This document shows, one piece after another, positions 1 through 64,000 of a DNA stretch of 64,000 nt. The translations under genes were made by a program, and so were the position numbers. A model generated the notes under the pieces. That model made no database searches. It was not told the DNA's origin and saw only the letters and a list, made by a program, of their open reading frames with translations. This DNA is from Thioalkalivibrio sp. ALJ12 (GTDB lineage Bacteria; Pseudomonadota; Gammaproteobacteria; Ectothiorhodospirales; Ectothiorhodospiraceae). Position 1 is the stretch's first letter, and every line of letters begins with the position of its first letter. The stretch lies in the NCBI RefSeq assembly GCF_000378305.1, contig NZ_KB899538.1, forward strand, positions 1,148,001-1,212,000, written 5' to 3'.

Positions 1-250
1 GCGGCGGGCGGTTGCGCATATCGGCTACGCCCAGGTTCACGTTGGGCTCGCGGAAATAGATCGGCTTGAGCTGCGCATGGCAGTCGGTGTAGTGCAGCAG
101 ATGCACATTGCCGAAGCGATCCAGCATGTCGTACGGGTCTCCCGAGGTGCCGTACTTGCCATTGGTGGCCTTGGCGCAGCCCGCCAGGGGGAAGCCGGCC
201 ACGCTGGCGGCGGCCAGCAGCTGCATGAATTCGCGGCGTGAGATATGCAT
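1..250 (-). CDS. soxB: SoxB, thiosulfohydrolase (5' part only; runs off the window)
   Basis: SoxB is the periplasmic dimanganese enzyme that hydrolyses sulfate from cysteine-S-sulfonate on SoxYZ during thiosulfate oxidation. Only the first 83 residues are present; the gene continues beyond base 1. The protein starts at ATG 250 with a twin-arginine signal (SRREFMQ, residues 4-10), then a short hydrophobic Ala/Gly stretch and a Cys. It is followed by LLHYTDCHAQLKPIYFREP, which carries the metal-binding DCH of the 5'-nucleotidase-like fold typical of SoxB. A purine-rich AGAGGT lies about 10 bases upstream of the ATG. The family call is confident; completeness of the sox locus cannot be judged. 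Confidence 0.9.
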   Translation of the reverse strand, partial: MHISRREFMQLLAAASVAGFPLAGCAKATNGKYGTSGDPYDMLDRFGNVHLLHYTDCHAQLKPIYFREPNVNLGVADMRNRPP

Positions 251-503
251 GAGGGTCCTACCTCTCTCTACAGTAGTTTATTGTGATTTTTGGGTTTCTC
301 GAAGCAGCAATCTAGACGCTATTTCTTTGTGGAACATTCCCTGGGTATGGAGCTTCCTTGCCGACCGGCGCGACGCCCGGCTGGTATGAAGCCGTAGTCA
401 GCCCGCAGCGCCTCAAGAACCGGATCCCCCGGTTTCTGGCCGTGACGGATGCTGATGTCTGCCCTTGACCGAGCCCCGAATCTTCGTGGGGGGCGGCGTC
501 ACC
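251..503. other. Intergenic region upstream of soxB
   Basis: This 253-base stretch separates the M48 protease gene from soxB; both are on the minus strand. The roughly 75 bases next to soxB are clearly AT-rich compared with the rest of the window, which fits a promoter region. I could not place a convincing -35/-10 pair with normal spacing. No coding frame looks real. Confidence 0.4.
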
Positions 504-1946
504 CTAGCGGCGCTGTTCGCGCGCCTGCCGCGCGGTTTCCTTGGCCGTGTCGCGCTTGTCCTCGATCCGCTGGATATCGCGCTCGCTGGCATCGCGTGCT
601 TCGATGGCGGCCTCGAACTGGCGTACTGACTCTTCGTATTGCGCGCGGTGGAAGAAATATTCCGCCATGGCCTCGCGGCTGACCGCAATATAGCCGGCCC
701 CATCCGCGATGTCTGCCTTCAGTCGCAGCAACTCGGGGTTGGGCGCGCGTTCATTGCGGATCATCTCGTTGACGATGCGGATGGCGCGGTCGGGGTTGTC
801 GAGATCTCGGTGCACGCGGGCCAGCACTTCGCGGATGACCGGGTGCCCGGGGTAGACCGCGTCCAGGTCATTCAGGATCTCGAGCGCCGCTTCGTGGTTG
901 CCGCGTTCGCGCTCCAGTGCGACGCGCGCCAGCTCCAGCGTCATCCCGGGGGCCTCCTCGACCGGGATTTCCTCCAGCCGTTCGGCGGCGCGGTCCAGTT
1001 CGCCGCGCTCCAGGTGAGCCACCATTGCGCCGTAGATCTGGTGCGGGGCCGGGTCCGAGGCCCCGCGATGGATCTCGATCGCACGGCGCGGGTCCTTCAG
1101 GGCCCGGGTGCGGGCCTGCATCCACTGGAACTCGGGGCCGCGGTTGCGCGTATCGACCGCCGGCAGGCCGGCCGCGCGATTGCGGGCGTCGGTGATGCGG
1201 TCGAGCGTGACCGGGTGGGTGCGCAGGTACTCGGGCACCGCGTCGCCAACGCCGCGCGAGAGTTCCTGTAGACGCTCGAAGAAATCCGCCATCGCGTTCG
1301 GGTCGAAGTCGGCGCTGGCCAGTATGCGCATGCCGGCGCGGTCGGCCTCGGCCTCGTTGGCGCGGGTGAAGTTGATCTGTTGCTGGATACCGCCCGCGAC
1401 ACCGCCGGTGATGATGGCCGAGCCCAGGGTGGGATCCGCCATCGATGCCAGGACCCCGGCGAGGATGGCCAGGCCGGTGGTGAAGTTGACCTCGCGCCCG
1501 CGCGCGAACATTCGGGCCAGGTGGCGTTGGGTGACGTGTGCAATTTCGTGGGCCATGACGGCGGCCAGTTCGGCCTCGTCGCGCACCTCGAGCATCAGTC
1601 CGGAGTGCACCCCGATGATTCCGCCGGGCATCGCAAAGGCGTTGACCTGACCGTTGTCGATCGTCAGGAAGTAGAACGGGCCATCTGCGTCAGGGGCATT
1701 GGCGAGCAGCTGCCGGCCAAGGGAGTCGACGTAGAAGGAAACTTCCGGATCGGTCACCAGTGGCAGGGACCGTCGGATCTCTCGAAGCAGTGAGCGGCCG
1801 AGCTCGCGCTCTTCCGCGGGGGTCAGTACGCCACCGGAGGCCTCGCCCAGATCGGGCAGGGCGGTCCCGGAGGCCGAAACCGTTGGAGCCCCCAGCGTGA
1901 GTACCAGGAGCAGGGTCGAAAGTAGCGTGAGAAGCCGTGTCTTCAT
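504..1946 (-). CDS. bepA: Periplasmic M48-family metalloprotease with TPR region (BepA/YfgC-like)
   Basis: This is a 480-residue exported zinc protease and chaperone that probably works on outer-membrane protein assembly, as BepA does. It has an N-terminal signal sequence (MKTRLLTLLSTLLLVLTLG...), the M48 zinc motif HEIAH with a downstream EAEADR glutamate region, and a C-terminal TPR-like helical part rich in Glu, Ala and Arg. The reading frame is open 35 codons further upstream, but that stretch has no signal character, so I start at ATG 1946, immediately before the signal peptide. A strong hairpin ends only five bases before this ATG and no clear ribosome site is visible. BepA is the best family name; another M48/TPR protease of the LoiP group is less likely. 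Confidence 0.85.
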   Translation of the reverse strand: MKTRLLTLLSTLLLVLTLGAPTVSASGTALPDLGEASGGVLTPAEERELGRSLLREIRRSLPLVTDPEVSFYVDSLGRQLLANAPDADGPFYFLTIDNGQVNAFAMPGGIIGVHSGLMLEVRDEAELAAVMAHEIAHVTQRHLARMFARGREVNFTTGLAILAGVLASMADPTLGSAIITGGVAGGIQQQINFTRANEAEADRAGMRILASADFDPNAMADFFERLQELSRGVGDAVPEYLRTHPVTLDRITDARNRAAGLPAVDTRNRGPEFQWMQARTRALKDPRRAIEIHRGASDPAPHQIYGAMVAHLERGELDRAAERLEEIPVEEAPGMTLELARVALERERGNHEAALEILNDLDAVYPGHPVIREVLARVHRDLDNPDRAIRIVNEMIRNERAPNPELLRLKADIADGAGYIAVSREAMAEYFFHRAQYEESVRQFEAAIEARDASERDIQRIEDKRDTAKETARQAREQRR

Positions 1947-1950
1947 ACGA

Positions 1951-1979
1951 CGGAGGCCGGCCGTTGGGGCCGGCCTCCG
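1951..1979 (-). terminator. GC-rich hairpin between the small gene and the protease gene
   Basis: A perfect 12-bp stem (1951-1962 with 1968-1979) closes a five-base loop. It follows the 103-residue gene on the minus strand and abuts the start of the protease gene. There is no T-run, so it may be a weak terminator, an mRNA-stabilising hairpin or a block to translation start. Confidence 0.45.
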
Positions 1980-2004
1980 AAGGGTCTTGGCATCGCGGGC
2001 TCGG

Positions 2005-2316
2005 TTACTTGCCGAGGCCCGGAGCCGAAGAGTAGGTGCGCATGCTGTCACGGGTTTCCCAGAGCTTCGGCTTGAGCATCGCTTCCGGAATCATGAACTT
2101 CTTGCGGTCCAGCACCTTGTGGGTGCGCACGATCTTGACCACGTCGTCGTACTTCAGCTTGAACAGGAGACCCACGTCACCGCCGGAGGTGCGGCGCACG
2201 ATCATGTATTCGTCTTCCATGCTGTGCACGTAGATGTTGGCCGGGCGCAGCTTGCCGTTTTCGTCCTTCATGGTCACGGCGTAGTGGCCGTTGACCTGGA
2301 ATTCGCTCTTGTCCAC
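2005..2316 (-). CDS. Small cytoplasmic protein of unknown function (103 aa)
   Basis: I do not recognise this protein. It has 103 residues, no signal peptide, no membrane segment and no cysteine. It is mixed charged and beta-rich in composition (for example HYAVTMKDENGKLRPANIYV and DVGLLFKLKYDDVVKIVRTH). The frame has the codon bias of its neighbours and a GGAGGA-type ribosome site just before the ATG, which supports a real gene. It is divergent from the rhodanese-tusA-sHdr locus and upstream of the protease gene on the same strand, separated from the latter by a strong hairpin. No function can be given. Confidence 0.7.
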   Translation of the reverse strand: MDKSEFQVNGHYAVTMKDENGKLRPANIYVHSMEDEYMIVRRTSGGDVGLLFKLKYDDVVKIVRTHKVLDRKKFMIPEAMLKPKLWETRDSMRTYSSAPGLGK

Positions 2317-2468
2317 CGCAAAGTCCTCCGCGAATGAATCAGGGGGTTGATCGTCTGGACGAGCCCGCCCGAGAGTCGGGTGCGTCCATCAGTCTTTCCT
2401 TCAACTCGGAACGATAGCACGACTTCTGTGCGCGAGAGAACAAACCACCTGCCGACCGTCGGACAAGT

Positions 2469-2496
2469 TTGCATTTGTGGTCCGTTTCGCTATTCT
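2469..2496 (+). promoter_or_regulatory. Candidate sigma70 promoter for the rhodanese gene
   Basis: TTGCAT (2469-2474) and TATTCT (2491-2496) are separated by 16 bases and lie about 90 bases upstream of the rhodanese start, in the divergent intergenic region 2317-2584. Both hexamers are reasonable matches in otherwise GC-rich DNA. This is inferred from sequence only. Confidence 0.4.
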
Positions 2497-2584
2497 CCGC
2501 GCCCATCCTTCGTGACCGGTGCCATCTGTCGAGGCCCGCGAGCGAGGCAGGCAGATGCGGTTCAGCACACTTGGAGTGGGACGC

Positions 2585-2914
2585 ATGTACGGATTCTCGG
2601 AGATTACGGCCGACGACCTCGAGCAGTGGCGAACGGAAGGCAAGTCCTTTCGGCTCGTCGATGTACGCTCCCCTGGCGAGACGTCCCGCGGCGTGATTCC
2701 TGGCGCCGAGCTGGTGCCGCTGACGGTTCTGCCATTGCGCAAGGACGAGTTTCTGGGAGGCGACACGCCGCTGGTCCTGTACTGCCAGAGTGGCGCTCGT
2801 TCCGCCCAGGCTTGCGCGTTTCTTGCGCAGCAAGGGCTGGAGACCGCAAACAGCCTGCGCGGCGGTATCGTGGCGTGGGCTCAGGCCGGCAAGTCGGTCG
2901 TCACCCCGGATTAG
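2585..2914 (+). CDS. rhd: Rhodanese-like sulfurtransferase of the sHdr locus
   Basis: This is a 109-residue single-domain rhodanese that carries sulfane sulfur as a cysteine persulfide and is expected to hand it to TusA. The domain spans nearly the whole protein: the N-terminal DVRSPGE and the active-site loop CQSGARS, in which Cys is the persulfide carrier and the Arg closes the loop, are both intact. I start at ATG 2585 (MYGFSEI), which has a GGAG site upstream; the open frame extends 22 codons further up without family similarity. It lies upstream of tusA, as in many sHdr loci, but a separate promoter seems to sit between the two genes. Confidence 0.9.
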   Translation: MYGFSEITADDLEQWRTEGKSFRLVDVRSPGETSRGVIPGAELVPLTVLPLRKDEFLGGDTPLVLYCQSGARSAQACAFLAQQGLETANSLRGGIVAWAQAGKSVVTPD

Positions 2915-2921
2915 AATTCGG

Positions 2922-2950
2922 TTGTATTCCGATCCCGTTTCCCCTATAAG
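2922..2950 (+). promoter_or_regulatory. Candidate sigma70 promoter for tusA and the sHdr operon
   Basis: TTGTAT (2922-2927) and TATAAG (2945-2950) have the ideal 17-base spacing and lie about 105 bases before tusA. This is one of the best-looking promoters in the window. It would allow tusA and the sHdr genes to be expressed independently of the rhodanese gene. Confidence 0.5.
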
Positions 2951-3054
2951 GGTGAATTCGGCTGGCAAGGGTTCGATCGTCGTGGTCCCCGAACCGCCAC
3001 GATTGGTACCTCAGCACCCAACTGATTTTGGTAACGCACTAAAGGAGACACACC

Positions 3055-3285
3055 ATGGCCAACTTTGACCAAGAACTCGACGCTTCCGGCCTGAACTGCC
3101 CGCTGCCCATCCTGCGCGCCAAGAAGGCCCTGGCGGCCATGGAATCCGGTCAGGTTCTGCACATCATCGCCACCGATCCGGGTGCCGTGAAGGACTTCCA
3201 GGCCTTCGCCAAGCAGACCGGCAACGAGCTGATGGAACACAAGGAAGAAGGTGGCAAGTTCTACTTCCTCGTGAAGAAGTCCTAA
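3055..3285 (+). CDS. tusA: TusA sulfur-carrier protein
   Basis: TusA is a 76-residue cytoplasmic sulfur carrier with a two-layer alpha/beta fold. The conserved CPLPILRAKKAL motif is present; its Cys (residue 15) binds sulfur as a persulfide. In sulfur oxidisers TusA accepts sulfur from rhodanese and exchanges it with DsrE-type proteins before it reaches the sHdr complex. The start is firm: AAAGGAGA lies just upstream of ATG 3055 and the length matches the family. A hairpin separates it from shdrC1, so it may be transcribed in excess over the enzyme genes. Confidence 0.95.
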   Translation: MANFDQELDASGLNCPLPILRAKKALAAMESGQVLHIIATDPGAVKDFQAFAKQTGNELMEHKEEGGKFYFLVKKS

Positions 3286-3306
3286 GGCGTCTCTAAGTGC
3301 CTGAAA

Positions 3307-3339
3307 CGGGGCGGCGATCCGCAAGGATCGACCGCCCCG
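3307..3339 (+). terminator. Stable hairpin between tusA and shdrC1
   Basis: The stem pairs 3307-3314 with 3332-3339 and 3315-3320 with 3325-3330, with one bulged A and a GCAA tetraloop of the GNRA type. No T-run follows. It may therefore be a leaky terminator or a 3' stabiliser for the short rhd-tusA message, rather than a full stop before shdrC1. Confidence 0.5.
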
Positions 3340-3455
3340 ATTCCTGAAAAACGACGGTTGCCATGCGGTAACTGGATAGGTGCCTGGACGAGGTCTAGGC
3401 TGGCTGAGCAAGGTTCTCAAAGAAACCTGCCTCGCCAACAGCGAAGAGGTGACAT

Positions 3456-4148
3456 ATGGCGACATACGCTGAGATGCAGCAAATCTTCGACGACATCCGC
3501 GGAGATTTTCGCTACGACCACGAACTCAACGGCTGTCTGAACTGCGGCATCTGCACGGCGACGTGCCCCTCTGCTCAGTTCTATGACTACTCCCCGCGCG
3601 AGATCGTCCAGCTGCTGTGGACCGAAAACGTCGAGCAGATCTACGACGCGATGCAGGAAAAGATCTGGGCCTGCGCTCAGTGCATGACCTGCGCCGCTCG
3701 CTGTCCGTTCAAGAATTCCCCTGGTGGCCTGGTCGCGATCATGCGCGAAGTGGCCATCAAGCACGAAATGCAATCCGCGAAGGACGTGCTCCGCCCGTTC
3801 GGTCGCGTGATGCTGAAGCTGATCACCACGGGTAACCAGCTGTCGCCCGACATGATCCAGCCCGACCACTTCCCCGACTGGGGCCCCAATATCCAGAAGG
3901 TGGAAGGTGACCTGCGCATCCTGCGCAAGGCGATTCCGGTGAAGACGCTGCAGACGGTCGAGACCGCCTGGGAAGTGTCCCTGAAGACTTCGGTCGAGAT
4001 GTACACCATCTGGGAAATGACCGGGGTGCTGAAGTCCCTCGAGCTGATGGACGAGAACCTCTTCGACGTGATCGAAGACTTCATCGACGAGAAGCGCGAG
4101 GACTACGAAGACTGGCTCGAGGAGCAGGAAGAGGAAGACGACGAATAA
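3456..4148 (+). CDS. shdrC1: sHdrC1, iron-sulfur subunit of the sulfur-oxidising Hdr-like complex
   Basis: This is a 230-residue electron-transfer subunit with two [4Fe-4S] clusters. The two ferredoxin motifs are CLNCGICTATCP (about residues 27-38) and CAQCMTCAARCP (about residues 72-83). It should pass electrons between sHdrA and the CCG-domain protein sHdrB1. The C-terminus is very acidic, ending in a run of Glu and Asp, which suits a salt-adapted cytoplasm. ATG 3456 has a strong GAGGTGA ribosome site. It starts the canonical order C1-B1-A-H-C2-B2. Confidence 0.93.
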   Translation: MATYAEMQQIFDDIRGDFRYDHELNGCLNCGICTATCPSAQFYDYSPREIVQLLWTENVEQIYDAMQEKIWACAQCMTCAARCPFKNSPGGLVAIMREVAIKHEMQSAKDVLRPFGRVMLKLITTGNQLSPDMIQPDHFPDWGPNIQKVEGDLRILRKAIPVKTLQTVETAWEVSLKTSVEMYTIWEMTGVLKSLELMDENLFDVIEDFIDEKREDYEDWLEEQEEEDDE

Positions 4149-4193
4149 GTCGTCCCGTTTCCGACTCCACTCCAGGACATCAGGAGAAGCGTT

Positions 4194-5600
4194 ATGAGTG
4201 AACAGACCCCAGGCAATCACAACCAGAACGGCGAAGGTGCCGGTGCTGGCACCATGAAGCCCGGCTTCCACAATACCGACGGTCAGGGTATCGCCGGTCA
4301 CGGTTCCTTCTTCCAGGCGACCGACCTGTCCAAAGAAGACGCCATCAAGGCGACCGACTGGGTGCGCAAGCACGTTGACCGCCGTACGGTCGACCTCGGT
4401 GACCGCATGGATGACGTCCGCGAGCACATGTACGAGCTCGAAAAAGACGGCCAGATCATCATCCACCGCATCGAGGACCAACACGAGCCGATCTCGGTGA
4501 ACACCCTGTTCGGCTGGGAGAAGAAGGTCCCGACCAAGCAGCTCTGGCACCACAAGTCCTGTGGCCAGTGCGGGAACATCCCGGGCTACCCGACCTCGCT
4601 GCTGTGGTTCATGAACAAGTTCGGCTTCGAGCCGGGCAAGGACTACCTCGACGAGACTGACCAGACCTCCTGCACCGCGTGGAACTACCACGGCTCCGGT
4701 ATCGGGAACGTCGAATCGCTGGCCGCGGTGTTCCTGCGTAACTTCCACCAGTCTTATGTATCCGGCAAGCAGCACGGCCACGAGCTGGGCCACTTCTTCC
4801 CGCTCGTCCACTGTGGCACCTCCTTCGGTAACTACAAGGAGATCCGCAAGTATCTGGTCGAGTCTGCCGAGCTGCGCGAGAAGGTCACCAAGATCCTTGG
4901 GAAGCTGGGTCGCCTGGTCGACGGCAAGCTGGTCATCCCGGAAGAGATCATCCACTACTCCGAGTGGGTGCACGTGATGCGTAACCGTATCGCCTCCGAG
5001 CTCCAGACCATCGACGTTTCGAATATCCGCACCACGTCCCACGTGGCTTGCCATTACTACAAGATGGTCCACGAAGACGCGGTCTACGACCCGTCCGTGC
5101 TGGGGGGCAACCGTACCGCGATCATCACCTCCACGGCGCAGGCCCTGGGTGCGCAGGTGATCGACTACTCCACCTGGTACGACTGCTGCGGCTTCGGCTT
5201 CCGCCACATCATCTCCGAGCGCGAGTTCACCCGCTCGTTCACGATGGATCGCAAGATCCGCGTGGCCCGCGAGGAAGCCAATGCCGACGTGATGCTGGCC
5301 AACGACACCGGTTGCGTCACGACCATGGACAAGAACCAGTGGATCGGCAAGGCCCACAACCAGAACTTCCAGATTCCGATCATGGCGGAAGTCCAGTTCG
5401 CAGCCCTGGCCTGCGGCGCGGATCCGTTCAAGATCGTCCAGCTGCAGTGGCACGCATCGCCCTGCGAAGACCTGGTCGAGAAGATGGGGATCTCCTGGGA
5501 CGAGGCCAAGAAGACCTTCCAGGAATACCTGAAGGAAGTCGAGGCCGGCAATATCGAATACCTCTACAATCCTGAGCTCGCTTACGGGGGCAAAGTCTGA
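4194..5600 (+). CDS. shdrB1: sHdrB1, CCG-domain subunit of the sulfur-oxidising Hdr-like complex
   Basis: This 468-residue protein is related to HdrB of methanogen heterodisulfide reductase, which holds non-cubane [4Fe-4S] clusters in CCG domains. Visible Cys motifs are SCGQCG (near residue 122), SHVACHYYK (near 284), YDCCGFGFRH (near 328) and TGC (near 372). The last two are one CCG domain with a modified tail, in which the usual CxxC is reduced to one Cys; the N-terminal domain is degenerate. The first 40 or so residues are polar and low-complexity. A GGAGAAG site precedes ATG 4194. Its stop overlaps the start of shdrA by one base, so the two are translationally coupled. Confidence 0.92.
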   Translation: MSEQTPGNHNQNGEGAGAGTMKPGFHNTDGQGIAGHGSFFQATDLSKEDAIKATDWVRKHVDRRTVDLGDRMDDVREHMYELEKDGQIIIHRIEDQHEPISVNTLFGWEKKVPTKQLWHHKSCGQCGNIPGYPTSLLWFMNKFGFEPGKDYLDETDQTSCTAWNYHGSGIGNVESLAAVFLRNFHQSYVSGKQHGHELGHFFPLVHCGTSFGNYKEIRKYLVESAELREKVTKILGKLGRLVDGKLVIPEEIIHYSEWVHVMRNRIASELQTIDVSNIRTTSHVACHYYKMVHEDAVYDPSVLGGNRTAIITSTAQALGAQVIDYSTWYDCCGFGFRHIISEREFTRSFTMDRKIRVAREEANADVMLANDTGCVTTMDKNQWIGKAHNQNFQIPIMAEVQFAALACGADPFKIVQLQWHASPCEDLVEKMGISWDEAKKTFQEYLKEVEAGNIEYLYNPELAYGGKV

Positions 5601-6652
5601 TGCAGCAAGATACTGTTCTAGTAGTGGGTGGTGGCCCGGCTGGGCTGGCCGCCGCCGCCAATGTCACCTCGGCCGGCTTCAAGGCCGTGATGGTCGAGAA
5701 GGAAGACGTCCTGGGTGGTGCCCCGATTCTGTCGGGTTACGCCAAGCTGGTCCCCTCTGGCGAGTGGGCCAAGGACGCCATTGGCCGCATGGTCAAGCGC
5801 GTGGAAGACGATTCCAACTCGACCGTGCACAAGGGTGCCAAGGTCGAGAAGCTGGAAGGCGAGGCCGGTAACTTCACCGCCACGCTGACCAACGGCGAAT
5901 CGGTCCAGGCCGGTGCCGTCGTGCTGGCCACGGGCTTTACCCATTTCGATTCCATCAACAAGCCGGAGTGGGGCTTTGGCACGTACGAAGACGTGCTGAC
6001 CACCACCCAGATGGAACAGATGGTCGCCTCCGGCAAGATCGCCTGCCCGTCCGACGGCCGTGTGCCGGAGCGGGTCTGCATCCTGCTCTGCGTGGGCTCG
6101 CGTGATCGCCAGATCGGTCGTGAGTGGTGCTCCAAGATCTGCTGCACCGTCTCCGCCAACCTGGCCATGGAGATCAAGGAACTGTCGCCGGAAACGGACG
6201 TGTTCATCTACTACATGGACATCCGCACCTTCGGCCTGTACGAAGACAAGTTCTACTGGAAATCCCAGGAAGAGTTCAAAACCAAGTTCGTCAAGGCCCG
6301 TATCGCGGAAGTGACGGCCTCTGGCGACGGCCGGCTGCTGGTCAAGGGCGAGGACACCCTGGTCAAGCGTCCGATCGTGATCCCGTTCGACATCGTCGTG
6401 CACGCCATTGGCATGGATCCGAACGCCGACAACCCGGAAATCTCCCAGGTCTTCGGTGTCGGTCTCGAGAAGCACGGCTTTATCGAGAAGGCCGAGCAGT
6501 ACACCAACACCTGTGGCACCACCCGCAAGGGCGTTTACTCCTGCGGTGCGGCCTATGGCCCCGAGACGATCGATGATTCGATCGCGCAGGGTGCTGCTGC
6601 TGGTGGCCGCGCGGTTGCGGACCTGCATGCGCTGGTTTCGAAAGCCGGCTGA
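5600..6652 (+). CDS. shdrA: sHdrA, FAD and iron-sulfur subunit
   Basis: This is a 350-residue flavoprotein, the core of the sHdr complex. The N-terminal Rossmann FAD motif is GGGPAGLAAAANV (from about residue 9). The middle carries CVGSRD...WCSKICC, the cysteine pattern that holds a [4Fe-4S] cluster next to the flavin in HdrA. The C-terminal CGAAYGPETIDDSIAQG closes the FAD domain. It is much shorter than methanogen HdrA because it lacks the extra ferredoxin domains, which is normal for sHdrA. It is coupled to shdrB1 (TGATG overlap) and overlaps shdrH by 26 bases. Confidence 0.93.
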   Translation: MQQDTVLVVGGGPAGLAAAANVTSAGFKAVMVEKEDVLGGAPILSGYAKLVPSGEWAKDAIGRMVKRVEDDSNSTVHKGAKVEKLEGEAGNFTATLTNGESVQAGAVVLATGFTHFDSINKPEWGFGTYEDVLTTTQMEQMVASGKIACPSDGRVPERVCILLCVGSRDRQIGREWCSKICCTVSANLAMEIKELSPETDVFIYYMDIRTFGLYEDKFYWKSQEEFKTKFVKARIAEVTASGDGRLLVKGEDTLVKRPIVIPFDIVVHAIGMDPNADNPEISQVFGVGLEKHGFIEKAEQYTNTCGTTRKGVYSCGAAYGPETIDDSIAQGAAAGGRAVADLHALVSKAG

Positions 6653-7463
6653 GGTCGTCAGCGACGCAGCGGCTTCGGGGCTGGCCCCGGAGCCGCTGGA
6701 GGTCAGCTTCGACAAGGATATCCTTGCGACGAAGCTGAACAGTCTGAACGAGGCCATCGCCGAGGCGGGTGGTGTCGACGGGCTGGGGACTTTCATCGAG
6801 GCCCTGCGGTCGAAACACGAAGTGTTTGCCGCGATTGTCGCGAAAGGGGACGAGATCGATGCCGAGGATGTTCGCACCCTCGGCGGTCTGGTTTTCTCGG
6901 TTCGGCGCAAGCTTGGCTCGTTGATGGCCGAGCGTCAGGGCGCCCTGGTGGACGGTGTGCGCACTCTGGTTCGCCCGGATGTTGGGGTGAACGAGCGGCT
7001 CGCGAACTTTGCGGATCTTGCGGCTGACGACAAGAAGCTTCGGCGCGCGATCTGGGATTTTGGCGCCGAGATCCTGCACTTCGCGGATCCGGACGCGGTG
7101 CCTCTGGCCTGCCGTTGGGTGTGGGATACGTCGACCACGACGGGCGCGTTGCGCGAGTTCATCCGCGGCAATGACACGCTCCGGTCGATCCCTATTGGGG
7201 ATACGGTCGGTTCGATCGAGGGGGCGCGGCGCTGGTTTTTCGATGCGCTGGCCGAGGAAGGCTTTTATCGAGACCTGCCGTTTGTGACGGACCTGGTCTG
7301 GGTGCAAGCCTATTCCGACTATGCCCGAGCGCTTTCGATGAGTCTGGGGATGATCGACAACCAGTTCGGCGCCAAGCAGGATCCGCTGGAACTGGCGGTG
7401 AAGATGCTGGGGATCGACTCCCCGGAAGGTCGCCTGAAAGGAACCGATGCGTCGCTGCATTAA
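6627..7463 (+). CDS. shdrH: sHdrH, conserved protein of the sHdr operon, function unknown
   Basis: This 278-residue protein occupies the position between shdrA and shdrC2 that is occupied by a conserved uncharacterised protein in sHdr operons. It has no cofactor motif, no cysteine cluster and no signal or membrane segment. It looks mostly helical and acidic (for example DKDILATKLNSLNEAIAEAGG and DPLELAVKMLGIDSPEGR). I start at ATG 6627, inside the end of shdrA; the open frame runs further upstream but only as a shadow of shdrA. The overlap suggests coupled translation with sHdrA. Its role in sulfur oxidation is not known to me. Confidence 0.8.
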   Translation: MRWFRKPAEVVSDAAASGLAPEPLEVSFDKDILATKLNSLNEAIAEAGGVDGLGTFIEALRSKHEVFAAIVAKGDEIDAEDVRTLGGLVFSVRRKLGSLMAERQGALVDGVRTLVRPDVGVNERLANFADLAADDKKLRRAIWDFGAEILHFADPDAVPLACRWVWDTSTTTGALREFIRGNDTLRSIPIGDTVGSIEGARRWFFDALAEEGFYRDLPFVTDLVWVQAYSDYARALSMSLGMIDNQFGAKQDPLELAVKMLGIDSPEGRLKGTDASLH

Positions 7464-7512
7464 ATAACGGAACGAACTTGAGCCTGGCTACACAGGTTTT
7501 CGGAGAGACGTC

Positions 7513-8229
7513 ATGGCAATACATGAAAAGGCACTAATCGAGGACGAGCGCCTCCAGCAACACGACGAGCTGGTGGTCGACGGCGTGGACGTGTCCGGAC
7601 ACTGGAACACGATGATCGCCCCGCGCACTGTTCGCGATTACGACGACGATTTCGAGACGAAGATCCAGAGCTTTGCGGGTGGCGAGAACGTCCATCGTTG
7701 CTGGCAGTGCGGGTCCTGCACCAACTCGTGCACCATGTATGCGCAGAACGTGCAGTTCAATCCGCGTTATTGGATCTACCTCACCCGCCTGGGCATGAAG
7801 GAAGAGCTGGTCAAGGACAAGGACATCATCTGGCAGTGCGTCTCGTGCAACAAGTGCACGAACATCTGCCCGAAGGACGTGAAGCCGGAAGGCGTGATGA
7901 AGGCTCTGGCGCACTGGATGGAAGAGGAAGGGATCACCGAAAAGGCTCCGTCCACGATCTTCGACGAAGAGTTTGCCGATCAGATCTACAAGACTGGCCG
8001 CATCGAAGACTCCAAGGTGATGCAGAATTTCTTCAAGAAGACCGGCCAGCCTCTGGTGCAGGAATGGATGAAGATCTTCATCTTCCGGATGATGAAGCAC
8101 CTGCCGGTGAAGCATCTGATGGCGATGGGCATCAACACCGTACATACGCCGCGCACCAAGTCCTGGGGCAAGACCGGGGACGTGCTGAAGAATTACGTGC
8201 GCGAACAGAAGGAGGCCGCTCATGGCTAA
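7513..8229 (+). CDS. shdrC2: sHdrC2, second iron-sulfur subunit
   Basis: This 238-residue ferredoxin-type subunit pairs with sHdrB2. Its two [4Fe-4S] motifs are CWQCGSCTNSC (about residues 62-72) and CVSCNKCTNICPK (about residues 108-120). The first lacks the final Pro of a classical motif, as is usual in HdrC. The start at ATG 7513 is supported by GGAGAG a few bases upstream. Its 3' end overlaps shdrB2 by eight bases, which indicates coupled translation and a stable C2-B2 module. Confidence 0.92.
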   Translation: MAIHEKALIEDERLQQHDELVVDGVDVSGHWNTMIAPRTVRDYDDDFETKIQSFAGGENVHRCWQCGSCTNSCTMYAQNVQFNPRYWIYLTRLGMKEELVKDKDIIWQCVSCNKCTNICPKDVKPEGVMKALAHWMEEEGITEKAPSTIFDEEFADQIYKTGRIEDSKVMQNFFKKTGQPLVQEWMKIFIFRMMKHLPVKHLMAMGINTVHTPRTKSWGKTGDVLKNYVREQKEAAHG

Positions 8230-9133
8230 GGTTGCTTACTATCCGGGTTGCGCGCTCGAGGGCTCTGGTGGTCCGTACGACCGCTCCACCCGCGTGCTGG
8301 TCAAGGCGCTGGGACTCGAGATGGAAAACCTGCGCGACTACAACTGCTGCGGCGCGATGGAGGTGAAGAACATTCACCCGATGCTGCAGACCTATCTGTC
8401 CGCGCGGAACATGGCGATTGCCTCCGAACAGATGGGCATGGACACCGTGATGGCGCCGTGCAACGGCTGCTACCACAACCTGAAGAAGGCCGAGTACGAG
8501 ACCGCGACCTCCCAGGATGCGATGGACACCGTCCAGGATCTGGCGCGCAAGTCCGACGACCCGGTCTACACCGGGGACGTCCGCACCCTGCATCTGCTCG
8601 AGTGGCTGATGGAAGAGCTGGGGCCCGAGGGCATCAAGCAGAAGATGACCAAGAGCCTGAATGGCATCAAGATCGCCAACTACTACGGCTGCATGTACAC
8701 CCGTCCGCGCCAGATTTTCCCCGAGAAGGACAATGGCCCGGGTTCGGATTCCAGTTACCAGCCGCATTTCATGGATGACCTGCTGGGTGCCGCCGGCGCC
8801 GTGAACGTGGACTTTCCGCTTAAGACCTCCTGCTGCGGCGGTGCGCATACGCTGTCGGATTCTGACACCTCGACCCAGCTGGTGCTGAACCTGCTGCAGT
8901 CGGCGGAGGATTCCGGTGCCGAGGTGATCGCTACCGAATGCCCGACCTGCCACTCCGGTCTGGAGATGCACCAGGTGCGGGCCGAGACCGAGTTCGGCAT
9001 CAAGACCGACGTGAAGGTGGTGTACTTCACGCAGCTGCTGGGCCTGGCGATGGGGCTGTCCCCGCGCAAGCTGGGTATCCACGAGAACGTGAGTGACTCC
9101 ATCGGGCTGCTGAAGGAGAAGGGGGTCATCTGA
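8222..9133 (+). CDS. shdrB2: sHdrB2, subunit with two complete CCG domains
   Basis: This 303-residue protein is HdrB-like with both CCG domains intact. The first has YPGCAL (about residue 9), NCCGAME (about 41) and CNGCYHN (about 80). The second has YYGCMYTR (about 158), SCCGGAHT (about 204) and CPTCHSG (about 240). Such domains bind non-cubane [4Fe-4S] clusters and are the likely site of disulfide or persulfide chemistry. AAGGAGG precedes ATG 8222. A strong intrinsic terminator follows, so this ends the enzyme part of the operon, before the lipoate-binding proteins. Confidence 0.93.
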   Translation: MAKVAYYPGCALEGSGGPYDRSTRVLVKALGLEMENLRDYNCCGAMEVKNIHPMLQTYLSARNMAIASEQMGMDTVMAPCNGCYHNLKKAEYETATSQDAMDTVQDLARKSDDPVYTGDVRTLHLLEWLMEELGPEGIKQKMTKSLNGIKIANYYGCMYTRPRQIFPEKDNGPGSDSSYQPHFMDDLLGAAGAVNVDFPLKTSCCGGAHTLSDSDTSTQLVLNLLQSAEDSGAEVIATECPTCHSGLEMHQVRAETEFGIKTDVKVVYFTQLLGLAMGLSPRKLGIHENVSDSIGLLKEKGVI

Positions 9134-9177
9134 TCCCCTGATTCGAGGCCCGAATGGCCCAGTAGTACTTTCAGAAG

Positions 9178-9201
9178 ACGGGCGCCTGGCGCCCGTTTTT
9201 T
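9178..9201 (+). terminator. Intrinsic terminator after shdrB2
   Basis: The stem pairs 9178-9184 with 9190-9196 over a five-base loop and is followed directly by a run of six T (9196-9201). It ends 27 bases before the lbpA1 start. Either lbpA1 relies on read-through or a promoter lies within the hairpin region. Confidence 0.75.
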
Positions 9202-9228
9202 GTGTCGATGCCAGGAACGAGGCGAAAC

Positions 9229-9675
9229 ATGGACTGCAACGGTTGCGAGTTTCATCCCGAACTGTTCTACGACGACGAATTTCAGATCTGGCTGCGCCGC
9301 GAGGATGACGACACCCTGACCGTGGGGATGACCGACCTTTCGCAGACCATCGCGGGAAAGATCATTCACGTACGAGTGCGTCGCCCCGGTACCCGGCGTC
9401 CGCCCGGGAAGCCGGTCGCCACGATCGAAAGCGGGAAATGGGCCGGTCCGATCCCGAACTTCATCGACTGCAAGATCGTCGAGGGCAACGAGGAGGTGCT
9501 GGAAAACCCAGTGCTGCTGAACTCGGATCCCTACAATGCGTGGATCGCGCGTGTCGAAGCCACCGACGGTGTGGATGTTGCGCTGGAGCAGTTTCTGACC
9601 GGCGACAAGGCCGAGGAGGGCTACTGCAAGCGCGCCAAAGATGAAGACATCGAGTGTCAGCGGAAACTGCGATAG
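9229..9675 (+). CDS. lbpA1: LbpA1, lipoate-binding protein of the sHdr system
   Basis: This 148-residue protein is like glycine-cleavage protein H but specialised for sulfur oxidation. Lipoate would be attached to the Lys of ESGKW (about residue 69). The lipoyl domain is recognisable from LTVGMTDLSQTIAGKI and the C-terminal helix. It also has cysteines near both ends (CNGC at 3-6 and two near the C-terminus), unusual for a GcvH-type carrier. ATG 9229 is preceded by GAGGCG; the open frame nine codons further up overlaps the terminator region. LbpA is thought to present sulfur-loaded dihydrolipoate to the sHdr complex. A paralogue lies two genes downstream. Confidence 0.9.
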   Translation: MDCNGCEFHPELFYDDEFQIWLRREDDDTLTVGMTDLSQTIAGKIIHVRVRRPGTRRPPGKPVATIESGKWAGPIPNFIDCKIVEGNEEVLENPVLLNSDPYNAWIARVEATDGVDVALEQFLTGDKAEEGYCKRAKDEDIECQRKLR

Positions 9676-9683
9676 AGAGAACG

Positions 9684-10091
9684 ATGGCGGAACTGGGCAA
9701 CGATTACTATCTGGACAACGACGAGCAGACGGTCGTGTTCATCATGACCTCGGGGCCGTCGACGCCGCATCGTTGTGCGACGCCGTTCTACCTTGGGGCG
9801 GTGATGGCCTCGATGGATGTGGACGTCTATATCTTCTTCACCATGGAGGGCGTTCGCCTGATGGAGAAGGGGGTCGCCGACGACCTGCGGGCCATGGAAG
9901 ATGGCAAGTTGATCAAGGATTTTATCCAGGACGCAAAACGCGCAGGTGTGCGCCTGCACGTTTGCCAGCCCGCTTTACCGGGGTATAGAATCGACGCGTC
10001 TTCGGATCTCATCGACGAGGTCGATGAAGTGAATCGGGCGAGCGAACTGGCGGACCTGATTCTGCGTAGCGATAAAACGATAACGTTTTAA
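9684..10091 (+). CDS. dsrE3C: DsrE-family sulfur-transfer protein of the sHdr locus (probably DsrE3C)
   Basis: This 135-residue cytoplasmic protein has the DsrE/F-like fold (VVFIMTSGP, YIFFTMEGVRLMEKG, AGVRLHVCQPAL). DsrE-type proteins carry persulfide sulfur and exchange it with TusA. Two Cys are visible: one in HRCATPF near residue 31 and one in LHVCQP near residue 91. The second is at the usual position of the active Cys. It is only eight bases downstream of lbpA1 and upstream of lbpA2, a placement known for DsrE3 proteins in sHdr clusters. I start at ATG 9684; ten extra upstream codons overlap lbpA1. Confidence 0.82.
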   Translation: MAELGNDYYLDNDEQTVVFIMTSGPSTPHRCATPFYLGAVMASMDVDVYIFFTMEGVRLMEKGVADDLRAMEDGKLIKDFIQDAKRAGVRLHVCQPALPGYRIDASSDLIDEVDEVNRASELADLILRSDKTITF

Positions 10092-10128
10092 TTTTCCCGC
10101 ATTATTACTTTCACGCTTGGAGGAAAAC

Positions 10129-10566
10129 ATGGGCGCAGTACGGGGTTGTGATATTCCGGAAGATCTGATGTACAACGTTGAAAACAACGTGTGGGTGCGC
10201 AAGGAAAGCGACGGTACCGCGACCGTGGGCCTGACCTCCTACGCGTGCTCGCTGGCCGGCACCATCGTGTCCTTCACTCCCAAGAAGGTCGGCAAGACCG
10301 TGAAGAAGGACAAGTCCTGCACCACCGTTGAATCTGGCAAGTGGGTGGGTCCGGCGAAGACCCCGGTGACCGGTGAAGTGACCGAAACCAACGACAAGGT
10401 TGCGGCCAACCCGGGTCTGATCAACGAAGACCCGTACGGCGAAGGCTGGCTGATCAAGCTGAAGCCTGAAGACTGGGACGGCGAAGTCGGCGACCTGAAG
10501 ACCGGTTCCGACGCCCTGGCGGCGTTCGAAGCCAAGATGGAAGCAGACGGTTTCGGCGGCTGCTAA
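10129..10566 (+). CDS. lbpA2: LbpA2, second lipoate-binding protein
   Basis: This 145-residue GcvH-like protein is dedicated to sHdr-type sulfur oxidation. The lipoylation motif is ESGKW (about residue 69), inside TTVESGKWVG, with TATVGLTSYACSLAG upstream. It differs clearly from LbpA1 in the N-terminus (GCDIPEDLMYN) and in the acidic C-terminal helix, so the pair is not a recent duplication. TTGGAGG lies just before ATG 10129, the best ribosome site in this stretch, which hints at high expression. A perfect terminator follows it. Confidence 0.92.
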   Translation: MGAVRGCDIPEDLMYNVENNVWVRKESDGTATVGLTSYACSLAGTIVSFTPKKVGKTVKKDKSCTTVESGKWVGPAKTPVTGEVTETNDKVAANPGLINEDPYGEGWLIKLKPEDWDGEVGDLKTGSDALAAFEAKMEADGFGGC

Positions 10567-10583
10567 GCCCCTACCGAGCCTCG

Positions 10584-10617
10584 GGCCGCCGTTCCCCAGT
10601 GTTCGGCGGCCTTTTTT
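10584..10617 (+). terminator. Intrinsic terminator after lbpA2
   Basis: A perfect 8-bp GC stem (10584-10591 with 10604-10611) with a 12-base loop is followed by six T (10612-10617). It separates the carrier-protein genes from the lipoate-assembly genes, 26 bases before lipS1. Confidence 0.85.
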
Positions 10618-10643
10618 GATTCTGTGGTATCCGGAGCAAGCTG

Positions 10644-11822
10644 ATGACGACCTGGAACGAGGTGATCCAGCGGGTCGAACCCCTGGAAGACATCCCTGTC
10701 GATGCGGCGTTGGTGAATGACCTTCAGCACAGCGTTCAGCGGGGCTCCGATCCCGGATCGGTGCATTTCTATACCCCGACGTTCAAGTCGTACCAGTCCA
10801 GTGAACTGGCGGACTGCGGCAAGAGCGCCTGGCCGGCGATGTCGATCACCGGTGGCGACTGCAAGCTCGCCTGTGACCATTGCAAGGCCAAGATCCTGGA
10901 CCCGATGATCCCGGTGCGCACGCCGGAGGACCTATGGGCTCAGGTGAACAACGTGATCGAGTCCGGTGCCCAGGGCATGCTCCTGACCGGTGGCTCGAAC
11001 CACCGTAACGAGGTCGAGTACGACCCGTACTATTCCACGATTCGTCGCATCAAGGACGAATTTCCCGAATTCCGCATCGCGCTGCATACGGCGCTGGTCG
11101 ACGACGACATCGCAACGTCGATGGAGCAGGCCGGTATCGACGCGGCGATGATGGACGTGATCGGCGCGCAGGACACGATCACGCAGGTCTACCATCTGCG
11201 CCGCAGCGTGGATGACTTCGAGCAGACACTCGAGAGCCTGGTGAACACCAACATGAAGGTGGTCCCGCACATCGTGATCGGTCTGCACTACGGCAAGCTG
11301 CTGGGTGAGTGGAACGCGCTGGAGATGCTCGCGCGCCACCTGCCCGATGCCGTGGTGCTGGTGGTCGTGATGCCGTTTTACGCCCCGGCGAGCCGCCCAT
11401 TCGAGACGCCGGATGTGCATGCGGTCGGGCGCTTCTTCCATGACGCCCGCGAGCGCCTGGGTGACACGCCGCTGCTGCTCGGCTGCGCGCGCCCACCAGG
11501 CGAGGCCAAGAGCCAGATCGATAGTTATGCGGTGATGGCCGGCCTGTCCGGTATTGCGCACCCGGCCGAGGGTGTGGTCGAACTGGCCGCGCGTCTGGGC
11601 AAGAAGGTCCGCGTGACTCCGGCCTGCTGCTCGATCGCCGTGGGCGACGAGGTGATGGCGGACGGGACCACGGTCGAGAGCGGTGTCGAGATCGACCTGG
11701 ACACGATCGTCGCCGAAGAGGCGCGGCGTCGCGAGCAGGAACGCAAGGCGCGCCAGGGCCTCGGCGGGATCCGCATCGTGACCGAGGGCAATGTCGCGGC
11801 CGGAGGCGGTTGCCATGTCTGA
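10644..11822 (+). CDS. lipS1: LipS1, radical-SAM lipoyl synthase subunit
   Basis: This 392-residue radical-SAM protein has the cluster motif CKLACDHC (about residues 73-80), spaced C-x3-C-x2-C, as used by LipS1. LipS1 and LipS2 together insert the two sulfur atoms into a protein-bound octanoyl group, doing the job of LipA by a different route. The C-terminal end is cysteine-containing (CHV) and Gly-rich. The start ATG 10644 has CCGGAG upstream. The 3' end overlaps the sLpl(AB) start by eight bases. The order lipS1-sLpl-lipT-lipS2 immediately behind lbpA matches the published sulfur-oxidiser lipoate pathway. Confidence 0.9.
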   Translation: MTTWNEVIQRVEPLEDIPVDAALVNDLQHSVQRGSDPGSVHFYTPTFKSYQSSELADCGKSAWPAMSITGGDCKLACDHCKAKILDPMIPVRTPEDLWAQVNNVIESGAQGMLLTGGSNHRNEVEYDPYYSTIRRIKDEFPEFRIALHTALVDDDIATSMEQAGIDAAMMDVIGAQDTITQVYHLRRSVDDFEQTLESLVNTNMKVVPHIVIGLHYGKLLGEWNALEMLARHLPDAVVLVVVMPFYAPASRPFETPDVHAVGRFFHDARERLGDTPLLLGCARPPGEAKSQIDSYAVMAGLSGIAHPAEGVVELAARLGKKVRVTPACCSIAVGDEVMADGTTVESGVEIDLDTIVAEEARRREQERKARQGLGGIRIVTEGNVAAGGGCHV

Positions 11823-12906
11823 GCGCGATCAGAAGACCCTGCGCGTCCTGGACACTGGCCTGCGCCCGGCGGCGGAGAACATGGCCTTCAACCGGGCCCT
11901 GCTCGAGTGCCACCAGGAGGGCGTGTCGCCGCACACCCTGCGTTTCCTGCAGTTCGAACCCTGCGCGCTGGTGGGTTTCCACCAAAATGTGGACCAGGAG
12001 ATCAGCACTGAGTACTGCAAGGAAAACGGTATTGCGATCCAGCGCCGGATTACCGGTGGCGGCGCGATCTATTTTGATTCCACCCAGCTGGGCTGGGAGC
12101 TGTACCTCGACAAGCGCTTTCTCGGGACGGCCGACATGGGGCAGATCGCCGCGCGCATCTGCAATGCCGCGGCCGCCGGGATCCGCACGCTGGGGGTCGA
12201 CGCGCAGTTCCGCCCGCGCAACGACATCGAGGTCGAAGGCCGCAAGATCTCCGGCACGGGTGGCGCATTCGATGGCGACTCGATCATGTATCAGGGCACG
12301 CTGCTGATCGAGTTCGATGTCGAGGACATGTTGCGCATTCTGCGGATTCCGGCCGAGAAGCTCTCCAACAAGGCGATCGAGTCGGCGCGCGATCGTGTGG
12401 TCAATCTGGCGACCCTGCTGGGCGAACGCCCGAATCTGGACCATGTGAAGGACGCGATTGCCAAGGCCTTTGCGGAAGAGTTCGCGGTTGAGCTGGCCCC
12501 CTTGGATCTGCTGCCCCAGGAGCAGAAGTCCTTCGAAGAGGCCCTGGCCGAGATCGACACCGAAGAATGGGTCTACCAGCGCAACCGTCCGGCCACCGAT
12601 GCCCCGCTGTTCGAGAGCATCTTCAAGTGTGACGGCGGGCTAATGCGCGTCGGTGTGGCCCTGGACCCGGAGCGCAAGCGCCTGAAGCAGCTCTGGCTGA
12701 CGGGCGACATCTTCGTGAAGCCCGCGCGTACCATCGCCGATCTGGAAGCGGCCCTGCGGGACACGCCGCAGGCCGAGATGGAAGAGCGTGTGCGCGCATT
12801 CTTTGCCGAGCGCGACGTCGAGATGCTGCAGTTGACGGTCGATGACGTAATCGCGGCGATTCAGTCGGCTCTGGCCATGGCCGAGACCGAGGAATCGGCG
12901 GGATGA
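11815..12906 (+). CDS. slplAB: sLpl(AB), lipoate-protein ligase for LbpA
   Basis: This 363-residue ligase of the LplA/BirA fold has the large catalytic domain followed by a small accessory domain, hence the AB name. Visible motifs are QRRITGGGAIYF (substrate site, about residue 73) and GRKISGTGG with the catalytic Lys (about residue 144). The C-terminal part (about 250-363) resembles the LplB accessory domain. It should activate octanoate or lipoate with ATP and attach it to the LbpA lysine. I start at ATG 11815; the eight codons upstream are within lipS1. Overlap with lipS1 implies coupled translation. Confidence 0.9.
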   Translation: MSERDQKTLRVLDTGLRPAAENMAFNRALLECHQEGVSPHTLRFLQFEPCALVGFHQNVDQEISTEYCKENGIAIQRRITGGGAIYFDSTQLGWELYLDKRFLGTADMGQIAARICNAAAAGIRTLGVDAQFRPRNDIEVEGRKISGTGGAFDGDSIMYQGTLLIEFDVEDMLRILRIPAEKLSNKAIESARDRVVNLATLLGERPNLDHVKDAIAKAFAEEFAVELAPLDLLPQEQKSFEEALAEIDTEEWVYQRNRPATDAPLFESIFKCDGGLMRVGVALDPERKRLKQLWLTGDIFVKPARTIADLEAALRDTPQAEMEERVRAFFAERDVEMLQLTVDDVIAAIQSALAMAETEESAG

Positions 12907-12943
12907 AGGTCCTTTGCGCGGTATTTGCCGGGAGGCAGCAGTA

Positions 12944-14026
12944 ATGCTCCCCGAAAAGGTCGATGTCCTGGTGGTCGGGCTGGGGCCGGGTGGCGCCTCG
13001 GCGGCGCGCGTGTGCGCGGCGGCCGGGCTGTCCGTGCTGGCGGTCGAGCGCAACAAGGCCTTCGGCGAGCCGGTGCAGTGTGCCGAGTTCATCCCGAACC
13101 CGATGGGCGCCTATGCCAAGGCGGATGGAGTCCTGCTGCAGCGCATCGACTCGATGCAGAGCTTCCTGCCCTCCGGGGCCGTGGAACACTCCGATTTCCC
13201 TGGCTTGATGGTGGACCGCGGCGAGTTCGACCGCGCGATCATCCAGGCGGCGAAGGCCAACGGCGCGCAGCTGGTGACTTCGACCCCGCTGCAGCGTGTG
13301 GATGCCGAGCGGCATGTGGCGACCGTCAAGCACCAGGGGCAGGAACACGCGGTCGAGTACCGTGTTCTGATCGCCGCCGATGGCCCGCATTCCCCGGTGG
13401 CCGAGTCCCTGGGGCTGCCCGCGCTGCCGGTCGTGCAGACCCGGCAGTACACGGTGCCGCTCAAAAAGCCGTATACCGCGACCGATGTCTGGCTGTCGGA
13501 CGACTACCCGGGTGGATACGCCTGGCTGTTCCCCAAGGGCGAATGGGCGAACCTGGGGCTGGGTGCGGACAAGCGCATCGACAACGACATGAAGACGCCG
13601 CTGGAATCCCTGCATGCCCAGCTCGTCGAGCAGGGGCTGCTGGGCGAGGAGATCCGTCACCGTACGGGTGGCGCGATCCCGGTCGGCGGCCTGCGGGATT
13701 CGCTGTACGACGGCGATGTCCTGTTCGTGGGCGATGCCGGTGGATTTACCCATCCGATTACCGGGGCCGGGATTGCCGCGGCGGTGGTGTCGGGCGAGGC
13801 GGCGGGCGAGGCCGCGATTGCGCATCTCGAGGGTGACGCCGAGGCTTTCGACGATTACGATGAAGAGATGCGCGATCAGTACGGTCCGGCCCTGGAGCGC
13901 GCCTGCAAGCGCCGCGCGTTCCTGAATGAACACTGGCGTACGCCGCGGGCGCAGGAAGACGCCACGCAGCGCCGCGGATGGATTGCTTTTTCCGAGTATT
14001 TCAACGATGGTGACCAGGCCGCGTAG
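12944..14026 (+). CDS. lipT: LipT, FAD-dependent oxidoreductase of the lipoate-assembly cluster
   Basis: This 360-residue flavoprotein of the geranylgeranyl-reductase type has the Rossmann motif VVGLGPGGASAARVCAAAG (from about residue 8) and the FAD-binding GDAGGFTHPITGAGI (about residues 264-278). LipT occurs with lipS1/lipS2/sLpl and has been proposed to act in redox handling of the lipoyl cofactor; its exact reaction is uncertain. ATG 12944 follows GGGAGG; an open frame ten codons longer lacks this site. It is 37 bases behind sLpl(AB) and 50 before lipS2. Confidence 0.87.
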   Translation: MLPEKVDVLVVGLGPGGASAARVCAAAGLSVLAVERNKAFGEPVQCAEFIPNPMGAYAKADGVLLQRIDSMQSFLPSGAVEHSDFPGLMVDRGEFDRAIIQAAKANGAQLVTSTPLQRVDAERHVATVKHQGQEHAVEYRVLIAADGPHSPVAESLGLPALPVVQTRQYTVPLKKPYTATDVWLSDDYPGGYAWLFPKGEWANLGLGADKRIDNDMKTPLESLHAQLVEQGLLGEEIRHRTGGAIPVGGLRDSLYDGDVLFVGDAGGFTHPITGAGIAAAVVSGEAAGEAAIAHLEGDAEAFDDYDEEMRDQYGPALERACKRRAFLNEHWRTPRAQEDATQRRGWIAFSEYFNDGDQAA

Positions 14027-14076
14027 GCCCGGTTGGCGGGTGCCCCGCACCCGGTGAACAACGCTGGAGGAATTCC

Positions 14077-15249
14077 ATGAGTGTAAGTGCAGAGGAGATG
14101 GTCGCGCCGATCAACTTTTACCGGCCCGATTATCACATCAAGACCCCGGACATGCGTTCGCCGGAGTACGTGCAGATGTCCACGGCGGCTGCGATCACGC
14201 TGGGCCTGGTGCCGGGCACTATGCACCGTACGTCCTGCACCCACTGCCTGAACCTGCTGGTCACCTACCCGGAAGGCTGCCGTGCGAACTGCTCCTATTG
14301 CGGTCTGGCGCGCCACCGCGAGGAATCGCGTGACTACGCCGATCGCAACTTCATCCGCGTCGACTGGCCGACCGCCAAGTACGACGAGGTGATCGAGCGC
14401 GTGAAGAATCACGCCGACGCCGGGCAGTTCGAGCGCATGTGCATCTCCATGATCACGCACCCGAACTCCGACGCCGACACCGTCGAGCTACTCGAACGCT
14501 GGGTCGCCGAGGTCAACCACATCCCGGTGTCGATCCTGTCCAACCCGACCACCATGAGCTACGAAGATCTCCAGCTCCTGCGGGACAAGGGCGCCGATAT
14601 CTTCACTGTCGCGCTGGACGCGGTCACGCCGGAGATCTTCGAGCGCACCCGTGGCAAGGCGGTTGAGAGCCCTCACAGCTGGGACAAGTACTGGCAGTCC
14701 ATCGAGTGGGCCGCCGAGATCTTCGGGCCGGAGAAGTTCGGCGCCCACCTGATCTGCGGCATGGGCGAGACCGAGGAAGAGATCCTGCAGGTCTGCCAGC
14801 GCATCCGCGACCTGGGCGGCCACAACCACATGTTCGCCTTCTTCCCGGAAGAGGGCTCGCTGATGGAAGACTGGAACCCGGTGCCGCGCGACCAGTGGCG
14901 GCGCGTGCAGCTGGGCCGCTTCGTGATCGACTACGCCGGTGGCCGCATCGACGACATGAAGTTCAACGCCGATGGTCAGGTGGTGGATTTCGGCCTGCCG
15001 CAGTCCGAGGTCGACGAACTGATCGCCTCCGGCAAGCCGTTCCAGACCTCCGGCTGCCCTGGCAAGTCGGATGAGGAAGTCTCGGCCTGCAACCGTCCCT
15101 ACGGCGATTCCAGCCCGACGGACATCCTGTCCTTCCCGTTTGCCCTCAATTCGACGGACGTCGGGTTCGTCCAGCGGCAGATGGCCGGGGAGGATGTCGG
15201 CACCTTCGACTTCGACGCCGACGAGGCCGAGGACGAAAAGTCCGCATAA
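14077..15249 (+). CDS. lipS2: LipS2, radical-SAM lipoyl synthase subunit
   Basis: This 390-residue radical-SAM protein has the cluster motif CRANCSYCGLARHR (about residues 68-81), spaced C-x3-C-x2-C, preceded by another Cys pair, CTHC (about 52-55). A further Cys pair near residue 327 (SGCPGKS and SACNRP) may ligate an auxiliary cluster that donates sulfur, as in other lipoyl synthases. It should work with LipS1 on octanoyl-LbpA. CTGGAGG before ATG 14077 fixes the start. The C-terminus is strongly acidic. A terminator-like hairpin ends the operon. Confidence 0.9.
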   Translation: MSVSAEEMVAPINFYRPDYHIKTPDMRSPEYVQMSTAAAITLGLVPGTMHRTSCTHCLNLLVTYPEGCRANCSYCGLARHREESRDYADRNFIRVDWPTAKYDEVIERVKNHADAGQFERMCISMITHPNSDADTVELLERWVAEVNHIPVSILSNPTTMSYEDLQLLRDKGADIFTVALDAVTPEIFERTRGKAVESPHSWDKYWQSIEWAAEIFGPEKFGAHLICGMGETEEEILQVCQRIRDLGGHNHMFAFFPEEGSLMEDWNPVPRDQWRRVQLGRFVIDYAGGRIDDMKFNADGQVVDFGLPQSEVDELIASGKPFQTSGCPGKSDEEVSACNRPYGDSSPTDILSFPFALNSTDVGFVQRQMAGEDVGTFDFDADEAEDEKSA

Positions 15250-15264
15250 AACTCGATGCATGCT

Positions 15265-15289
15265 GAAAGCCCCGGTCTCCGGGGCTTTC
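15265..15289 (+). terminator. Hairpin ending the lip operon
   Basis: A perfect 11-bp stem (15265-15275 with 15279-15289) with a three-base loop lies 15 bases after lipS2. The 3' arm ends in CTTTC, giving a short U-stretch, and the 5' arm begins GAAAG, so it could work in both directions. Confidence 0.7.
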
Positions 15290-15497
15290 GCACGTCAGGG
15301 GGGTTGATTAGACGTTTTGAATATTCAGGTTTCGAGCGGGGATATTTCAGGGGCCCCGTCGAAAGAACTCCGGGGGGATGGGTCGTCCACCCGCGAGCGG
15401 TCACTGCACCACATAACTGGACCGGCGGCATACAAGGGGGCCGCTGGTAACCGGGGTGCCGGGCCATACAACAAGAAGACCACCAAAGGAGAACAAC

Positions 15498-16817
15498 ATG
15501 GAAGCACGCATCATTCGCCGCAGTCTGGTGACGGTCGCGGTCGGCCTTGCAATGGGCAGCGCCGGCGTCGCCAATGCCACCAACGGCTATTTCGCGCACG
15601 GCTATGGCACCAAGGCCAAGGGCATGGGTGGGGTCGGCATGGCCATCTCCCAGGACGCCTATGCCCCCGGCATCAACCCCGCCGGTATCGCCGGCATGGA
15701 GACCCGCTTCGACGCATCGGTCGCCTACTTCCGCCCGGAACGGTCGTTCGAGGCGAGCCAGCCAACGCAGATGGGGGGCATTAATCCTGGAAGCGTAGAT
15801 AGCGACAGCGAGAACTTTTTCGTTCCGTCGCTCGGTTTCGTGCAGCAGATCGATGAGAGCCGTTCGTGGGGTATTGCTCTTCTCGGTAATGGTGGGATGA
15901 ACACCGATTACCCCGCCTATGGGCGCGATTTTTGCCAGATGATGGGGCAAGGAAACGAGGGTGGAGCATTTTGTAGTGGTACGGCCGGAGTGAATCTGGA
16001 GCAGCTAGCGATCATCCCGACGTATGCGCAGACATTCGCCGATGGGCGAGTCAGCGTCGGTTTCAGCCCCATCATCAGCTACCAACGTTTTAGCGCCGAG
16101 GGCTTGGATGCGTTTGCGGATCCAGCGTTCTCCGCGGATCACGAGAACATGACCAGCGGGCGAACCGATTCTAGTTGGGGGTATGGTGCCCAGATCGGTT
16201 TTCAGGCGGAACTGGCGGAGGGAGCTCGTGTTGGTGCGAGTTATCGTTCCAAGATCCGCGCAGGTGACTTCGATAGGTACGCAGGCCTGTTTGTGAACGG
16301 TGGCGAGTTCGATGTCCCATCAACCTATGGCCTCGGATTTTCGCTGGATGTGACACCGAATGTGACCCTGTCGGCGGATTACCAAAAGATCCGCTATTCG
16401 GAGATTGATGCGATTGCCAATCCATCCGCCAACATTGGTGGCGCGATGATGGGTGATCCTGATTCACGGTTCGGTGCATCCAATGGTCCCGGATTTGGTT
16501 GGGATGACGTGAACATCTTCAAGTTCGGGGCTCAGATCGACGGGGGTAATGGCTGGACCTGGCGCGTCGGCTATAACCGTGGCGAAAATCCCATCAGCTC
16601 GGACGATGTTGCGCTGAATATCCTTGCGCCCGCTGTGATGACGGATCACTTTACCGCGGGCTTCACCCGAGAGTTTGGCCAGCACGAGATCAATTTCGCT
16701 GCGATGTATGCACCGCGGCAAAGGGTGAGGGGGCAGAACGTCTTTGATCCGGGTCAGGACGTCGAGATCGAGATGCGGCAGTACGAGCTCGAGATCGGGT
16801 ACGCGTACCGCTTCTGA
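15498..16817 (+). CDS. FadL/OmpP1-family outer-membrane transport protein
   Basis: This 439-residue beta-barrel belongs to the FadL/TodX family, which moves hydrophobic compounds across the outer membrane. The signal peptide (about residues 1-24) ends in SAGVANA, followed by the family signature TNGYFAHGYGTKAKGMGG and INPAGIAG. It ends in ...ELEIGYAYRF, a typical barrel C-terminus with terminal Phe. AAAGGAG fixes ATG 15498. Base composition changes abruptly near 15780: the first 280 bases match the GC-rich neighbours, the rest is clearly lower in third-position GC, suggesting a mosaic gene. Its cargo is unknown; fatty acids or hydrophobic sulfur compounds are both possible, the second only from context. 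Confidence 0.88.
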   Translation: MEARIIRRSLVTVAVGLAMGSAGVANATNGYFAHGYGTKAKGMGGVGMAISQDAYAPGINPAGIAGMETRFDASVAYFRPERSFEASQPTQMGGINPGSVDSDSENFFVPSLGFVQQIDESRSWGIALLGNGGMNTDYPAYGRDFCQMMGQGNEGGAFCSGTAGVNLEQLAIIPTYAQTFADGRVSVGFSPIISYQRFSAEGLDAFADPAFSADHENMTSGRTDSSWGYGAQIGFQAELAEGARVGASYRSKIRAGDFDRYAGLFVNGGEFDVPSTYGLGFSLDVTPNVTLSADYQKIRYSEIDAIANPSANIGGAMMGDPDSRFGASNGPGFGWDDVNIFKFGAQIDGGNGWTWRVGYNRGENPISSDDVALNILAPAVMTDHFTAGFTREFGQHEINFAAMYAPRQRVRGQNVFDPGQDVEIEMRQYELEIGYAYRF

Positions 16818-17030
16818 TCGATGGCGCCCGGGCGGTCGTGAGCGGCCGCACCGGTGCCCGGCGCGGGCTTCGGGATGAGCTGCCGACCCTGGAGGAGGGG
16901 GCGGTACCGCCATGGAGTGCGGACGGTGCCGGACACCGGGACCCATCGGGGGGTGGGGCCCGGGCCCTTTCGTCGGAAGGCATCCTGATCGAGCCTGTGC
17001 TCGAACTAGCAAAATCAAAAGGAGAATCCC

Positions 17031-18002
17031 ATGCGAGCAATCCACGCATTGCGCGGAGGCATTCGCGTGCCTGCCGTTCTCGCGTTCTTCGGCGCGTGTC
17101 TGCTGACCCTTGGCGCGGCCGCCACGGCGCTGGCGGACGATGTCTATCGGCCCCTGGTACTGGCCTACACCACGTCCGGCTCCGATGTCAGCGGTGAGGT
17201 GGAGACGGTCCGCGAGCGACTGGAAGAGGCCGATTTCCAGACCCTCGGCGAGTACCCGGTCAGTGACGACCGGCACGTGATCGTGGTGACCCACGACGAC
17301 CTGCTGGCGGTGGCGGGCTCCCAGGATCGGGCGGCGTACATCGCACCTATACGCGTCGCCGTGACCGCGACCAACGGCGGGGTTCAGGTCAGCTACAACA
17401 ACCTCGAGTACTTTCGACATGCCTATCGCATTGATGACTCGGTGAACGCCGTGAGTTCGCGGCTGGCGGAGGTGCTGGGCGACGAGCAGCACTTCGGGTC
17501 GGAGGACGGCATGACCCCGCGGGAGCTGCAGCGTTACCGCTATACGTTTGGTATGGAGCGCTTCAACGCCCCGTATGACCTGGGTAGCCACGGCTCGCGG
17601 AGCGCCGCCCTGGAAGAGCTGGATGCCGGTCTGGGCGATCGGCGTGGGGGCGTGTCGGAGATCTACCGGCTGGATATCCCGGGAACGGACGCTACGCTGA
17701 TCGGCGTGGCGATTCGGGCCGATGATGGCGCCGATTCCGAGGCCACCGACCTCAACACCCTGGAGACGATCGACGTGCGCGAGCTTCGCCACACCGCCTA
17801 CGTGCCGTACGAGATCCTGGTAGAGGGGGGCGATATCGAGGCGCTGCACATGCGTTTCCGTGCGGCGCTGCACTGGCCGGACCTGCGCATGCTCGGCGAT
17901 CACAGCTTCATGCAGCTTCGCCGCGTCCCGGGTGCGCTGGAGGATACCCTTCGCGAGGTGGCCGGCTTTGAGGAGCCCGCAGACGACGGTTTCGACTGGT
18001 AG
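17031..18002 (+). CDS. Exported protein of unknown function (323 aa)
   Basis: This 323-residue protein has a clear signal peptide (MRAIHALRGGIRVPAVLAFF..., cleavage near ALA-DDVY, about residue 36) and no later membrane segment, so it is probably periplasmic. The mature part has two halves. The first (YRPLVLAYTTSGSDV...VRERLEEADFQTLGEYP) resembles the small alpha/beta fold of DUF302-like proteins, but I cannot confirm this. There are no cysteines in the mature protein. AAAGGAG precedes ATG 17031. It lies between the FadL-like gene and a good terminator. No function can be given. Confidence 0.75.
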   Translation: MRAIHALRGGIRVPAVLAFFGACLLTLGAAATALADDVYRPLVLAYTTSGSDVSGEVETVRERLEEADFQTLGEYPVSDDRHVIVVTHDDLLAVAGSQDRAAYIAPIRVAVTATNGGVQVSYNNLEYFRHAYRIDDSVNAVSSRLAEVLGDEQHFGSEDGMTPRELQRYRYTFGMERFNAPYDLGSHGSRSAALEELDAGLGDRRGGVSEIYRLDIPGTDATLIGVAIRADDGADSEATDLNTLETIDVRELRHTAYVPYEILVEGGDIEALHMRFRAALHWPDLRMLGDHSFMQLRRVPGALEDTLREVAGFEEPADDGFDW

Positions 18003-18060
18003 AAGCATAACGCCAGGGATGGCGAACGAACCCAGCTAATAGCCCAGGGTTCCTCTCAAG

Positions 18061-18085
18061 AACCCCGGTCCGCCGGGGTTTTTTT
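18061..18085 (+). terminator. Intrinsic terminator after the exported protein gene
   Basis: A perfect 8-bp stem (18061-18068 with 18073-18080) with a four-base loop ends in seven T (18079-18085). It separates the 323-residue exported protein gene from the next transcription unit. Confidence 0.85.
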
Positions 18086-18144
18086 ACGGCCGGGGGCTGG
18101 ACTTGTTTATGCTCCCGGTTCATTCGCGGCAGGACGCACGCCCC

Positions 18145-18564
18145 ATGAAATCGATGAAGATCGCCAACATCGGCGAGATCCGTAACGAACTCAACAAGTA
18201 CAAGAAGGGCAAGAAGCTCGATATTCACCAGTTCAACCAGGTCGCGCGCCTGGCCTGGCTGGGCAAGATCGTGATGCAGCCCCTGGATCTCGAGGACCCC
18301 GATTGCCAGTCGTTCCTGGTGTATATCCAGGAGCCGGAAGAGCTGGCCGCGCATTTCCTGAACACCGATCAGGAGCTGACCGGCGGGATCCATATCATCG
18401 ACGGCGAGCAGGCCATGGCCATGGTCGAGATCATGCGCGGGGGTGTCGAGGAACGTGCCAAGCTGTACGAGGACCTCTCGCGCAGCGACTTCTACTTCCG
18501 CTACTTCTACAAGCCCGGCAAGGACGACGAGGCCCCGTCCGAGCAGGACAAACCCGAGGACTGA
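18145..18564 (+). CDS. Small cytoplasmic protein of unknown function (139 aa)
   Basis: I do not recognise this protein. It has 139 residues, a basic N-terminal half (ELNKYKKGKKLDIHQFNQVARLAWLGK) and an acidic C-terminal tail ending in EQDKPED. It has one Cys, no signal and no membrane segment. The start could be ATG 18145 or ATG 18154; I use the first because AGGACG lies at a suitable distance. It is the first gene of a short unit and ends three bases before the TTG start of a lipoate-ligase-like gene in the same frame, so a read-through fusion would be possible in principle. Confidence 0.68.
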   Translation: MKSMKIANIGEIRNELNKYKKGKKLDIHQFNQVARLAWLGKIVMQPLDLEDPDCQSFLVYIQEPEELAAHFLNTDQELTGGIHIIDGEQAMAMVEIMRGGVEERAKLYEDLSRSDFYFRYFYKPGKDDEAPSEQDKPED

Positions 18565-18567
18565 TCC

Positions 18568-19614
18568 TTGGTCGCATCCACGGTCACCCCGGAATGGATT
18601 GATGCCGGGGCCCGCTCCGCGGAAGAACTCCACGCCCTCTATACCGGTCTGGCGAGCAGCACGCCGCCGGAGTCGCCGTTGCGCGTGCTGTGGGTGCATT
18701 CGCGAGAGGCGCACATCTCCGTGGGCGCCAGCCAGGACCCGGCCATGGATCTGGACCTGGTCGCCTGCAAGGCCAATAGCGTGCCGGTCGTGCGCCGCCC
18801 GCTCGGGGGCGGCTCCGTCTGGGTGGATGCCGACCAGGCCTGTTTCTTCCTGATTCAGCCCCGCCAGGTCCTCGCCCGTGGCCATCGCCACCTGTTCGCG
18901 CTGGGGCTGGGCATCGCGATGGATGTACTGCGCGAGCTGGGGCTGGAAGGCGTCGAGGCGCGCGGTCAGGACGTCTGGGTTCAGGGGCGCAAGATCATGG
19001 GTACTGGTGCGGCCACGCTGAACGAGGGTTGTGTGTTCGGCGCTAGCTTCCTGCGCCGCTTCCCGGTGGAACGCTTTCTATCGTGTGTAAATGCCCCAAG
19101 CGACGGCTACCGCGAATGGCTGCGCCCGGCACTGGAAGAGGGCATGACCGATTGTGCGGAGCAGTGCCCCGAGGCGGCGCCGACGCCGGAACGTCTGGAG
19201 GCGGCCCTGAGCGAGGTGCTGGAGCGCCGCTTCAGTACCCCCGCGCGGTGTTACCGTCCGAGTTCCGCAGAATGGGACGAGTGGCTGGCGGCCGGGCGCG
19301 AGGAACTCGCCGACCTGGCCGACAGCCAGGGCGGGCCGGCCGTGCGCGACGGTATCCGTGTGAATCGGGAGAACCATGTCTTCGAGACGCGCGGCCACTG
19401 TGGCCGCCTGCGCTTGCATATCGCCGGGACACACATTGCACGCATTTGGTGCGAGGACCCGAGCGTGGATCGCGTACTGCGCGAGACCCTGGTGGGCGAG
19501 TCGCCGGAGCGCCTGCGTGTGCGCTCGCGCCTGAACGGCCAGCTCGACGCGGTGATCGTCGACGAGGTCAGCGCACGCATCGACGGTCTCTACCGAGGGA
19601 TCGCCGCCGCCTGA
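18568..19614 (+). CDS. Second lipoate-protein-ligase-like protein
   Basis: This 348-residue protein belongs to the biotin/lipoate A/B ligase family. The motifs VVRRPLGGGSVWVD (substrate loop, about residue 72) and GRKIMGTGAATLNEG with the catalytic-type Lys (about residue 139) are intact. It also has several Cys in its second half, which is unusual. The only upstream option is TTG 18568, because an in-frame stop of the preceding gene ends at 18564; GAGGA lies at the right distance. It is distinct from sLpl(AB) at 11.8 kb in sequence and architecture. Its substrate is unknown: octanoyl or lipoyl transfer to LbpA or to a 2-oxoacid dehydrogenase are both possible. Confidence 0.85.
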   Translation: MVASTVTPEWIDAGARSAEELHALYTGLASSTPPESPLRVLWVHSREAHISVGASQDPAMDLDLVACKANSVPVVRRPLGGGSVWVDADQACFFLIQPRQVLARGHRHLFALGLGIAMDVLRELGLEGVEARGQDVWVQGRKIMGTGAATLNEGCVFGASFLRRFPVERFLSCVNAPSDGYREWLRPALEEGMTDCAEQCPEAAPTPERLEAALSEVLERRFSTPARCYRPSSAEWDEWLAAGREELADLADSQGGPAVRDGIRVNRENHVFETRGHCGRLRLHIAGTHIARIWCEDPSVDRVLRETLVGESPERLRVRSRLNGQLDAVIVDEVSARIDGLYRGIAAA

Positions 19615-19668
19615 TCCTGCTTTGCACGCCGCTGGATACTTCCCCAAAAAGCTTTACGAGGCGAACCG

Positions 19669-20055
19669 ATGTCCGAACCGACCATTCAGCGCCGGCTGGA
19701 GAAACGCCTGATCCTGATGAGCCAGGATCAGGCGATGATCGAGCAGATTCGCACCGCATTGCCGGATGACTGGCATCTGCACCCGGTGACCGATCTGGAA
19801 GAATTGGGCGCCTGGAACGAGGTGCTGCTCTACCGCTTCCTGCTGCTGGATCTGGACGAGATCGAGGTGTTCGACCCGCTGGACGTAATCCGCATCCTGC
19901 GCATGGAGTATCAGATCAACCTGCCCGTGTTCTGTTTTGGCGGGGACCAGGACATCCGCGACGAGATGCGCCTGGCGCGGGCCGATCGCTTCTTCAATCG
20001 CGAGGAGATGGTCGAAAAGCTCCCCGAGTTCATCCGCATGTACGACTGGGGCTGA
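19669..20055 (+). CDS. Degenerate response-regulator receiver-like protein
   Basis: This 128-residue stand-alone protein has the pattern of a CheY-type receiver: a hydrophobic beta-1 (RLILMSQDQ), a central LLLDLDEIEVFD at the place of the phospho-acceptor strand, and LPVFCFGGDQD as a later strand. The acidic pair expected at the end of beta-1 is missing (SQDQ) and the conserved Lys near the C-terminus is replaced. Phosphorylation is therefore doubtful and it may act by binding only. It is the third gene of the short unit that starts at 18145. A bidirectional terminator follows. Confidence 0.65.
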   Translation: MSEPTIQRRLEKRLILMSQDQAMIEQIRTALPDDWHLHPVTDLEELGAWNEVLLYRFLLLDLDEIEVFDPLDVIRILRMEYQINLPVFCFGGDQDIRDEMRLARADRFFNREEMVEKLPEFIRMYDWG

Positions 20056-20063
20056 GCGCCCCA

Positions 20064-20102
20064 TCAAAAAGGCCCCGGGCGTTAGCCACGGGGCCTTTTT
20101 GA
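20064..20102. terminator. Bidirectional intrinsic terminator between convergent genes
   Basis: A perfect 13-bp stem (20064-20076 with 20090-20102) contains a run of five A on the left arm and five T on the right arm. It serves both the plus-strand receiver-like gene and the minus-strand 105-residue gene. Confidence 0.88.
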
Positions 20103-20145
20103 TTCGCGGATCCGCATGATGCGGATCGCGGGGCATCGCACGGCC

Positions 20146-20463
20146 TTAGCCGATCCAGGCGTGCTCCAGCACGTCGATGCGGATCTTCTCGTGGTAGGTC
20201 TCGCCGTTGGCCTCGATCACCAGGTCGCCCACGCGGGTGCCGGCGGTATCAAAGCTGAATTTGCAGTCGAAGGTGCCCGGCAGGGACACGCTGCTCTCGC
20301 ACAGGGCCTCGCCTTCCACCGAGAACTTGCACTGGGCGGTGCCGGAGCCGTTCAGCAGGGCCTGCACCCGGAATTCCTCGTTGATCGGGCGCCGGTAGAC
20401 TTCCGGATCGCGATTCGGGTTGTACTGCAGGTTGTTCAGCTTGACGAGTTTGACAAGTTTCAT
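20146..20463 (-). CDS. Small protein of unknown function (105 aa)
   Basis: I do not recognise this protein. It starts MKLVKLVKLNNLQYNP at ATG 20463, where AGAGGA is the ribosome site; the frame remains open 16 codons further upstream without support. The 105 residues are rich in beta-strand-forming segments (FRVQALLNGSGTAQCKFSVEG, GTFDCKFSFDTAG, GDLVIEANGETYHEKIRI) and carry three Cys. This suggests a small immunoglobulin-like beta sandwich, but there is no signal peptide. A candidate promoter sits 105-130 bases upstream and a terminator follows, so it is probably a single-gene unit. Confidence 0.65.
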   Translation of the reverse strand: MKLVKLVKLNNLQYNPNRDPEVYRRPINEEFRVQALLNGSGTAQCKFSVEGEALCESSVSLPGTFDCKFSFDTAGTRVGDLVIEANGETYHEKIRIDVLEHAWIG

Positions 20464-20567
20464 ACCGGGTCCTCTATTGACGCGCTGAATCCGAGTTGCG
20501 GGCGCCTTCACCTGCCCGATCCCGTACCGGGAAGGGCGTTTGGTTCATGGAAGTGCGCAGGTTCGAT

Positions 20568-20595
20568 AGAATATAAACAGCCAATGATACAACAA
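20568..20595 (-). promoter_or_regulatory. Candidate sigma70 promoter for the 105-residue gene
   Basis: Reading the minus strand, TTGTTG (20595-20590) and TATTCT (20573-20568) are 16 bases apart, about 105 bases before the ATG. The surrounding DNA is the AT-rich part of the 245-base divergent region 20464-20708, which must also contain the promoter of the cbbQ-like gene; I could not place that one. Confidence 0.35.
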
Positions 20596-20708
20596 AGCCT
20601 GCGGGAACACGACGGGATGCCACGGGGCATGCCGCCAGCCCGGCGGAGGGTAACGCCGCTCCCGCGCATACACCAGCCCCGGCCCCCGCGGTCGGCATCG
20701 GAGACCCC

Positions 20709-21569
20709 ATGAAGAACCTGATTAACCGTATCCGCGGTGTGGAACGCGACGTGATCGAGAAGCCCGGCGACGCGGGCGATGCCCCGTTCTACAAGGCCCA
20801 GGGCGACGAGATCGAGATCTTTCAGGCCGCGTACTCGAAGCGCCTGCCGGTGATGCTCAAGGGCCCGACCGGCTGTGGCAAGACCCGCTTCCTGGAACAC
20901 GTGGCGCATACCCTCGGCCAGCCGCTGGTGACCGTCTCCTGCCACGAGGACCTGACCAGCTCCGACCTGGTCGGGCGCTTCCTGCTGGAGGGCGAGGAGA
21001 CCGTCTGGCAGGACGGCCCGCTGACCCGCTCGGTCAAGGAGGGCGCGATCTGCTATCTCGACGAGATCGTCGAGGCGCGTACCGACACCACCGTGGTCAT
21101 TCACCCGCTGACCGACCACCGCCGTCAGCTCCCGCTGGACAAGAAGTCCCAGATCATCGATGCGCACGAGGACTTCATGCTGGTGATCTCCTACAACCCC
21201 GGCTACCAAACGGTGCTGAAGGACCTGAAGCCCTCGACCAAGCAGCGCTTTGTCGGTATCCACTTCGACTATCCGGCCGAGGATGTCGAGCGCGAGATCG
21301 TGGCCAAGGAATCCGGCGGCCTGGATGCCGATCGCGTCGAGAAGCTGGTGGCTGCCGGACGCAAGGCGCGGGCCCTGAAGGACCACGGACTGGAAGAGGC
21401 GACCTCCACCCGTGCGCTCGCCTATGCCGGCGAGCTGATGCAGGCGGGGCTGAGCCCGCGCGTGGCCTGCCGCGCCGCGATGATCGCCCCGATCACCGAT
21501 GACCCCGAGCTGATTCAGGCGCTGGAAGAGATCTTCGACGCCCACTTCCCCGAGTCCGAAGCCGCGTGA
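20709..21569 (+). CDS. cbbQ: CbbQ/NorQ-family MoxR AAA+ ATPase
   Basis: This is a 286-residue AAA+ ATPase of the MoxR group. Walker A is [10 protein letters not shown] (about residues 52-61) and Walker B is ICYLDEI (about residues 114-120); a C-terminal helical CbbQ domain follows. Such proteins remodel enzymes together with a vWA partner; CbbQ-CbbO activate RubisCO and NorQ-NorD insert metal into nitric oxide reductase. No RubisCO or nor gene is in the window, so the client is unknown. It overlaps the cbbO-like gene by four bases. ATG 20709 has no strong ribosome site. Confidence 0.88.
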
Positions 21570-24124
21570 GCGACCAGGCCCGCAACAGCGGCGGGGCGAA
21601 CACGGAAGCCGAAGATCTCGTCGAGATCGAGGAGATTCTCCAGCATCTGGAGGACATCAGCTTCGTCGCCCACCGCGACACCAAGGAGGCCCTCCCGGCC
21701 ATCCGCGCGTTCGGTGCCGCCACCGCGCGGCGCTGGATCGAGACCGTGCGCGAGCTGTTCTTCCACGACCGCGAGGCCGGCAAGAGCTTCATGCGCAATT
21801 CCGCGCGGCTCGCGGAGCACATGCAGACGGTGGACCTGTGGCTGGACCAGGCCGCCCGCTTCAAGCAGTGGGTCAACTCCGCCGATGCCCTGGAAGGTTT
21901 CATGGCTCAGGCCGATCGCGTGTACGACGCCTGGGGCGAGGCCGGCGAGCGCGAGTGGGCCGAGATCGGCCTGCGCTGGTGCGAACGCAGCCTGCCCGAT
22001 GCCCGCGCCTATTTCGAGACGCCGTTCGACAAGCTCTCCGCCGGCCGAGGTATCGAGGGCCTGCGCGCGCTGATCGAGCCGGCCGAGACGCTGTTCGACG
22101 AACGCGGCCTGACCCTGGATGCCTATCTTGAGGGTGCCCCGATCGCCCGCAACCTGGTCGGCGACCAGGGCCTGCTGTCCTGGGCCCGGCGCGGAGCGGA
22201 CCTGCTGAAGGCCGGGCGCTCGCGCGGTGAGGCCTATTTTCGCCTGGAGAGCGACGAGAGCCTGAAGCTGCTCCTGGAGGCGCTGCCGGGCTTTCGCCCG
22301 CGCATGCACGGGCGCTTCCTGCGCCTGGTGCTGCTGGCCTGGCTGGATGCCGATATCCCGCTGGCCGATTCCAGCTGGAAGCCGGGCGAGGGCCGCCCGA
22401 TGCTCGAGACCGACGGCCGGCGGCTGTTTATGCCGGCGGTGATGGACTCGCGCGAGGAGGCGATCGTCGCCACCCAGCACGCGGCCGCGCATCTGGCCTT
22501 CGATACGTATGCGCAGTCCGATGTCGAGCGGCTGTTCGAGCGTGCCGGGGTCGAGCACCCGCCGCTGGATGACCGCTCGCGCATCACCTGGCGCCCGCTG
22601 TTCGCGCCATTCGAGGCGCGCATGTTCCGCTTCCAGGTGCTGTTCGACCTGGCCGAGGACCTGCGCGTGAACGCGCGCCTGGCCCCGCGCATCCCGAACT
22701 TCCTGCCGCGCCTGGTGGCGCTGGCCGAGGACCATGAGCGCCCGGAGGGCGCGGCCGGCGTCTACTTCGATTTCGCGCTGAAGGCCCACCAGGCCCTGCT
22801 GCGCGACGAGGCGCAGGACCCGCGTCTGGCGCGCGTGCTGGAGCCGGACCCGGATGTGGTCACCGCCTGGGCCATCGGCGAGGAGCTGTTCGCCGACGAG
22901 GCCTTCCCCGAGATCACCATCGAGGAGCGCGCCGAGGCCTATCTGCCCGGGCTGTCGCTGAACCAGTCGCTGCCGGTGTATCCGCAGCGGAAACGCGACG
23001 GCAGCCTGGCCGACTTCCGCGACCACGAGGCGCACGACGAACACAAGTTCGAGCGCGAGAAGCAGGAAGAGCAGCCGCAGCAGGCCCCGGAGCAGGCGCA
23101 GAAAGACCCGGACGCCGACATCCAGACCCCGCAGCAGGAGACCTCTGGCACCGGCGGGCGCATCGGCACGGGTATCCCGCAGCCGGCCCAGGTGGCCAAG
23201 CGCGCCGCTCCCTACACCCCGAAGAAGGACGGCATCCCGTATCCCGAGTGGGACTACCGCGAGCAGCGCTATATCTCCGACTGGGTGAATCTCTACGAGC
23301 GCGTGCTGGACGACGAAAACCCGGAGCTGGCGGCCACGATCCTGTCGGAGAACGCCGACACCCTGAAACGCCTGACCCGCGGTCTCGAGATGCAGCGTCC
23401 GATGCGCCTGGCGCCGCAGCGCAAGCAGATGGACGGCGACGAGCTCGACACCGAGGCAGTAATCGACTTCATCGCCGACAAGAAGGCGGGGCTGTCGCCG
23501 AAGGCCTTCATCTACCGCCGCCGTGCGGTGCAGCACCGTGATACCGGCGTCATGATGCTGGCGGACATGTCCACCTCGATCATGGCGCGCCACCCGGGCG
23601 GGCAGGGCAAGATCGTCGACCGCGTGCGCGAGGGGATGATGCTGTTCGCCGAGGCGATCGAGAAGGTCGGCGATCCCTACGCGATCTCCGGCTTCGCCTC
23701 CAAGCAGCGCGACCAGGTCAACTACTACTGGCTGAAGGATTTCAACGAGGACCTGAACGACACCGTCCGCGCCCGCATCGCCGGGGTCTCCGGGCGCCTG
23801 GCCTCGCGTATGGGCGCGGGCATCCGCCACTCGCTGGAGGCATTCAAGCGCTGTTCGGCCCAGCGCCGGCTGCTGCTGATCCTGTCCGACGGCCGCCCGG
23901 CCGACTACGACGACGGCGGTGACCAGCGCTACCTGCACGAGGACACGCGCATGGCGATGAAGGAGGCGGTGGACGCCGGCGTGCACCCGTTCTGCATCAC
24001 CCTGGACCCGTCCGGTTCGGAATACCTGCCGGCGATCTTCGGTCCCGGTCACTACACCATCATCGACCACGTGGACGAGCTGCCGCGCCGTCTGCCCGAG
24101 ATCTATCTGAGGCTGCGCCAGTGA
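21566..24124 (+). CDS. cbbO: CbbO/NorD-type von Willebrand factor A protein
   Basis: This 852-residue protein is the adaptor partner of the upstream AAA+ ATPase. The long N-terminal region is helical and Arg/Glu-rich. A low-complexity charged linker (about residues 490-535, rich in Gln, Glu and Ala) precedes the C-terminal vWA domain, whose metal-ion-dependent adhesion site begins DMSTS (about residue 660). The vWA domain binds an acidic residue of the client while the ATPase pulls. The length fits CbbO. GTG 21566 overlaps the cbbQ stop, and its own stop overlaps the GTG of the next gene, so all three look translationally coupled. Confidence 0.85.
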
Positions 24125-25341
24125 GTGCTACCCCCGAAGCCATCGACGCCTCCACCGGCGCTACGGCTCGGCACCCGGAGCCGGCCCGCCGTCATGCCAC
24201 GCTGCTGCATGCCCCGCGCTATCGCGGGCACAGCTACGGCGACAACCACCCGCTCGGGATCCCGCGCGTCTCGCTGACCATCGACCTGATCGAGGCCTAT
24301 GACGCGATCACGCCGCAGGAGATGGCCGTATCGCGCAAGGCACAGCCGGCCGAGCTCGAGTGGTTCCACACCCGCGAGTACGTGGCCGCGATGCAGCGCG
24401 CCGAGGCGTTGGGCAAGGTCTTCCAGCGCTACCGCGACCGCCACAACATCGGCAACTTCGAGAACCCGTTCTTCGCCGGGTTCTTCGCGACCCCGGCGAC
24501 CGCCACCTGGGGCTCCATCCAGGGCGCCGAGGTGGTGCTGGACGGGCGTATGGCCTTCAACCCGGCCGGTGGCATGCACCACGCCGCCCCCGACCAGGCC
24601 CGTGGATTCTGCTACTTCAACGACCCGGCGCTGGCGATCCTGCGCCTGCGTCAGGCCGGGCAGCGCGTGCTCTATCTGGATATCGACGCCCACCATGGCG
24701 ACGGGGTCGAGGCCGCGTTCAGCGACGACCCGGACGTGCTCACCGTCTCCCTGCACATGGACACCGAGTACGGCTACCCCTTCGAGGGCGGGCGCATCGA
24801 GGACACCGGACCGCTTGGCAACGCCGTGAACCTGCCGCTGCCCAAGGAGACCAACGACAGCGAGTTTCGCGCCGCCTTCGCGGCCGTCTGGGAGGCCGTG
24901 CGCACCCGCTGGCAGCCGGATGCGGTCGTCGTTCAGGCCGGTACCGATGCGCTGCTGCCGGACCCGCTCGGCAAGTTCGGCATCTCCACCCAGTGCTTCC
25001 TCGCCTGCGTCGACGACGTGATCGAGACCAGCCCGCGGCACGCCGACGGCACACCGAGGCTGCTGGTCCTGGGCGGTGGCGGCTATCACCCGCTGGCGCT
25101 GGCACGCTGCTGGACCGGGGTCTGGGCCCTGCTGACCGGTCGCGAGCTCCCCGCTGCGATCCCGGAGGCCGGCCAGGCCCTGCTGCGCGAGGTTGACTGG
25201 GACATGGACGAAGAAGAGGAATGGTACGAGTCCCTCTTTACCTCCCGTCTCGATGCGGATCGCGCCGGTCCGGTGCGCGACGAACTGCGCAATCGCCTTG
25301 AACGGCTGCTGGCAGGGCACCCGTTGTTCAGTTGCTCGTAG
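24121..25341 (+). CDS. Histone-deacetylase-family amidohydrolase
   Basis: This 406-residue zinc amidohydrolase belongs to the arginase/deacetylase superfamily (AcuC, acetylpolyamine amidohydrolase, HDAC). Key parts are visible: GGMHHA (about residue 150, the paired His), DIDAHHGDGVEAAF (about 183-196, zinc Asp and His) and LVLGGGGYHP near residue 315. It would remove acetyl groups from protein lysine or small amines. Translation starts at GTG 24121, overlapping the cbbO-like stop (GTGA), which suggests a common function with the CbbQ/O pair or at least shared expression. The real substrate cannot be told from sequence. Confidence 0.87.
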   Translation: MSATPEAIDASTGATARHPEPARRHATLLHAPRYRGHSYGDNHPLGIPRVSLTIDLIEAYDAITPQEMAVSRKAQPAELEWFHTREYVAAMQRAEALGKVFQRYRDRHNIGNFENPFFAGFFATPATATWGSIQGAEVVLDGRMAFNPAGGMHHAAPDQARGFCYFNDPALAILRLRQAGQRVLYLDIDAHHGDGVEAAFSDDPDVLTVSLHMDTEYGYPFEGGRIEDTGPLGNAVNLPLPKETNDSEFRAAFAAVWEAVRTRWQPDAVVVQAGTDALLPDPLGKFGISTQCFLACVDDVIETSPRHADGTPRLLVLGGGGYHPLALARCWTGVWALLTGRELPAAIPEAGQALLREVDWDMDEEEEWYESLFTSRLDADRAGPVRDELRNRLERLLAGHPLFSCS

Positions 25342-25353
25342 AGAGCCTGAGCG

Positions 25354-25914
25354 TCAGCGGCTGGCGCGGTAGTCGCGTTCGATGTAGCGCAGCAGCTCGG
25401 TCGTCTCTCGCAGGGTCGCGCGCTGGATGCGGGTCTTGCCGATAAAGCCGGGTACCCAGAAGTCCGGTTCCACATGCATCTGGATCGTCAGGTGCGTGCC
25501 GCCGGCATCGGGCTGCAGCTCCCAGCGGGTCGAGCCTGCACGCAGATTGCTGTGCTCCGGATCGACCTCGGCATCAATGCGTTCGGGGTAGTACTCGGTC
25601 ACCCGTTCGTGCCTGCGGATGGTCCGGCAGAACACGAACACGCAGCTGTGCACGACGCTTGCGACCTCCACCTCGTCATCCGATCGGGAGACGATCCGGC
25701 TCTCGCGGATGGATTCCGAGTAACGGTTCAGCGCGTCGTAATCGGTCAGGTATGACCACAGGGCCTCGGGTGGGACTTCGACCCGGAAGGTCACCTCCAG
25801 CTCGTGCTGGTCACCGTCGGTATCAAAATGCCGCTCGACCACCTCCACCGCGAGTGCGGCACCGGGGGCCCAGCCGACCAAGGCAGCCAGGAGGAGGGCG
25901 GGCAACGTTCGCAT
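25354..25914 (-). CDS. Exported SRPBCC (START-like) family protein
   Basis: This 186-residue protein has a signal peptide (MRTLPALLLAALVGW..., cleavage after ALA near residue 22) and a START/polyketide-cyclase-like domain: VPPEALWSYLTDYDALNRY, then alternating beta strands and a C-terminal helix. Such domains bind hydrophobic ligands in a deep pocket. Two Cys (VHSCVFVFCRTI) could form a disulfide in the periplasm. A good ribosome site (GGAGGT) precedes ATG 25914. It is convergent with the deacetylase gene; the 12 bases between them hold no obvious terminator. Ligand and role are unknown. Confidence 0.75.
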   Translation of the reverse strand: MRTLPALLLAALVGWAPGAALAVEVVERHFDTDGDQHELEVTFRVEVPPEALWSYLTDYDALNRYSESIRESRIVSRSDDEVEVASVVHSCVFVFCRTIRRHERVTEYYPERIDAEVDPEHSNLRAGSTRWELQPDAGGTHLTIQMHVEPDFWVPGFIGKTRIQRATLRETTELLRYIERDYRASR

Positions 25915-26044
25915 CGCGGGTACCTCCTGGGCTTCGGTTCGGGGCCTGGCTGCTGCAGCTTTATGAAGAATTCGATCCCCGGATGCGGCCGGGGTTCAGG
26001 TTGCCCTACGACGGGCGGTTGGACTGTGATGATAGACAAAGACC

Positions 26045-27271
26045 TCAGGGGTCACTGTCGCGCTGGGGATGCGTGGTCCCCGTGACGGGCTCGTCGCGGA
26101 TCGGCAGGGTGGCGAGAACGGCCAGAAGGCCGACGAGGTGGAGCGCGATCAGGATCATGAGATAGCCGCCTGTCAGGTCGACCCCGAGGCCGGTGAGGAC
26201 CGGACCCAGCGCGGCGCCGAGGGCCACGGCGGTGTAGGTCATGCCCAGCAGGCGGCCCAGGCTGTACAGGCCGAACAGGCGGGCCAGGATCGCCGGTGTC
26301 AGGGCGATGTACCCGCCGTACCCGAAACCAAGTACCACCGCGAACAGCATAAGGGCGGCGTAGCTGCCTGCGGTGCCCCAGATCAGAAAGCTCAGCGTGA
26401 TCAGGGCGAAGCACCCGCGATAGAGATGCATCAGGGAATAGCGATCGCCCAGCATGCCGATCGCCAGCCGCCCGACCACGCTCGCCAGCCCGATAATCCC
26501 GACCAGGCCCGCCGCGCGCAGCGGATCGATGCCGCCCGCCTCGGCCGCGGGCGGCAGGTGCACGAACGGTACGTACAGGATCGTATTCAGCAGAAAGGTC
26601 GCCAGATAAAGCTGGGCGAAGCGGCGCCCACCCCAGCGGGTGGTGGCGGCGTGGGTGCCATCCGGGGCGCGCCCGGGCCGTGGAAACAGGATGCCGGCGA
26701 GCGGCAGGATGACGGCTGCCGCGAGCGCGTAGAAATAGTACGTCGAGCGCCAGCCGTGGAGCTCGATCAGCCAGGCGGACAGCGGCGCGAAGCCAAGTAC
26801 GCCCAACCCGATCCCGGATACCGCGATGCCCAGGGCCATGGAGCGTCTGCGGGCAAACCAGCGCCCGACCGCGGCCACGACGGGCACGAATACGCAGCTC
26901 GCCCCGATACCCACGCCCAGGCCATAGGCCAGGTAGGCCTGCCAGAGTTCGCCGGCACGCGCCGTCCCGACCAGCCCCGCCGCGATGAACAGGCCACCCG
27001 CAACGAGCAGCGGCCCTGGGCCGATGCGGTCGGACAGGGGGCCGGTCACACCGCTCAGGCCGAAGAACAACAGAGCGGTGGCGGAAAAGAACAGCGCGGA
27101 CCCGCCGTGCCGTGTACCGAACTCCTGCGCCATGGAGGAGAAGAACGCCCCGTAGCTGTACGCGATGCCAAAGGCCACGAACAGCGCCACAAGGGAGAGC
27201 CCGCAGGCGAGCCAGGCGGTCGGGGAGTCCAGGGAGGGGGCGTCCTGGTGCTGGCGTGGACGCAGGGTCAT
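26045..27271 (-). CDS. MFS transporter (monocarboxylate/oxalate-formate antiporter type)
   Basis: This 408-residue permease has about twelve hydrophobic segments. The order and spacing resemble the monocarboxylate-carrier branch of the major facilitator superfamily, with the loop-2/3 motif GPLSDRIGPGPLLVAGG and RRSMALGIAVSGIGLG in the middle. It probably moves an organic acid across the inner membrane. Its ATG (27271) directly follows the TAG stop of the upstream GTPase gene with no spacer, so it is the last gene of a three-gene minus-strand unit. The substrate cannot be inferred. Confidence 0.82.
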   Translation of the reverse strand: MTLRPRQHQDAPSLDSPTAWLACGLSLVALFVAFGIAYSYGAFFSSMAQEFGTRHGGSALFFSATALLFFGLSGVTGPLSDRIGPGPLLVAGGLFIAAGLVGTARAGELWQAYLAYGLGVGIGASCVFVPVVAAVGRWFARRRSMALGIAVSGIGLGVLGFAPLSAWLIELHGWRSTYYFYALAAAVILPLAGILFPRPGRAPDGTHAATTRWGGRRFAQLYLATFLLNTILYVPFVHLPPAAEAGGIDPLRAAGLVGIIGLASVVGRLAIGMLGDRYSLMHLYRGCFALITLSFLIWGTAGSYAALMLFAVVLGFGYGGYIALTPAILARLFGLYSLGRLLGMTYTAVALGAALGPVLTGLGVDLTGGYLMILIALHLVGLLAVLATLPIRDEPVTGTTHPQRDSDP

Positions 27272-28810
27272 CTAGCGCGGTCGGCCCAGCAGGCGACCGG
27301 CCCCCTTGCGGGTCTGACGCCAGATCTGGCGCAGGCTTCGGGATGACGGGTGGCGCAGCAGCCGGGTCTTGCGGGTTTGCTGCATGGCCGGGATCAGCGT
27401 CTCCAGTTCGGCCGTCAGGGCGTCGATGTTGTAGGGCGTTGTGCCATCGAGCCGGGCGGGAATCACCTCCTGTTCGGGCAGGCCGAAGTCCGCGGCGATC
27501 GCCTGGCGGGCGGCGGCGATGTTCTGCGCCTTGGGCCGTTCTTCCGGCGGGTCGAGCGTATACGGCGGCTCCCATTCGCGGGCGGGCGACAGGCGATCGA
27601 TGTGGCTGGCCACGATGCGAATGGGCGGCTGGCGTCGATCCGGGCGCTCTGCAAAGAAGCGCCGTACGGCTTGCAGCGCCTCGTGGTCCGGGGAGCGGTC
27701 GGCCTGGTGCGCCGGCGCGACCCATAGCACCAGATCCGCCGTCTGGGCGGCATCAACCAGGGTATCCACGTCCATGCGGTCACCAAGCCCCGGGGTGTCC
27801 ACCAAAAGCAGTTCCTGGCCGTCCGCGAGGGTCAGCAGGTAGCCCTCCTGCTCGGCGGTCAGCGGCAGCACGTCCGTGGCTGCGCGGTATTCCCCCAGCA
27901 GCGCGTTGACCAGCGTGGATTTCCCGGCCTGTGGCTGGCCCACGACCAGTATCTTCGGCCGGCCCGGGAATGCCTCCTCCGCGGGGCCGCTCGCCTGTGC
28001 TTCCTGGTCGGCGATCTCGGCCAGGGCGTCGGCATCGTGCTGCAGGCGGCCGGAGTAGAGCTCGATCGCGGCGCGGCCGACTTCCTCGATCCAGATGCGT
28101 GCGACCCGTCGCAGCAGGTATTCGCGTGCGCTGCCGGAGAGCTCGTTGAAGAAGCGATCACGCAGCTCCGCGGCCAGGGCGTGGAGGGGATTGGCCAGCC
28201 GCGCGATACGGTAGGCCTTGTAGGCCGTGCGCCCGTAGGACAGCCCCGATGCCACCATGGGCCGGTAGCCCCAGACGCGCAGGATCTGGCCCATGCGCAG
28301 GCGATCCGACAGCGGTACCTCCTCCAGCAGGATCTTGCGCAGCCGGGCGCTGACCCGCTCGCTGAGCAACAGGGCCTCGGGCACGGTGAACTCCCAGATG
28401 GGGTCTTCCTGTTCCGGGTGATAGTGCGCGGCCACGGTACGCAGGGTCTCTTCGCCCGCTTCCCGCAGGCGGTCGTAGTCGGTGACGATCTCGCCGCTGG
28501 CCTGCTCGCTCAGGCGCATCACCTCGGCCCAGGCGGCGTGTTCCAGTGGCGCCCAGTCGCCATCGGCGGGGCGCACGGGCTCGGTCGTCCGTTCGCGGGT
28601 GTGGACCTTGATCCGGTGGCGCGCCCACAGCGTCATGCCCCATACGCTTCCGGCGGCGATGGCGGCCGCGGCGATCCAGATCAGCAGGGCATTGTGTTCG
28701 TAGAGCCAGAGCAGACCCAGGACGAAGGCCACCACAAAGGGCGACAGCAGCAGGAACGCGGCGAAGGTCACGCCCGTGACCTGCAGACGGGTGAGCCAGC
28801 GGCGTTTCAT
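27272..28810 (-). CDS. Membrane-associated Era/dynamin-like GTPase
   Basis: This is a 512-residue protein. Two hydrophobic helices near the N-terminus (about residues 11-50) anchor it in the inner membrane. A long helical region follows, then a GTPase domain from about residue 288: P-loop GQPQAGKSTLVN, switch DTPGLGDR and a guanine-binding-like SHID in place of NKxD. The domain order resembles the YkfA/YcjX-like and YeeP/Era-like proteins that sense or shape membranes. It follows another GTPase gene with a four-base ATGA overlap. A basic, Arg-rich tail ends the protein. The cellular role is unknown. Confidence 0.8.
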   Translation of the reverse strand: MKRRWLTRLQVTGVTFAAFLLLSPFVVAFVLGLLWLYEHNALLIWIAAAAIAAGSVWGMTLWARHRIKVHTRERTTEPVRPADGDWAPLEHAAWAEVMRLSEQASGEIVTDYDRLREAGEETLRTVAAHYHPEQEDPIWEFTVPEALLLSERVSARLRKILLEEVPLSDRLRMGQILRVWGYRPMVASGLSYGRTAYKAYRIARLANPLHALAAELRDRFFNELSGSAREYLLRRVARIWIEEVGRAAIELYSGRLQHDADALAEIADQEAQASGPAEEAFPGRPKILVVGQPQAGKSTLVNALLGEYRAATDVLPLTAEQEGYLLTLADGQELLLVDTPGLGDRMDVDTLVDAAQTADLVLWVAPAHQADRSPDHEALQAVRRFFAERPDRRQPPIRIVASHIDRLSPAREWEPPYTLDPPEERPKAQNIAAARQAIAADFGLPEQEVIPARLDGTTPYNIDALTAELETLIPAMQQTRKTRLLRHPSSRSLRQIWRQTRKGAGRLLGRPR

Positions 28811-30042
28811 CGCGTGTCGTTCCCCGAGGGCTCGGTCTGGCGGTGCCGGGCGAGGTTCAGGGCCTCGCGCAGGGCGTCGCGATAGGCCTGCTCCACCCCG
28901 GCCGTGGCCTCGCGCCCGTCATGTCGCCGGGCCAGGTAGTGGCGTGCGGCATAGCCCAGCGCATAGGTGGTGGCAAAGCTGGTGGCGGCCGCCGCTGCAG
29001 CACCTGCAGTCTGACCGTAGACGGGGACCAGCTTGCCGACCTGCCGGGCCCCGTGGCTGAGGCCGAGGCCGAGCAGGGTGCTGGAACCGAGCGCCGCGGA
29101 GAACTCGCTCATACTGCGAGAATCCCAGGTGACCCCGTAGATGCTGGCCAGACTGTGCAGCAGTTTCCCCTGGACCGCCGGAACGGAGAACAGGCCCAGC
29201 AGGGGGACGGCATCGGTGGTCGCGGCGACGCTGGCGTAGCCGAGGATGTGTGATCGGGCGCGCAGCCGACGGGCATCACCGCCTGCGGACTGGCGCAGCC
29301 CCTGCAGGATCACCCCCATGCGTTCCGGAGCCAGCTTCTCCAGGGCATCGAGCAGGGCGTCCAGGCCGTAGTGGGTCGGGGTGAAGCCCTCGTCCTCGGG
29401 CGTGATATCGACGGGCACGACCTGCACCGGGCCGGTCCCGGGCAGGTTGCGAAAGGCCTCGGCCTGGGTACGCCGCGCGCGGGCCAGTTCCTCCAGCCCG
29501 GGGCTGCGGTCCAGTTCGGCGTAGGGCGGATGATCGCGCCCGTCGGGATAGCCGTCGTGCAGGCAGGTCTGGACCAGCAGGACCGGCCAGTTCGGATGCC
29601 GGCGGCGAATGTCCCGCAGGGCATTCAGCACGGGTTCCTGCTGCAGATCCATCGCGCGCGCCACGGCGACCACCATGTGCGCGTGGCCCGCGAGCTCGGC
29701 GAGATCCTCGCTGGGGTCGTAGGCGACCTCGCCCAGTCCCCGCGTGTCCAGAAAGCGCAGCACCGGCGCTTCGGCCGGGAAGTCATAGGCGCGTGCCGTC
29801 CGGGTGCAGCTCCTGAAACCGGTCCCGATCGCCACGTCGGAGTCGCCGGTGATCGCGCGCACCAGCGTGCTCTTGCCGGACTGCACCTTGCCCAGCAGCC
29901 ACAGCACGGGGGCCTGCTCGCGCGCTCGCTCGGCCACGACGTCGCCATCGGGGGCCTCGGCCTCGGGTCGCAGGACGGCCTGCATGACTTTGCGCCAGCC
30001 GAGGCCCTTCGGCAGGCGCAGGGATTGCCAGGGCAGCTTCAT
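28807..30042 (-). CDS. GTPase with C-terminal hydrophobic domain (DUF697-like)
   Basis: This 411-residue protein has its GTPase domain first: P-loop GKVQSGKSTLVRA (about residues 51-63), DTRGLGE as switch II, and VQTCLHD where NKxD would be, so nucleotide specificity is uncertain. The second half contains hydrophobic Gly/Ala-rich stretches (TTDAVPLLGLFSVPAVQG and GAAAAAATSFATTYALG), like the membrane-interacting DUF697 domain. I start at ATG 30042 (MKLPWQSLRLPKG); the frame is open 83 codons further up but that part overlaps the divergent rarA gene and lacks family character. It is paired with the downstream GTPase. Confidence 0.8.
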   Translation of the reverse strand: MKLPWQSLRLPKGLGWRKVMQAVLRPEAEAPDGDVVAERAREQAPVLWLLGKVQSGKSTLVRAITGDSDVAIGTGFRSCTRTARAYDFPAEAPVLRFLDTRGLGEVAYDPSEDLAELAGHAHMVVAVARAMDLQQEPVLNALRDIRRRHPNWPVLLVQTCLHDGYPDGRDHPPYAELDRSPGLEELARARRTQAEAFRNLPGTGPVQVVPVDITPEDEGFTPTHYGLDALLDALEKLAPERMGVILQGLRQSAGGDARRLRARSHILGYASVAATTDAVPLLGLFSVPAVQGKLLHSLASIYGVTWDSRSMSEFSAALGSSTLLGLGLSHGARQVGKLVPVYGQTAGAAAAAATSFATTYALGYAARHYLARRHDGREATAGVEQAYRDALREALNLARHRQTEPSGNDTR

Positions 30043-30178
30043 GCTGTGATTCCGTTTCGCGGCATGGAAACCTTTCATCAGTGAAGAAGGCGCAACTGTG
30101 CAGGGCTTGTGAGCCAGCCCGCCGCTCAGTGTGCCATGTCTCGGCCAATGTTCGCGGCGGGCGCGGTACACTGAAATG

Positions 30179-31540
30179 ATGAGCGATATCTCCGAAGGCG
30201 ACCTGTTCGGCCCGGATGCGGGTGGACTGCCCCCCGAGCCCGAACCGGCCGCACAGGGCCCGGACCCGAATGCACCGCTGGCCGAGCGCATGCGCCCGGC
30301 GCGGCTGGACGAGATGGTGGGCCAGGATCACCTGGTCGGCCCGGATGCCGCCCTGCGCCAGGCGATCGAGCAGGGGCAGACCCCGTCGATGATCCTGTGG
30401 GGCCCGCCGGGTTGCGGCAAGACCACGCTGGCCCGCCTGGTGGCGGCGGCCGGGGCACAGCGTCTGGTGACGCTGTCGGCGGTGCTGGCCGGGGTCAAGG
30501 ACGTGCGCGCGGTGGTGGACGCGGCCAAGGCCCGGCGACGCAACGGGGTCGGCACGCTGCTGTTCATCGACGAGATCCATCGCTTCAACAAGGGCCAGCA
30601 GGATGCCCTGCTACCGCATATTGAGGACGGCACACTGACCTTCGTCGGTGCCACAACCGAGAACCCTTCGTTCGCGCTCAACAGCGCACTGCTGTCACGG
30701 GCGCGTGTCTATCGCATGGAGTCCGTCGGTGCCGAGGCGGTCGAGGCGCTAATTGAACGGGCGCTGAGCGATCCCGAGCGCGGACTCGGGGGGCGCGGGC
30801 TGCGGCTGGAGCCCACCGAACGCCAGCGGCTGGCCCGTGCGGCGGACGGCGATGCCCGGCGGGCACTGAACTGGCTGGAGACCGCCTCGGATCTGGCACG
30901 TGACGGCGAGATCACCGCCGACGCCCTGCGCGCGGTGATGGGGGCGCAGAGCCTGGCCTTCGATCGCCAGGGCGATGCCTTCTATGACCAGATCTCCGCC
31001 CTGCACAAGTCGGTGCGCGGATCCGATCCTGGTGCGGCGGTGTACTGGCTGACGCGCATGCTGGATGCCGGCTGTGACCCGGATTATCTCGGCCGGCGCC
31101 TGCTGCGCATGGCCTACGAGGACATCGGGCTGGCGGCCGTAGGGCTGGGTGCTCGGGTGCTGGCGGCCTGGCAGACGATGGAGCGGCTTGGGCGGCCGGA
31201 AGGCGATCTGGCGCTGATCCAGGCGGCGATCGAGCTGGCCGCCGCCCCCAAGAGCAACAGCGCCTACACCGCGTTGAACGAGGTCCGCGCCAGCATTCGC
31301 GAAACGGGCAGCCCCGGCGTGCCCCTGCATCTGCGCAATGCCCCCACGGAGCTGATGCGTGACGAGGGGTTCGGCGCCGGATACCGCTATGATCATGATG
31401 AACCGGACGGTTTCGCGCGCGGGCAGGTCTATCTGCCCGAAGGGCTGGAAGATCAGCGCTTCTATCGGGCGAAACGCGAGGGCACGGAGCGCGCGCTGGC
31501 CGAACGGCTGGAGCGACTGCGCGGCGACGGCAAAGAATAG
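30179..31540 (+). CDS. rarA: RarA (MgsA), replication-associated recombination AAA+ ATPase
   Basis: This 453-residue clamp-loader-like ATPase acts at stalled replication forks. Walker A is GPPGCGKTTLAR (about residues 70-81), Walker B is LLFIDEIHRFNK (about 122-133), with the sensor-1 GATTENPSF close behind. The C-terminal half is the MgsA tetramerisation domain (LAAAPKSNSAYTAL). Two adjacent start codons exist (30176 and 30179); I use the second. No clear ribosome site is visible. A run of acidic residues and Pro precedes the ATPase domain. It is divergent from the GTPase pair. Confidence 0.93.
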   Translation: MSDISEGDLFGPDAGGLPPEPEPAAQGPDPNAPLAERMRPARLDEMVGQDHLVGPDAALRQAIEQGQTPSMILWGPPGCGKTTLARLVAAAGAQRLVTLSAVLAGVKDVRAVVDAAKARRRNGVGTLLFIDEIHRFNKGQQDALLPHIEDGTLTFVGATTENPSFALNSALLSRARVYRMESVGAEAVEALIERALSDPERGLGGRGLRLEPTERQRLARAADGDARRALNWLETASDLARDGEITADALRAVMGAQSLAFDRQGDAFYDQISALHKSVRGSDPGAAVYWLTRMLDAGCDPDYLGRRLLRMAYEDIGLAAVGLGARVLAAWQTMERLGRPEGDLALIQAAIELAAAPKSNSAYTALNEVRASIRETGSPGVPLHLRNAPTELMRDEGFGAGYRYDHDEPDGFARGQVYLPEGLEDQRFYRAKREGTERALAERLERLRGDGKE

Positions 31541-31546
31541 AGACAT

Positions 31547-32239
31547 ATGCAGATACATCATCCCGAACGCTGGTGGCTGTTGGCCGCGGTCCTGCTGGCA
31601 GGGTCGCTGGTCTGGGTAGCACTGACCACCGAGTGGCCTGATCTGCTGCCGCTGCAGGACGTCGAGGCGTGGCTCGCCAGCTGGGGGATGGGCGCCTACA
31701 TGATGTTTGTGCTGGCCTTTGTCGTCCTTGCGCTGTTTCCGTTGCCCAGCACCTTCTGGATCCTGCTGGGAGGGGCGCTGTTCGGGCCGTTCACCGGCGG
31801 GGCCCTGAGCCTGCTGGCGGCGACCATCGCTGCGATTATCGCGTTCATGCTGGCGCGCACCCTGCTGCAACCCTGGCTGGAACCGCGTCTGGGTCCGCGC
31901 AGCGCACGGCTGCGCGAGGATGTGGAGGCCGAGGGCTGGCGCGTGGTCGCACTGACACGGCTGGTGCCGGTCTTCCCGTTCGCCCCGACCAACTACGCCC
32001 TGGGCCTGGTGCGTATGCCGCTGACCGTGTTCACGATCACGACCCTGGTCGCATTGATCCCCAGCCTGTTCGCCTATGCCTGGCTGGGCCACGCTACGCG
32101 CGAGATGGTGGCGGGTGATACGGACAACCGGGTCCAGCTGGGGCTGGCGATTCTCGCCGTGCTGGCCCTGCTGCTGTTGCTGCCTCGGCTGTTGCGCCGG
32201 ATCTGGCAGGGGCAGAAAGCCGTCCAGTCGCCAGCCTGA
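31547..32239 (+). CDS. TVP38/TMEM64 (DedA-like) inner-membrane protein
   Basis: This 230-residue polytopic protein belongs to the SNARE-associated Golgi (VTT) domain family. The recognisable core is FPLPSTFWILLGGALFGPF...ALSLLAATIAAI and, later, RLVPVFPFAPTNYALGLVRM (about residues 136-155), the signature re-entrant helix of the domain. Members are thought to move lipids or ions. It sits six bases after rarA and 14 before a glycosyltransferase gene, a grouping often seen with the two transferases downstream. Confidence 0.85.
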   Translation: MQIHHPERWWLLAAVLLAGSLVWVALTTEWPDLLPLQDVEAWLASWGMGAYMMFVLAFVVLALFPLPSTFWILLGGALFGPFTGGALSLLAATIAAIIAFMLARTLLQPWLEPRLGPRSARLREDVEAEGWRVVALTRLVPVFPFAPTNYALGLVRMPLTVFTITTLVALIPSLFAYAWLGHATREMVAGDTDNRVQLGLAILAVLALLLLLPRLLRRIWQGQKAVQSPA

Positions 32240-32253
32240 GTCCCGTAGCAACC

Positions 32254-32958
32254 ATGTCGCGGGAGTCACCCTTCCTGTCCGTGATCATCCCGGTACTGAA
32301 CGAAGCCGAATCTCTCCCGCCCTTGCTGGATACCCTGGGCGAGATCCTCGACTGCGAGGTGATCGTGGTCGACGGCGGGAGCACGGACGGGACTCTCCAG
32401 CAGGCAGGGCAATGCGGTGTGAGTGTGCTGTCCAGCGCCCCGGGGCGCGCACGGCAGATGAATGCCGGCGCCGAGCGCGCCCGAGGCGAGGCGCTCTGGT
32501 TTCTGCATGCCGACACCACGTTTCCGGACGGAGCCGGGGTGGCGGTGCATGCCCTGCGCGACGCGGTGGCCCGGGACGATCGCGCCTGGGGACGTTTCGA
32601 CGTCCGCCTGTCGGGCGGTCGCGGAATATTCGCGCTGATCGCCGCGATGATGAACCTGCGCTCGCGTCTGAGCGGGATCGCGACCGGGGATCAGGGCATA
32701 TTCATTACACGCTCGGCGTTCGATGCCGTAGGCGGCTGGCCGGACCAGCCGCTGATGGAGGACATCGAGCTCTCGCGGCGGCTGAAGCGATCGGTGGGGC
32801 GCCCAAGGTGCCTGCGCGCGTGGCTGGTCACGTCGTCCCGGCGCTGGGAGCGGCAGGGCGCATGGCGCACGATCTGGCTGATGTGGCGGTTGCGCCTGGC
32901 CTACTGGCTGGGTGCAAACCCGGACGGGCTGGCGCGACTTTATCGTGGTGATGCCTGA
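32254..32958 (+). CDS. Family-2 glycosyltransferase, TIGR04283 type
   Basis: This 234-residue GT2-fold transferase starts with SVIIPVLNEAESLPPLL and EVIVVDGGSTDGTLQQA, the nucleotide-sugar binding part, followed by LHADTTFP with the metal-binding Asp. The family is known as radical-SAM/selenodomain-associated transferase 2 and usually occurs beside the TIGR04282 protein, as here. The substrate is not established. It overlaps the next gene by eight bases. No radical-SAM partner is in the window. Confidence 0.85.
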   Translation: MSRESPFLSVIIPVLNEAESLPPLLDTLGEILDCEVIVVDGGSTDGTLQQAGQCGVSVLSSAPGRARQMNAGAERARGEALWFLHADTTFPDGAGVAVHALRDAVARDDRAWGRFDVRLSGGRGIFALIAAMMNLRSRLSGIATGDQGIFITRSAFDAVGGWPDQPLMEDIELSRRLKRSVGRPRCLRAWLVTSSRRWERQGAWRTIWLMWRLRLAYWLGANPDGLARLYRGDA

Positions 32959-33637
32959 ACGTCGGCCGACGGATGCGCCGCGCGTGCTGGTCTTTGCCCG
33001 CGTGCCCGAGCCGGGCCGGACCAAGACGCGGCTGATTCCCGCGCTGGGTGCCAAGGGCGCCGCACGGCTGCACGAGCGGCTGCTGGAGCACGCGCTGGAC
33101 GTGGCCCGTCAGGTGGCACCGGACCATGTGGAGCTGTGGTGCACCCCGGATGCCGATCATCCGTTCCTCGAGCGTTGTGCGGAACGCTTTGGCTGTTCCC
33201 TGCACAGCCAGGTGGGTGATGACCTCGGGGCCCGCATGCGCCATGCACTGGAGGTGGGGCCGTTTCCGGCACTGGTGATGGGGTCCGATGCCCCAACGCT
33301 GGGTGTCGGGGACCTGGTCGCTGCACGTAAGGCGCTGGCTGAAGGGGCGGATGTGGCACTGATCCCGGCGCTGGATGGTGGCTATGTGCTGCTGGCCGCC
33401 GCGCGGCCCGTCCCCGGGCTGTTCGAGGCCGTCGAATGGGGCAGCGATCGGGTGCTGGAACAGACCCGTGAGCGGGCCCAGGCGCAGGGTCTTGTCTGGG
33501 CGGAGCTGGAAGCGCGGGCGGACATCGACCGACCGGAGGACCTGGTGCACTGTCCGCCGGTGCTCCTGCGTGGCATTGGGGCACCTCGAGAGTCCCCGAT
33601 CCCAGAGCAGTCGCAAGTCGGCCCAGGCTTCGGGTAG
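32951..33637 (+). CDS. TIGR04282/DUF2064 nucleotidyltransferase-like protein
   Basis: This 228-residue protein has the GT-A fold: VFARVPEPGRTKTRLIPALG (about residues 12-31) is the nucleotide-binding start, VMGSDAPTLG (about 109-118) holds the metal Asp, and LIPALDGGYVLLAA follows. It belongs to the selenodomain-associated transferase 1 group. I start at ATG 32951, within the end of the previous gene; GTG 32948 is an alternative. The overlap with TIGR04283 shows the two act as a pair, probably in synthesis of an unusual glycosylated small molecule or lipid. Confidence 0.85.
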   Translation: MPERRPTDAPRVLVFARVPEPGRTKTRLIPALGAKGAARLHERLLEHALDVARQVAPDHVELWCTPDADHPFLERCAERFGCSLHSQVGDDLGARMRHALEVGPFPALVMGSDAPTLGVGDLVAARKALAEGADVALIPALDGGYVLLAAARPVPGLFEAVEWGSDRVLEQTRERAQAQGLVWAELEARADIDRPEDLVHCPPVLLRGIGAPRESPIPEQSQVGPGFG

Positions 33638-33647
33638 GATGCGCGCC

Positions 33648-33890
33648 ATGAAAGCCTTTGTTGCCTGGGTCGACCGTTCCCCACTGTGGTTGTTTGCACT
33701 GTTCGTGGCCACCCTGGGGCTGTCGCCCTATGTCCCCGAACCGCACATCGTCGAGAAGATCCGCTGGCTCTTCCAGGGCGAGCTGACCCGTCCGATCGAT
33801 ATCCTCGACCTGATCATGCACGCCATTCCCTGGCTGCTGATGGCCTTCAAGCTCTATCGCATGAGCATTACGTCGAAAGGCGCTTCCTGA
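33648..33890 (+). CDS. Small inner-membrane protein (80 aa)
   Basis: This 80-residue protein has a hydrophobic N-terminal helix (PLWLFALFVATLGLSPYV, about residues 9-26) and a second one near the C-terminus (LIMHAIPWLLMAFKLY). The loop between them is amphipathic (PEPHIVEKIRWLFQGELTRPIDILD). Homologous small proteins are common next to transporters in sulfur-oxidising bacteria, from memory, but none has a function I can name. GTAGGA before ATG 33648 makes this start more likely than ATG 33639, which overlaps the ribosome site. Confidence 0.68.
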   Translation: MKAFVAWVDRSPLWLFALFVATLGLSPYVPEPHIVEKIRWLFQGELTRPIDILDLIMHAIPWLLMAFKLYRMSITSKGAS

Positions 33891-33981
33891 CTCGGCGTCT
33901 CCTTGAGGCTTGTGGGAACTCGACGGTCCCGACTTGGGTCGCTACGGTGCCTGCCACTTTGACGTGACCAAGGAGAGTCCC

Positions 33982-34338
33982 ATGCGTTTTATTGTTGCTG
34001 TTACCGCCGGTACTGACGACCCGACCCGTGCCACCCTCGGCATGATCGCCGCGAACGTGGCCAAGCAGCAGGGCCATGACGTGACCGTCTGGCTGCAGGG
34101 CGAGGCCGTGAACATCGCCAACCGCAATGTCTACGACAAGATCGTCGGCCACAACATGCCGGCGATGAAGGACATCGTGGATTCGCTGGTCGAGGAAGGC
34201 GTCCCGTTCTGGGCCTGCGAAGCCTGCGCCAACGGCCGCGACGTCGGCGAGCACAACTTTCTGCCGAACGCCGAGATGGCCGGCATGGGTCAGTACGTCC
34301 AGGCCGTTGCCGAGTTCGACCGCTCCATGAGCTTCTGA
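33982..34338 (+). CDS. Orphan DsrE-like sulfur-transfer-family protein
   Basis: This 118-residue protein has the DsrE/F fold: MRFIVAVTAGTDDPTRATLG, DVTVWLQGEAVNIAN and the C-terminal EACANGRD. A CxxC pair (WACEACANG, about residues 76-84) is placed where DsrE proteins carry the active Cys, and could hold a persulfide or form a disulfide. It is about 24 kb from the sHdr locus and not next to other sulfur genes, so its partner is unknown. A strong AAGGAGAG ribosome site and a terminator after the gene suggest a single, well-expressed gene. Confidence 0.8.
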   Translation: MRFIVAVTAGTDDPTRATLGMIAANVAKQQGHDVTVWLQGEAVNIANRNVYDKIVGHNMPAMKDIVDSLVEEGVPFWACEACANGRDVGEHNFLPNAEMAGMGQYVQAVAEFDRSMSF

Positions 34339-34357
34339 TCGAGCGGGCAGGTCCGCG

Positions 34358-34384
34358 GGTGGGGTGTGATCCCCCGCCCGTTTT
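34358..34384 (+). terminator. Probable terminator after the DsrE-like gene
   Basis: A GC stem (left arm 34358-34366, right arm about 34372-34381, one internal mismatch) is followed by four T. It lies about 20 bases after the DsrE-like stop and upstream of nasR. Confidence 0.6.
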
Positions 34385-34464
34385 GCCCGTGTCTCCTGTG
34401 TCAGCCCCTCGAACTGGCACATCGCATGCTTGTTTGTTCCGGGAGTGATCCACGGACGACGAGC

Positions 34465-35784
34465 ATGACCCAGACCCCATCCCCGAGTTTTTCCTTCGAA
34501 GAGGCCATTGGCGACTTCCTGGTCGCCTCGCGCAAGTGCGAGGTGGTGAGCCTGGAGCGCCTGCTGGAGGCGGTACAGCTGGTCGGGCGCATCCGCGCGC
34601 TGGTGCATCAGCTCCAGCGCGAACGCGGTGCCTCCAGCCTCTGGATCGGCTCCGGTGGCCAGCGCTATGCGGACGAACTGGCGCAGTACCGAGCCGAATC
34701 CGACACCACCGCACAGGCGTTTCGTGAACACCTTGATGGCTGGCTGGAGCCCGGGGCCTGTGCCCACGCGCGCAGCCGTCTGCTGGGGCGCATGGCGCTG
34801 GCGCTGCATGGCCTGTCGGGTCTGCCCAGCCTGCGGGCGGAGGTCAGCGAACGCACGCTCTCGCCGATGGAGGCGATGCGCGGCTTCAGCGAGCTGATCC
34901 GGTCGCTGCTGGCAGTGGTGTTCGAGGCCGCTGACTCCGCCACGGACCCGGAGGTCTCGCGGGCCCTGGTGGCCCTGCTGAACTTCATGCAGGGCAAGGA
35001 GCTGGCGGGCCAGGAACGCGCGATCGGGGCCGCCGGCTTTGGTCAGGGCGTGTTCGATGGCGAACTGCGCCAGTCCCTGTTGCACCGGATCGATGCCCAG
35101 GAACGCTCGTTTCGGATCTTCTCCGAGTTTGCCCCGAAGCCCGCCTGCGCGGCCTGGCAGGAACTGCAGGGCGCGGGCTTCGCGGCGGAGGTCGAGCGGC
35201 TGCGCCGTCAGGCCTGTACCCACGGCGATCTCCGGGGCGATCCCCTGCCGGACCCGGCCCGCGCCGAGACCTGGTTTGCCTGCACCACCGCGCGCATCGA
35301 CGCGATGAAGGAGATCGAGGACCTCTTGGAGATGCACCTGAACGAGTGTTGCTCGGCGCGGATTACGGCGGATCGCGCGGACCTGGGCGCGGTGCGTGAT
35401 CGCATCGCCCAGCTGGCGGAATCGGAGTTGAGTGACAGCGTTCCGTATGCGGTGTTCTTTGGGGCGCCGGAGGGTCTGGATCATGAGGAGGATGGTGAGA
35501 CGGTGCTCAACGTCCCCATCGTCGGACACTCGGTAATGGACCTGGTGCAGCGCCAGGCGACCCGGCTGCAGTCGGTGGAAGACGAACTGCATGCGGCACG
35601 CCAGGCTCTGGCCGAGCGCAAGACCATCGAGCGCGCCAAGGCGCTTCTGATCCAGCACCGCGGCCTCAGCGAGGACCAGGCCTACAAGCTCCTGCGCCAG
35701 ACAGCGATGAACCAGAACCGGCGCCTGTCCGAGGTCGCCGAGGCCACAGTCGCGATGTCGGATCTGCTGGGCAAAAGCTTGTAG
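34465..35784 (+). CDS. nasR: NasR-type NIT-ANTAR transcription antiterminator
   Basis: This 439-residue regulator has an N-terminal nitrate/nitrite-sensing NIT domain (about residues 35-290; starts ...LVHQLQRERGASSLWIGS, the Arg-containing helix that binds nitrate in this family) and a C-terminal ANTAR RNA-binding domain (about 370-430; ERKTIERAKALLIQHRGLSEDQAYKLLR). In Klebsiella NasR, nitrate binding makes ANTAR bind the leader of the assimilation operon and prevent termination. The gene lies directly upstream of a leader with a hexaloop hairpin and terminator. I start at ATG 34465, the first Met in front of the conserved part. Confidence 0.92.
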   Translation: MTQTPSPSFSFEEAIGDFLVASRKCEVVSLERLLEAVQLVGRIRALVHQLQRERGASSLWIGSGGQRYADELAQYRAESDTTAQAFREHLDGWLEPGACAHARSRLLGRMALALHGLSGLPSLRAEVSERTLSPMEAMRGFSELIRSLLAVVFEAADSATDPEVSRALVALLNFMQGKELAGQERAIGAAGFGQGVFDGELRQSLLHRIDAQERSFRIFSEFAPKPACAAWQELQGAGFAAEVERLRRQACTHGDLRGDPLPDPARAETWFACTTARIDAMKEIEDLLEMHLNECCSARITADRADLGAVRDRIAQLAESELSDSVPYAVFFGAPEGLDHEEDGETVLNVPIVGHSVMDLVQRQATRLQSVEDELHAARQALAERKTIERAKALLIQHRGLSEDQAYKLLRQTAMNQNRRLSEVAEATVAMSDLLGKSL

Positions 35785-35994
35785 CAGCCCCCTTGTGCGG
35801 TGCACCAATGCGGTTCGCCTGCACCGCCAGCGCGCCCCAGGGTGGTGCCGCTGTCGGCCGAGTTGCGGTTGGCGTTGCCCTCGCGGGGTTCGATTGAGTA
35901 ACCGAGACCATCCGATTTTCCCGCGCCATGGCGCGATTCTTCCTCACAGGCTCGATTAGTAACGGCTAATTGGCACACCTCCTGCAGGAGTATC

Positions 35995-36024
35995 GGCAAG
36001 ACGAGCCAACGGCGGTTCGTCGCC
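35995..36024 (+). promoter_or_regulatory. ANTAR-type RNA hairpin in the nitrate operon leader
   Basis: A perfect 8-bp stem (36000-36007 with 36014-36021, one G-T pair) closes a six-base loop at 36008-36013. The loop has A at position 1 and G at position 4, the known recognition pattern for ANTAR proteins. Three further pairs (35995-35997 with 36022-36024) extend it past a two-base bulge. Confidence 0.65.
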
Positions 36025-36032
36025 TGACAACA

Positions 36033-36057
36033 GGGGGACCCGATGACCGGGTCTCCC
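36033..36057 (+). promoter_or_regulatory. Second leader hairpin of the nitrate operon
   Basis: A 10-bp stem (36033-36042 with 36048-36057, one G-T pair) has a five-base loop at 36043-36047. It is at the place of the second ANTAR hairpin, but its loop is not the standard hexaloop. It may help protein binding or simply space the hairpin from the terminator. Confidence 0.5.
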
Positions 36058-36069
36058 ATGGGACTGGAC

Positions 36070-36124
36070 AAAGGCGTCCATCACCCGGCTGCAAACGCGG
36101 CCGGGCTGATGCGACGCCTTTTTT
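36070..36124 (+). terminator. Leader attenuator terminator upstream of nrtA
   Basis: The long stem pairs 36070-36078 with 36113-36121, 36079-36083 with 36107-36111 and 36084-36089 with 36100-36105, with single-base bulges, and ends in six T (36119-36124). It lies 41 bases before nrtA and 285 bases after nasR. It would stop transcription of the nitrate genes unless antitermination occurs. Confidence 0.85.
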
Positions 36125-36165
36125 CGTTTTTGGACGTGTTTGCTGACAAGGGGAGTGAGCCCGCA

Positions 36166-37470
36166 ATGACCGATTACACGAATGACACGAAGCAACCCTC
36201 CGGCCTGTCGCGCCGGCGTTTCCTGGGCGGTATGGCCGCCGGGATCGGCGCGACCGCTCTGGGTGTGTCCGGGGCCGCGCCCTGGGGCTATGCGAAGGCC
36301 GGCAACGGCAAACCGGAGACCACCGAGGCAAAGCTGGGATTTATCGCCCTGACGGATGCCGCACCGCTGTTCGTCGCGCTGGAGAAGGGCTTCTTCGCCG
36401 ACCACGGTATGCCGGATGTACAGGTGCTGAAGCAGTCCTCCTGGGGCACGGTGCGCGACAACCTGGAACTGGGCTCGCGCCGCGGCGGCATCGACGGTTC
36501 CCACATCCTGACGCCAATGCCCTACCTGATCCATCGTCGCGGTACGCCGATGAGCATCCTCGCGCGGCTGAATCTGGCAGGGCAGTGCATCTCGGTGGGG
36601 GATGAGTACGCCGACCTGAAGGTCGGCCTGGATACCGGCGAGTTCAAGACCGCGCTGGCGGAAAAGCGCGCCGGGGGCGACGAGGTGCGCGCGGCGATGA
36701 CCTTCCCCGGCGGGACCCACGACCTGTGGATTCGCTACTGGATGGCGGCCGGCGGGATCGACCCGAACCGTGACATCTCCACCATCGTCGTGCCGCCGGC
36801 GCAGATGGTCGCCAACATGCGCGTCGGCTCCATGGACACCTTCTGTGTCTGCGAGCCCTGGAACATGCAGCTGATCAACCAGGGCATCGGCTATACCGCG
36901 AACACCACCGGCGAGCTCTGGCACAACCATCCCGAGAAGGCGCTGGGCATGCGCGCGGACTGGGTGGAGGCGAACCCGAATGCGGCCCGCGCCCTGACCA
37001 TGGCGGTGATGGAGGCGCAGATGTACTGCGAGGACCCGGCGAATATCGAGGAGGTCGCCGAGATCTGCTCGCGCCGGCGCTACATCCATGCCCCGTACGG
37101 CGACATCATCGACCGCATGCAGGGGCACTTCGACTACGGCACCGGCCGCGTGGTCGAGGATCATCCCGACCGCATGCGCTACTGGAACGACCAGGCCTCC
37201 TATCCCTTCAAGAGCCACGACCTGTGGTTCCTCACCGAGGACATCCGCTGGGGCTACCTGCCGCCGGATCTCGACATGCAGACCCTGGTGGACGAGGTCA
37301 ACCGCGAGGACATCTGGCGCGAGGCGGCCGACACGCTCGGCATTGACTCGGCCGACATCCCCGAGTCCACCTCGCGCGGCAAGGAAACGTTCTTCGACGG
37401 CAAGGTCTTCGACCCGGAAGACCCGCAGGCCTACCTCGACAGCCTGGAGATCAAGGCGCTCGCGTCCTGA
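36166..37470 (+). CDS. nrtA: NrtA, nitrate ABC-transporter substrate-binding protein
   Basis: This 434-residue periplasmic binding protein serves nitrate or nitrite uptake. A twin-arginine signal (SRRRFLGGMAAGIGATALG, from residue 15) replaces the lipoprotein signal of cyanobacterial NrtA, indicating export of a folded protein. The NrtA/SsuA-like fold starts at KLGFIALTDAAPLFVALEKGFF, and FCVCEPWN and SHDLWFLTEDIRWGY are typical of nitrate-binding members. ATG 36166 lies after the leader terminator. It begins the operon nrtABD-nirB-nirD-nasA-cysG-hemD. Confidence 0.92.
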   Translation: MTDYTNDTKQPSGLSRRRFLGGMAAGIGATALGVSGAAPWGYAKAGNGKPETTEAKLGFIALTDAAPLFVALEKGFFADHGMPDVQVLKQSSWGTVRDNLELGSRRGGIDGSHILTPMPYLIHRRGTPMSILARLNLAGQCISVGDEYADLKVGLDTGEFKTALAEKRAGGDEVRAAMTFPGGTHDLWIRYWMAAGGIDPNRDISTIVVPPAQMVANMRVGSMDTFCVCEPWNMQLINQGIGYTANTTGELWHNHPEKALGMRADWVEANPNAARALTMAVMEAQMYCEDPANIEEVAEICSRRRYIHAPYGDIIDRMQGHFDYGTGRVVEDHPDRMRYWNDQASYPFKSHDLWFLTEDIRWGYLPPDLDMQTLVDEVNREDIWREAADTLGIDSADIPESTSRGKETFFDGKVFDPEDPQAYLDSLEIKALAS

Positions 37471-37515
37471 CGCGACGGCCCGACGCCCCCTGCACAGACG
37501 ATTCAAGAGGATTCA

Positions 37516-38454
37516 ATGATGAGTGCCATTCTCGATCGCAACATGACCTTCGGCGCCGGGCGCGAACGCCCGGCGGCCGCGGAGACCCCCACGGCCCCGG
37601 TGGCCCGACCGGCGGCGCCGTCGGCGCGGTCCGGCGGTGCCCCGCCGCCCGAGCCCGGGGCCTGGGGGCGGCGTTTGCGCAACGCGGCCACCGTGGTCCT
37701 GCCGCCGGTGATCGTGACCGCGTTTTTTTTGCTCCTTTGGGAAATGATGACGTCCTCCCAGGGAGCCGTACTGCCCGGCCCGAGTCAGGTGATCACCGAC
37801 ACCTGGGAACTGATCGTCAATCCGTTCTATGACTACGGCGGCAACGACGTGGGCATGGCCTGGCAGCTGCTCGCGAGTCTCGAGCGTGTGGCCTACGGCT
37901 ACGCCCTGGCGGTAGTCGCCGGGATCGGTCTCGGCGTGCTGGTCGGCCAGTCCACCTGGGCGATGCGCGGGTTGGACCCGCTGTTCCAGGTGCTGCGCAC
38001 CGTGCCGCCGCTGGCCTGGCTGCCGATCTCCCTGGCTGCCTTCCAGGCCAGCAACCCGTCGGCGATCTTCGTGATCTTCATCACTGCGATCTGGCCGATC
38101 ATCATCAACACCTCGGTCGGCATCCGGAACATCTCGCAGGACTACGTGAACGTGGCCCGCGTGCTTCGCCTGAACGGCTATGAGTACTTCACCAAGATCA
38201 TGCTCCCGGCCGCCGCGCCGTATGTCTTCTCCGGTCTGCGCATCGGCATCGGTCTCGCCTGGCTGGCGATCGTCGCCGCCGAGATGCTGATCGGCGGGGT
38301 CGGCATCGGCTTCTTCATCTGGGATGCCTGGAACGCCTCCATGCTCAGCGACATCGTGCTGGCCCTGGTCTACGTCGGCCTGGTCGGGTTCTTCCTCGAC
38401 CGTCTGGTCGCGATCGTCGGCAACTGGGTAACCCGCGGCACGCAGGCCGGCTGA
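37516..38454 (+). CDS. nrtB: NrtB, nitrate ABC-transporter permease
   Basis: This 312-residue inner-membrane permease has six or so hydrophobic segments and the binding-protein-dependent permease loop (EYFTKIMLPAAAPYVFSGLRIGIGLAW, where it contacts the ATPase). The first 60 residues are polar, Pro- and Ala-rich and cytoplasmic. AAGAGGATTCA is the ribosome site; ATG 37516 and ATG 37519 are adjacent, and I use the first. It lies between the binding protein and the ATPase genes. Confidence 0.92.
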   Translation: MMSAILDRNMTFGAGRERPAAAETPTAPVARPAAPSARSGGAPPPEPGAWGRRLRNAATVVLPPVIVTAFFLLLWEMMTSSQGAVLPGPSQVITDTWELIVNPFYDYGGNDVGMAWQLLASLERVAYGYALAVVAGIGLGVLVGQSTWAMRGLDPLFQVLRTVPPLAWLPISLAAFQASNPSAIFVIFITAIWPIIINTSVGIRNISQDYVNVARVLRLNGYEYFTKIMLPAAAPYVFSGLRIGIGLAWLAIVAAEMLIGGVGIGFFIWDAWNASMLSDIVLALVYVGLVGFFLDRLVAIVGNWVTRGTQAG

Positions 38455-38480
38455 GCCGGCCCCCTCACAGGAGAAACATC

Positions 38481-39281
38481 ATGACCAGCTATCTCTCCAT
38501 CGAACACGTCCACAAGACCTTTGGCGAAGGCCCGACAGCCAGCGAGGTGCTGCGCGACGTCGACCTGCACGTGGACCGCGGCGAGTTCATCTCCATCATC
38601 GGCCACTCCGGCTGCGGCAAGTCGACGGTGCTCAATATCGTCGCCGGGCTGCTGGAGACCAGCACCGGCGCGGTGATCCTGGACGGCAAGGAGGTCAGCA
38701 AGCCGGGCCCGGACCGCAGCGTCGTGTTCCAGAACCACTCCCTGCTGCCCTGGCTGACCGTGCGCGACAACGTGGCGCTGGCGGTGGACAAGACCTTCAA
38801 GGGCACCAAGTCCGCCGCCGAGCGCCGCGAATGGGTACTGCAGACTCTGGACATGGTCGGCATGAGCCACGCGCTGGACAAGCGCCCGGACGAGATTTCC
38901 GGCGGCATGAAGCAGCGCGTGGGCATCGCCCGGGCCCTGGCGATGGAGCCGAAGGTGCTGCTGATGGACGAGCCCTTCGGTGCGCTGGACGCGCTGACCC
39001 GGGCGCACCTGCAGGACGAGGTGATGCGCATCCAGTCGGATCTGGGCAACACCGTGCTGATGGTCACCCACGACGTGGACGAGGCGGTGCTGCTGTCCGA
39101 CCGCATCGTGATGATGACCAACGGCCCGGCCGCGACCATCGGCGAGATCCTGGAGATCGACCTGCCGAAGCCGCGCGAGCGCCTGGCGATGGCCGACAAC
39201 GCCGAATACAACCACTACCGGGCCGAGGTGCTGCGCTTTCTCCACGAGCGCCACAAGAACCCCGAGTCGGAGGCCGCGTGA
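38481..39281 (+). CDS. nrtD: NrtD-type nitrate ABC-transporter ATPase
   Basis: This 266-residue ATPase drives nitrate uptake. Walker A is GHSGCGKST (about residues 43-51), the signature is ISGGMKQRVGIARAL (about 139-153), Walker B is KVLLMDEPFGALDA (about 162-175), with the switch His in MVTHDVDEA. It has no C-terminal solute-binding domain, so it is of the NrtD rather than NrtC kind and probably works as a homodimer. Its stop overlaps the nirB start by one base. Confidence 0.9.
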   Translation: MTSYLSIEHVHKTFGEGPTASEVLRDVDLHVDRGEFISIIGHSGCGKSTVLNIVAGLLETSTGAVILDGKEVSKPGPDRSVVFQNHSLLPWLTVRDNVALAVDKTFKGTKSAAERREWVLQTLDMVGMSHALDKRPDEISGGMKQRVGIARALAMEPKVLLMDEPFGALDALTRAHLQDEVMRIQSDLGNTVLMVTHDVDEAVLLSDRIVMMTNGPAATIGEILEIDLPKPRERLAMADNAEYNHYRAEVLRFLHERHKNPESEAA

Positions 39282-41761
39282 TGGATACCGCGAACGAGAA
39301 GCCGCGGCTGGTCCTGATCGGCAACGGCATGGCCGGGATGCGTACGGTCGAGGAGCTGCTGAAGCTCAAGCCGGACATGTACCACATCACCGTGTTCGGT
39401 GCCGAGCCCTGGGGCAACTACAACCGCATCATGCTCTCGCCGGTGCTGGCCTCGGAGAAGACCGTCGACGAGATCATGCTGAACGATGATGCCTGGTATG
39501 CCGAACGCGGCATCACCCTGCACAAGGGCCGACGCATCGAGCGGATCGACCGCGTGAACCGGCGGGTGATCGCCGAGGACGGCACCGAGGCGCCCTATGA
39601 CCGCCTGCTGCTGGCGACCGGCTCCGACCCGGTGATGATCCCGGTGCCAGGGCACGAACTGGAGGGCGTGGTTGCCTTCCGCGACATCCACGACGTGGAC
39701 GCGATGCTCGCGGCCAGCCGCGCACACCAGCATGCGGTGGTGATCGGCGGCGGCCTGCTGGGCCTGGAGGCCGCCAACGGCCTGATGCGCCAGGGCATGG
39801 AGGTCACCGTGGTGCACCTGATGGACCACCTGATGGAGCGCCAGCTGGATGCCGAGGCCGCCGGGATGCTGCGCGGCTCGCTGGAGGAGCGTGGCATGCG
39901 TTTCCGCATGGCGCATCAGACCGAGACGATCCTGGGCGAGGACCGCGTCACCGGCGTGCGCTTCACCGACGGCAGCGAGGTCGAGGCGGATCTGGTGGTG
40001 ATGGCGGTCGGCATCCGCCCGAACACCGCGCTGGCCGAGTCCGCCGGGCTGCACTGCGAGCGCGGCGTGGTGGTGAACGACACCATGCAGACCTATGACC
40101 CGTCGATCTATGCGGTCGGCGAGTGCGTGCAGCACCGCGGCGCCACCTACGGCCTGGTCGCGCCCCTGTGGGAACAGGCGAAGGTCTGCGCCAACCACCT
40201 GGCCGAGTACGGCATCGGGCGCTACGAGGGCTCGATGACCTCCACCAAGCTGAAGGTGACCGGGATCGACCTGTTCTCCGCCGGCGACTTCACCGGTGAC
40301 GAGACCACCGAGGACCTGGTGTTCAAGGACGCCGCGCGCGGCGTCTACAAGCGCCTGGTGCTGAAGGACAACCGCATCCAGGGGGCCGTGCTGTACGGCG
40401 ATACCCTGGACGGCTCCTGGTATTTCCAGCTGATGCGGGACGCCACGCCGGTGGCCGACATCCGCGAGAACCTGCTGTTCGGCCAGGCGCATATCGGCGA
40501 CTCCGGCCACGGCGACGAGGCCTCGCGGGTCGCGGCCATGCCCGACGAGGCCGAGATCTGCGGCTGCAACGGCGTGTGCAAGGGCGAGATCGTCCAGGCG
40601 ATCAGCGAGCACAAGCTGTTCACGCTGGAGGACGTGCGCGCCCACACCAAGGCGTCGAACTCCTGTGGCTCCTGCACCGGGCTGGTGGAGTCCGTGCTTG
40701 CCACCACGCTGGGCGGCGACTACTCCGACGCCCCGGCGAAAAAGCCGGTCTGCGCCTGCACCGACCACAGCCACGACGAGGTGCGCGCGGCGATCAGCCG
40801 CGACGGGCTGAAGACCATGGACGCGGTGTTCGAGGCCCTCGACTGGAAGACCCCGAACGGCTGCCATGTCTGCCGTCCGGCGCTCAACTACTACCTGCTG
40901 GCGGCCTGGCCGAAGGACTACCAGGACGACGCCCAGTCGCGCTTCATCAACGAGCGCGCCCATGGCAACATCCAGAAGGACGGGACCTATTCCGTCGTGC
41001 CGCGCATCTGGGGCGGGGTGACCACCCCGGCCGAGCTGCGCGCGATCGCCGAGGTGGCCGAGCGCTACCAGGTGCCCACGGTCAAGTTCACCGGCGGCCA
41101 GCGCATCGATCTGCTGGGGGTGAAGAAGGTCGACCTGCCGGCGATGTGGCGCGATCTCGGCGACGCCGGGTTTGTCTCCGGCCATGCCTACGGCAAGGCC
41201 CTGCGCACGGTGAAGACCTGTGTCGGCTCCGAATGGTGCCGCTTTGGCACCCAGGACTCGACCGGGCTCGGCATCCAGCTGGAGCGGATGACCTGGGGCT
41301 CCTGGACCCCGCACAAGTTCAAGATGGCGGTCTCCGGCTGTCCGCGTAACTGCGCCGAGGCGACGATCAAGGACCTCGGTGTGGTCTGCGTGGACTCGGG
41401 TTACGAGCTGCACGTGGGCGGCAACGGCGGGGTGAAGGTCCGCGCCACCGACTTCCTCTGCAAGGTGGAGACCGAGGCCGAGGTGCTCGAATACGCCGGG
41501 GCCTTCATGCAGTTCTACCGCGAAGATGCGCGCTACCTGGAGCGCACCGCCCCGTGGATCGAGCGCGTCGGCCTGACCCGGGTGAAGGAACGCCTGGTGG
41601 ACGACGCCGACTACCGCGCGGCGCTGTACGCCCGCTTCCTGGAGTCGCAGGAGGTGGCGCAGGTGGACCCCTGGGCCGAACGCGCCGCCGGGCATGCGGC
41701 GCACGAGTTCATCCCGATCACGCCGGTGGACGCGGCCCCGCGCCAGGGGGTGTCGGCATGA
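39281..41761 (+). CDS. nirB: NirB, assimilatory NADH-nitrite reductase large subunit
   Basis: This 826-residue enzyme reduces nitrite to ammonium. Domains in order: FAD/NADH-binding Rossmann folds (LIGNGMAGMRTVEEL from about residue 12; VIGGGLLGLEAANG about 154-167), two BFD-like [2Fe-2S] regions (CGCNGVC about 427 and the PVCACTD...GCHVC segment about 490-535), then siroheme-nitrite reductase domains. The [4Fe-4S]-siroheme ligands are CVGSEWC (about 647) and CPRNC (about 687). Length fits the family. I start at ATG 39281, overlapping the nrtD stop; its stop overlaps the ATG of nirD. Confidence 0.95.
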   Translation: MDTANEKPRLVLIGNGMAGMRTVEELLKLKPDMYHITVFGAEPWGNYNRIMLSPVLASEKTVDEIMLNDDAWYAERGITLHKGRRIERIDRVNRRVIAEDGTEAPYDRLLLATGSDPVMIPVPGHELEGVVAFRDIHDVDAMLAASRAHQHAVVIGGGLLGLEAANGLMRQGMEVTVVHLMDHLMERQLDAEAAGMLRGSLEERGMRFRMAHQTETILGEDRVTGVRFTDGSEVEADLVVMAVGIRPNTALAESAGLHCERGVVVNDTMQTYDPSIYAVGECVQHRGATYGLVAPLWEQAKVCANHLAEYGIGRYEGSMTSTKLKVTGIDLFSAGDFTGDETTEDLVFKDAARGVYKRLVLKDNRIQGAVLYGDTLDGSWYFQLMRDATPVADIRENLLFGQAHIGDSGHGDEASRVAAMPDEAEICGCNGVCKGEIVQAISEHKLFTLEDVRAHTKASNSCGSCTGLVESVLATTLGGDYSDAPAKKPVCACTDHSHDEVRAAISRDGLKTMDAVFEALDWKTPNGCHVCRPALNYYLLAAWPKDYQDDAQSRFINERAHGNIQKDGTYSVVPRIWGGVTTPAELRAIAEVAERYQVPTVKFTGGQRIDLLGVKKVDLPAMWRDLGDAGFVSGHAYGKALRTVKTCVGSEWCRFGTQDSTGLGIQLERMTWGSWTPHKFKMAVSGCPRNCAEATIKDLGVVCVDSGYELHVGGNGGVKVRATDFLCKVETEAEVLEYAGAFMQFYREDARYLERTAPWIERVGLTRVKERLVDDADYRAALYARFLESQEVAQVDPWAERAAGHAAHEFIPITPVDAAPRQGVSA

Positions 41762-42129
41762 GCTGGCTTGCGATCTGTCCGCTCGAGGACATCCCGTCGC
41801 TGGGCGCGCGCGTAGTGGCGGGCCCGAACGGAGACATCGCCGTGTTCCGCACCGCCGATGACCGCGTGTTTGCCCTGCGCGACCAGTGCCCGCACAAGGG
41901 TGGGCCGCTGTCGCAGGGCATCGTCCACGGCGAGCGCGTGACCTGCCCGCTGCACAACTGGGTGATCGACCTGCAGTCCGGCGAGGCCACCGGGGCGGAC
42001 AGTGGCTGCACCCATGCCTTCCCGATCCGGGTGACCGACGGTCAGGTGTGGCTGGATCTCTCCGGCGCCACGGGCGACGCCGCGGACGATCCCGCTGCGG
42101 CACCGGTCGCCTGCCGCGAGGCGGGCTGA
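41758..42129 (+). CDS. nirD: NirD, nitrite reductase small (Rieske) subunit
   Basis: This 123-residue Rieske-fold protein completes the NirBD nitrite reductase. The two ligand motifs are CPHKGGPL (about residues 43-50) and CPLHNW (about 63-68), here with all four Cys/His ligands of a [2Fe-2S] Rieske centre; in enteric NirD these are often lost. This suggests that the cluster is functional. The start overlaps the nirB stop (ATGA) and the next gene begins two bases after its stop. Confidence 0.93.
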   Translation: MSWLAICPLEDIPSLGARVVAGPNGDIAVFRTADDRVFALRDQCPHKGGPLSQGIVHGERVTCPLHNWVIDLQSGEATGADSGCTHAFPIRVTDGQVWLDLSGATGDAADDPAAAPVACREAG

Positions 42130-42130
42130 G

Positions 42131-44821
42131 ATGGCCACGGCCGAGCCGGTGACCCGTACCACCTGCCCCTATTGCGGGGTGGGCTGCGGGGTGGAGGTGA
42201 CCGCGACGCCGGGCGGCGAGTTTCCGGTTGTGGTGCGCGGTGACCCCGCCCATCCGGCGAATGCCGGTCGCCTGTGCTCCAAGGGCGCGGCACTGGCCGA
42301 GACCCTCGACGACGAGGGCCGGCTGCTGCACCCGGAGATCGGCGGGCGGCGTGTCGACTGGGAGACCGCGCTGGATCATGTGGCGAACGGCTTTCGCGAG
42401 ACCATCGCGGCACACGGGCCGGATGCGGTCGCCCTGTACGTCTCCGGGCAGATCCTGACCGAGGACTACCACGTCGCCAACAAGCTGATGAAGGGCTTCA
42501 TCGGTTCGGCCAATATCGATACCAACTCCCGGCTCTGCATGTCCACGGCCGTGGCCGCCCATACCCGCGCCTTCGGGGTGGATGGCGTGCCGGGGAGCTA
42601 TACCGACCTCGAGCAGGCCGATCTGGTCGTGGTGACGGGCTCCAACATGGCCTGGGCCCACCCGGTCCTGTTCCAGCGCCTGCAGGCCGCCCGCGCGGCG
42701 CGCCCGGAGATGAAGCTGGTGGTGATCGACCCGCGGCGTACGGCCACCGCCCAGGCGGCCGACCTGCACCTGCCGCTGGCGCCGGGTACGGATGCCTGGC
42801 TGTTCAACGGCCTGCTGGACCATCTGCGCCGGGAGGATGCGCTGGACCCTGGCTTCCTGGAGCGGCATGTCGACGGCTTCGCCGACGCCCTGGCGGCCGC
42901 GCGGGCCTCCAGCCCGTCGATCGCCGCGACCGCCGAGGCCTGCGAACTGGAGCCGGAGGCGGTGGCAACGTTCTTCCAGTGGTTTGCCCGTACCGAACGC
43001 ACCGTGACCGCCTTCTGCCAGGGCATCAACCAGTCCGACAGCGGCGTGGACAAGGCCGGGACGATCCTCAATGTGCACCTGGCCACCGGCCGTATCGGGC
43101 GCGCGGGCATGGGCCCGTTCTCGCTGACGGGCCAGCCGAACGCGATGGGCGGGCGCGAGGTCGGCGGACTGGCCAGCCAGCTGGCAGCCCACATGGGCTT
43201 CGACGACGCGGCCCTGGACCGGGTCGGACGTTTCTGGGGCGCACCGAACCTCGCGCGCCAGCCGGGGCTGAAGGCGCTGGACCTGTTCCGCGCGGTCGAG
43301 TCGGGGCAGGTGAAGGCGGTCTGGATCATCGGCACCAATCCGCTGTTCAGCCTGCCCGAGGCCGCGCGCTTCGAGCAGGCCCTGGCCGCATGCCCGCTGG
43401 TCGTGGTCTCCGACTGCGTGCGCGAGACCGAGACCACGCGGGTAGCCGACGTCCTGCTGCCGGCGACCACCTGGGGCGAGAAGGACGGCACGGTAACCAA
43501 CTCCGAGCGCCGCATCTCGCGCCAGCGCCCGTTCCGCGCGCCCCCGGGCGAGGCCCGTCACGACTGGTGGGCGCTGGCCCGGGTCGCGCAACGGCTGGGT
43601 TTCGCTGCGGCCTTTCCCTATACCCGCCCGGGCGAGATCTTCCGCGAACATGCGGCGCTGTCCGCCTTCGAGAACCACGGCACGCGCGACTTCGACATCG
43701 GCGCGCTGGCCGGGATTTCCGACGCGGCGTACGACGCCCTGGAGCCGGTACAGTGGCCGCTGCCGGCGGGGAGCCAGACGGGCGCCGAACACCTTTATGC
43801 CGATGGCCGTTTCTTCACCAAAAGCGGCCGGGCGAGTCTCGCGGCCGTGACCCCGCAGGCCCCGACCGACCCCGTCGCTGCCGACTATCCGCTGCGCCTG
43901 AACACCGGCCGCATCCGCGACCAGTGGCACAGCATGACCCGCACCGCCCGCACCCCGCGCCTGAGTGCGCATCAGCCGGAGCCGTTCGTCGAGATCCATC
44001 CGGTGGATGCCGGCCTGTTCCGGGTCCAGGCCGGCGACCTCGCCGAGGTGACCAGTCGCCACGGGCGTCTGCTGGCGCGGGTGCAGGTGCGCCGCGAGCA
44101 GCGCCCGGGCAGCGTGTTCGTGCCCATGCACTGGAGCCGGCCGATCGCGCGGCTCGCCCGAGTCGATGCTCTGGTGCCCGCGCATGTCGACCCCGTCTCC
44201 GGGCAGCCGGCGTTCAAGCACACGGCCGTGGCCGTGCGCCCGGCGGCGCTGGACTGGCACGGCTTCGTGCTGAGCCGCGAGCCGATCTCCGCGCCGGAGG
44301 CCGACTATGCGGTCACCGCCCGTGGTCCCCGGCACCTGCGCACCGAACTGGCCGGGCGGGGCGCACCGCCCACGATGGATGCGTGGCGCGAGCGCCTGGA
44401 CGGGCCGGGGGAATGGCTGGAGTTCGCCGACCCCGCCGGGGGACGCTATCGCGCCGCGCGGATCTACGAGGGCCGGCTCGCCTGCGTGCTGTTCGCGGGC
44501 CCCGACCGGGGCCTGCCCGAGCGCGAGTGGCTGGGTGGCCTGTTCGCGGCCGAGACGATCAGCGATGCCGAACGGATGGCTCTGCTGACCGGGCGACCGC
44601 CGAACGGCCGGGCCGCGCGCGGGTGCATGGTCTGCGCCTGCTTCGGCGTGGACGAGACGTGCATCCGCACTGCGATCCGCGAGCAGGGGCTGGCCACCTG
44701 CGAGGCCGTGGGCGCGGCCCTTGAGGCGGGGACCAACTGTGGCTCCTGCCGACCCGAGATCCAGACCCTGTTGAATGAAGAAGCCGAGGCGCCCACGAAC
44801 CCCGTGGCGCGGGAGGGATAA
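42131..44821 (+). CDS. nasA: NasA, assimilatory nitrate reductase catalytic subunit
   Basis: This 896-residue molybdopterin enzyme reduces nitrate to nitrite in the cytoplasm. The N-terminal [4Fe-4S] motif is C12-x2-C15-x3-C19 with C49 in RLCSKGA. Molybdopterin-guanine-dinucleotide domains follow, and the C-terminus carries a BFD-like [2Fe-2S] domain (CMVCACFG about residue 832 and CGSC about 873), which is used in single-subunit NasC/NasA enzymes. There is no Tat signal, in line with a cytoplasmic location. It starts at ATG 42131, two bases after nirD. Confidence 0.94.
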   Translation: MATAEPVTRTTCPYCGVGCGVEVTATPGGEFPVVVRGDPAHPANAGRLCSKGAALAETLDDEGRLLHPEIGGRRVDWETALDHVANGFRETIAAHGPDAVALYVSGQILTEDYHVANKLMKGFIGSANIDTNSRLCMSTAVAAHTRAFGVDGVPGSYTDLEQADLVVVTGSNMAWAHPVLFQRLQAARAARPEMKLVVIDPRRTATAQAADLHLPLAPGTDAWLFNGLLDHLRREDALDPGFLERHVDGFADALAAARASSPSIAATAEACELEPEAVATFFQWFARTERTVTAFCQGINQSDSGVDKAGTILNVHLATGRIGRAGMGPFSLTGQPNAMGGREVGGLASQLAAHMGFDDAALDRVGRFWGAPNLARQPGLKALDLFRAVESGQVKAVWIIGTNPLFSLPEAARFEQALAACPLVVVSDCVRETETTRVADVLLPATTWGEKDGTVTNSERRISRQRPFRAPPGEARHDWWALARVAQRLGFAAAFPYTRPGEIFREHAALSAFENHGTRDFDIGALAGISDAAYDALEPVQWPLPAGSQTGAEHLYADGRFFTKSGRASLAAVTPQAPTDPVAADYPLRLNTGRIRDQWHSMTRTARTPRLSAHQPEPFVEIHPVDAGLFRVQAGDLAEVTSRHGRLLARVQVRREQRPGSVFVPMHWSRPIARLARVDALVPAHVDPVSGQPAFKHTAVAVRPAALDWHGFVLSREPISAPEADYAVTARGPRHLRTELAGRGAPPTMDAWRERLDGPGEWLEFADPAGGRYRAARIYEGRLACVLFAGPDRGLPEREWLGGLFAAETISDAERMALLTGRPPNGRAARGCMVCACFGVDETCIRTAIREQGLATCEAVGAALEAGTNCGSCRPEIQTLLNEEAEAPTNPVAREG

Positions 44822-44823
44822 GC

Positions 44824-46296
44824 ATGGAACACCTGCCGATTTATATGCAGTTGCACGGCCGCGAGGCCCTGGTGGTCGGGGCCGGGCCGGTGGCCACGCG
44901 CAAGGCCGCGTTGCTGCTGGAAGCCGGGGCGCGGGTGCGCCTGCGCTCCCCCGAGTACAGCGAGGCCGCCGAGCGCCTGCTGCGCGAACAAACGGGGGCG
45001 ATCAGCCGCGATCCGGGGGTCTATGACACCGATTGCCTGGATAGTGTGGCGATCGTGATTGCTGCGACCGACGATGCGGCGGTCAACCGCCAGGTCTCGG
45101 AGGACTGCCTCGCGCGCTCGATCCCGGTGAACGTCGCCGACCAGCCCGAGCTGTGCAGCTTCATCCTGCCGGCGATCGTGGAGCGCGGGCCGCTGACCGT
45201 CGCGATTGGCTCGGGTGGCCGCGCCCCGGTGCTGGTCCGCCTGCTGCGGGCGAAGATCGAGAGCCTGATCCCGGCCGGCTATGGCCGGCTGGCCGATCTC
45301 GCCGGGCGGCTGCGCGACCGGGTGCGCGCCCGTTTCGACCACGTGAATGCCCGCCGCGCCTTCTGGGAACGGGCCTTTGCCGGGCCGGCCACCGAGCTGG
45401 CCCTGGCCGGTCGCATGGACGCGGCCGAGGCGCGCCTGGAACAGGAACTGGCGGACGCCGCGGCCCGCACGCCGGGCGAGGTCTACCTGATCGGCGCCGG
45501 ACCGGGCGATCCCGACCTGCTGACCTTTCGCGCGCTGCGCCTGCTGCAGCAGGCAGATGTGGTCGTCTACGACCGGCTGGTGTCCTCCGAGGTGGTGAAC
45601 CTCGCGCGGCGCGAGGCCGAGCGCTTCTATGTCGGCAAGGAGCGCGATCACCACTGCGTGCCGCAGGAGGAGATCAGCGCGCTGCTCTCCCGACTGGCGC
45701 GAGAGGGCAAGCGCGTGGCACGGCTGAAGGGCGGCGACCCGTTCGTGTTCGGCCGGGGCGGCGAGGAGCTGGACGTGCTGGCGCGCGACGGCGTGGCCTA
45801 CCAGGTCGTCCCCGGCATCACCGCGGCCAGCGGCTGTGCCGCCTATGCGGGCATACCGCTGACCCACCGCGACCATGCCCAGTCGGTGCGATTCATCACC
45901 GGCCATACCCGCGAAGGGCGGCTGGATGTGGACTGGTCGCAGCTGACCAGTACCCGCGAGACCCTGGTGTTCTACATGGGCCGCAAGGGCGTGGGCGAGA
46001 TCTGCCGGGGGCTGAAGGGTGCCGGCCGCGCCGGGCAGACCCCGGCGGCGATCATCGAGAACGGCACCACCGCCCGCCAGCGCGTGGTCAGCGGCACGCT
46101 GGATACGCTGGCCGCGCGTGCCGAGCGCGAGCAGGTGGGCTCGCCCAGCCTGATCGTGATCGGCGAGGTGGCGGCCTGCCACGCGCGTCTGGCCTGGTTC
46201 CAGCCGGATGCCGGGGCCGCCACGGTGTTTCCACAGCCGATGCCGATGCCGATGCCGATGTCGGGGCCGCGTGCCGCGGCGGCGAGCGCGGCGTGA
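44824..46296 (+). CDS. cysG: CysG, siroheme synthase
   Basis: This 490-residue three-function enzyme makes siroheme for NirB. The N-terminal part is the NAD-dependent precorrin-2 dehydrogenase/ferrochelatase (REALVVGAGPVATRKAALLLEAGA), the C-terminal part the uroporphyrinogen-III methyltransferase (VYLIGAGPGDPDLLTFRALRLLQQAD and VPGITAASGCAAYAGIPLTHRD). Near the C-terminus, four Pro-Met repeats (46240-46260) come from a short tandem DNA repeat and are not part of the enzyme core. It starts two bases after the nasA stop, and its stop overlaps the next GTG. Confidence 0.94.
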   Translation: MEHLPIYMQLHGREALVVGAGPVATRKAALLLEAGARVRLRSPEYSEAAERLLREQTGAISRDPGVYDTDCLDSVAIVIAATDDAAVNRQVSEDCLARSIPVNVADQPELCSFILPAIVERGPLTVAIGSGGRAPVLVRLLRAKIESLIPAGYGRLADLAGRLRDRVRARFDHVNARRAFWERAFAGPATELALAGRMDAAEARLEQELADAAARTPGEVYLIGAGPGDPDLLTFRALRLLQQADVVVYDRLVSSEVVNLARREAERFYVGKERDHHCVPQEEISALLSRLAREGKRVARLKGGDPFVFGRGGEELDVLARDGVAYQVVPGITAASGCAAYAGIPLTHRDHAQSVRFITGHTREGRLDVDWSQLTSTRETLVFYMGRKGVGEICRGLKGAGRAGQTPAAIIENGTTARQRVVSGTLDTLAARAEREQVGSPSLIVIGEVAACHARLAWFQPDAGAATVFPQPMPMPMPMSGPRAAAASAA

Positions 46297-47177
46297 CGGC
46301 CGCATCCGTCCTGCCGGAGGCGGCGGCCAGTGGCCTCGCGGGTCGCCGGGTGGCCCTGCCGGAGAGCCGGGCGCTGGAGGTCTTCGCCGGTCTGCTGGAG
46401 CGGCGCGGGGCCGAGGTCTGGCGCTGCCCCCTGATCGCGATCCACGACAGCCCCGACCGCACGGCGATCGAGGCCTGGCTGCACAGGGCGATCGAGGCGC
46501 CGTTCGACCGCCTGATCTTTCTGACCGGCGAGGGCTTCACCCGCCTGACTGGCTTTGCCCGGAGTGCCGGGCGCGAGGACGCCTGGCTGGCCGCCGTGGT
46601 GCGGACGCCGACCCTGGTGCGCGGCCCCAAGCCGGGGCGGGCAATGAAGCCCTTCGGCGTGCGGCCGGATGCGATCGCGGCCGCACCGACGACCGAGGGC
46701 ATCATCGAAACCCTTTCCGAACAGGATTGGGCCGGACAGGATCGGGCCGGGCAGCATCTGGCCGGGCAGCGTATCGGGGTGCAGCTCTACGGCGCGGAAC
46801 CCAACCGCCGCCTGCTCGAGTTCCTGGAGCAGGCGGGCGCCGAGGTCTTTCCCGTCTGGCCCTACCGCTATGCGGACGCCGCCGAGACCGGGCGCGTGAC
46901 CGGGCTGATCGAGGCCCTGATCGCGGGGGACGTGGATGCGATTGCCTTCACCAGTCAGGCCCAGGTGCGGCGCCTGCTGCGCGTCGCCCGCGACGCGGGG
47001 CGCGAGGACGCGCTGCTGGCAGCGCTCGGCCGCACCGTCGTCGCCGCGATCGGCCCGGTGGTGGCCGACGAGTTGCGCGCCCACGGGGTGCACCCGACAG
47101 TGGTCCCTGACGGGCAGTACTTCATGAAACCCCTGGTCTCGACGCTCGCGCGCCACCTGGGTGCACATGGCGGCTGA
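46293..47177 (+). CDS. hemD: Uroporphyrinogen-III synthase (HemD) family protein
   Basis: This 294-residue protein has the two-domain HemD fold: RRVALPESRALEVFAGLLERRGAEV at the start and IAFTSQAQVRRLLRVA near the end, matching the conserved strand where HemD has the (T/S)-S loop. It would close the ring that CysG methylates. A short Ala-Gly-Gln repeat (about residues 147-160) lies in the linker between the two domains. Translation begins at GTG 46293 overlapping the cysG stop, so it is coupled to siroheme production. HemD proteins diverge strongly, hence moderate certainty about activity; a NasR-operon role is clear from position. Confidence 0.82.
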   Translation: MTAASVLPEAAASGLAGRRVALPESRALEVFAGLLERRGAEVWRCPLIAIHDSPDRTAIEAWLHRAIEAPFDRLIFLTGEGFTRLTGFARSAGREDAWLAAVVRTPTLVRGPKPGRAMKPFGVRPDAIAAAPTTEGIIETLSEQDWAGQDRAGQHLAGQRIGVQLYGAEPNRRLLEFLEQAGAEVFPVWPYRYADAAETGRVTGLIEALIAGDVDAIAFTSQAQVRRLLRVARDAGREDALLAALGRTVVAAIGPVVADELRAHGVHPTVVPDGQYFMKPLVSTLARHLGAHGG

Positions 47178-47198
47178 ATGGCGGGCCCGGCGCGGGTC

Positions 47199-49007
47199 TC
47201 AGTGACCGTCGTGGCCGGCGTACATCGCCTCGATGGCTTCGCTGTAGTGCTCGACGATCACCGGGCGCTTGAGCTTCATGGTCGGGGTCAGCATGCCGTT
47301 GTCGACAGACCAGGCCTCGTGCGTTACATGCACATGGCGGATCTTGGCGTAGCCGGGGAAGTCGCGTAGCTGGTACTGGATGCGCTGCAGCAGGGCGCGT
47401 TCGGCCTTGCGCGGCAGGCGACCATCGGCCTCGGCTTCGAGATCGTGGTCGCTGGCGAACGAGGCCCAGGCCTCCGGCTCCGGAACGACCAGCGCGGTCA
47501 GGAAAGAGCGGTTGTCGCCGACGATCATCACCTGGTCGAACAGCGCATCCAGTGCGATCGCCATCTCCATGTCGGCCGGCGGGACCTTCTCGCCGTTGGT
47601 CAGCACCAGGATGTCCTTGATGCGACCGGTGATGAAGACATGCCCGCTGTCGTCGATCCGGGCCTGGTCGCCACTGTGCAGCCAGCCGTCCTCGTCGATG
47701 GTCTCGCGGGTGGCCTCCTCGTTCTTCCAGTAGCCGAGCATTACGCAGGGGCTGCGGGTGAGCAGTTCGTCCATCTCGCCAATCTTCACCTCCACCCCGG
47801 GCAGCGGCTTGCCGATCGAGGCGGGCAGGTTGTTGTCCGGGGTATTCACGGTGACCACCGGACTGGCCTCGGTCATCCCGTAGCCGTGCAGGACCGGCAG
47901 GCCCAGGCCGATGAAGAACTGGGCGATCGGCGGTGGGAGCGGCGCGCCGCCACAGACCGCGAAGCGCAGCTCGCCGCCCAGGCGGTCCAGCACCTTGCGC
48001 GCGACGATGCGCTCCAGCAGGGGCCAGAGCAGAAAGCCGGGGGACCAGCCGCCGCGGCCCTGCTGGTGCTCGAAGCGCTTCCAGCCGATGTTGACGGTCG
48101 CCTTGAACAGGGCGCGGCCGAGGCCCGATTTCTGTTTCAGGCCGGCCTGGATGCGGCCGTGCACGCGTTCGTAGATGCGCGGCACCGAGATCAGCACGGT
48201 GGGGCGCACGTTGACCAGGTCTTCGCCCAGGGCCTGAATGGAGCGCGCGAAGGCGACCTCGGCACCGATCAGCATGGGCATGTACAGCCCGGCGGTGCGC
48301 TCCAGCATGTGCGACAGCGGCAGGAACGAGAGAAACCGGTCGGCGGGCGACAGCGGGCCGGCCTGCGAGGAGGCCCAGGCGTTCTCCAGGATGTTGCGGT
48401 GCGAGAGGATTACGCCCTTGGGGCGCCCGGTGGTGCCGGAGGTATAGACGATCGTGGCCATGGCCTCCGGGTCAAGATCCGGATAGTGGACATCCGTACC
48501 CTCGTGCTGTGCGAGCCAGTCTTCCAGCTCGACTACGCGGTCGTCTTCCGGCTCCGTGTCCTCGCCGCCGATGTTTACGATGCGCCGCAGCGACGGCATG
48601 TTCTCGAAGTGCTCGGACAGCCGGCGGCTGTGGGCGCTCTCGCCCAGCAGCAGGATGCGCGCCTGCGTCTGGCCGATGATGTAGGCGACGTTGTCCGGAC
48701 GGTCATCGGTGTACAGCGGGACCGGGACCAGACCCAGCCCCATCGCCGCTTGGTCAAACGCGACCCACTCGCGTGAGTTGCCGAGCATCAGTGCAACGCG
48801 TTCGCCAGGCTTGAGGCCCTCCGCAGCCAGCGCGGCCTGCCAGCGATCCACCATCGTTCCCATCTCGCGCCAGGAGGTCTGCTGCCACCCTCCGCTTTCG
48901 CTGTTGTACTGGCGATAGGCCGGGGCATCCGGCGTCTGCTCGACGCGGACACGGAACAGCGAGGGGAGGGTCGGGGCCTGGTCGGGACGGATCGCGGAAT
49001 CGGACAT
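47199..49007 (-). CDS. fadD: Long-chain acyl-CoA synthetase (AMP-forming)
   Basis: This 602-residue adenylate-forming enzyme activates fatty acids. The AMP-binding motif is IVYTSGTTGRPKGVILSH (about residues 181-198), with YGMTEASPVVTVN (about 324) and the C-terminal hinge DIGHS-like SGHVFITGRIKDILVLTNGEKV (about 420-441). It resembles the FadD15/long-chain ligase branch. I start at ATG 49007 (MSDSAIRPDQAP); the open frame continues 138 codons further upstream, but that part is the shadow of nicO. Convergent with the nitrate operon: only 21 bases separate it from the hemD stop. Confidence 0.88.
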   Translation of the reverse strand: MSDSAIRPDQAPTLPSLFRVRVEQTPDAPAYRQYNSESGGWQQTSWREMGTMVDRWQAALAAEGLKPGERVALMLGNSREWVAFDQAAMGLGLVPVPLYTDDRPDNVAYIIGQTQARILLLGESAHSRRLSEHFENMPSLRRIVNIGGEDTEPEDDRVVELEDWLAQHEGTDVHYPDLDPEAMATIVYTSGTTGRPKGVILSHRNILENAWASSQAGPLSPADRFLSFLPLSHMLERTAGLYMPMLIGAEVAFARSIQALGEDLVNVRPTVLISVPRIYERVHGRIQAGLKQKSGLGRALFKATVNIGWKRFEHQQGRGGWSPGFLLWPLLERIVARKVLDRLGGELRFAVCGGAPLPPPIAQFFIGLGLPVLHGYGMTEASPVVTVNTPDNNLPASIGKPLPGVEVKIGEMDELLTRSPCVMLGYWKNEEATRETIDEDGWLHSGDQARIDDSGHVFITGRIKDILVLTNGEKVPPADMEMAIALDALFDQVMIVGDNRSFLTALVVPEPEAWASFASDHDLEAEADGRLPRKAERALLQRIQYQLRDFPGYAKIRHVHVTHEAWSVDNGMLTPTMKLKRPVIVEHYSEAIEAMYAGHDGH

Positions 49008-49087
49008 CGGCGCGTCTCGCAGCTTGGAGTATGTTCGGGACGTTAGAGGACCCGGACCTGTGCGGCAACCTTGGCGTCTGTGGCGTT

Positions 49088-50206
49088 CTACAGTCCCAGC
49101 GGGTGGGCGGCGGGCCGGTAGGCGACCGCACCAATCACCAGGCTGATACCGATCAGCGCGATGATGCCGCCACCGGCAAGCCCGAAGGCCGGGCCTACGT
49201 AGGTCAGGCGGCCGACGCGCGTCGGGCCTAGCCAGCGGCGGGTCCAGTCGCGTGCGGAGACGGCCAGTGTGGCCAGAACGGATACCGTGGCCGCGGTTCC
49301 CAGCGACATCGCCAATACGGCCAGCACGCCAGCCCAGGCCAGACCCAGGGCCGCCGAGACCGCCATGATCAGCACCGCGCCGGAGCAGGGGCGGATACCC
49401 ACAGCCGCGACCGTACCCCACCAGGTCCCGCTGTGGTTCGGGTCGACATGATGCGGGGTGCCGCAGCCGCAGTGATCGTCGTGGGTGTGGTGGTCATGGT
49501 GATGATGGTCTGCGTGCTCATGACGGGCCTCCGCACGTGCCTGGGCATGGGCCTTGTGCAGGCGCCAGGCGTGGCTCAGGGCACGCAGCATCAGCCAGAC
49601 CCCCAGCAGGGCGACCAGCGCGAAACTGGCGATCTCCAGGGTGCGCACCTGGCCCAGCGTATCGCGCGCCAGCCAGCCGAGCAGGCCGATCAGCACCCCG
49701 ACCAGCACAATGGCCGTGACCCCCTGGGCCAGTGCCGAGACGGTGGAGAGCAGGATGCCGCGTTTCAGGTTCTGGGGCTGGGTCAGCAGATAGGCGCTGA
49801 TGACCGCCTTGCCATGGCCGGGGCCGGCCGCGTGGAAGACGCCGTACAGCAGGCTGACCAGGATCAGGGCGCCGGCCGTCTGGGCGGTGGGGGCGTCGCG
49901 CAGGGCGTGCAGTCCCTGAGTGAGGTCGCGATGCAACTGGCGCTGCGTCTGCAGCATCCAGGCGGTGACGCGCTCCAGTGCCCCGGGTGGATCGGCAAGT
50001 GTCTCGGGTACCGGTGCGGTGGCGGTATCCGGCATGGCCGAGCGTTCCTCGGCCTCGGTTTCGCCCGCAGGGGTGCCGCCGCCCAGCGGATGGGCCGATT
50101 CGCCGGCGTGGGCGCTGAAAGCGCCCAGCAACAAGAAGAGCCCCAGGACCAGGAGGACCAGGGGGCCAGTGAGGCCGTGAAGTCGATGGGCGGGGGCGAC
50201 GATCAT
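49088..50206 (-). CDS. NicO/RcnA-family metal transporter
   Basis: This 372-residue polytopic inner-membrane protein has an N-terminal signal-like segment, a first hydrophobic domain with HAAGPGHGKAVISAYLL (about residues 126-142), a His-rich cytoplasmic or periplasmic loop (about 230-258, many His and Asp), and a second domain with IRPCSGAVLIMA. These two motifs are the signature of the NicO (nickel/cobalt or RcnA-like) family. The start ATG 50206 lies on a Zur-like palindrome with almost no room for a leader. With the upstream DUF1007 gene it forms a module thought to handle Zn, Co or Ni; direction of transport is not certain. Confidence 0.83.
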   Translation of the reverse strand: MIVAPAHRLHGLTGPLVLLVLGLFLLLGAFSAHAGESAHPLGGGTPAGETEAEERSAMPDTATAPVPETLADPPGALERVTAWMLQTQRQLHRDLTQGLHALRDAPTAQTAGALILVSLLYGVFHAAGPGHGKAVISAYLLTQPQNLKRGILLSTVSALAQGVTAIVLVGVLIGLLGWLARDTLGQVRTLEIASFALVALLGVWLMLRALSHAWRLHKAHAQARAEARHEHADHHHHDHHTHDDHCGCGTPHHVDPNHSGTWWGTVAAVGIRPCSGAVLIMAVSAALGLAWAGVLAVLAMSLGTAATVSVLATLAVSARDWTRRWLGPTRVGRLTYVGPAFGLAGGGIIALIGISLVIGAVAYRPAAHPLGL

Positions 50207-50208
50207 AT

Positions 50209-50223
50209 CGTTACACTATAACG
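50209..50223 (-). promoter_or_regulatory. Zur-like palindrome with overlapping -10 box at the nicO start
   Basis: CGTTACACTATAACG is an inverted repeat (CGTTA with TAACG around five bases) that matches 11 of 14 defined positions of the gammaproteobacterial Zur core. On the minus strand it includes TATAGT (50220-50215), a good -10 hexamer. It ends three bases before the nicO ATG. Basis is pattern matching only. Confidence 0.4.
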
Positions 50224-50275
50224 CTGTCCTGCGGATTCATCGAACGGTTTTCGTTCTAATCCTGTGTGGTCGCGC

Positions 50276-50932
50276 TCAGTCCGAACGGTTCCGGCATTGC
50301 AGGGTGGCGGTCTCGGCAAAGTGGCGTCCGAGATTGTCGACAGGACTGCGGTCCTGACGTTCCAGGGTGGCGGCATAGCGCATCAGTTGCGGGTCCGGGC
50401 GCGCCTCTTCGATCTGTACCTCGCAGCCCTGGCGATTCTCGATATGCACCACGTCGTCCGCGTCGTGCAGGACCTCGATCCAGTAGGTCGGGTCGAATAC
50501 GCGATAGGTGAAGCCGCTGGCATCCTCGAGGGCGTGCTCGGCCAGCGGCAGGTCGAAGCGCAGATAGAGCCGCCGGTCCTCCAGCGAGAGCCGGGCGTTT
50601 TCCGCCCGAGGTACCGCGATCTCCGCGTCGTCGTGGCGCAGCTCGGTGAAGTAGTCGTAGGCGGCCAGGTTTTCCAGCATGCGCTCGGCGACCCGATCCA
50701 GCGCCTCGTCGATGCCGATATCGCCTTCCAGGTCCCGGGTCATCTCTTCCAGCAGCATGTGGCTGTAGGTCGGATCGATCAGCCAGGCCTGCTGCATGCG
50801 CTCCAGCTGGCCGTTGTCGTCGAACACCAGCCCCACGCGCAGGTCGATCCAGGCGTGGGGGTGTGCCAGCGCAAGGCCCGGGATCAGTAGCGCCAGGCCC
50901 AGCAGGAGTCGCCGGATGAGGCGTCGGGCCAT
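50276..50932 (-). CDS. DUF1007 periplasmic protein (metal-transport partner)
   Basis: This 218-residue exported protein has a signal peptide (MARRLIRRLLLGLALLIPGLALA) followed directly by HPHAWID, a His motif at the mature N-terminus that probably binds metal. The rest alternates strands and helices in the DUF1007 pattern (DPTYWIEVLHDADDVV, LMRYAATLERQD). DUF1007 proteins regularly stand next to NicO-family transporters, as here, and are thought to bring a transition metal to them. It starts two bases after the cysS stop and is likely on the hisI-cysS transcript. Confidence 0.82.
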   Translation of the reverse strand: MARRLIRRLLLGLALLIPGLALAHPHAWIDLRVGLVFDDNGQLERMQQAWLIDPTYSHMLLEEMTRDLEGDIGIDEALDRVAERMLENLAAYDYFTELRHDDAEIAVPRAENARLSLEDRRLYLRFDLPLAEHALEDASGFTYRVFDPTYWIEVLHDADDVVHIENRQGCEVQIEEARPDPQLMRYAATLERQDRSPVDNLGRHFAETATLQCRNRSD

Positions 50933-50934
50933 GT

Positions 50935-52355
<1,421 letters not shown>

Positions 52356-52359
<4 letters not shown>

Positions 52360-52811
52360 TTCGTGTCGTCCTTGTGGCCGTACAGGGTCTCGGGGGCGAT
52401 CTCCGGGTCGCTGGTGATCACGGCCTCGTCGTTGTCGATCTGCACGTAGAAGCAGCTGCGCCGGCCGGTATGGCAGGCGGGGCCGGTCTGGTCGACCTTC
52501 AGCAGGATGGTGTCGCCGTCGCAGTCCAGGTGCAGCGATTGCAGCTGCTGCACCTGACCCGACTGCTCGCCCTTGCGCCACAGCGCCTGGCGCGAGCGCG
52601 AGTAGTAGCACACGCGCCCGGTGCGCAGGGTCTCGTCCAGCGCCTCGCGGTTCATCCAGGCCATCATCAGGACCTCGCCGCTGTCGAACTGCTGGGCGAT
52701 CGCGGGGATCAGGCCGTCCGAATTCAGCTTGAGTTTTTCCAGCACCTCGGCGGCTGGCTGGCGGGTGCTGCGCGAGGCTTTTTCCAGTGTCTTGAACATG
52801 TACGCCGGCAT
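52356..52811 (-). CDS. hisI: HisI, phosphoribosyl-AMP cyclohydrolase
   Basis: This protein of about 151 residues catalyses the third step of histidine synthesis. The core [25 protein letters not shown] and [20 protein letters not shown] match HisI, and [23 protein letters not shown] holds the metal-binding Cys and Asp residues. There is no HisE domain, so this is the stand-alone form. Two starts are possible, ATG 52811 and ATG 52799; neither has a clear ribosome site, and the first 20 residues are outside the conserved domain. It is coupled to cysS (ATGA). Confidence 0.88.
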
Positions 52812-53044
52812 AGCGGAAACCAGCGCCAAGGGTACCATTCTGCGCCCGTGATGAGCAGAACGGGACGCGCATCCCGATGCGACTTCCGGGAAAACCGTTG
52901 TGGCCCGATATCGAATGCAAACAGCGAGCACGGGCCGTTGGCAGCCTGTGCCTTGGAAGCCCTTGCATCCCCGGGCCGGCTGGTCGATCCTCAAACGAAA
53001 TTAGCAACACGCAGGCGGATTTCTGCGCGGGCTGGGGAACGGGA

Positions 53045-54457
53045 TTGAGGCGCGACACGAGGGACAAGGCCGGTATTCCCGACAGAGGAGTGAGTGCCTG
53101 GCGTACCGCCAGCTGGGTGGCACTGGTCTATCTGGCGCTCGGGCTGCTGTGGATTGGGCTGTCCGACAAGGCGTTGCTGTGGCTGGTGGACGATATCCAG
53201 TTGCTGGGCTGGTTGCAGACGGTCAAGGGCTTTTTCTATGTCACTGTGACCGCACTGGTCCTCTTTCTGCTGTTGTACTGGGTGCTCGCGGCCCGTGACC
53301 AGGCCTCGGCCGAAGCCCGTTATCTGACCGAAGTGGTCAATCGCTCGCCGGTAGTCGCCATCGAGTGGGCCGCGCGTCCCGGCTGGCCGGTGGTGTATGT
53401 GTCCCCGAATGTGCGGCGCTGGGGCCTCGAGCCGGAGGATTTGCTGTCCGGTGCGGCGGACTATGCGCAACGGATTCACCCGGACGACCGGGAGGCCATC
53501 ATCAAGGACGTGCACCGGCATATGGAACGCGGGCCGGACGAGTATGTGCAGTACTACCGCCTGGATGTCGGGGGGACGCGCTGGATCTGGGTCGAGGATC
53601 GGACCTGGCTGGAGCGGGACTCCGGTGGCGAGATCCTCGGCTTTCATGGCCTGCTGACGGATGTAACCGAACGGGTCGAGGCCGAGCGTGGCCTGCGCGA
53701 CAGCGAGAAGCGCTTTCGGGCCATCTTCGACAACGTGCAGGAGGGTATTCTGCTGCAGGACTTCGAGACGGGTGCCTTTGTCGGAGCGAATGCCGCGTCG
53801 CTGGCCATGTATGGCTACGAGCACGAGGCGATTCTGCGTTGCACGGTCAGCGATCTTAGCGCCCAGGAGCCCGGCTACGAGGTCGAACGCCAGCAGGCCT
53901 TGATCAACCGCGCGCGACATGGCGAACAACTGTCGTTCGAGTGGCGCGCTCGCCACCGTGACGGCCATGTCTTCTGGGTGGAAGCGAATCTGCAGGCAAC
54001 CGAGATCGCCAACGAACGTCTGCTGCTGGTGACCCTGCGCAATATCGAATCACGCAAGAAGGCCGAGCAGGCGTTGAATCGCCAGGTGGATCGCCTGGCA
54101 CGCGCCGAGCGTCATGCGGGCCTCGGTTCATGGGAGTACGTGGTCGAGACTGGTCGCCTGTGGTGGTCCGATCACCTGTATGACCTGATGGGGCTGGATT
54201 CTCGCCACCATACGCCCAGTCTGAGCGAAGTCTGGAATGTGCAGTTCGACCCGGATGCCGGAGATGCGGAAGAACTGCGAGAGGTCTTGCGTAAGCTGGC
54301 CCCCGGTCAGGAGGGTGTTGGGCGGCGGTTCCGGCTGCGGCGGCATCCCTCGCGCGGCGAAGAGCGCTGGTTCAGCCTGGTGGTGGACTCGGTGGTCCAG
54401 GGCGACGACGGTCTGCACGCGGTCCAGGGGACGATGCTGGATATCACGGATCTGTAG
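53045..54457 (+). CDS. PAS-domain membrane protein without output domain
   Basis: This protein of about 470 residues has two hydrophobic helices near the N-terminus ([19 protein letters not shown] and [23 protein letters not shown]), then three PAS domains: one ending in [20 protein letters not shown], one starting [20 protein letters not shown] and one with [18 protein letters not shown]. It stops immediately after the third, without kinase, GGDEF, EAL or methyl-accepting region. The start is uncertain: TTG 53045 (GGGAACGGGA upstream) or GTG 53090. It may signal through another protein, or be a remnant of a longer sensor. Confidence 0.72.
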
Positions 54458-54480
54458 CGGGAAGAGTCGTTATGTCGGGG

Positions 54481-54520
54481 GGTGACAGCGGAAGGGCCCA
54501 TATACGGTCCCGCTGTGACC
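54481..54520 (+). repeat. 40-base imperfect inverted repeat after the PAS gene
   Basis: The arms 54481-54491 and 54510-54520 pair with one mismatch, and an inner stem (54494-54498 with 54506-54510, sharing one base) closes over a seven-base loop. It lies 23 bases after the PAS gene stop and could act as a terminator or RNA stabiliser, though no T-run follows. Confidence 0.45.
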
Positions 54521-54625
54521 GAAACAGCGGTTTGACCTCTTCCGCTTGAAGTAGTCGCCCGTTCGCGCTCACGGGGTGCGAGCGTACAATGGCGAGCTGA
54601 TTCCCCGTTCGCCGGAGCTCTCGAT

Positions 54626-55606
54626 ATGTCGTCCCAGCCGCACCCTACCGCCATGCGTTCCCTGACCTTCCACGGCCTGACCCCGGGGCCGCGGCTGATC
54701 GTGCTGGGGGCGGTGCATGGCAACGAGACCTGCGGCACGCAGGCGGCCGAGCGGTTGCATGACGAGCTGGAGAGCGGCGAGCGTCGCCTGCAGTGCGGGA
54801 CGCTGACGCTGGTCCCGCGCACGAATCCGCTGGCCTACGAGCTGGGGCAGCGCATGGGCGAGCGCAACCTGAACCGCAACTTGCGCGTGACCGAGGACCC
54901 GCAGGATTTCGAGGACCGCATTGCCAACGTACTGTGCCCGCTGCTGGCGGCGCACGACGTCCTGCTGGATCTGCACTCGTTTCATACCGGCGGTCAGCCG
55001 TTCATCATGCTGGGCCCGCGGAACAACCAGGGCGGACTGGAGGACTTTGCCCGTGCCCGCGAGGAGGAGGCCCTGGCCGCCTGCCTCGGCCCGCGGCGCA
55101 TGGTCGAGGGCTGGCTGGATACCTACGCGCGCGGGGTCGCCCGGCGCATGAAGAACCCGAACGCCAGTCACCGCGCGCAGATGCTGTCCACCGACCCCAG
55201 CTACGGCATCGGCACCACCGAGTACATGCGCTCGCAGGGCGGCTACGGCGTGACGCTGGAATGCGGCCAGCACGACGACCCGCAGGCCCCGGTGGTCGCC
55301 TACAATGCGATCCTCAATACCCTGGCCCACCTCGGCATGATCGAGGCCCCGGCCACGCCCGGGCAGGACGACCCGGAGGTCCTGCGCCTGGTCGAGGTGA
55401 TCGACCGCGACCACCCCGATGACCGGTTCGTGCGCGAGTGGAAGAGCTTCGACCCCCTGCACGAGGGTGATGTGATCGGAGTTCGCGCGGACGGGACCGA
55501 GGTGAAGGCCCCGGCCGACGGCTTTATCGTGTTTCCCAACCCCAGCTCGCTGCCGGGCAACGAGTGGTTTTATCGCGCCGAGTTCAGTGACCGCCGCGTG
55601 ATCTAA
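54626..55606 (+). CDS. M14-family succinylglutamate desuccinylase/aspartoacylase-like protein
   Basis: This 326-residue zinc carboxypeptidase-fold protein has VLGAVHGNETCG (about residues 26-37, zinc His and Glu), NLNRNL (about 84-89) and DLHSFHTGG (about 116-124, third zinc His), the pattern of the AstE/AspA subfamily. It would cleave an N-acyl amino acid or related amide. There is no aru/ast operon nearby, so the substrate is unknown. GGAGCTCTCGAT precedes ATG 54626. The C-terminal beta domain (GDVIGVRADGTEVKAPADGFIVFP) is typical of this group. Confidence 0.83.
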   Translation: MSSQPHPTAMRSLTFHGLTPGPRLIVLGAVHGNETCGTQAAERLHDELESGERRLQCGTLTLVPRTNPLAYELGQRMGERNLNRNLRVTEDPQDFEDRIANVLCPLLAAHDVLLDLHSFHTGGQPFIMLGPRNNQGGLEDFARAREEEALAACLGPRRMVEGWLDTYARGVARRMKNPNASHRAQMLSTDPSYGIGTTEYMRSQGGYGVTLECGQHDDPQAPVVAYNAILNTLAHLGMIEAPATPGQDDPEVLRLVEVIDRDHPDDRFVREWKSFDPLHEGDVIGVRADGTEVKAPADGFIVFPNPSSLPGNEWFYRAEFSDRRVI

Positions 55607-55612
55607 CGTCCT

Positions 55613-56392
55613 GTGGAGTTCGCCTTCTCCGGCGTTGCCGTATTGCTGCTTGCCGCCGGGTTCTTCGCTGGTGCCTTGAATGCCCTGGCCGGGGGCGGCA
55701 GCTTTCTTACGCTGCCGGCCCTGATGGCCGTGGGGGTCCCGCCGGTGGCGGCCAATGCCACCGGGACCGCCGCATTGCTGCCCGGGTACGCCGCCAGCCT
55801 GCTGGTGGACCATCGACGCCTGCGTACCCTCTGGCGGGATCTGAGAATGCGCCTGCTGGCGCTGTTCCTGATCGTGGGTGTGCTGGGCGGGGCGCTGGGT
55901 GCGGCCCTGCTCCTGCTTACGGGGGATGCGCGTTTTCGGGCCTTCATCCCCTGGCTGCTGTTGCTGGCGACCCTGCTGTTCGCGTTGGGTCCGTGGCTGC
56001 AGCGTCGCGCGGCCCATGCGGCACACCCGGCACTGGCCCGGGTGGCGGGCGCGGGGCTTGGCTGCGTCTACGGTGGCTATTTCAACGGCGGGGTCGGCAT
56101 CCTGCTGCTGGCGATCCTGCGGGGGCAGGGGATGGCCGACCTGGCACAGGCTAATGCCCTGAAGAACCTGCTCTCCACGGTGCTGACGCTGATTGCCGTC
56201 GTGGTCTTTGTCGTGGGTGGACAGGTGGTTGCGACCGGGCTGCTGGCCGTCGGGGCCGGGGCCATTCTCGGCGCCCGGGTCGGGATTGGGCTACTGGGGG
56301 TTCTGCCCGAACCGTGGTACCGGCATCTGGTTACGCTGGTGGGTGCCGGTACTACGGTGCTCTTCTTCGTCGATCCGGTCTGGCTGGGGTAG
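55613..56392 (+). CDS. TSUP-family (TauE/SafE) membrane permease
   Basis: This 259-residue protein has about eight hydrophobic segments and the family motif GALNALAGGGSFLTLPALMAVGVPPVAANATGTAALL... at its start, with the related GYFNGGVGILLLAILRGQG in the second half. TauE/SafE proteins are sulfite or organosulfonate exporters, which would suit a sulfite-producing cell; the true substrate is not shown by sequence. Translation starts at GTG 55613, six bases after the M14 gene, and the two are probably one transcript. Confidence 0.82.
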   Translation: MEFAFSGVAVLLLAAGFFAGALNALAGGGSFLTLPALMAVGVPPVAANATGTAALLPGYAASLLVDHRRLRTLWRDLRMRLLALFLIVGVLGGALGAALLLLTGDARFRAFIPWLLLLATLLFALGPWLQRRAAHAAHPALARVAGAGLGCVYGGYFNGGVGILLLAILRGQGMADLAQANALKNLLSTVLTLIAVVVFVVGGQVVATGLLAVGAGAILGARVGIGLLGVLPEPWYRHLVTLVGAGTTVLFFVDPVWLG

Positions 56393-56409
56393 TGCTCTGG
56401 CGTTGGGTT

Positions 56410-56498
56410 GATGCAATTCGCGGGGCTCATTGCATCCTACGGTCATCTCGGAGGGGAGCTCGGGCGCGTAGGATGCGATGAGCGTAGCGAATCGCATC
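56410..56498. repeat. REP-like palindromic element
   Basis: Two 32-base arms (56410-56441 and 56467-56498) form an imperfect inverted repeat around 25 bases in the gap between the TauE/SafE gene and the CobW-like gene (56393-56522). The right arm contains TAGGATGCGATGAGCG and ends AATCGCATC, a word I recall from extragenic repeats of many proteobacteria. No terminal repeats or ORF suggest active transposition. Confidence 0.65.
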
Positions 56499-56522
56499 GG
56501 TTGCCCGGGCCGTCCCCCTGAC

Positions 56523-57617
<1,095 letters not shown>

Positions 57618-57680
57618 GTGGTGTTGGCCAGGTTGGCGGGCGGACCCGGGCAGCGGGCACGCCACGCGATTGGTTTCGGT

Positions 57681-59222
57681 TCAGTCGTCGGCGCGCAGTT
57701 CGCCCTGATAGAACGCCTCGGCGTCGTTGAACAGGGCTTCGTTGGTGTCCGCCCGCATGTACAGCATGTGCCCGCCCGGGTAGGCGCGCGGGATGATGCG
57801 CGAGTCGGCCTCGTCGCCGGCGGCGAACGCGATCTGGCCCAGCAGCCACTCGGTGGTGAAGTAGGGCGTGATCAGATCTGCCTCACCATGCACGCTGAAG
57901 ATCCGGAAGTCGCGGTTGAGCGAGAGGGCGGTGGCCAGCTCGTCCATCGCGGTGAAGTGTCCCTCGCGGCCGCTGGCCTCCCAGTCCCAGGCCCGGAACA
58001 CGTCGCGACTGAGCAGGCGGTACTGGTGCCCGTGTTCCCAGTCCAGGGTGTTGCGCAGGTGGTCCAGCATCGCGGTGGACAGCGGGGCGGTCAGGCCGTC
58101 CAGGATCGCATCGGCTTGCGGCATGATGTTGGTGGGCACCGGGTCGAGGTTGTCGATGCCGCCGTCGTACAGGCTGACCAGCCGGCCTTCGTCCATCAGC
58201 AGGCCGCGCTGGGTCATGTCCAGCGTGATGCGTCCCCGTGTGGCCTTCAGGCGATCGCGCGACAGTCCGGTAAAGCGGGCGACCTCGCCGATCCAGTCGT
58301 CGTCGATCTGCCCGGGGTGGATCAGGCCCTGCAGGTAGTCGCCCAGGGCGAAGGCCTCGGCCTCTTCCAGGCTGGGCGGGTCATCGCCCAGGCGACCCTG
58401 TGCCTTCGCGGCGGCGGTGATCGCCGGCAGGCTCAGGGCCCAGCCGATCGGGCGGGCGGTGCCGTGTTCCAGCATGCCGTAATCCAGCGCGGGCGAGATC
58501 AGCACTGTGCCGCTCAGGCTGATGCCGGAGCCCTTGGCAATGCGCGCCGGCAACGCGGCGGCGCGGTAGCCCCCGTAGCTTTCGCCTGCCAGGTACACCG
58601 CGTCGCCACGCCGGCCGTGTTCATCCAGCCAGCGTTCCAGCGTCTCCTCCATCGCGGCCAGGTCGCCGTCGCGGGAGAAGTACTGATCGGCTTCGCCGCC
58701 CATCACGCGCGAGAAGCCGGTCCCGACCGGGTCGATAAAGACCAGATCGGTAAACGCCAGCCAGGTCTTGGGATTGTCGACCAGCCGGGGCGGCGTGGAG
58801 GCGGCCAGACCCTGGTCGTCGGTCTCCAGTACCCGCGGCCCCAGGCCGCCCACGTTGAGGTAGGCCGAGGCCGCGCCGGGCCCGCCGTTGACCATGAAGG
58901 TGACCGGACGATCTTCGTCGCTGTCCACCGTGTAACTGACGGTAAACACCCGGGCATCGGGGTCGTCCATCGACTCGCCCAGCGGGACATAGCCGACCGT
59001 GGCCTGGTAGTCCAGCGTGCTGCCGTCGAGCAGTTCCAGCGAGTGCTCGGTGGTCACGGCCTCGGGCAGGGGGGGCGTCGGTTCAGTCTCGTTGGCCAGC
59101 AGGGGAGCGGACATCCCGGGACCGATCAGCAGGCCGAGCGCCAGCCCGTAGAACGGGCTGGCGACGGTACGCGATGCAGGTGTGGGTTTGAGCGGGCGTC
59201 GTTGCGGCGCCGTTATCAGCAT
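57681..59222 (-). CDS. Exported serine carboxypeptidase (S10 family)
   Basis: This 513-residue alpha/beta-hydrolase has an N-terminal hydrophobic region (about residues 23-42, PFYGLALGLLIGPGMSAPLLA) that should send it to the periplasm. The catalytic pattern of S10 is visible: VNGGPGAASAYLN (about residue 110), the nucleophile GESYGGYR (about 213-220), and C-terminal Asp and His in ...HGEADLITPY and YPGGHMLYM. A ribosome site is not obvious because the ATG lies within the end of the FKBP-rhodanese gene (7-base overlap), with which it is likely co-expressed. Confidence 0.85.
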   Translation of the reverse strand: MLITAPQRRPLKPTPASRTVASPFYGLALGLLIGPGMSAPLLANETEPTPPLPEAVTTEHSLELLDGSTLDYQATVGYVPLGESMDDPDARVFTVSYTVDSDEDRPVTFMVNGGPGAASAYLNVGGLGPRVLETDDQGLAASTPPRLVDNPKTWLAFTDLVFIDPVGTGFSRVMGGEADQYFSRDGDLAAMEETLERWLDEHGRRGDAVYLAGESYGGYRAAALPARIAKGSGISLSGTVLISPALDYGMLEHGTARPIGWALSLPAITAAAKAQGRLGDDPPSLEEAEAFALGDYLQGLIHPGQIDDDWIGEVARFTGLSRDRLKATRGRITLDMTQRGLLMDEGRLVSLYDGGIDNLDPVPTNIMPQADAILDGLTAPLSTAMLDHLRNTLDWEHGHQYRLLSRDVFRAWDWEASGREGHFTAMDELATALSLNRDFRIFSVHGEADLITPYFTTEWLLGQIAFAAGDEADSRIIPRAYPGGHMLYMRADTNEALFNDAEAFYQGELRADD

Positions 59223-59974
59223 TGAGCGGTCTCCTCGTGATCCGGGCAGTCATGGCGTACGACACGGTCATCGTCCAGCCATTCCATGATCCCGTCGGTC
59301 ACGTTGTAGATCTTGTCGTAGCCGAGCCCCTCCGACAGGGCCTGGGCGAGTGCGCTGGTGCGGTTGCCGACGCGGCAGATCAGGATCACCTCGTCGTCGG
59401 AGTCGACCAGCGCGGTGAACTTGCTGCCGAACTCCGGGTTGAGGCTGCCGTCTTCCTCGAACGCGGTGATGCGATGGCTGCCTTCCACCACGCCCGTCTC
59501 GGCCCACTCGTCCGGGCGACGGATGTCGACGATGGTGACCCCCTCATCCAGCTTCTCGGCCAGTCCCTCGTTGTCCAGGCTGCTGAACGGGGCGCGCTGG
59601 ACCTCGACGACCTCGAGTTCGAAGCGAAGGGTGGCGTTCGGCGGGATGATGTTGCCGGCGCCGCGCTCGCCGTAGGCCAGCTCCGGCGGGATGATCGCCT
59701 CGCGCTTGCCGCCCTCGCGCATGCCCTTCACCGCCTGCTCGAAGCCGGGGATCGTCTGGCCGGACCCGATGGTCACGGACAGGGGCTGGCCGCCGCGGCT
59801 GGAGTCGAACTCGGAGCCGTCTTCCTCGAGGCGTCCGACATAGTGGACCAGGGCCGTGTCGTGCCGTACGAGTTCGGGGCCCTCGCCCTCCTCGATGTCG
59901 CGAATCTCGATGCTGTCGGCCAGCGCGAAGGCCGGGGTCAGGAACAGGGCGAACAGAAACCAGGCTTTCATCAT
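59216..59974 (-). CDS. Secreted FKBP-type prolyl isomerase fused to a rhodanese domain
   Basis: This 252-residue protein starts with a signal peptide (MMKAWFLFALFLTPAFALA). Residues about 21-130 are an FKBP domain: ALVHYVGRLEEDGSEFDSS, IPGFEQAVKGMREGGKREAI and AYGERGAGNIIPPNATLRFE, all typical. Residues about 135-252 are a rhodanese domain with TIVDIRRPDEW and the loop CRVGNRTS holding the active Cys. This combination is rare. A persulfide-handling rhodanese with an isomerase would fit folding or repair of a periplasmic protein, perhaps SorAB next door (inference). AAGGAT precedes ATG 59974; the upstream open frame lacks a signal. Confidence 0.87.
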   Translation of the reverse strand: MMKAWFLFALFLTPAFALADSIEIRDIEEGEGPELVRHDTALVHYVGRLEEDGSEFDSSRGGQPLSVTIGSGQTIPGFEQAVKGMREGGKREAIIPPELAYGERGAGNIIPPNATLRFELEVVEVQRAPFSSLDNEGLAEKLDEGVTIVDIRRPDEWAETGVVEGSHRITAFEEDGSLNPEFGSKFTALVDSDDEVILICRVGNRTSALAQALSEGLGYDKIYNVTDGIMEWLDDDRVVRHDCPDHEETAQC

Positions 59975-60014
59975 TTTATCCTTATAAATTGCAAGTTTTT
60001 GTTTTACATGCCGG

Positions 60015-60043
60015 CTTTTACCAGACCAGAAAACTCCTTCCAA
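60015..60043 (-). promoter_or_regulatory. Candidate promoter for the FKBP-rhodanese gene
   Basis: On the minus strand TTGGAA (60043-60038) and TAAAAG (60020-60015) are 17 bases apart, about 40 bases before the start. The -35 word is one arm of an inverted repeat TTCCAA-N6-TTGGAA (60038-60055). Confidence 0.35.
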
Positions 60044-60088
60044 AATTCCTTGGAAAAACTTTGAAATTCATTTGAACCTGATCTAAAT

Positions 60089-60108
60089 GATTCAGGGATC
60101 CCTGAATC
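60089..60108. promoter_or_regulatory. Perfect 20-base palindrome upstream of sorA (candidate operator)
   Basis: The 20 bases read the same on both strands (GATTCAGGGA and its complement). The palindrome lies 57 bases before the sorA ATG, right after a possible weak promoter (TTGAAA 60061-60066, 17 bases, TAAATG 60084-60089). It may be a repressor site or, as RNA, a hairpin in the leader. Confidence 0.5.
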
Positions 60109-60165
60109 GACAAGGCCTTGTTGAGGGGGATCTTGACCGCAAGGATCCGTGTGACGGAGGAGCAT

Positions 60166-61527
60166 ATGACCAGGAAACAAGAAAACCAATTCTGGGATCG
60201 CCTGCGAGGCGTAACGGAAGACGCCGGGGCGGACCCGCAGACCCTCGAGATCTTTGACGAAGCCGTCTCCCGGCGTCGTTTCATGGGCCGCATGGGCGTG
60301 GGCGGCGCTGCCCTGACGCTGTTCGGCTTTGGTGCCGGCACCGACGCCGCGATGCGCGGCCTGTTCGGGCGTGGCCTGATCCCGGCTGCCTGGGCGGACG
60401 AAGCGAATGGCCTCGAGGACGAGCAGGCGAAGTCCGCGATGTCCGACGCCGGCAAGGAGGATGGCCTGATCGTCCATAACGATCGCCCGTTGAACGTCGA
60501 AACCCCGCCGCACCTGCTGGAAGACGAGGTTACCCCGGCCAGCCGTCATTTCATCCGCAACAACGACCTGATCCCGCAGCAGGCGCTGGATCGCGACCCG
60601 AATGGCTGGTCGCTGAAGATCGACGGCGAGGTGCATGAAGAGCTGGAGATCGGTCTCGACGACCTGAAGAGCATGGACAGCAAGGACCTGGTCCTGCACA
60701 TCGAGTGTGGCGGCAACGGCCGTGCGAACTTCGACCCGCAGCCGCGCGGCAACCCCTGGGACCGCGGTGCGGTGGGTAACGCCAAGTGGACCGGCGTGCC
60801 GCTGAAGGACATCCTCGAGCGGGCCGGCGTGAAGGACAGCGCCGTCTACACCGCGCACGAGGGCTACGAGCCGATCCTCGGTGACCGCGGTCCGTTCTCC
60901 CGTGGCGTGCCGATCGACAAGGCGATGGAAGAGCACACCATCGTGGCCTATGCGATGAACGGAGAGGACATCCCTGCGACCCACGGCTTCCCCGTGCGTC
61001 TGGTGGTGCCGGGCTGGTACGGCTCCTGCTCGCACAAGTGGCTGAACAAGATCACGCTGCGCGATCAGGAACACGACGGCCGCGGCATGACTGGCTACTC
61101 CTACCGCATGCCCAAGTATCCGGTGGCCCCGGGCGAGCGCCCGCCGGAAGAGGACATGAAGGTCGGCGGCCCGTGGCTGATCAAGTCCGTGATCACCGGT
61201 CCGAAGAAGGACACCGGTCTGGAGCGTGGCGAGACCGTCAAGGTCACCGGCCATGCCTGGGCGGGCGAGGACGAGGTCGCGGAAGTCTGGATCTCCACCG
61301 ACTTTGGTCTCAACTGGGAGAAGGCCGATCTCAAGGGCGACCCGGTCAACAAGTACGCCTGGGTGCACTTTGAGAAGGAGCTGTCCTTCGAGAATCGCGG
61401 CTACTACGAGATCTGGGCCCGCGCGGTGGACGACAAGGGCAATACTCAGCCCATCGTTCAGCCGTGGAACCCGCGTGGCTACGACGGCAACATCGTCCAC
61501 AAGATCCCGGTCACGGTCGCTGCGTGA
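60166..61527 (+). CDS. sorA: SorA-like sulfite dehydrogenase (SorA/SoxC molybdopterin family)
   Basis: This 453-residue periplasmic molybdenum enzyme oxidises sulfite to sulfate. A Tat signal (SRRRFMGRMGVGG, from residue 35) precedes the oxidoreductase molybdopterin-binding domain; Cys181 in HIECGGNGR is the Mo ligand. The C-terminal dimerisation domain (GETVKVTGHAWAGEDEVAEVWISTDFG) is present. GGAGGAG before ATG 60166 fixes the start. The next gene codes for a monohaem cytochrome c, as in SorAB; SoxC is normally followed by a dihaem SoxD, so SorA is preferred. Confidence 0.87.
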   Translation: MTRKQENQFWDRLRGVTEDAGADPQTLEIFDEAVSRRRFMGRMGVGGAALTLFGFGAGTDAAMRGLFGRGLIPAAWADEANGLEDEQAKSAMSDAGKEDGLIVHNDRPLNVETPPHLLEDEVTPASRHFIRNNDLIPQQALDRDPNGWSLKIDGEVHEELEIGLDDLKSMDSKDLVLHIECGGNGRANFDPQPRGNPWDRGAVGNAKWTGVPLKDILERAGVKDSAVYTAHEGYEPILGDRGPFSRGVPIDKAMEEHTIVAYAMNGEDIPATHGFPVRLVVPGWYGSCSHKWLNKITLRDQEHDGRGMTGYSYRMPKYPVAPGERPPEEDMKVGGPWLIKSVITGPKKDTGLERGETVKVTGHAWAGEDEVAEVWISTDFGLNWEKADLKGDPVNKYAWVHFEKELSFENRGYYEIWARAVDDKGNTQPIVQPWNPRGYDGNIVHKIPVTVAA

Positions 61528-61587
61528 CAAACCTCCATACCCGGGGCATCATTTCCCCGGGTTTCTCTTGAGCAGAACGGAGTACGC

Positions 61588-61911
61588 ATGAAGCGTTTTG
61601 TAATGCTGTCGCTACTGGGGTTGGCGTGTGCGGCCCTGGCTTCGCCCGTTGTTGCCGAGGAGGCCATTCCCGAGGAAGAACAACAAGCCCAGGAAGAGAA
61701 GGCCGAAGAGGTCTCGGCGACCAAGGAATTGTTTGAACAGACCTGTGCGGCCTGCCACGGCATCCGTCAGGCGACCAACCAGAACCTGAATCGTGCTGAC
61801 TGGAACTGGGTCATGGACGACATGGAAGACTACGGCATGACCTGGCTCACCGATGAGCAGCGTGACGACATCGTGGATTTCCTCGTGGAGAACTACGGTT
61901 ACGGTGATTAA
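61588..61911 (+). CDS. sorB: SorB-like monohaem cytochrome c
   Basis: This 107-residue protein has a signal peptide (MKRFVMLSLLGLACAALASPVVA) and one haem c motif, CAACH (about residues 52-56), with a Met candidate for the sixth ligand in WVMDDMEDYGM. A very acidic linker (about 24-44, EEEQQAQEEKAEE...) joins the two. It should take electrons from SorA and pass them to the respiratory chain. It is 60 bases after sorA and has AACGGAG before the ATG. A terminator follows. Confidence 0.87.
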   Translation: MKRFVMLSLLGLACAALASPVVAEEAIPEEEQQAQEEKAEEVSATKELFEQTCAACHGIRQATNQNLNRADWNWVMDDMEDYGMTWLTDEQRDDIVDFLVENYGYGD

Positions 61912-61951
61912 GGCTGTGCAGGAGAGCTCCGTTGTCAGGAGCCGTACTTCC

Positions 61952-61976
61952 AGGCGCCCCACGGGGCGCCTTTTTT
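61952..61976 (+). terminator. Intrinsic terminator after sorB
   Basis: A perfect 8-bp stem (61952-61959 with 61964-61971) with a four-base loop ends in six T (61971-61976). It closes the sorAB unit. The roughly 95 bases between it and the convergent rlmKL stop hold nothing else that I recognise. Confidence 0.88.
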
Positions 61977-62072
61977 GTGGTGGTCTCTGTGCAGCGCGGC
62001 AAGCCGTGTGCGCTTCGCGAGCCTGTCCGTCGCCCTTGCATGGCCGGTGGCGATGCCGGGTCTCGTGGTGGG

Positions 62073-64000
62073 TCAGTCCGCGGCGTGCGAGATGGCCCAG
62101 CAGCGATGGGGTGGGGGTGGGCGGCGGAAATCCTCGTCCAGCGTCTCGCGAGTGATCTCGCGGACTTCCAGGCCCGCGAGGGACTCAGTGTCGAGTTCGA
62201 AGCGGCGGCGGTTGGTCGAGAAGTACAGGATGCCGCCCTCGGTCAGCAGGCGCGCGGCGTCCCGGATCAGTTCGACATGGTCGCGTTGCACCTCGAAGTT
62301 CGCCTCGGTGCGTTTCGAGTTCGAGAAGGTCGGGGGATCGAGGAAGATCCGCTCGAAGCGCAGCGCCGGGTCGTCTGCGGCCTCCCGTACCCAGGTGATG
62401 CAGTCGGCACGCAGCAGCGCATGGGTGTCGGGGCGCCGCCGACTGCGCCCATCGCGCACGCTGGCCTCGAAGCCGTTGGCCGCGAGGTTGTCGGCGGCCC
62501 AGTCGAGGTAGGTATTGGACAGGTCCACCGAGACGGTCTGGCGGGCGCCCCCCACGGCGGCATGGGCACTGACCGCGGCGGTGTAGCAGAACAGGTTCAG
62601 CAACCGCAGTCCGCGGCATTCTTCCTGCAGGCGGCGACGCATCGGGCGGTGGTCCAGGAACAGGCCGCTGTCCAGATAGGCATCCAGCTCTACCTTCAGC
62701 CGGCAGCCGTGTTCCTCGACCCAGAAGGGGGCGGGTTGTGCGGTCTCGGCGCGCTGGTACTGCGAGCGACCCTTCTGGGCGCGCCGCTGCTTGTAGTGCA
62801 GGTGGGCGGGCGCGACGCCGGTGACCTCCAGGGTCGCGGCCAGCGCCCCGCGCAGGCGTGCCTCGGCGCGCGCGGGTTCGACCGAGGCCGGGGCGGCGAA
62901 CTCCTGCAGATGCAGGTGCACGGAGCCGTCGGTGGCCTGGTAGCGGTCGATCAGAAGCGGGTATTCGTCGAGGTCCGCGCTGTAGATGCGGTAGCAGGTC
63001 ACGCCCTGGCGCCGCGCCCACCGATCCAGGTGCTTCAGGTTCTTGCGCAGGCGGTTGGCGAACTCGGGTGCAGGGGCTGCCGCCTCGGCCTGTCCCTCGC
63101 GGGCATGGATGTCGAACTCCAGCAGCTGGCAGTCGATCGGGCCGTTGTGTACGCGGTACTTGCGCGTGGCCCGCAGCCCGAGGCGGCGGGAGTCGGTGGT
63201 GTCCGCGACCAGCAGGGCCACCTGCCAGCCGCCAAAGGCCTGTTTGAGGTGCTCGCCCAGCAGGCTGTAGAGCTTGATCAGTTCGGGCTGGTCGCCGATG
63301 CGTTCGCCGTAGGGCGGGTTGCTGATCAGCAGCCCGTTCGGTGCGGGGGGCGTGAGGGTCAGCACGTCGGCGACCTCGAAGCGGGTGCAGGCGGCGACTC
63401 CGGCTGTGCGGGCCGCCTGGCGCGCGGCCTGCACCGCGCGCGGGTCGCGATCCGACCCCAGCAGCGTCGGGCCCTGCCAGGGGCGGACCGCCGCCTGGGC
63501 CGTATCCACACAGCGCTGCCACAGGGCGGCGTCGTGCCCGGCCCAGCCCTGCGGACGGAAGTCCTGGCGCAGCAGCCCGGGAGCGGTGTGCGTGGCGATC
63601 AGGGCGGCCTCGATCACCAGGGTGCCGCTGCCGCAGAACGGGTCCAGCAGCTGCGCCTGTTCCGGGTCGTCCTCGACGCGTGCGGGCCAGCCGGCACGGG
63701 CGAGCAGGGCCGCGGCGAGGTTCTCGCGCAGCGGGGCCGCCCCTCCGGCGCCGCGATAGCCGCGCCGGTGCAGGCCGCCATTGCCGATATCCACGGACAG
63801 CCGGGCGTGATCCCCCTGCAGCTGCAGCAGGATGCGGACGTCCGGGTGTTTCGGGTCCACGTCCGGGCGGGCGCCGGTTGCCTCGCGGAAGGCGTCGGCC
63901 ACCGCGTCCTTGATGCGTACCCCGGCGAAGTGGGTATGGCGGATGTGGCGGCTCTTGCCGCCGACCTCGACCGCGAAGGTCGCACCGGGGTCCAGCAGCG
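62073..64000 (-). CDS. rlmL: RlmKL, bifunctional 23S rRNA methyltransferase (5' end missing)
   Basis: This enzyme makes m2G2445 (RlmL part) and m7G2069 (RlmK part) in 23S rRNA. The window holds about 642 C-terminal codons; the start is beyond base 64000. The visible N-terminal part is a THUMP domain. The RlmL methyltransferase has LDPFCGSGTLVIEAALIA and ISNPPYGERI, with NPPY as catalytic motif. The RlmK part has LNLFCYTAAVSAHAAVGGA and ERIFLDPPTFSNSKRT. The stop lies about 95 bases after the sorB terminator. Confidence 0.93.
   Translation of the reverse strand, partial: LLDPGATFAVEVGGKSRHIRHTHFAGVRIKDAVADAFREATGARPDVDPKHPDVRILLQLQGDHARLSVDIGNGGLHRRGYRGAGGAAPLRENLAAALLARAGWPARVEDDPEQAQLLDPFCGSGTLVIEAALIATHTAPGLLRQDFRPQGWAGHDAALWQRCVDTAQAAVRPWQGPTLLGSDRDPRAVQAARQAARTAGVAACTRFEVADVLTLTPPAPNGLLISNPPYGERIGDQPELIKLYSLLGEHLKQAFGGWQVALLVADTTDSRRLGLRATRKYRVHNGPIDCQLLEFDIHAREGQAEAAAPAPEFANRLRKNLKHLDRWARRQGVTCYRIYSADLDEYPLLIDRYQATDGSVHLHLQEFAAPASVEPARAEARLRGALAATLEVTGVAPAHLHYKQRRAQKGRSQYQRAETAQPAPFWVEEHGCRLKVELDAYLDSGLFLDHRPMRRRLQEECRGLRLLNLFCYTAAVSAHAAVGGARQTVSVDLSNTYLDWAADNLAANGFEASVRDGRSRRRPDTHALLRADCITWVREAADDPALRFERIFLDPPTFSNSKRTEANFEVQRDHVELIRDAARLLTEGGILYFSTNRRRFELDTESLAGLEVREITRETLDEDFRRPPPPHRCWAISHAAD

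Follow-up and report, generated by a model that had tools for sequence, protein, structure and literature searches.

The window analysed here, a 64,000-nucleotide stretch of the genome of Thioalkalivibrio sp. ALJ12, comes from a soda-lake bacterium and contains three consecutive genes, labeled small, lig2 and rec, which adjoin sulfur-oxidation genes (Table 1). All three ORFs are on the same strand, with 3 nt separating small from lig2 and 54 nt separating lig2 from rec. On the 5' side of small, the gene run comprises sHdr, LbpA1, a DsrE-type gene, LbpA2, LipS1, sLpl(AB), LipT, LipS2, and the genes for a FadL-like and a DUF302-like protein; cbbQ, cbbO and an HDAC-like gene are found on the 3' side of the unit. 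The original prediction, made from this sequence without database searches, described three genes with a terminator on each side. This description is accurate, as the ORFs are present with the boundaries listed in Table 1, and a terminator is supported on either side by folding energy. A simple consensus terminator scan listed neither hairpin, and both emerged on folding.

Two neighbours of the unit are recurrent. The convergent position of soxZl (a label only) beside rec is kept in most loci, regardless of the presence of cbbQO, and a Pfam search with soxZl returned chance-level matches only. The HDAC-like deacylase, for its part, stays near the unit even where cbbQ and cbbO are lacking, as seen in Acidiferrobacter-like loci.

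Table 1. Coordinates of the unit, its flanking hairpins and related genes. Positions are those of the window, except for LbpA3.
Feature	Position	Strand	Description
LbpA1 lipoate-binding protein	9202..9675	+	Candidate acceptor; tracks with small and rec
LbpA2 lipoate-binding protein	10117..10566	+	Served as sHdr marker
LipS1 lipoyl synthase	10644..11822	+	Context gene
sLpl(AB)	11791..12906	+	Described LbpA ligase; LplB-like C-terminus (LplB 51 bits)
LipT-type geranylgeranyl-reductase-family protein	12914..14026	+	Context gene
LipS2 lipoyl synthase	14077..15249	+	Context gene
FadL-like outer-membrane protein	15456-16817	+	Travels with small, rec and lip genes in several families
DUF302-like exported protein	17031-18002	+	Travels with small, rec and lip genes in several families
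Upstream intrinsic terminator	18058..18086	+	11-bp stem, 4-nt loop, U tract; -19.8 kcal/mol, z -2.1
small	18145..18564	+	139 aa, soluble alpha/beta protein, family unknown; 49 homologues compared
lig2	18568..19614	+	Divergent LplA-family protein, TTG start, PF21948 74 bits
rec	19669..20055	+	Predicted stand-alone pseudo-receiver
Bidirectional terminator between rec and convergent soxZl	20063..20103	both	-33.3/-32.9 kcal/mol, z -6.6/-5.4
soxZl	20146..20511	-	121 aa, convergent to rec, no Pfam family
HDAC/AcuC-like deacylase	24121-25341	+	DIDAHHGDG motif intact
LbpA3	G000 contig C3:105280-105735 (L152:7278-7733)	-	LbpA-type protein

Features of the lig2, small and rec proteins

The lig2 protein is a member of the LplA superfamily, matching PF21948 with 74.4 bits (curated cut-off 27), and is one of three PF21948 proteins in the whole source genome, together with sLpl and a LipB. 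It does not reach the equivalog cut-off of TIGR00545 (280 bits), with a score of 51 bits; this is also the case for sLpl (168 bits) and for lig3 (148 bits), a related ligase named here that is absent from the source genome. The catalytic domain of lig2 spans approximately residues 36–213, and its C-terminal accessory domain is eroded: neither PF10437 nor NF053749 detected an LplB domain in lig2, whereas this domain was detected in sLpl (NF053749, 51 bits) and in lig3 (NF053749, 57 bits; PF10437, 30 bits). Its TTG start codon, proposed from the sequence, is plausible, since a TTG is found at the same position in most Thioalkalivibrio relatives, as well as in T. sulfidiphilus and T. denitrificans.

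I then compared 23 lig2 sequences to 26 other ligases, a set made up of sLpl and lig3 proteins together with E. coli LplA and a single close relative of the latter. lig2 retains R77, GGG80–82, G125, D135, K142 and G145, and among these R77, G80–82, D135 and K142 are invariant across all 23 lig2 sequences. In contrast, four positions that are invariant in the 26 other ligases are altered: N134, the Asn of the RND motif, is retained in 2/23 lig2 (Q in 14/23) and G159, the Gly of the (x)G(T/S) motif, in 3/23 (A in 16/23), K180 is replaced by G in 19/23, and W250 is mostly lost. A further position, R76, is Q in 7/23 lig2. The catalytic motifs had been described as intact, which stands for R77, the GGG, D135, K142 and G145, but not for N134, G159, K180, W250 and the LplB domain. 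Because of these lost residues and the lack of a detectable LplB domain, the activity of lig2 is uncertain, and by its residue pattern lig2 is a consistently altered enzyme rather than a plain second ligase copy. It also diverges fast, with 35–40% identity between families, vs about 80% for LbpA2.

The original prediction also pointed to unusual extra cysteines in lig2. These are not conserved, and the sole invariant cysteine, C67, is equally invariant in sLpl and lig3; accordingly, a search for a nucleophile of the LipM/LipL type yielded no lig2-specific invariant cysteine. A role of the extra cysteines as catalytic residues or metal ligands was ruled out, as they are unconserved beyond part of the genus.

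In phylogenetic trees, lig2 forms a single clade (support 100/99), distinct from the sLpl clade (97/99), and lig2 and lig3 together also form one clade (100/100). The nearest relatives of lig2 are the lig3-type proteins of two genomes that possess small and rec without an inserted ligase (G340 and G236), followed by the other lig3. A split with a support of 98/88 (87/93 in a second tree with fewer distant rows) separates lig2, lig3 and sLpl, as a group, from E. coli LplA and LipB, although long branches make this deep placement provisional. lig2 therefore does not group with ordinary LplA or LipB, but has its own clade beside the unlinked paralog lig3, in the part of the tree that holds sLpl(AB). 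An origin of lig2 by recent duplication of sLpl was considered, and is ruled out by the tree.

These relationships are reflected in the individual comparisons. lig2 shares with sLpl(AB) (TK90_0642) the PF21948 fold, the RRxxGGG/D/K motifs, the neighbourhood and the side of the tree, but the two are only 25–27% identical and belong to separate clades; sLpl retains the Asn of the RND motif, the Gly, the Lys and the LplB-like C-terminus that lig2 has lost, and lies in the lipS1-lipT-lipS2 operon, whereas lig2 lies between small and rec. The closest relative of lig2 is lig3 (hhalign E 2.5e-50), found in the sample in sHdr genomes only; it differs from lig2 in retaining the residues lost in the latter as well as the LplB domain (PF10437, 30 bits), and in being located apart from small and rec. 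E. coli LplA has the same fold family and core motifs, but is outside the lig2/lig3/sLpl group and, unlike lig2, possesses Lip_prot_lig_C. The LipB/LipM octanoyltransferases belong to the same superfamily and, like lig2, do not have an LplB domain, but lig2 has no conserved cysteine of its own and is outside the LipB clade. Loci encoding lig3 were identified in many sHdr genomes (L111–L119, L039, L046), and in one of these (L113) the lig3 gene adjoins a fumarase gene.

The small protein matches no Pfam or NCBIfam family, with chance-level Pfam matches only, in agreement with its initial description as a small unknown protein. Its invariant residues include N14, L16, Y19, G22, K24, I27 and F30, and its AlphaFold model is that of a confident fold (pLDDT 86.9). 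A Foldseek search with this model gave no significant match in the PDB or in a viral set, and the best VIA-align match (Z 4.3; 4.1 Å over 73 residues) is inside the background of unrelated structures.

For rec, the AlphaFold model (pLDDT 93.6) is predicted to adopt the (beta-alpha)5 receiver fold, with 3lte as the top PDB match in Foldseek (TM 0.72, probability 1.0), while no Pfam model matches it beyond chance level. The phospho-Asp position at the end of beta3 corresponds to D61, as assigned by eye from the predicted strand, and is invariant in 53 sequences. The other receiver sites are replaced, namely the acidic pair following beta1 by S/T-x-D, the Thr/Ser following beta4 by G91 and the Lys following beta5 by R111. 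Judged by these substitutions, rec is a pseudo-receiver, in line with the degenerate receiver domain that had been proposed. It shares its fold and the phospho-Asp position with receiver and pseudo-receiver domains such as CheY-like proteins and the KaiA N-terminal domain, but differs from these in the acidic pair, Thr and Lys, in being stand-alone, and in having no Pfam match.

Conservation and distribution of the unit

An orthologue of lig2 is present in 28 of the 30 genus genomes examined, counting the source genome, and the other two (G003 and G006) show only the paralog lig3. The small-lig2-rec order is kept in nearly all of these genomes and also in T. sulfidiphilus, in T. denitrificans and in additional families, and since it is intact in nearly all genus members examined, the arrangement is not due to chance. 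lig2 proper is found in 17 genomes of the class sample described below, spanning ten families, and is always located between small and rec. The order of the three genes is thus conserved in at least 10 gammaproteobacterial families. In Ectothiorhodospira and Acidiferrobacter-like genomes, however, no ligase separates small from rec, and the two are direct neighbours located beside sHdr-lip genes and usually soxZl. As small and rec occur without lig2 in many genomes, these two genes are the core and lig2 is the variable member. The proposal that the three genes form one unit is therefore borne out by the conserved order and the flanking terminators, but an inseparable three-gene unit is ruled out by these common pairs.

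A complete Thioalkalivibrio genome, G012, departs from this arrangement (locus L043, G012:C1:752000-768000): lig2 is kept, LbpA1 and small are lost, and no rec is found beside lig2. The same locus also shows a broken match to the DsrE-type gene, and offers a natural test of the interdependence among the parts.

In order to evaluate co-occurrence, a class sample of 369 gammaproteobacterial genomes, drawn evenly, was searched with cut-offs of E<=1e-32 for LbpA and E<=1e-50 for a profile of the lig2/lig3 clade. This identified LbpA in 36 genomes, compared with 21 for rec and 24 for the lig2/lig3 clade. All 24/24 lig2/lig3 genomes carry sHdr-lipoate genes, and no carrier of the ligase was found among genomes lacking these. 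All genomes with rec or the ligase have LbpA, with the exception of two drafts (G236 and G380) in which sLpl lies at a contig end, and both rec and lig2/lig3 are absent from the remaining 331 genomes of the sample. The only sHdr-negative genome of the source organism's family (G030) likewise has no such ligase. Fisher tests of the association with sHdr gave p values of about 1e-24 to 1e-28, which overstate significance as the genomes are related, although at least 10 families are involved. The association of the unit with sHdr/LbpA is strong.

A search for the three-gene order beside sHdr loci had been suggested. This order was found in sHdr genomes only, but some of the trios are far from sHdr: the distance is 200 kb in G065 and 750 kb in G401, and the trio is on a different contig in G172, G196, G285 and G307. 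The association is therefore not mere linkage. In many genomes the closest stable neighbours of small-lig2-rec are soxZl, cbbQ, cbbO and the HDAC-like gene, rather than sHdr.

A correspondence was also observed with LbpA1, which is found in 20/38 sHdr genomes. rec is present in 19/20 LbpA1 genomes vs 2/18 sHdr genomes without LbpA1 (both cut drafts), and lig2/lig3 in 20/20 vs 5/18, counting the divergent ligase of G252. The small and rec genes thus track genomes bearing this second LbpA, and almost only those. Individual genomes illustrate this pattern: of two congeners, G201 has LbpA1, LbpA3 and the trio and G311 has none of these, and G038 and G040 have no LbpA1, small or lig2, while LbpA1 and the ligase are both present in G031, G034 and G036. 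Since LbpA1 systems lacking lig2/lig3 exist (G032, G042, G045, G046), the unit is accessory and not essential.

LbpA3 is a third LbpA-type protein of the source genome, with an ESGKWAG motif and 44% identity to LbpA1, and is encoded away from the window, unlinked to sHdr. Its neighbours in many sHdr genomes are thioredoxin-like membrane, COX1-like and hemerythrin-like proteins (the last label was assigned by eye). In the Acidiferrobacter-like genome G252, LbpA3 and the lig2/lig3-clade ligase are close to each other, separated by a Crp/Fnr-type gene (L159:7107-9393). LbpA3 is present in 16/17 lig2 genomes of the class sample, which suggested an obligatory partner of lig2; this was weakened by the absence of LbpA3 from about half of the lig2-bearing Thioalkalivibrio (e.g. 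G010, G013 and G031), so that LbpA3 can be no more than one acceptor among several.

Possible roles in LbpA acylation

The reading that I tentatively favor, based on these gene patterns, treats the unit as an accessory module of the sHdr system: lig2 would handle the lipoyl or octanoyl groups of LbpA1-type acceptors, and small and rec would be its partners. The core consists of small and the pseudo-receiver, with a diverged lig2 between them in most lineages. lig2 would act on LbpA1 and, in genomes that have it, on the unlinked LbpA3, giving a second route in addition to sLpl(AB)-LipS1/S2, and small and rec would be non-enzymatic partners, either gating lig2 or substituting for its eroded LplB domain. 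In this reading the unit would be an sHdr-specific module for the acylation or quality control of LbpA1-type proteins; lig2 may also be regulatory.

The main rival to this accessory-module reading is somewhat unlikely, and holds that lig2 is a pseudo-ligase that binds lipoate, octanoate, the adenylate or the lipoyl domain but does not ligate, and that senses or regulates LbpA status together with rec and small. The loss of N134, G159, K180, W250 and LplB in most lig2 sequences is consistent with this, as are the fast divergence relative to LbpA2 and the partnership with a rec protein that, without the acidic pair, Thr and Lys, would be phosphorylation-incompetent. However, the invariance of the catalytic Lys, the second Arg, the GGG and the Asp in 23/23 lig2 is not expected if catalysis were dispensable. 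lig2 could also be an ATP-independent acyl or lipoyl transferase, acting in a LipM-/LipL-like relay, for example between LbpA2 and LbpA1 or LbpA3. The loss of LplB is the change tied to conversion of a ligase to an octanoyltransferase in Tanabe 2023 (PMC10332631), and the sister acceptors LbpA1 and LbpA3 are present alongside lig2; but with C67 common to sLpl and lig3, lig2 has no conserved cysteine of its own to act as the nucleophile, and such a relay is quite unlikely.

The remaining two alternatives attribute the sHdr association to other causes. The recurrence of the trio beside soxZl-cbbQ-cbbO-hdac, also at loci with no sHdr nearby (e.g. L036, L097, L102, L104), suggests that the unit might be affiliated with soxZl, the HDAC-like protein and the CbbQ-CbbO Rubisco activase, in CO2 fixation or protein deacylation, and that the sHdr link is only apparent, autotrophs having both. 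This is very doubtful, as Ectothiorhodospira and Acidiferrobacter-like genomes have small and rec beside sHdr-lip genes without cbbQO in the flanks read, and as small and rec follow the presence or absence of LbpA1. That lig2 is an ordinary salvage ligase, supplying lipoate to 2-oxoacid dehydrogenases or GcvH, and keeps sHdr company through shared ancestry, is the least probable of the explanations considered here. Membership of PF21948 and the accessory, non-universal occurrence of lig2 among sHdr genomes are compatible with salvage, but lig2 is not grouped with E. coli LplA, falls far below the TIGR00545 cut-off (51 vs 280 bits) and has no LplB, and it is found in no sHdr-negative genome of the class sample, although GcvH-type proteins occur in most genomes.

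A broader proposal extends the accessory-module reading, with the HDAC-like deacylase as an eraser that could oppose lig2. In this proposal, which is speculative and on balance unlikely, the unit would be a third bacterial lipoylation or lipoyl-remodelling machine for LbpA1/LbpA3, made of an LplA-family enzyme devoid of LplB, with small and the pseudo-receiver as a switch, and possibly opposed by the deacylase. If true, the acylation of this sulfur carrier would be reversible and regulated. The involvement of lipoate in sHdr sulfur oxidation is itself a recent finding, with one described maturation route, sLpl(AB)-LipS1/S2, and a second LplA-family enzyme restricted to sHdr genomes, tied to two uncharacterised proteins and tracking the second LbpA implies a further layer in LbpA maturation or acyl state. 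The reason why a bacterium has two or three LbpA proteins thereby becomes a directly testable question, and three unannotated families (small, rec and soxZl) gain names and boundaries.

The set characterised to date, according to the available parts of these reports, consists of TK90_0642 (sLpl) and lipS1-sLpl-lipT-lipS2 (Cao 2018, PMC6067878; Tanabe 2023, PMC10332631), and a second ligase is not mentioned in the available passages of either. In the former, LbpA1 and LbpA2 are both in vitro substrates of sLpl, which makes a second ligase unnecessary; sLpl reportedly fails to rescue an E. coli lipB lplA double mutant. The initial proposal, made from the sequence, of a unit linked to sHdr/LbpA and lying beyond the described pathway agrees with the confinement of the ligase to sHdr genomes, with its own clade, and with the characterisation of only sLpl(AB) in those passages; as an alternative acylation system for LbpA, the unit is a candidate only. 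The locus tag TK90_0648, which from the gene order is probably the window's ligase, matches the Cao 2018 record (PMC6067878) twice, outside of the main text. This mention probably sits in the peer-review exchange of that article, and it is therefore probable that its authors or reviewers have seen the TK90_0648 ligase.
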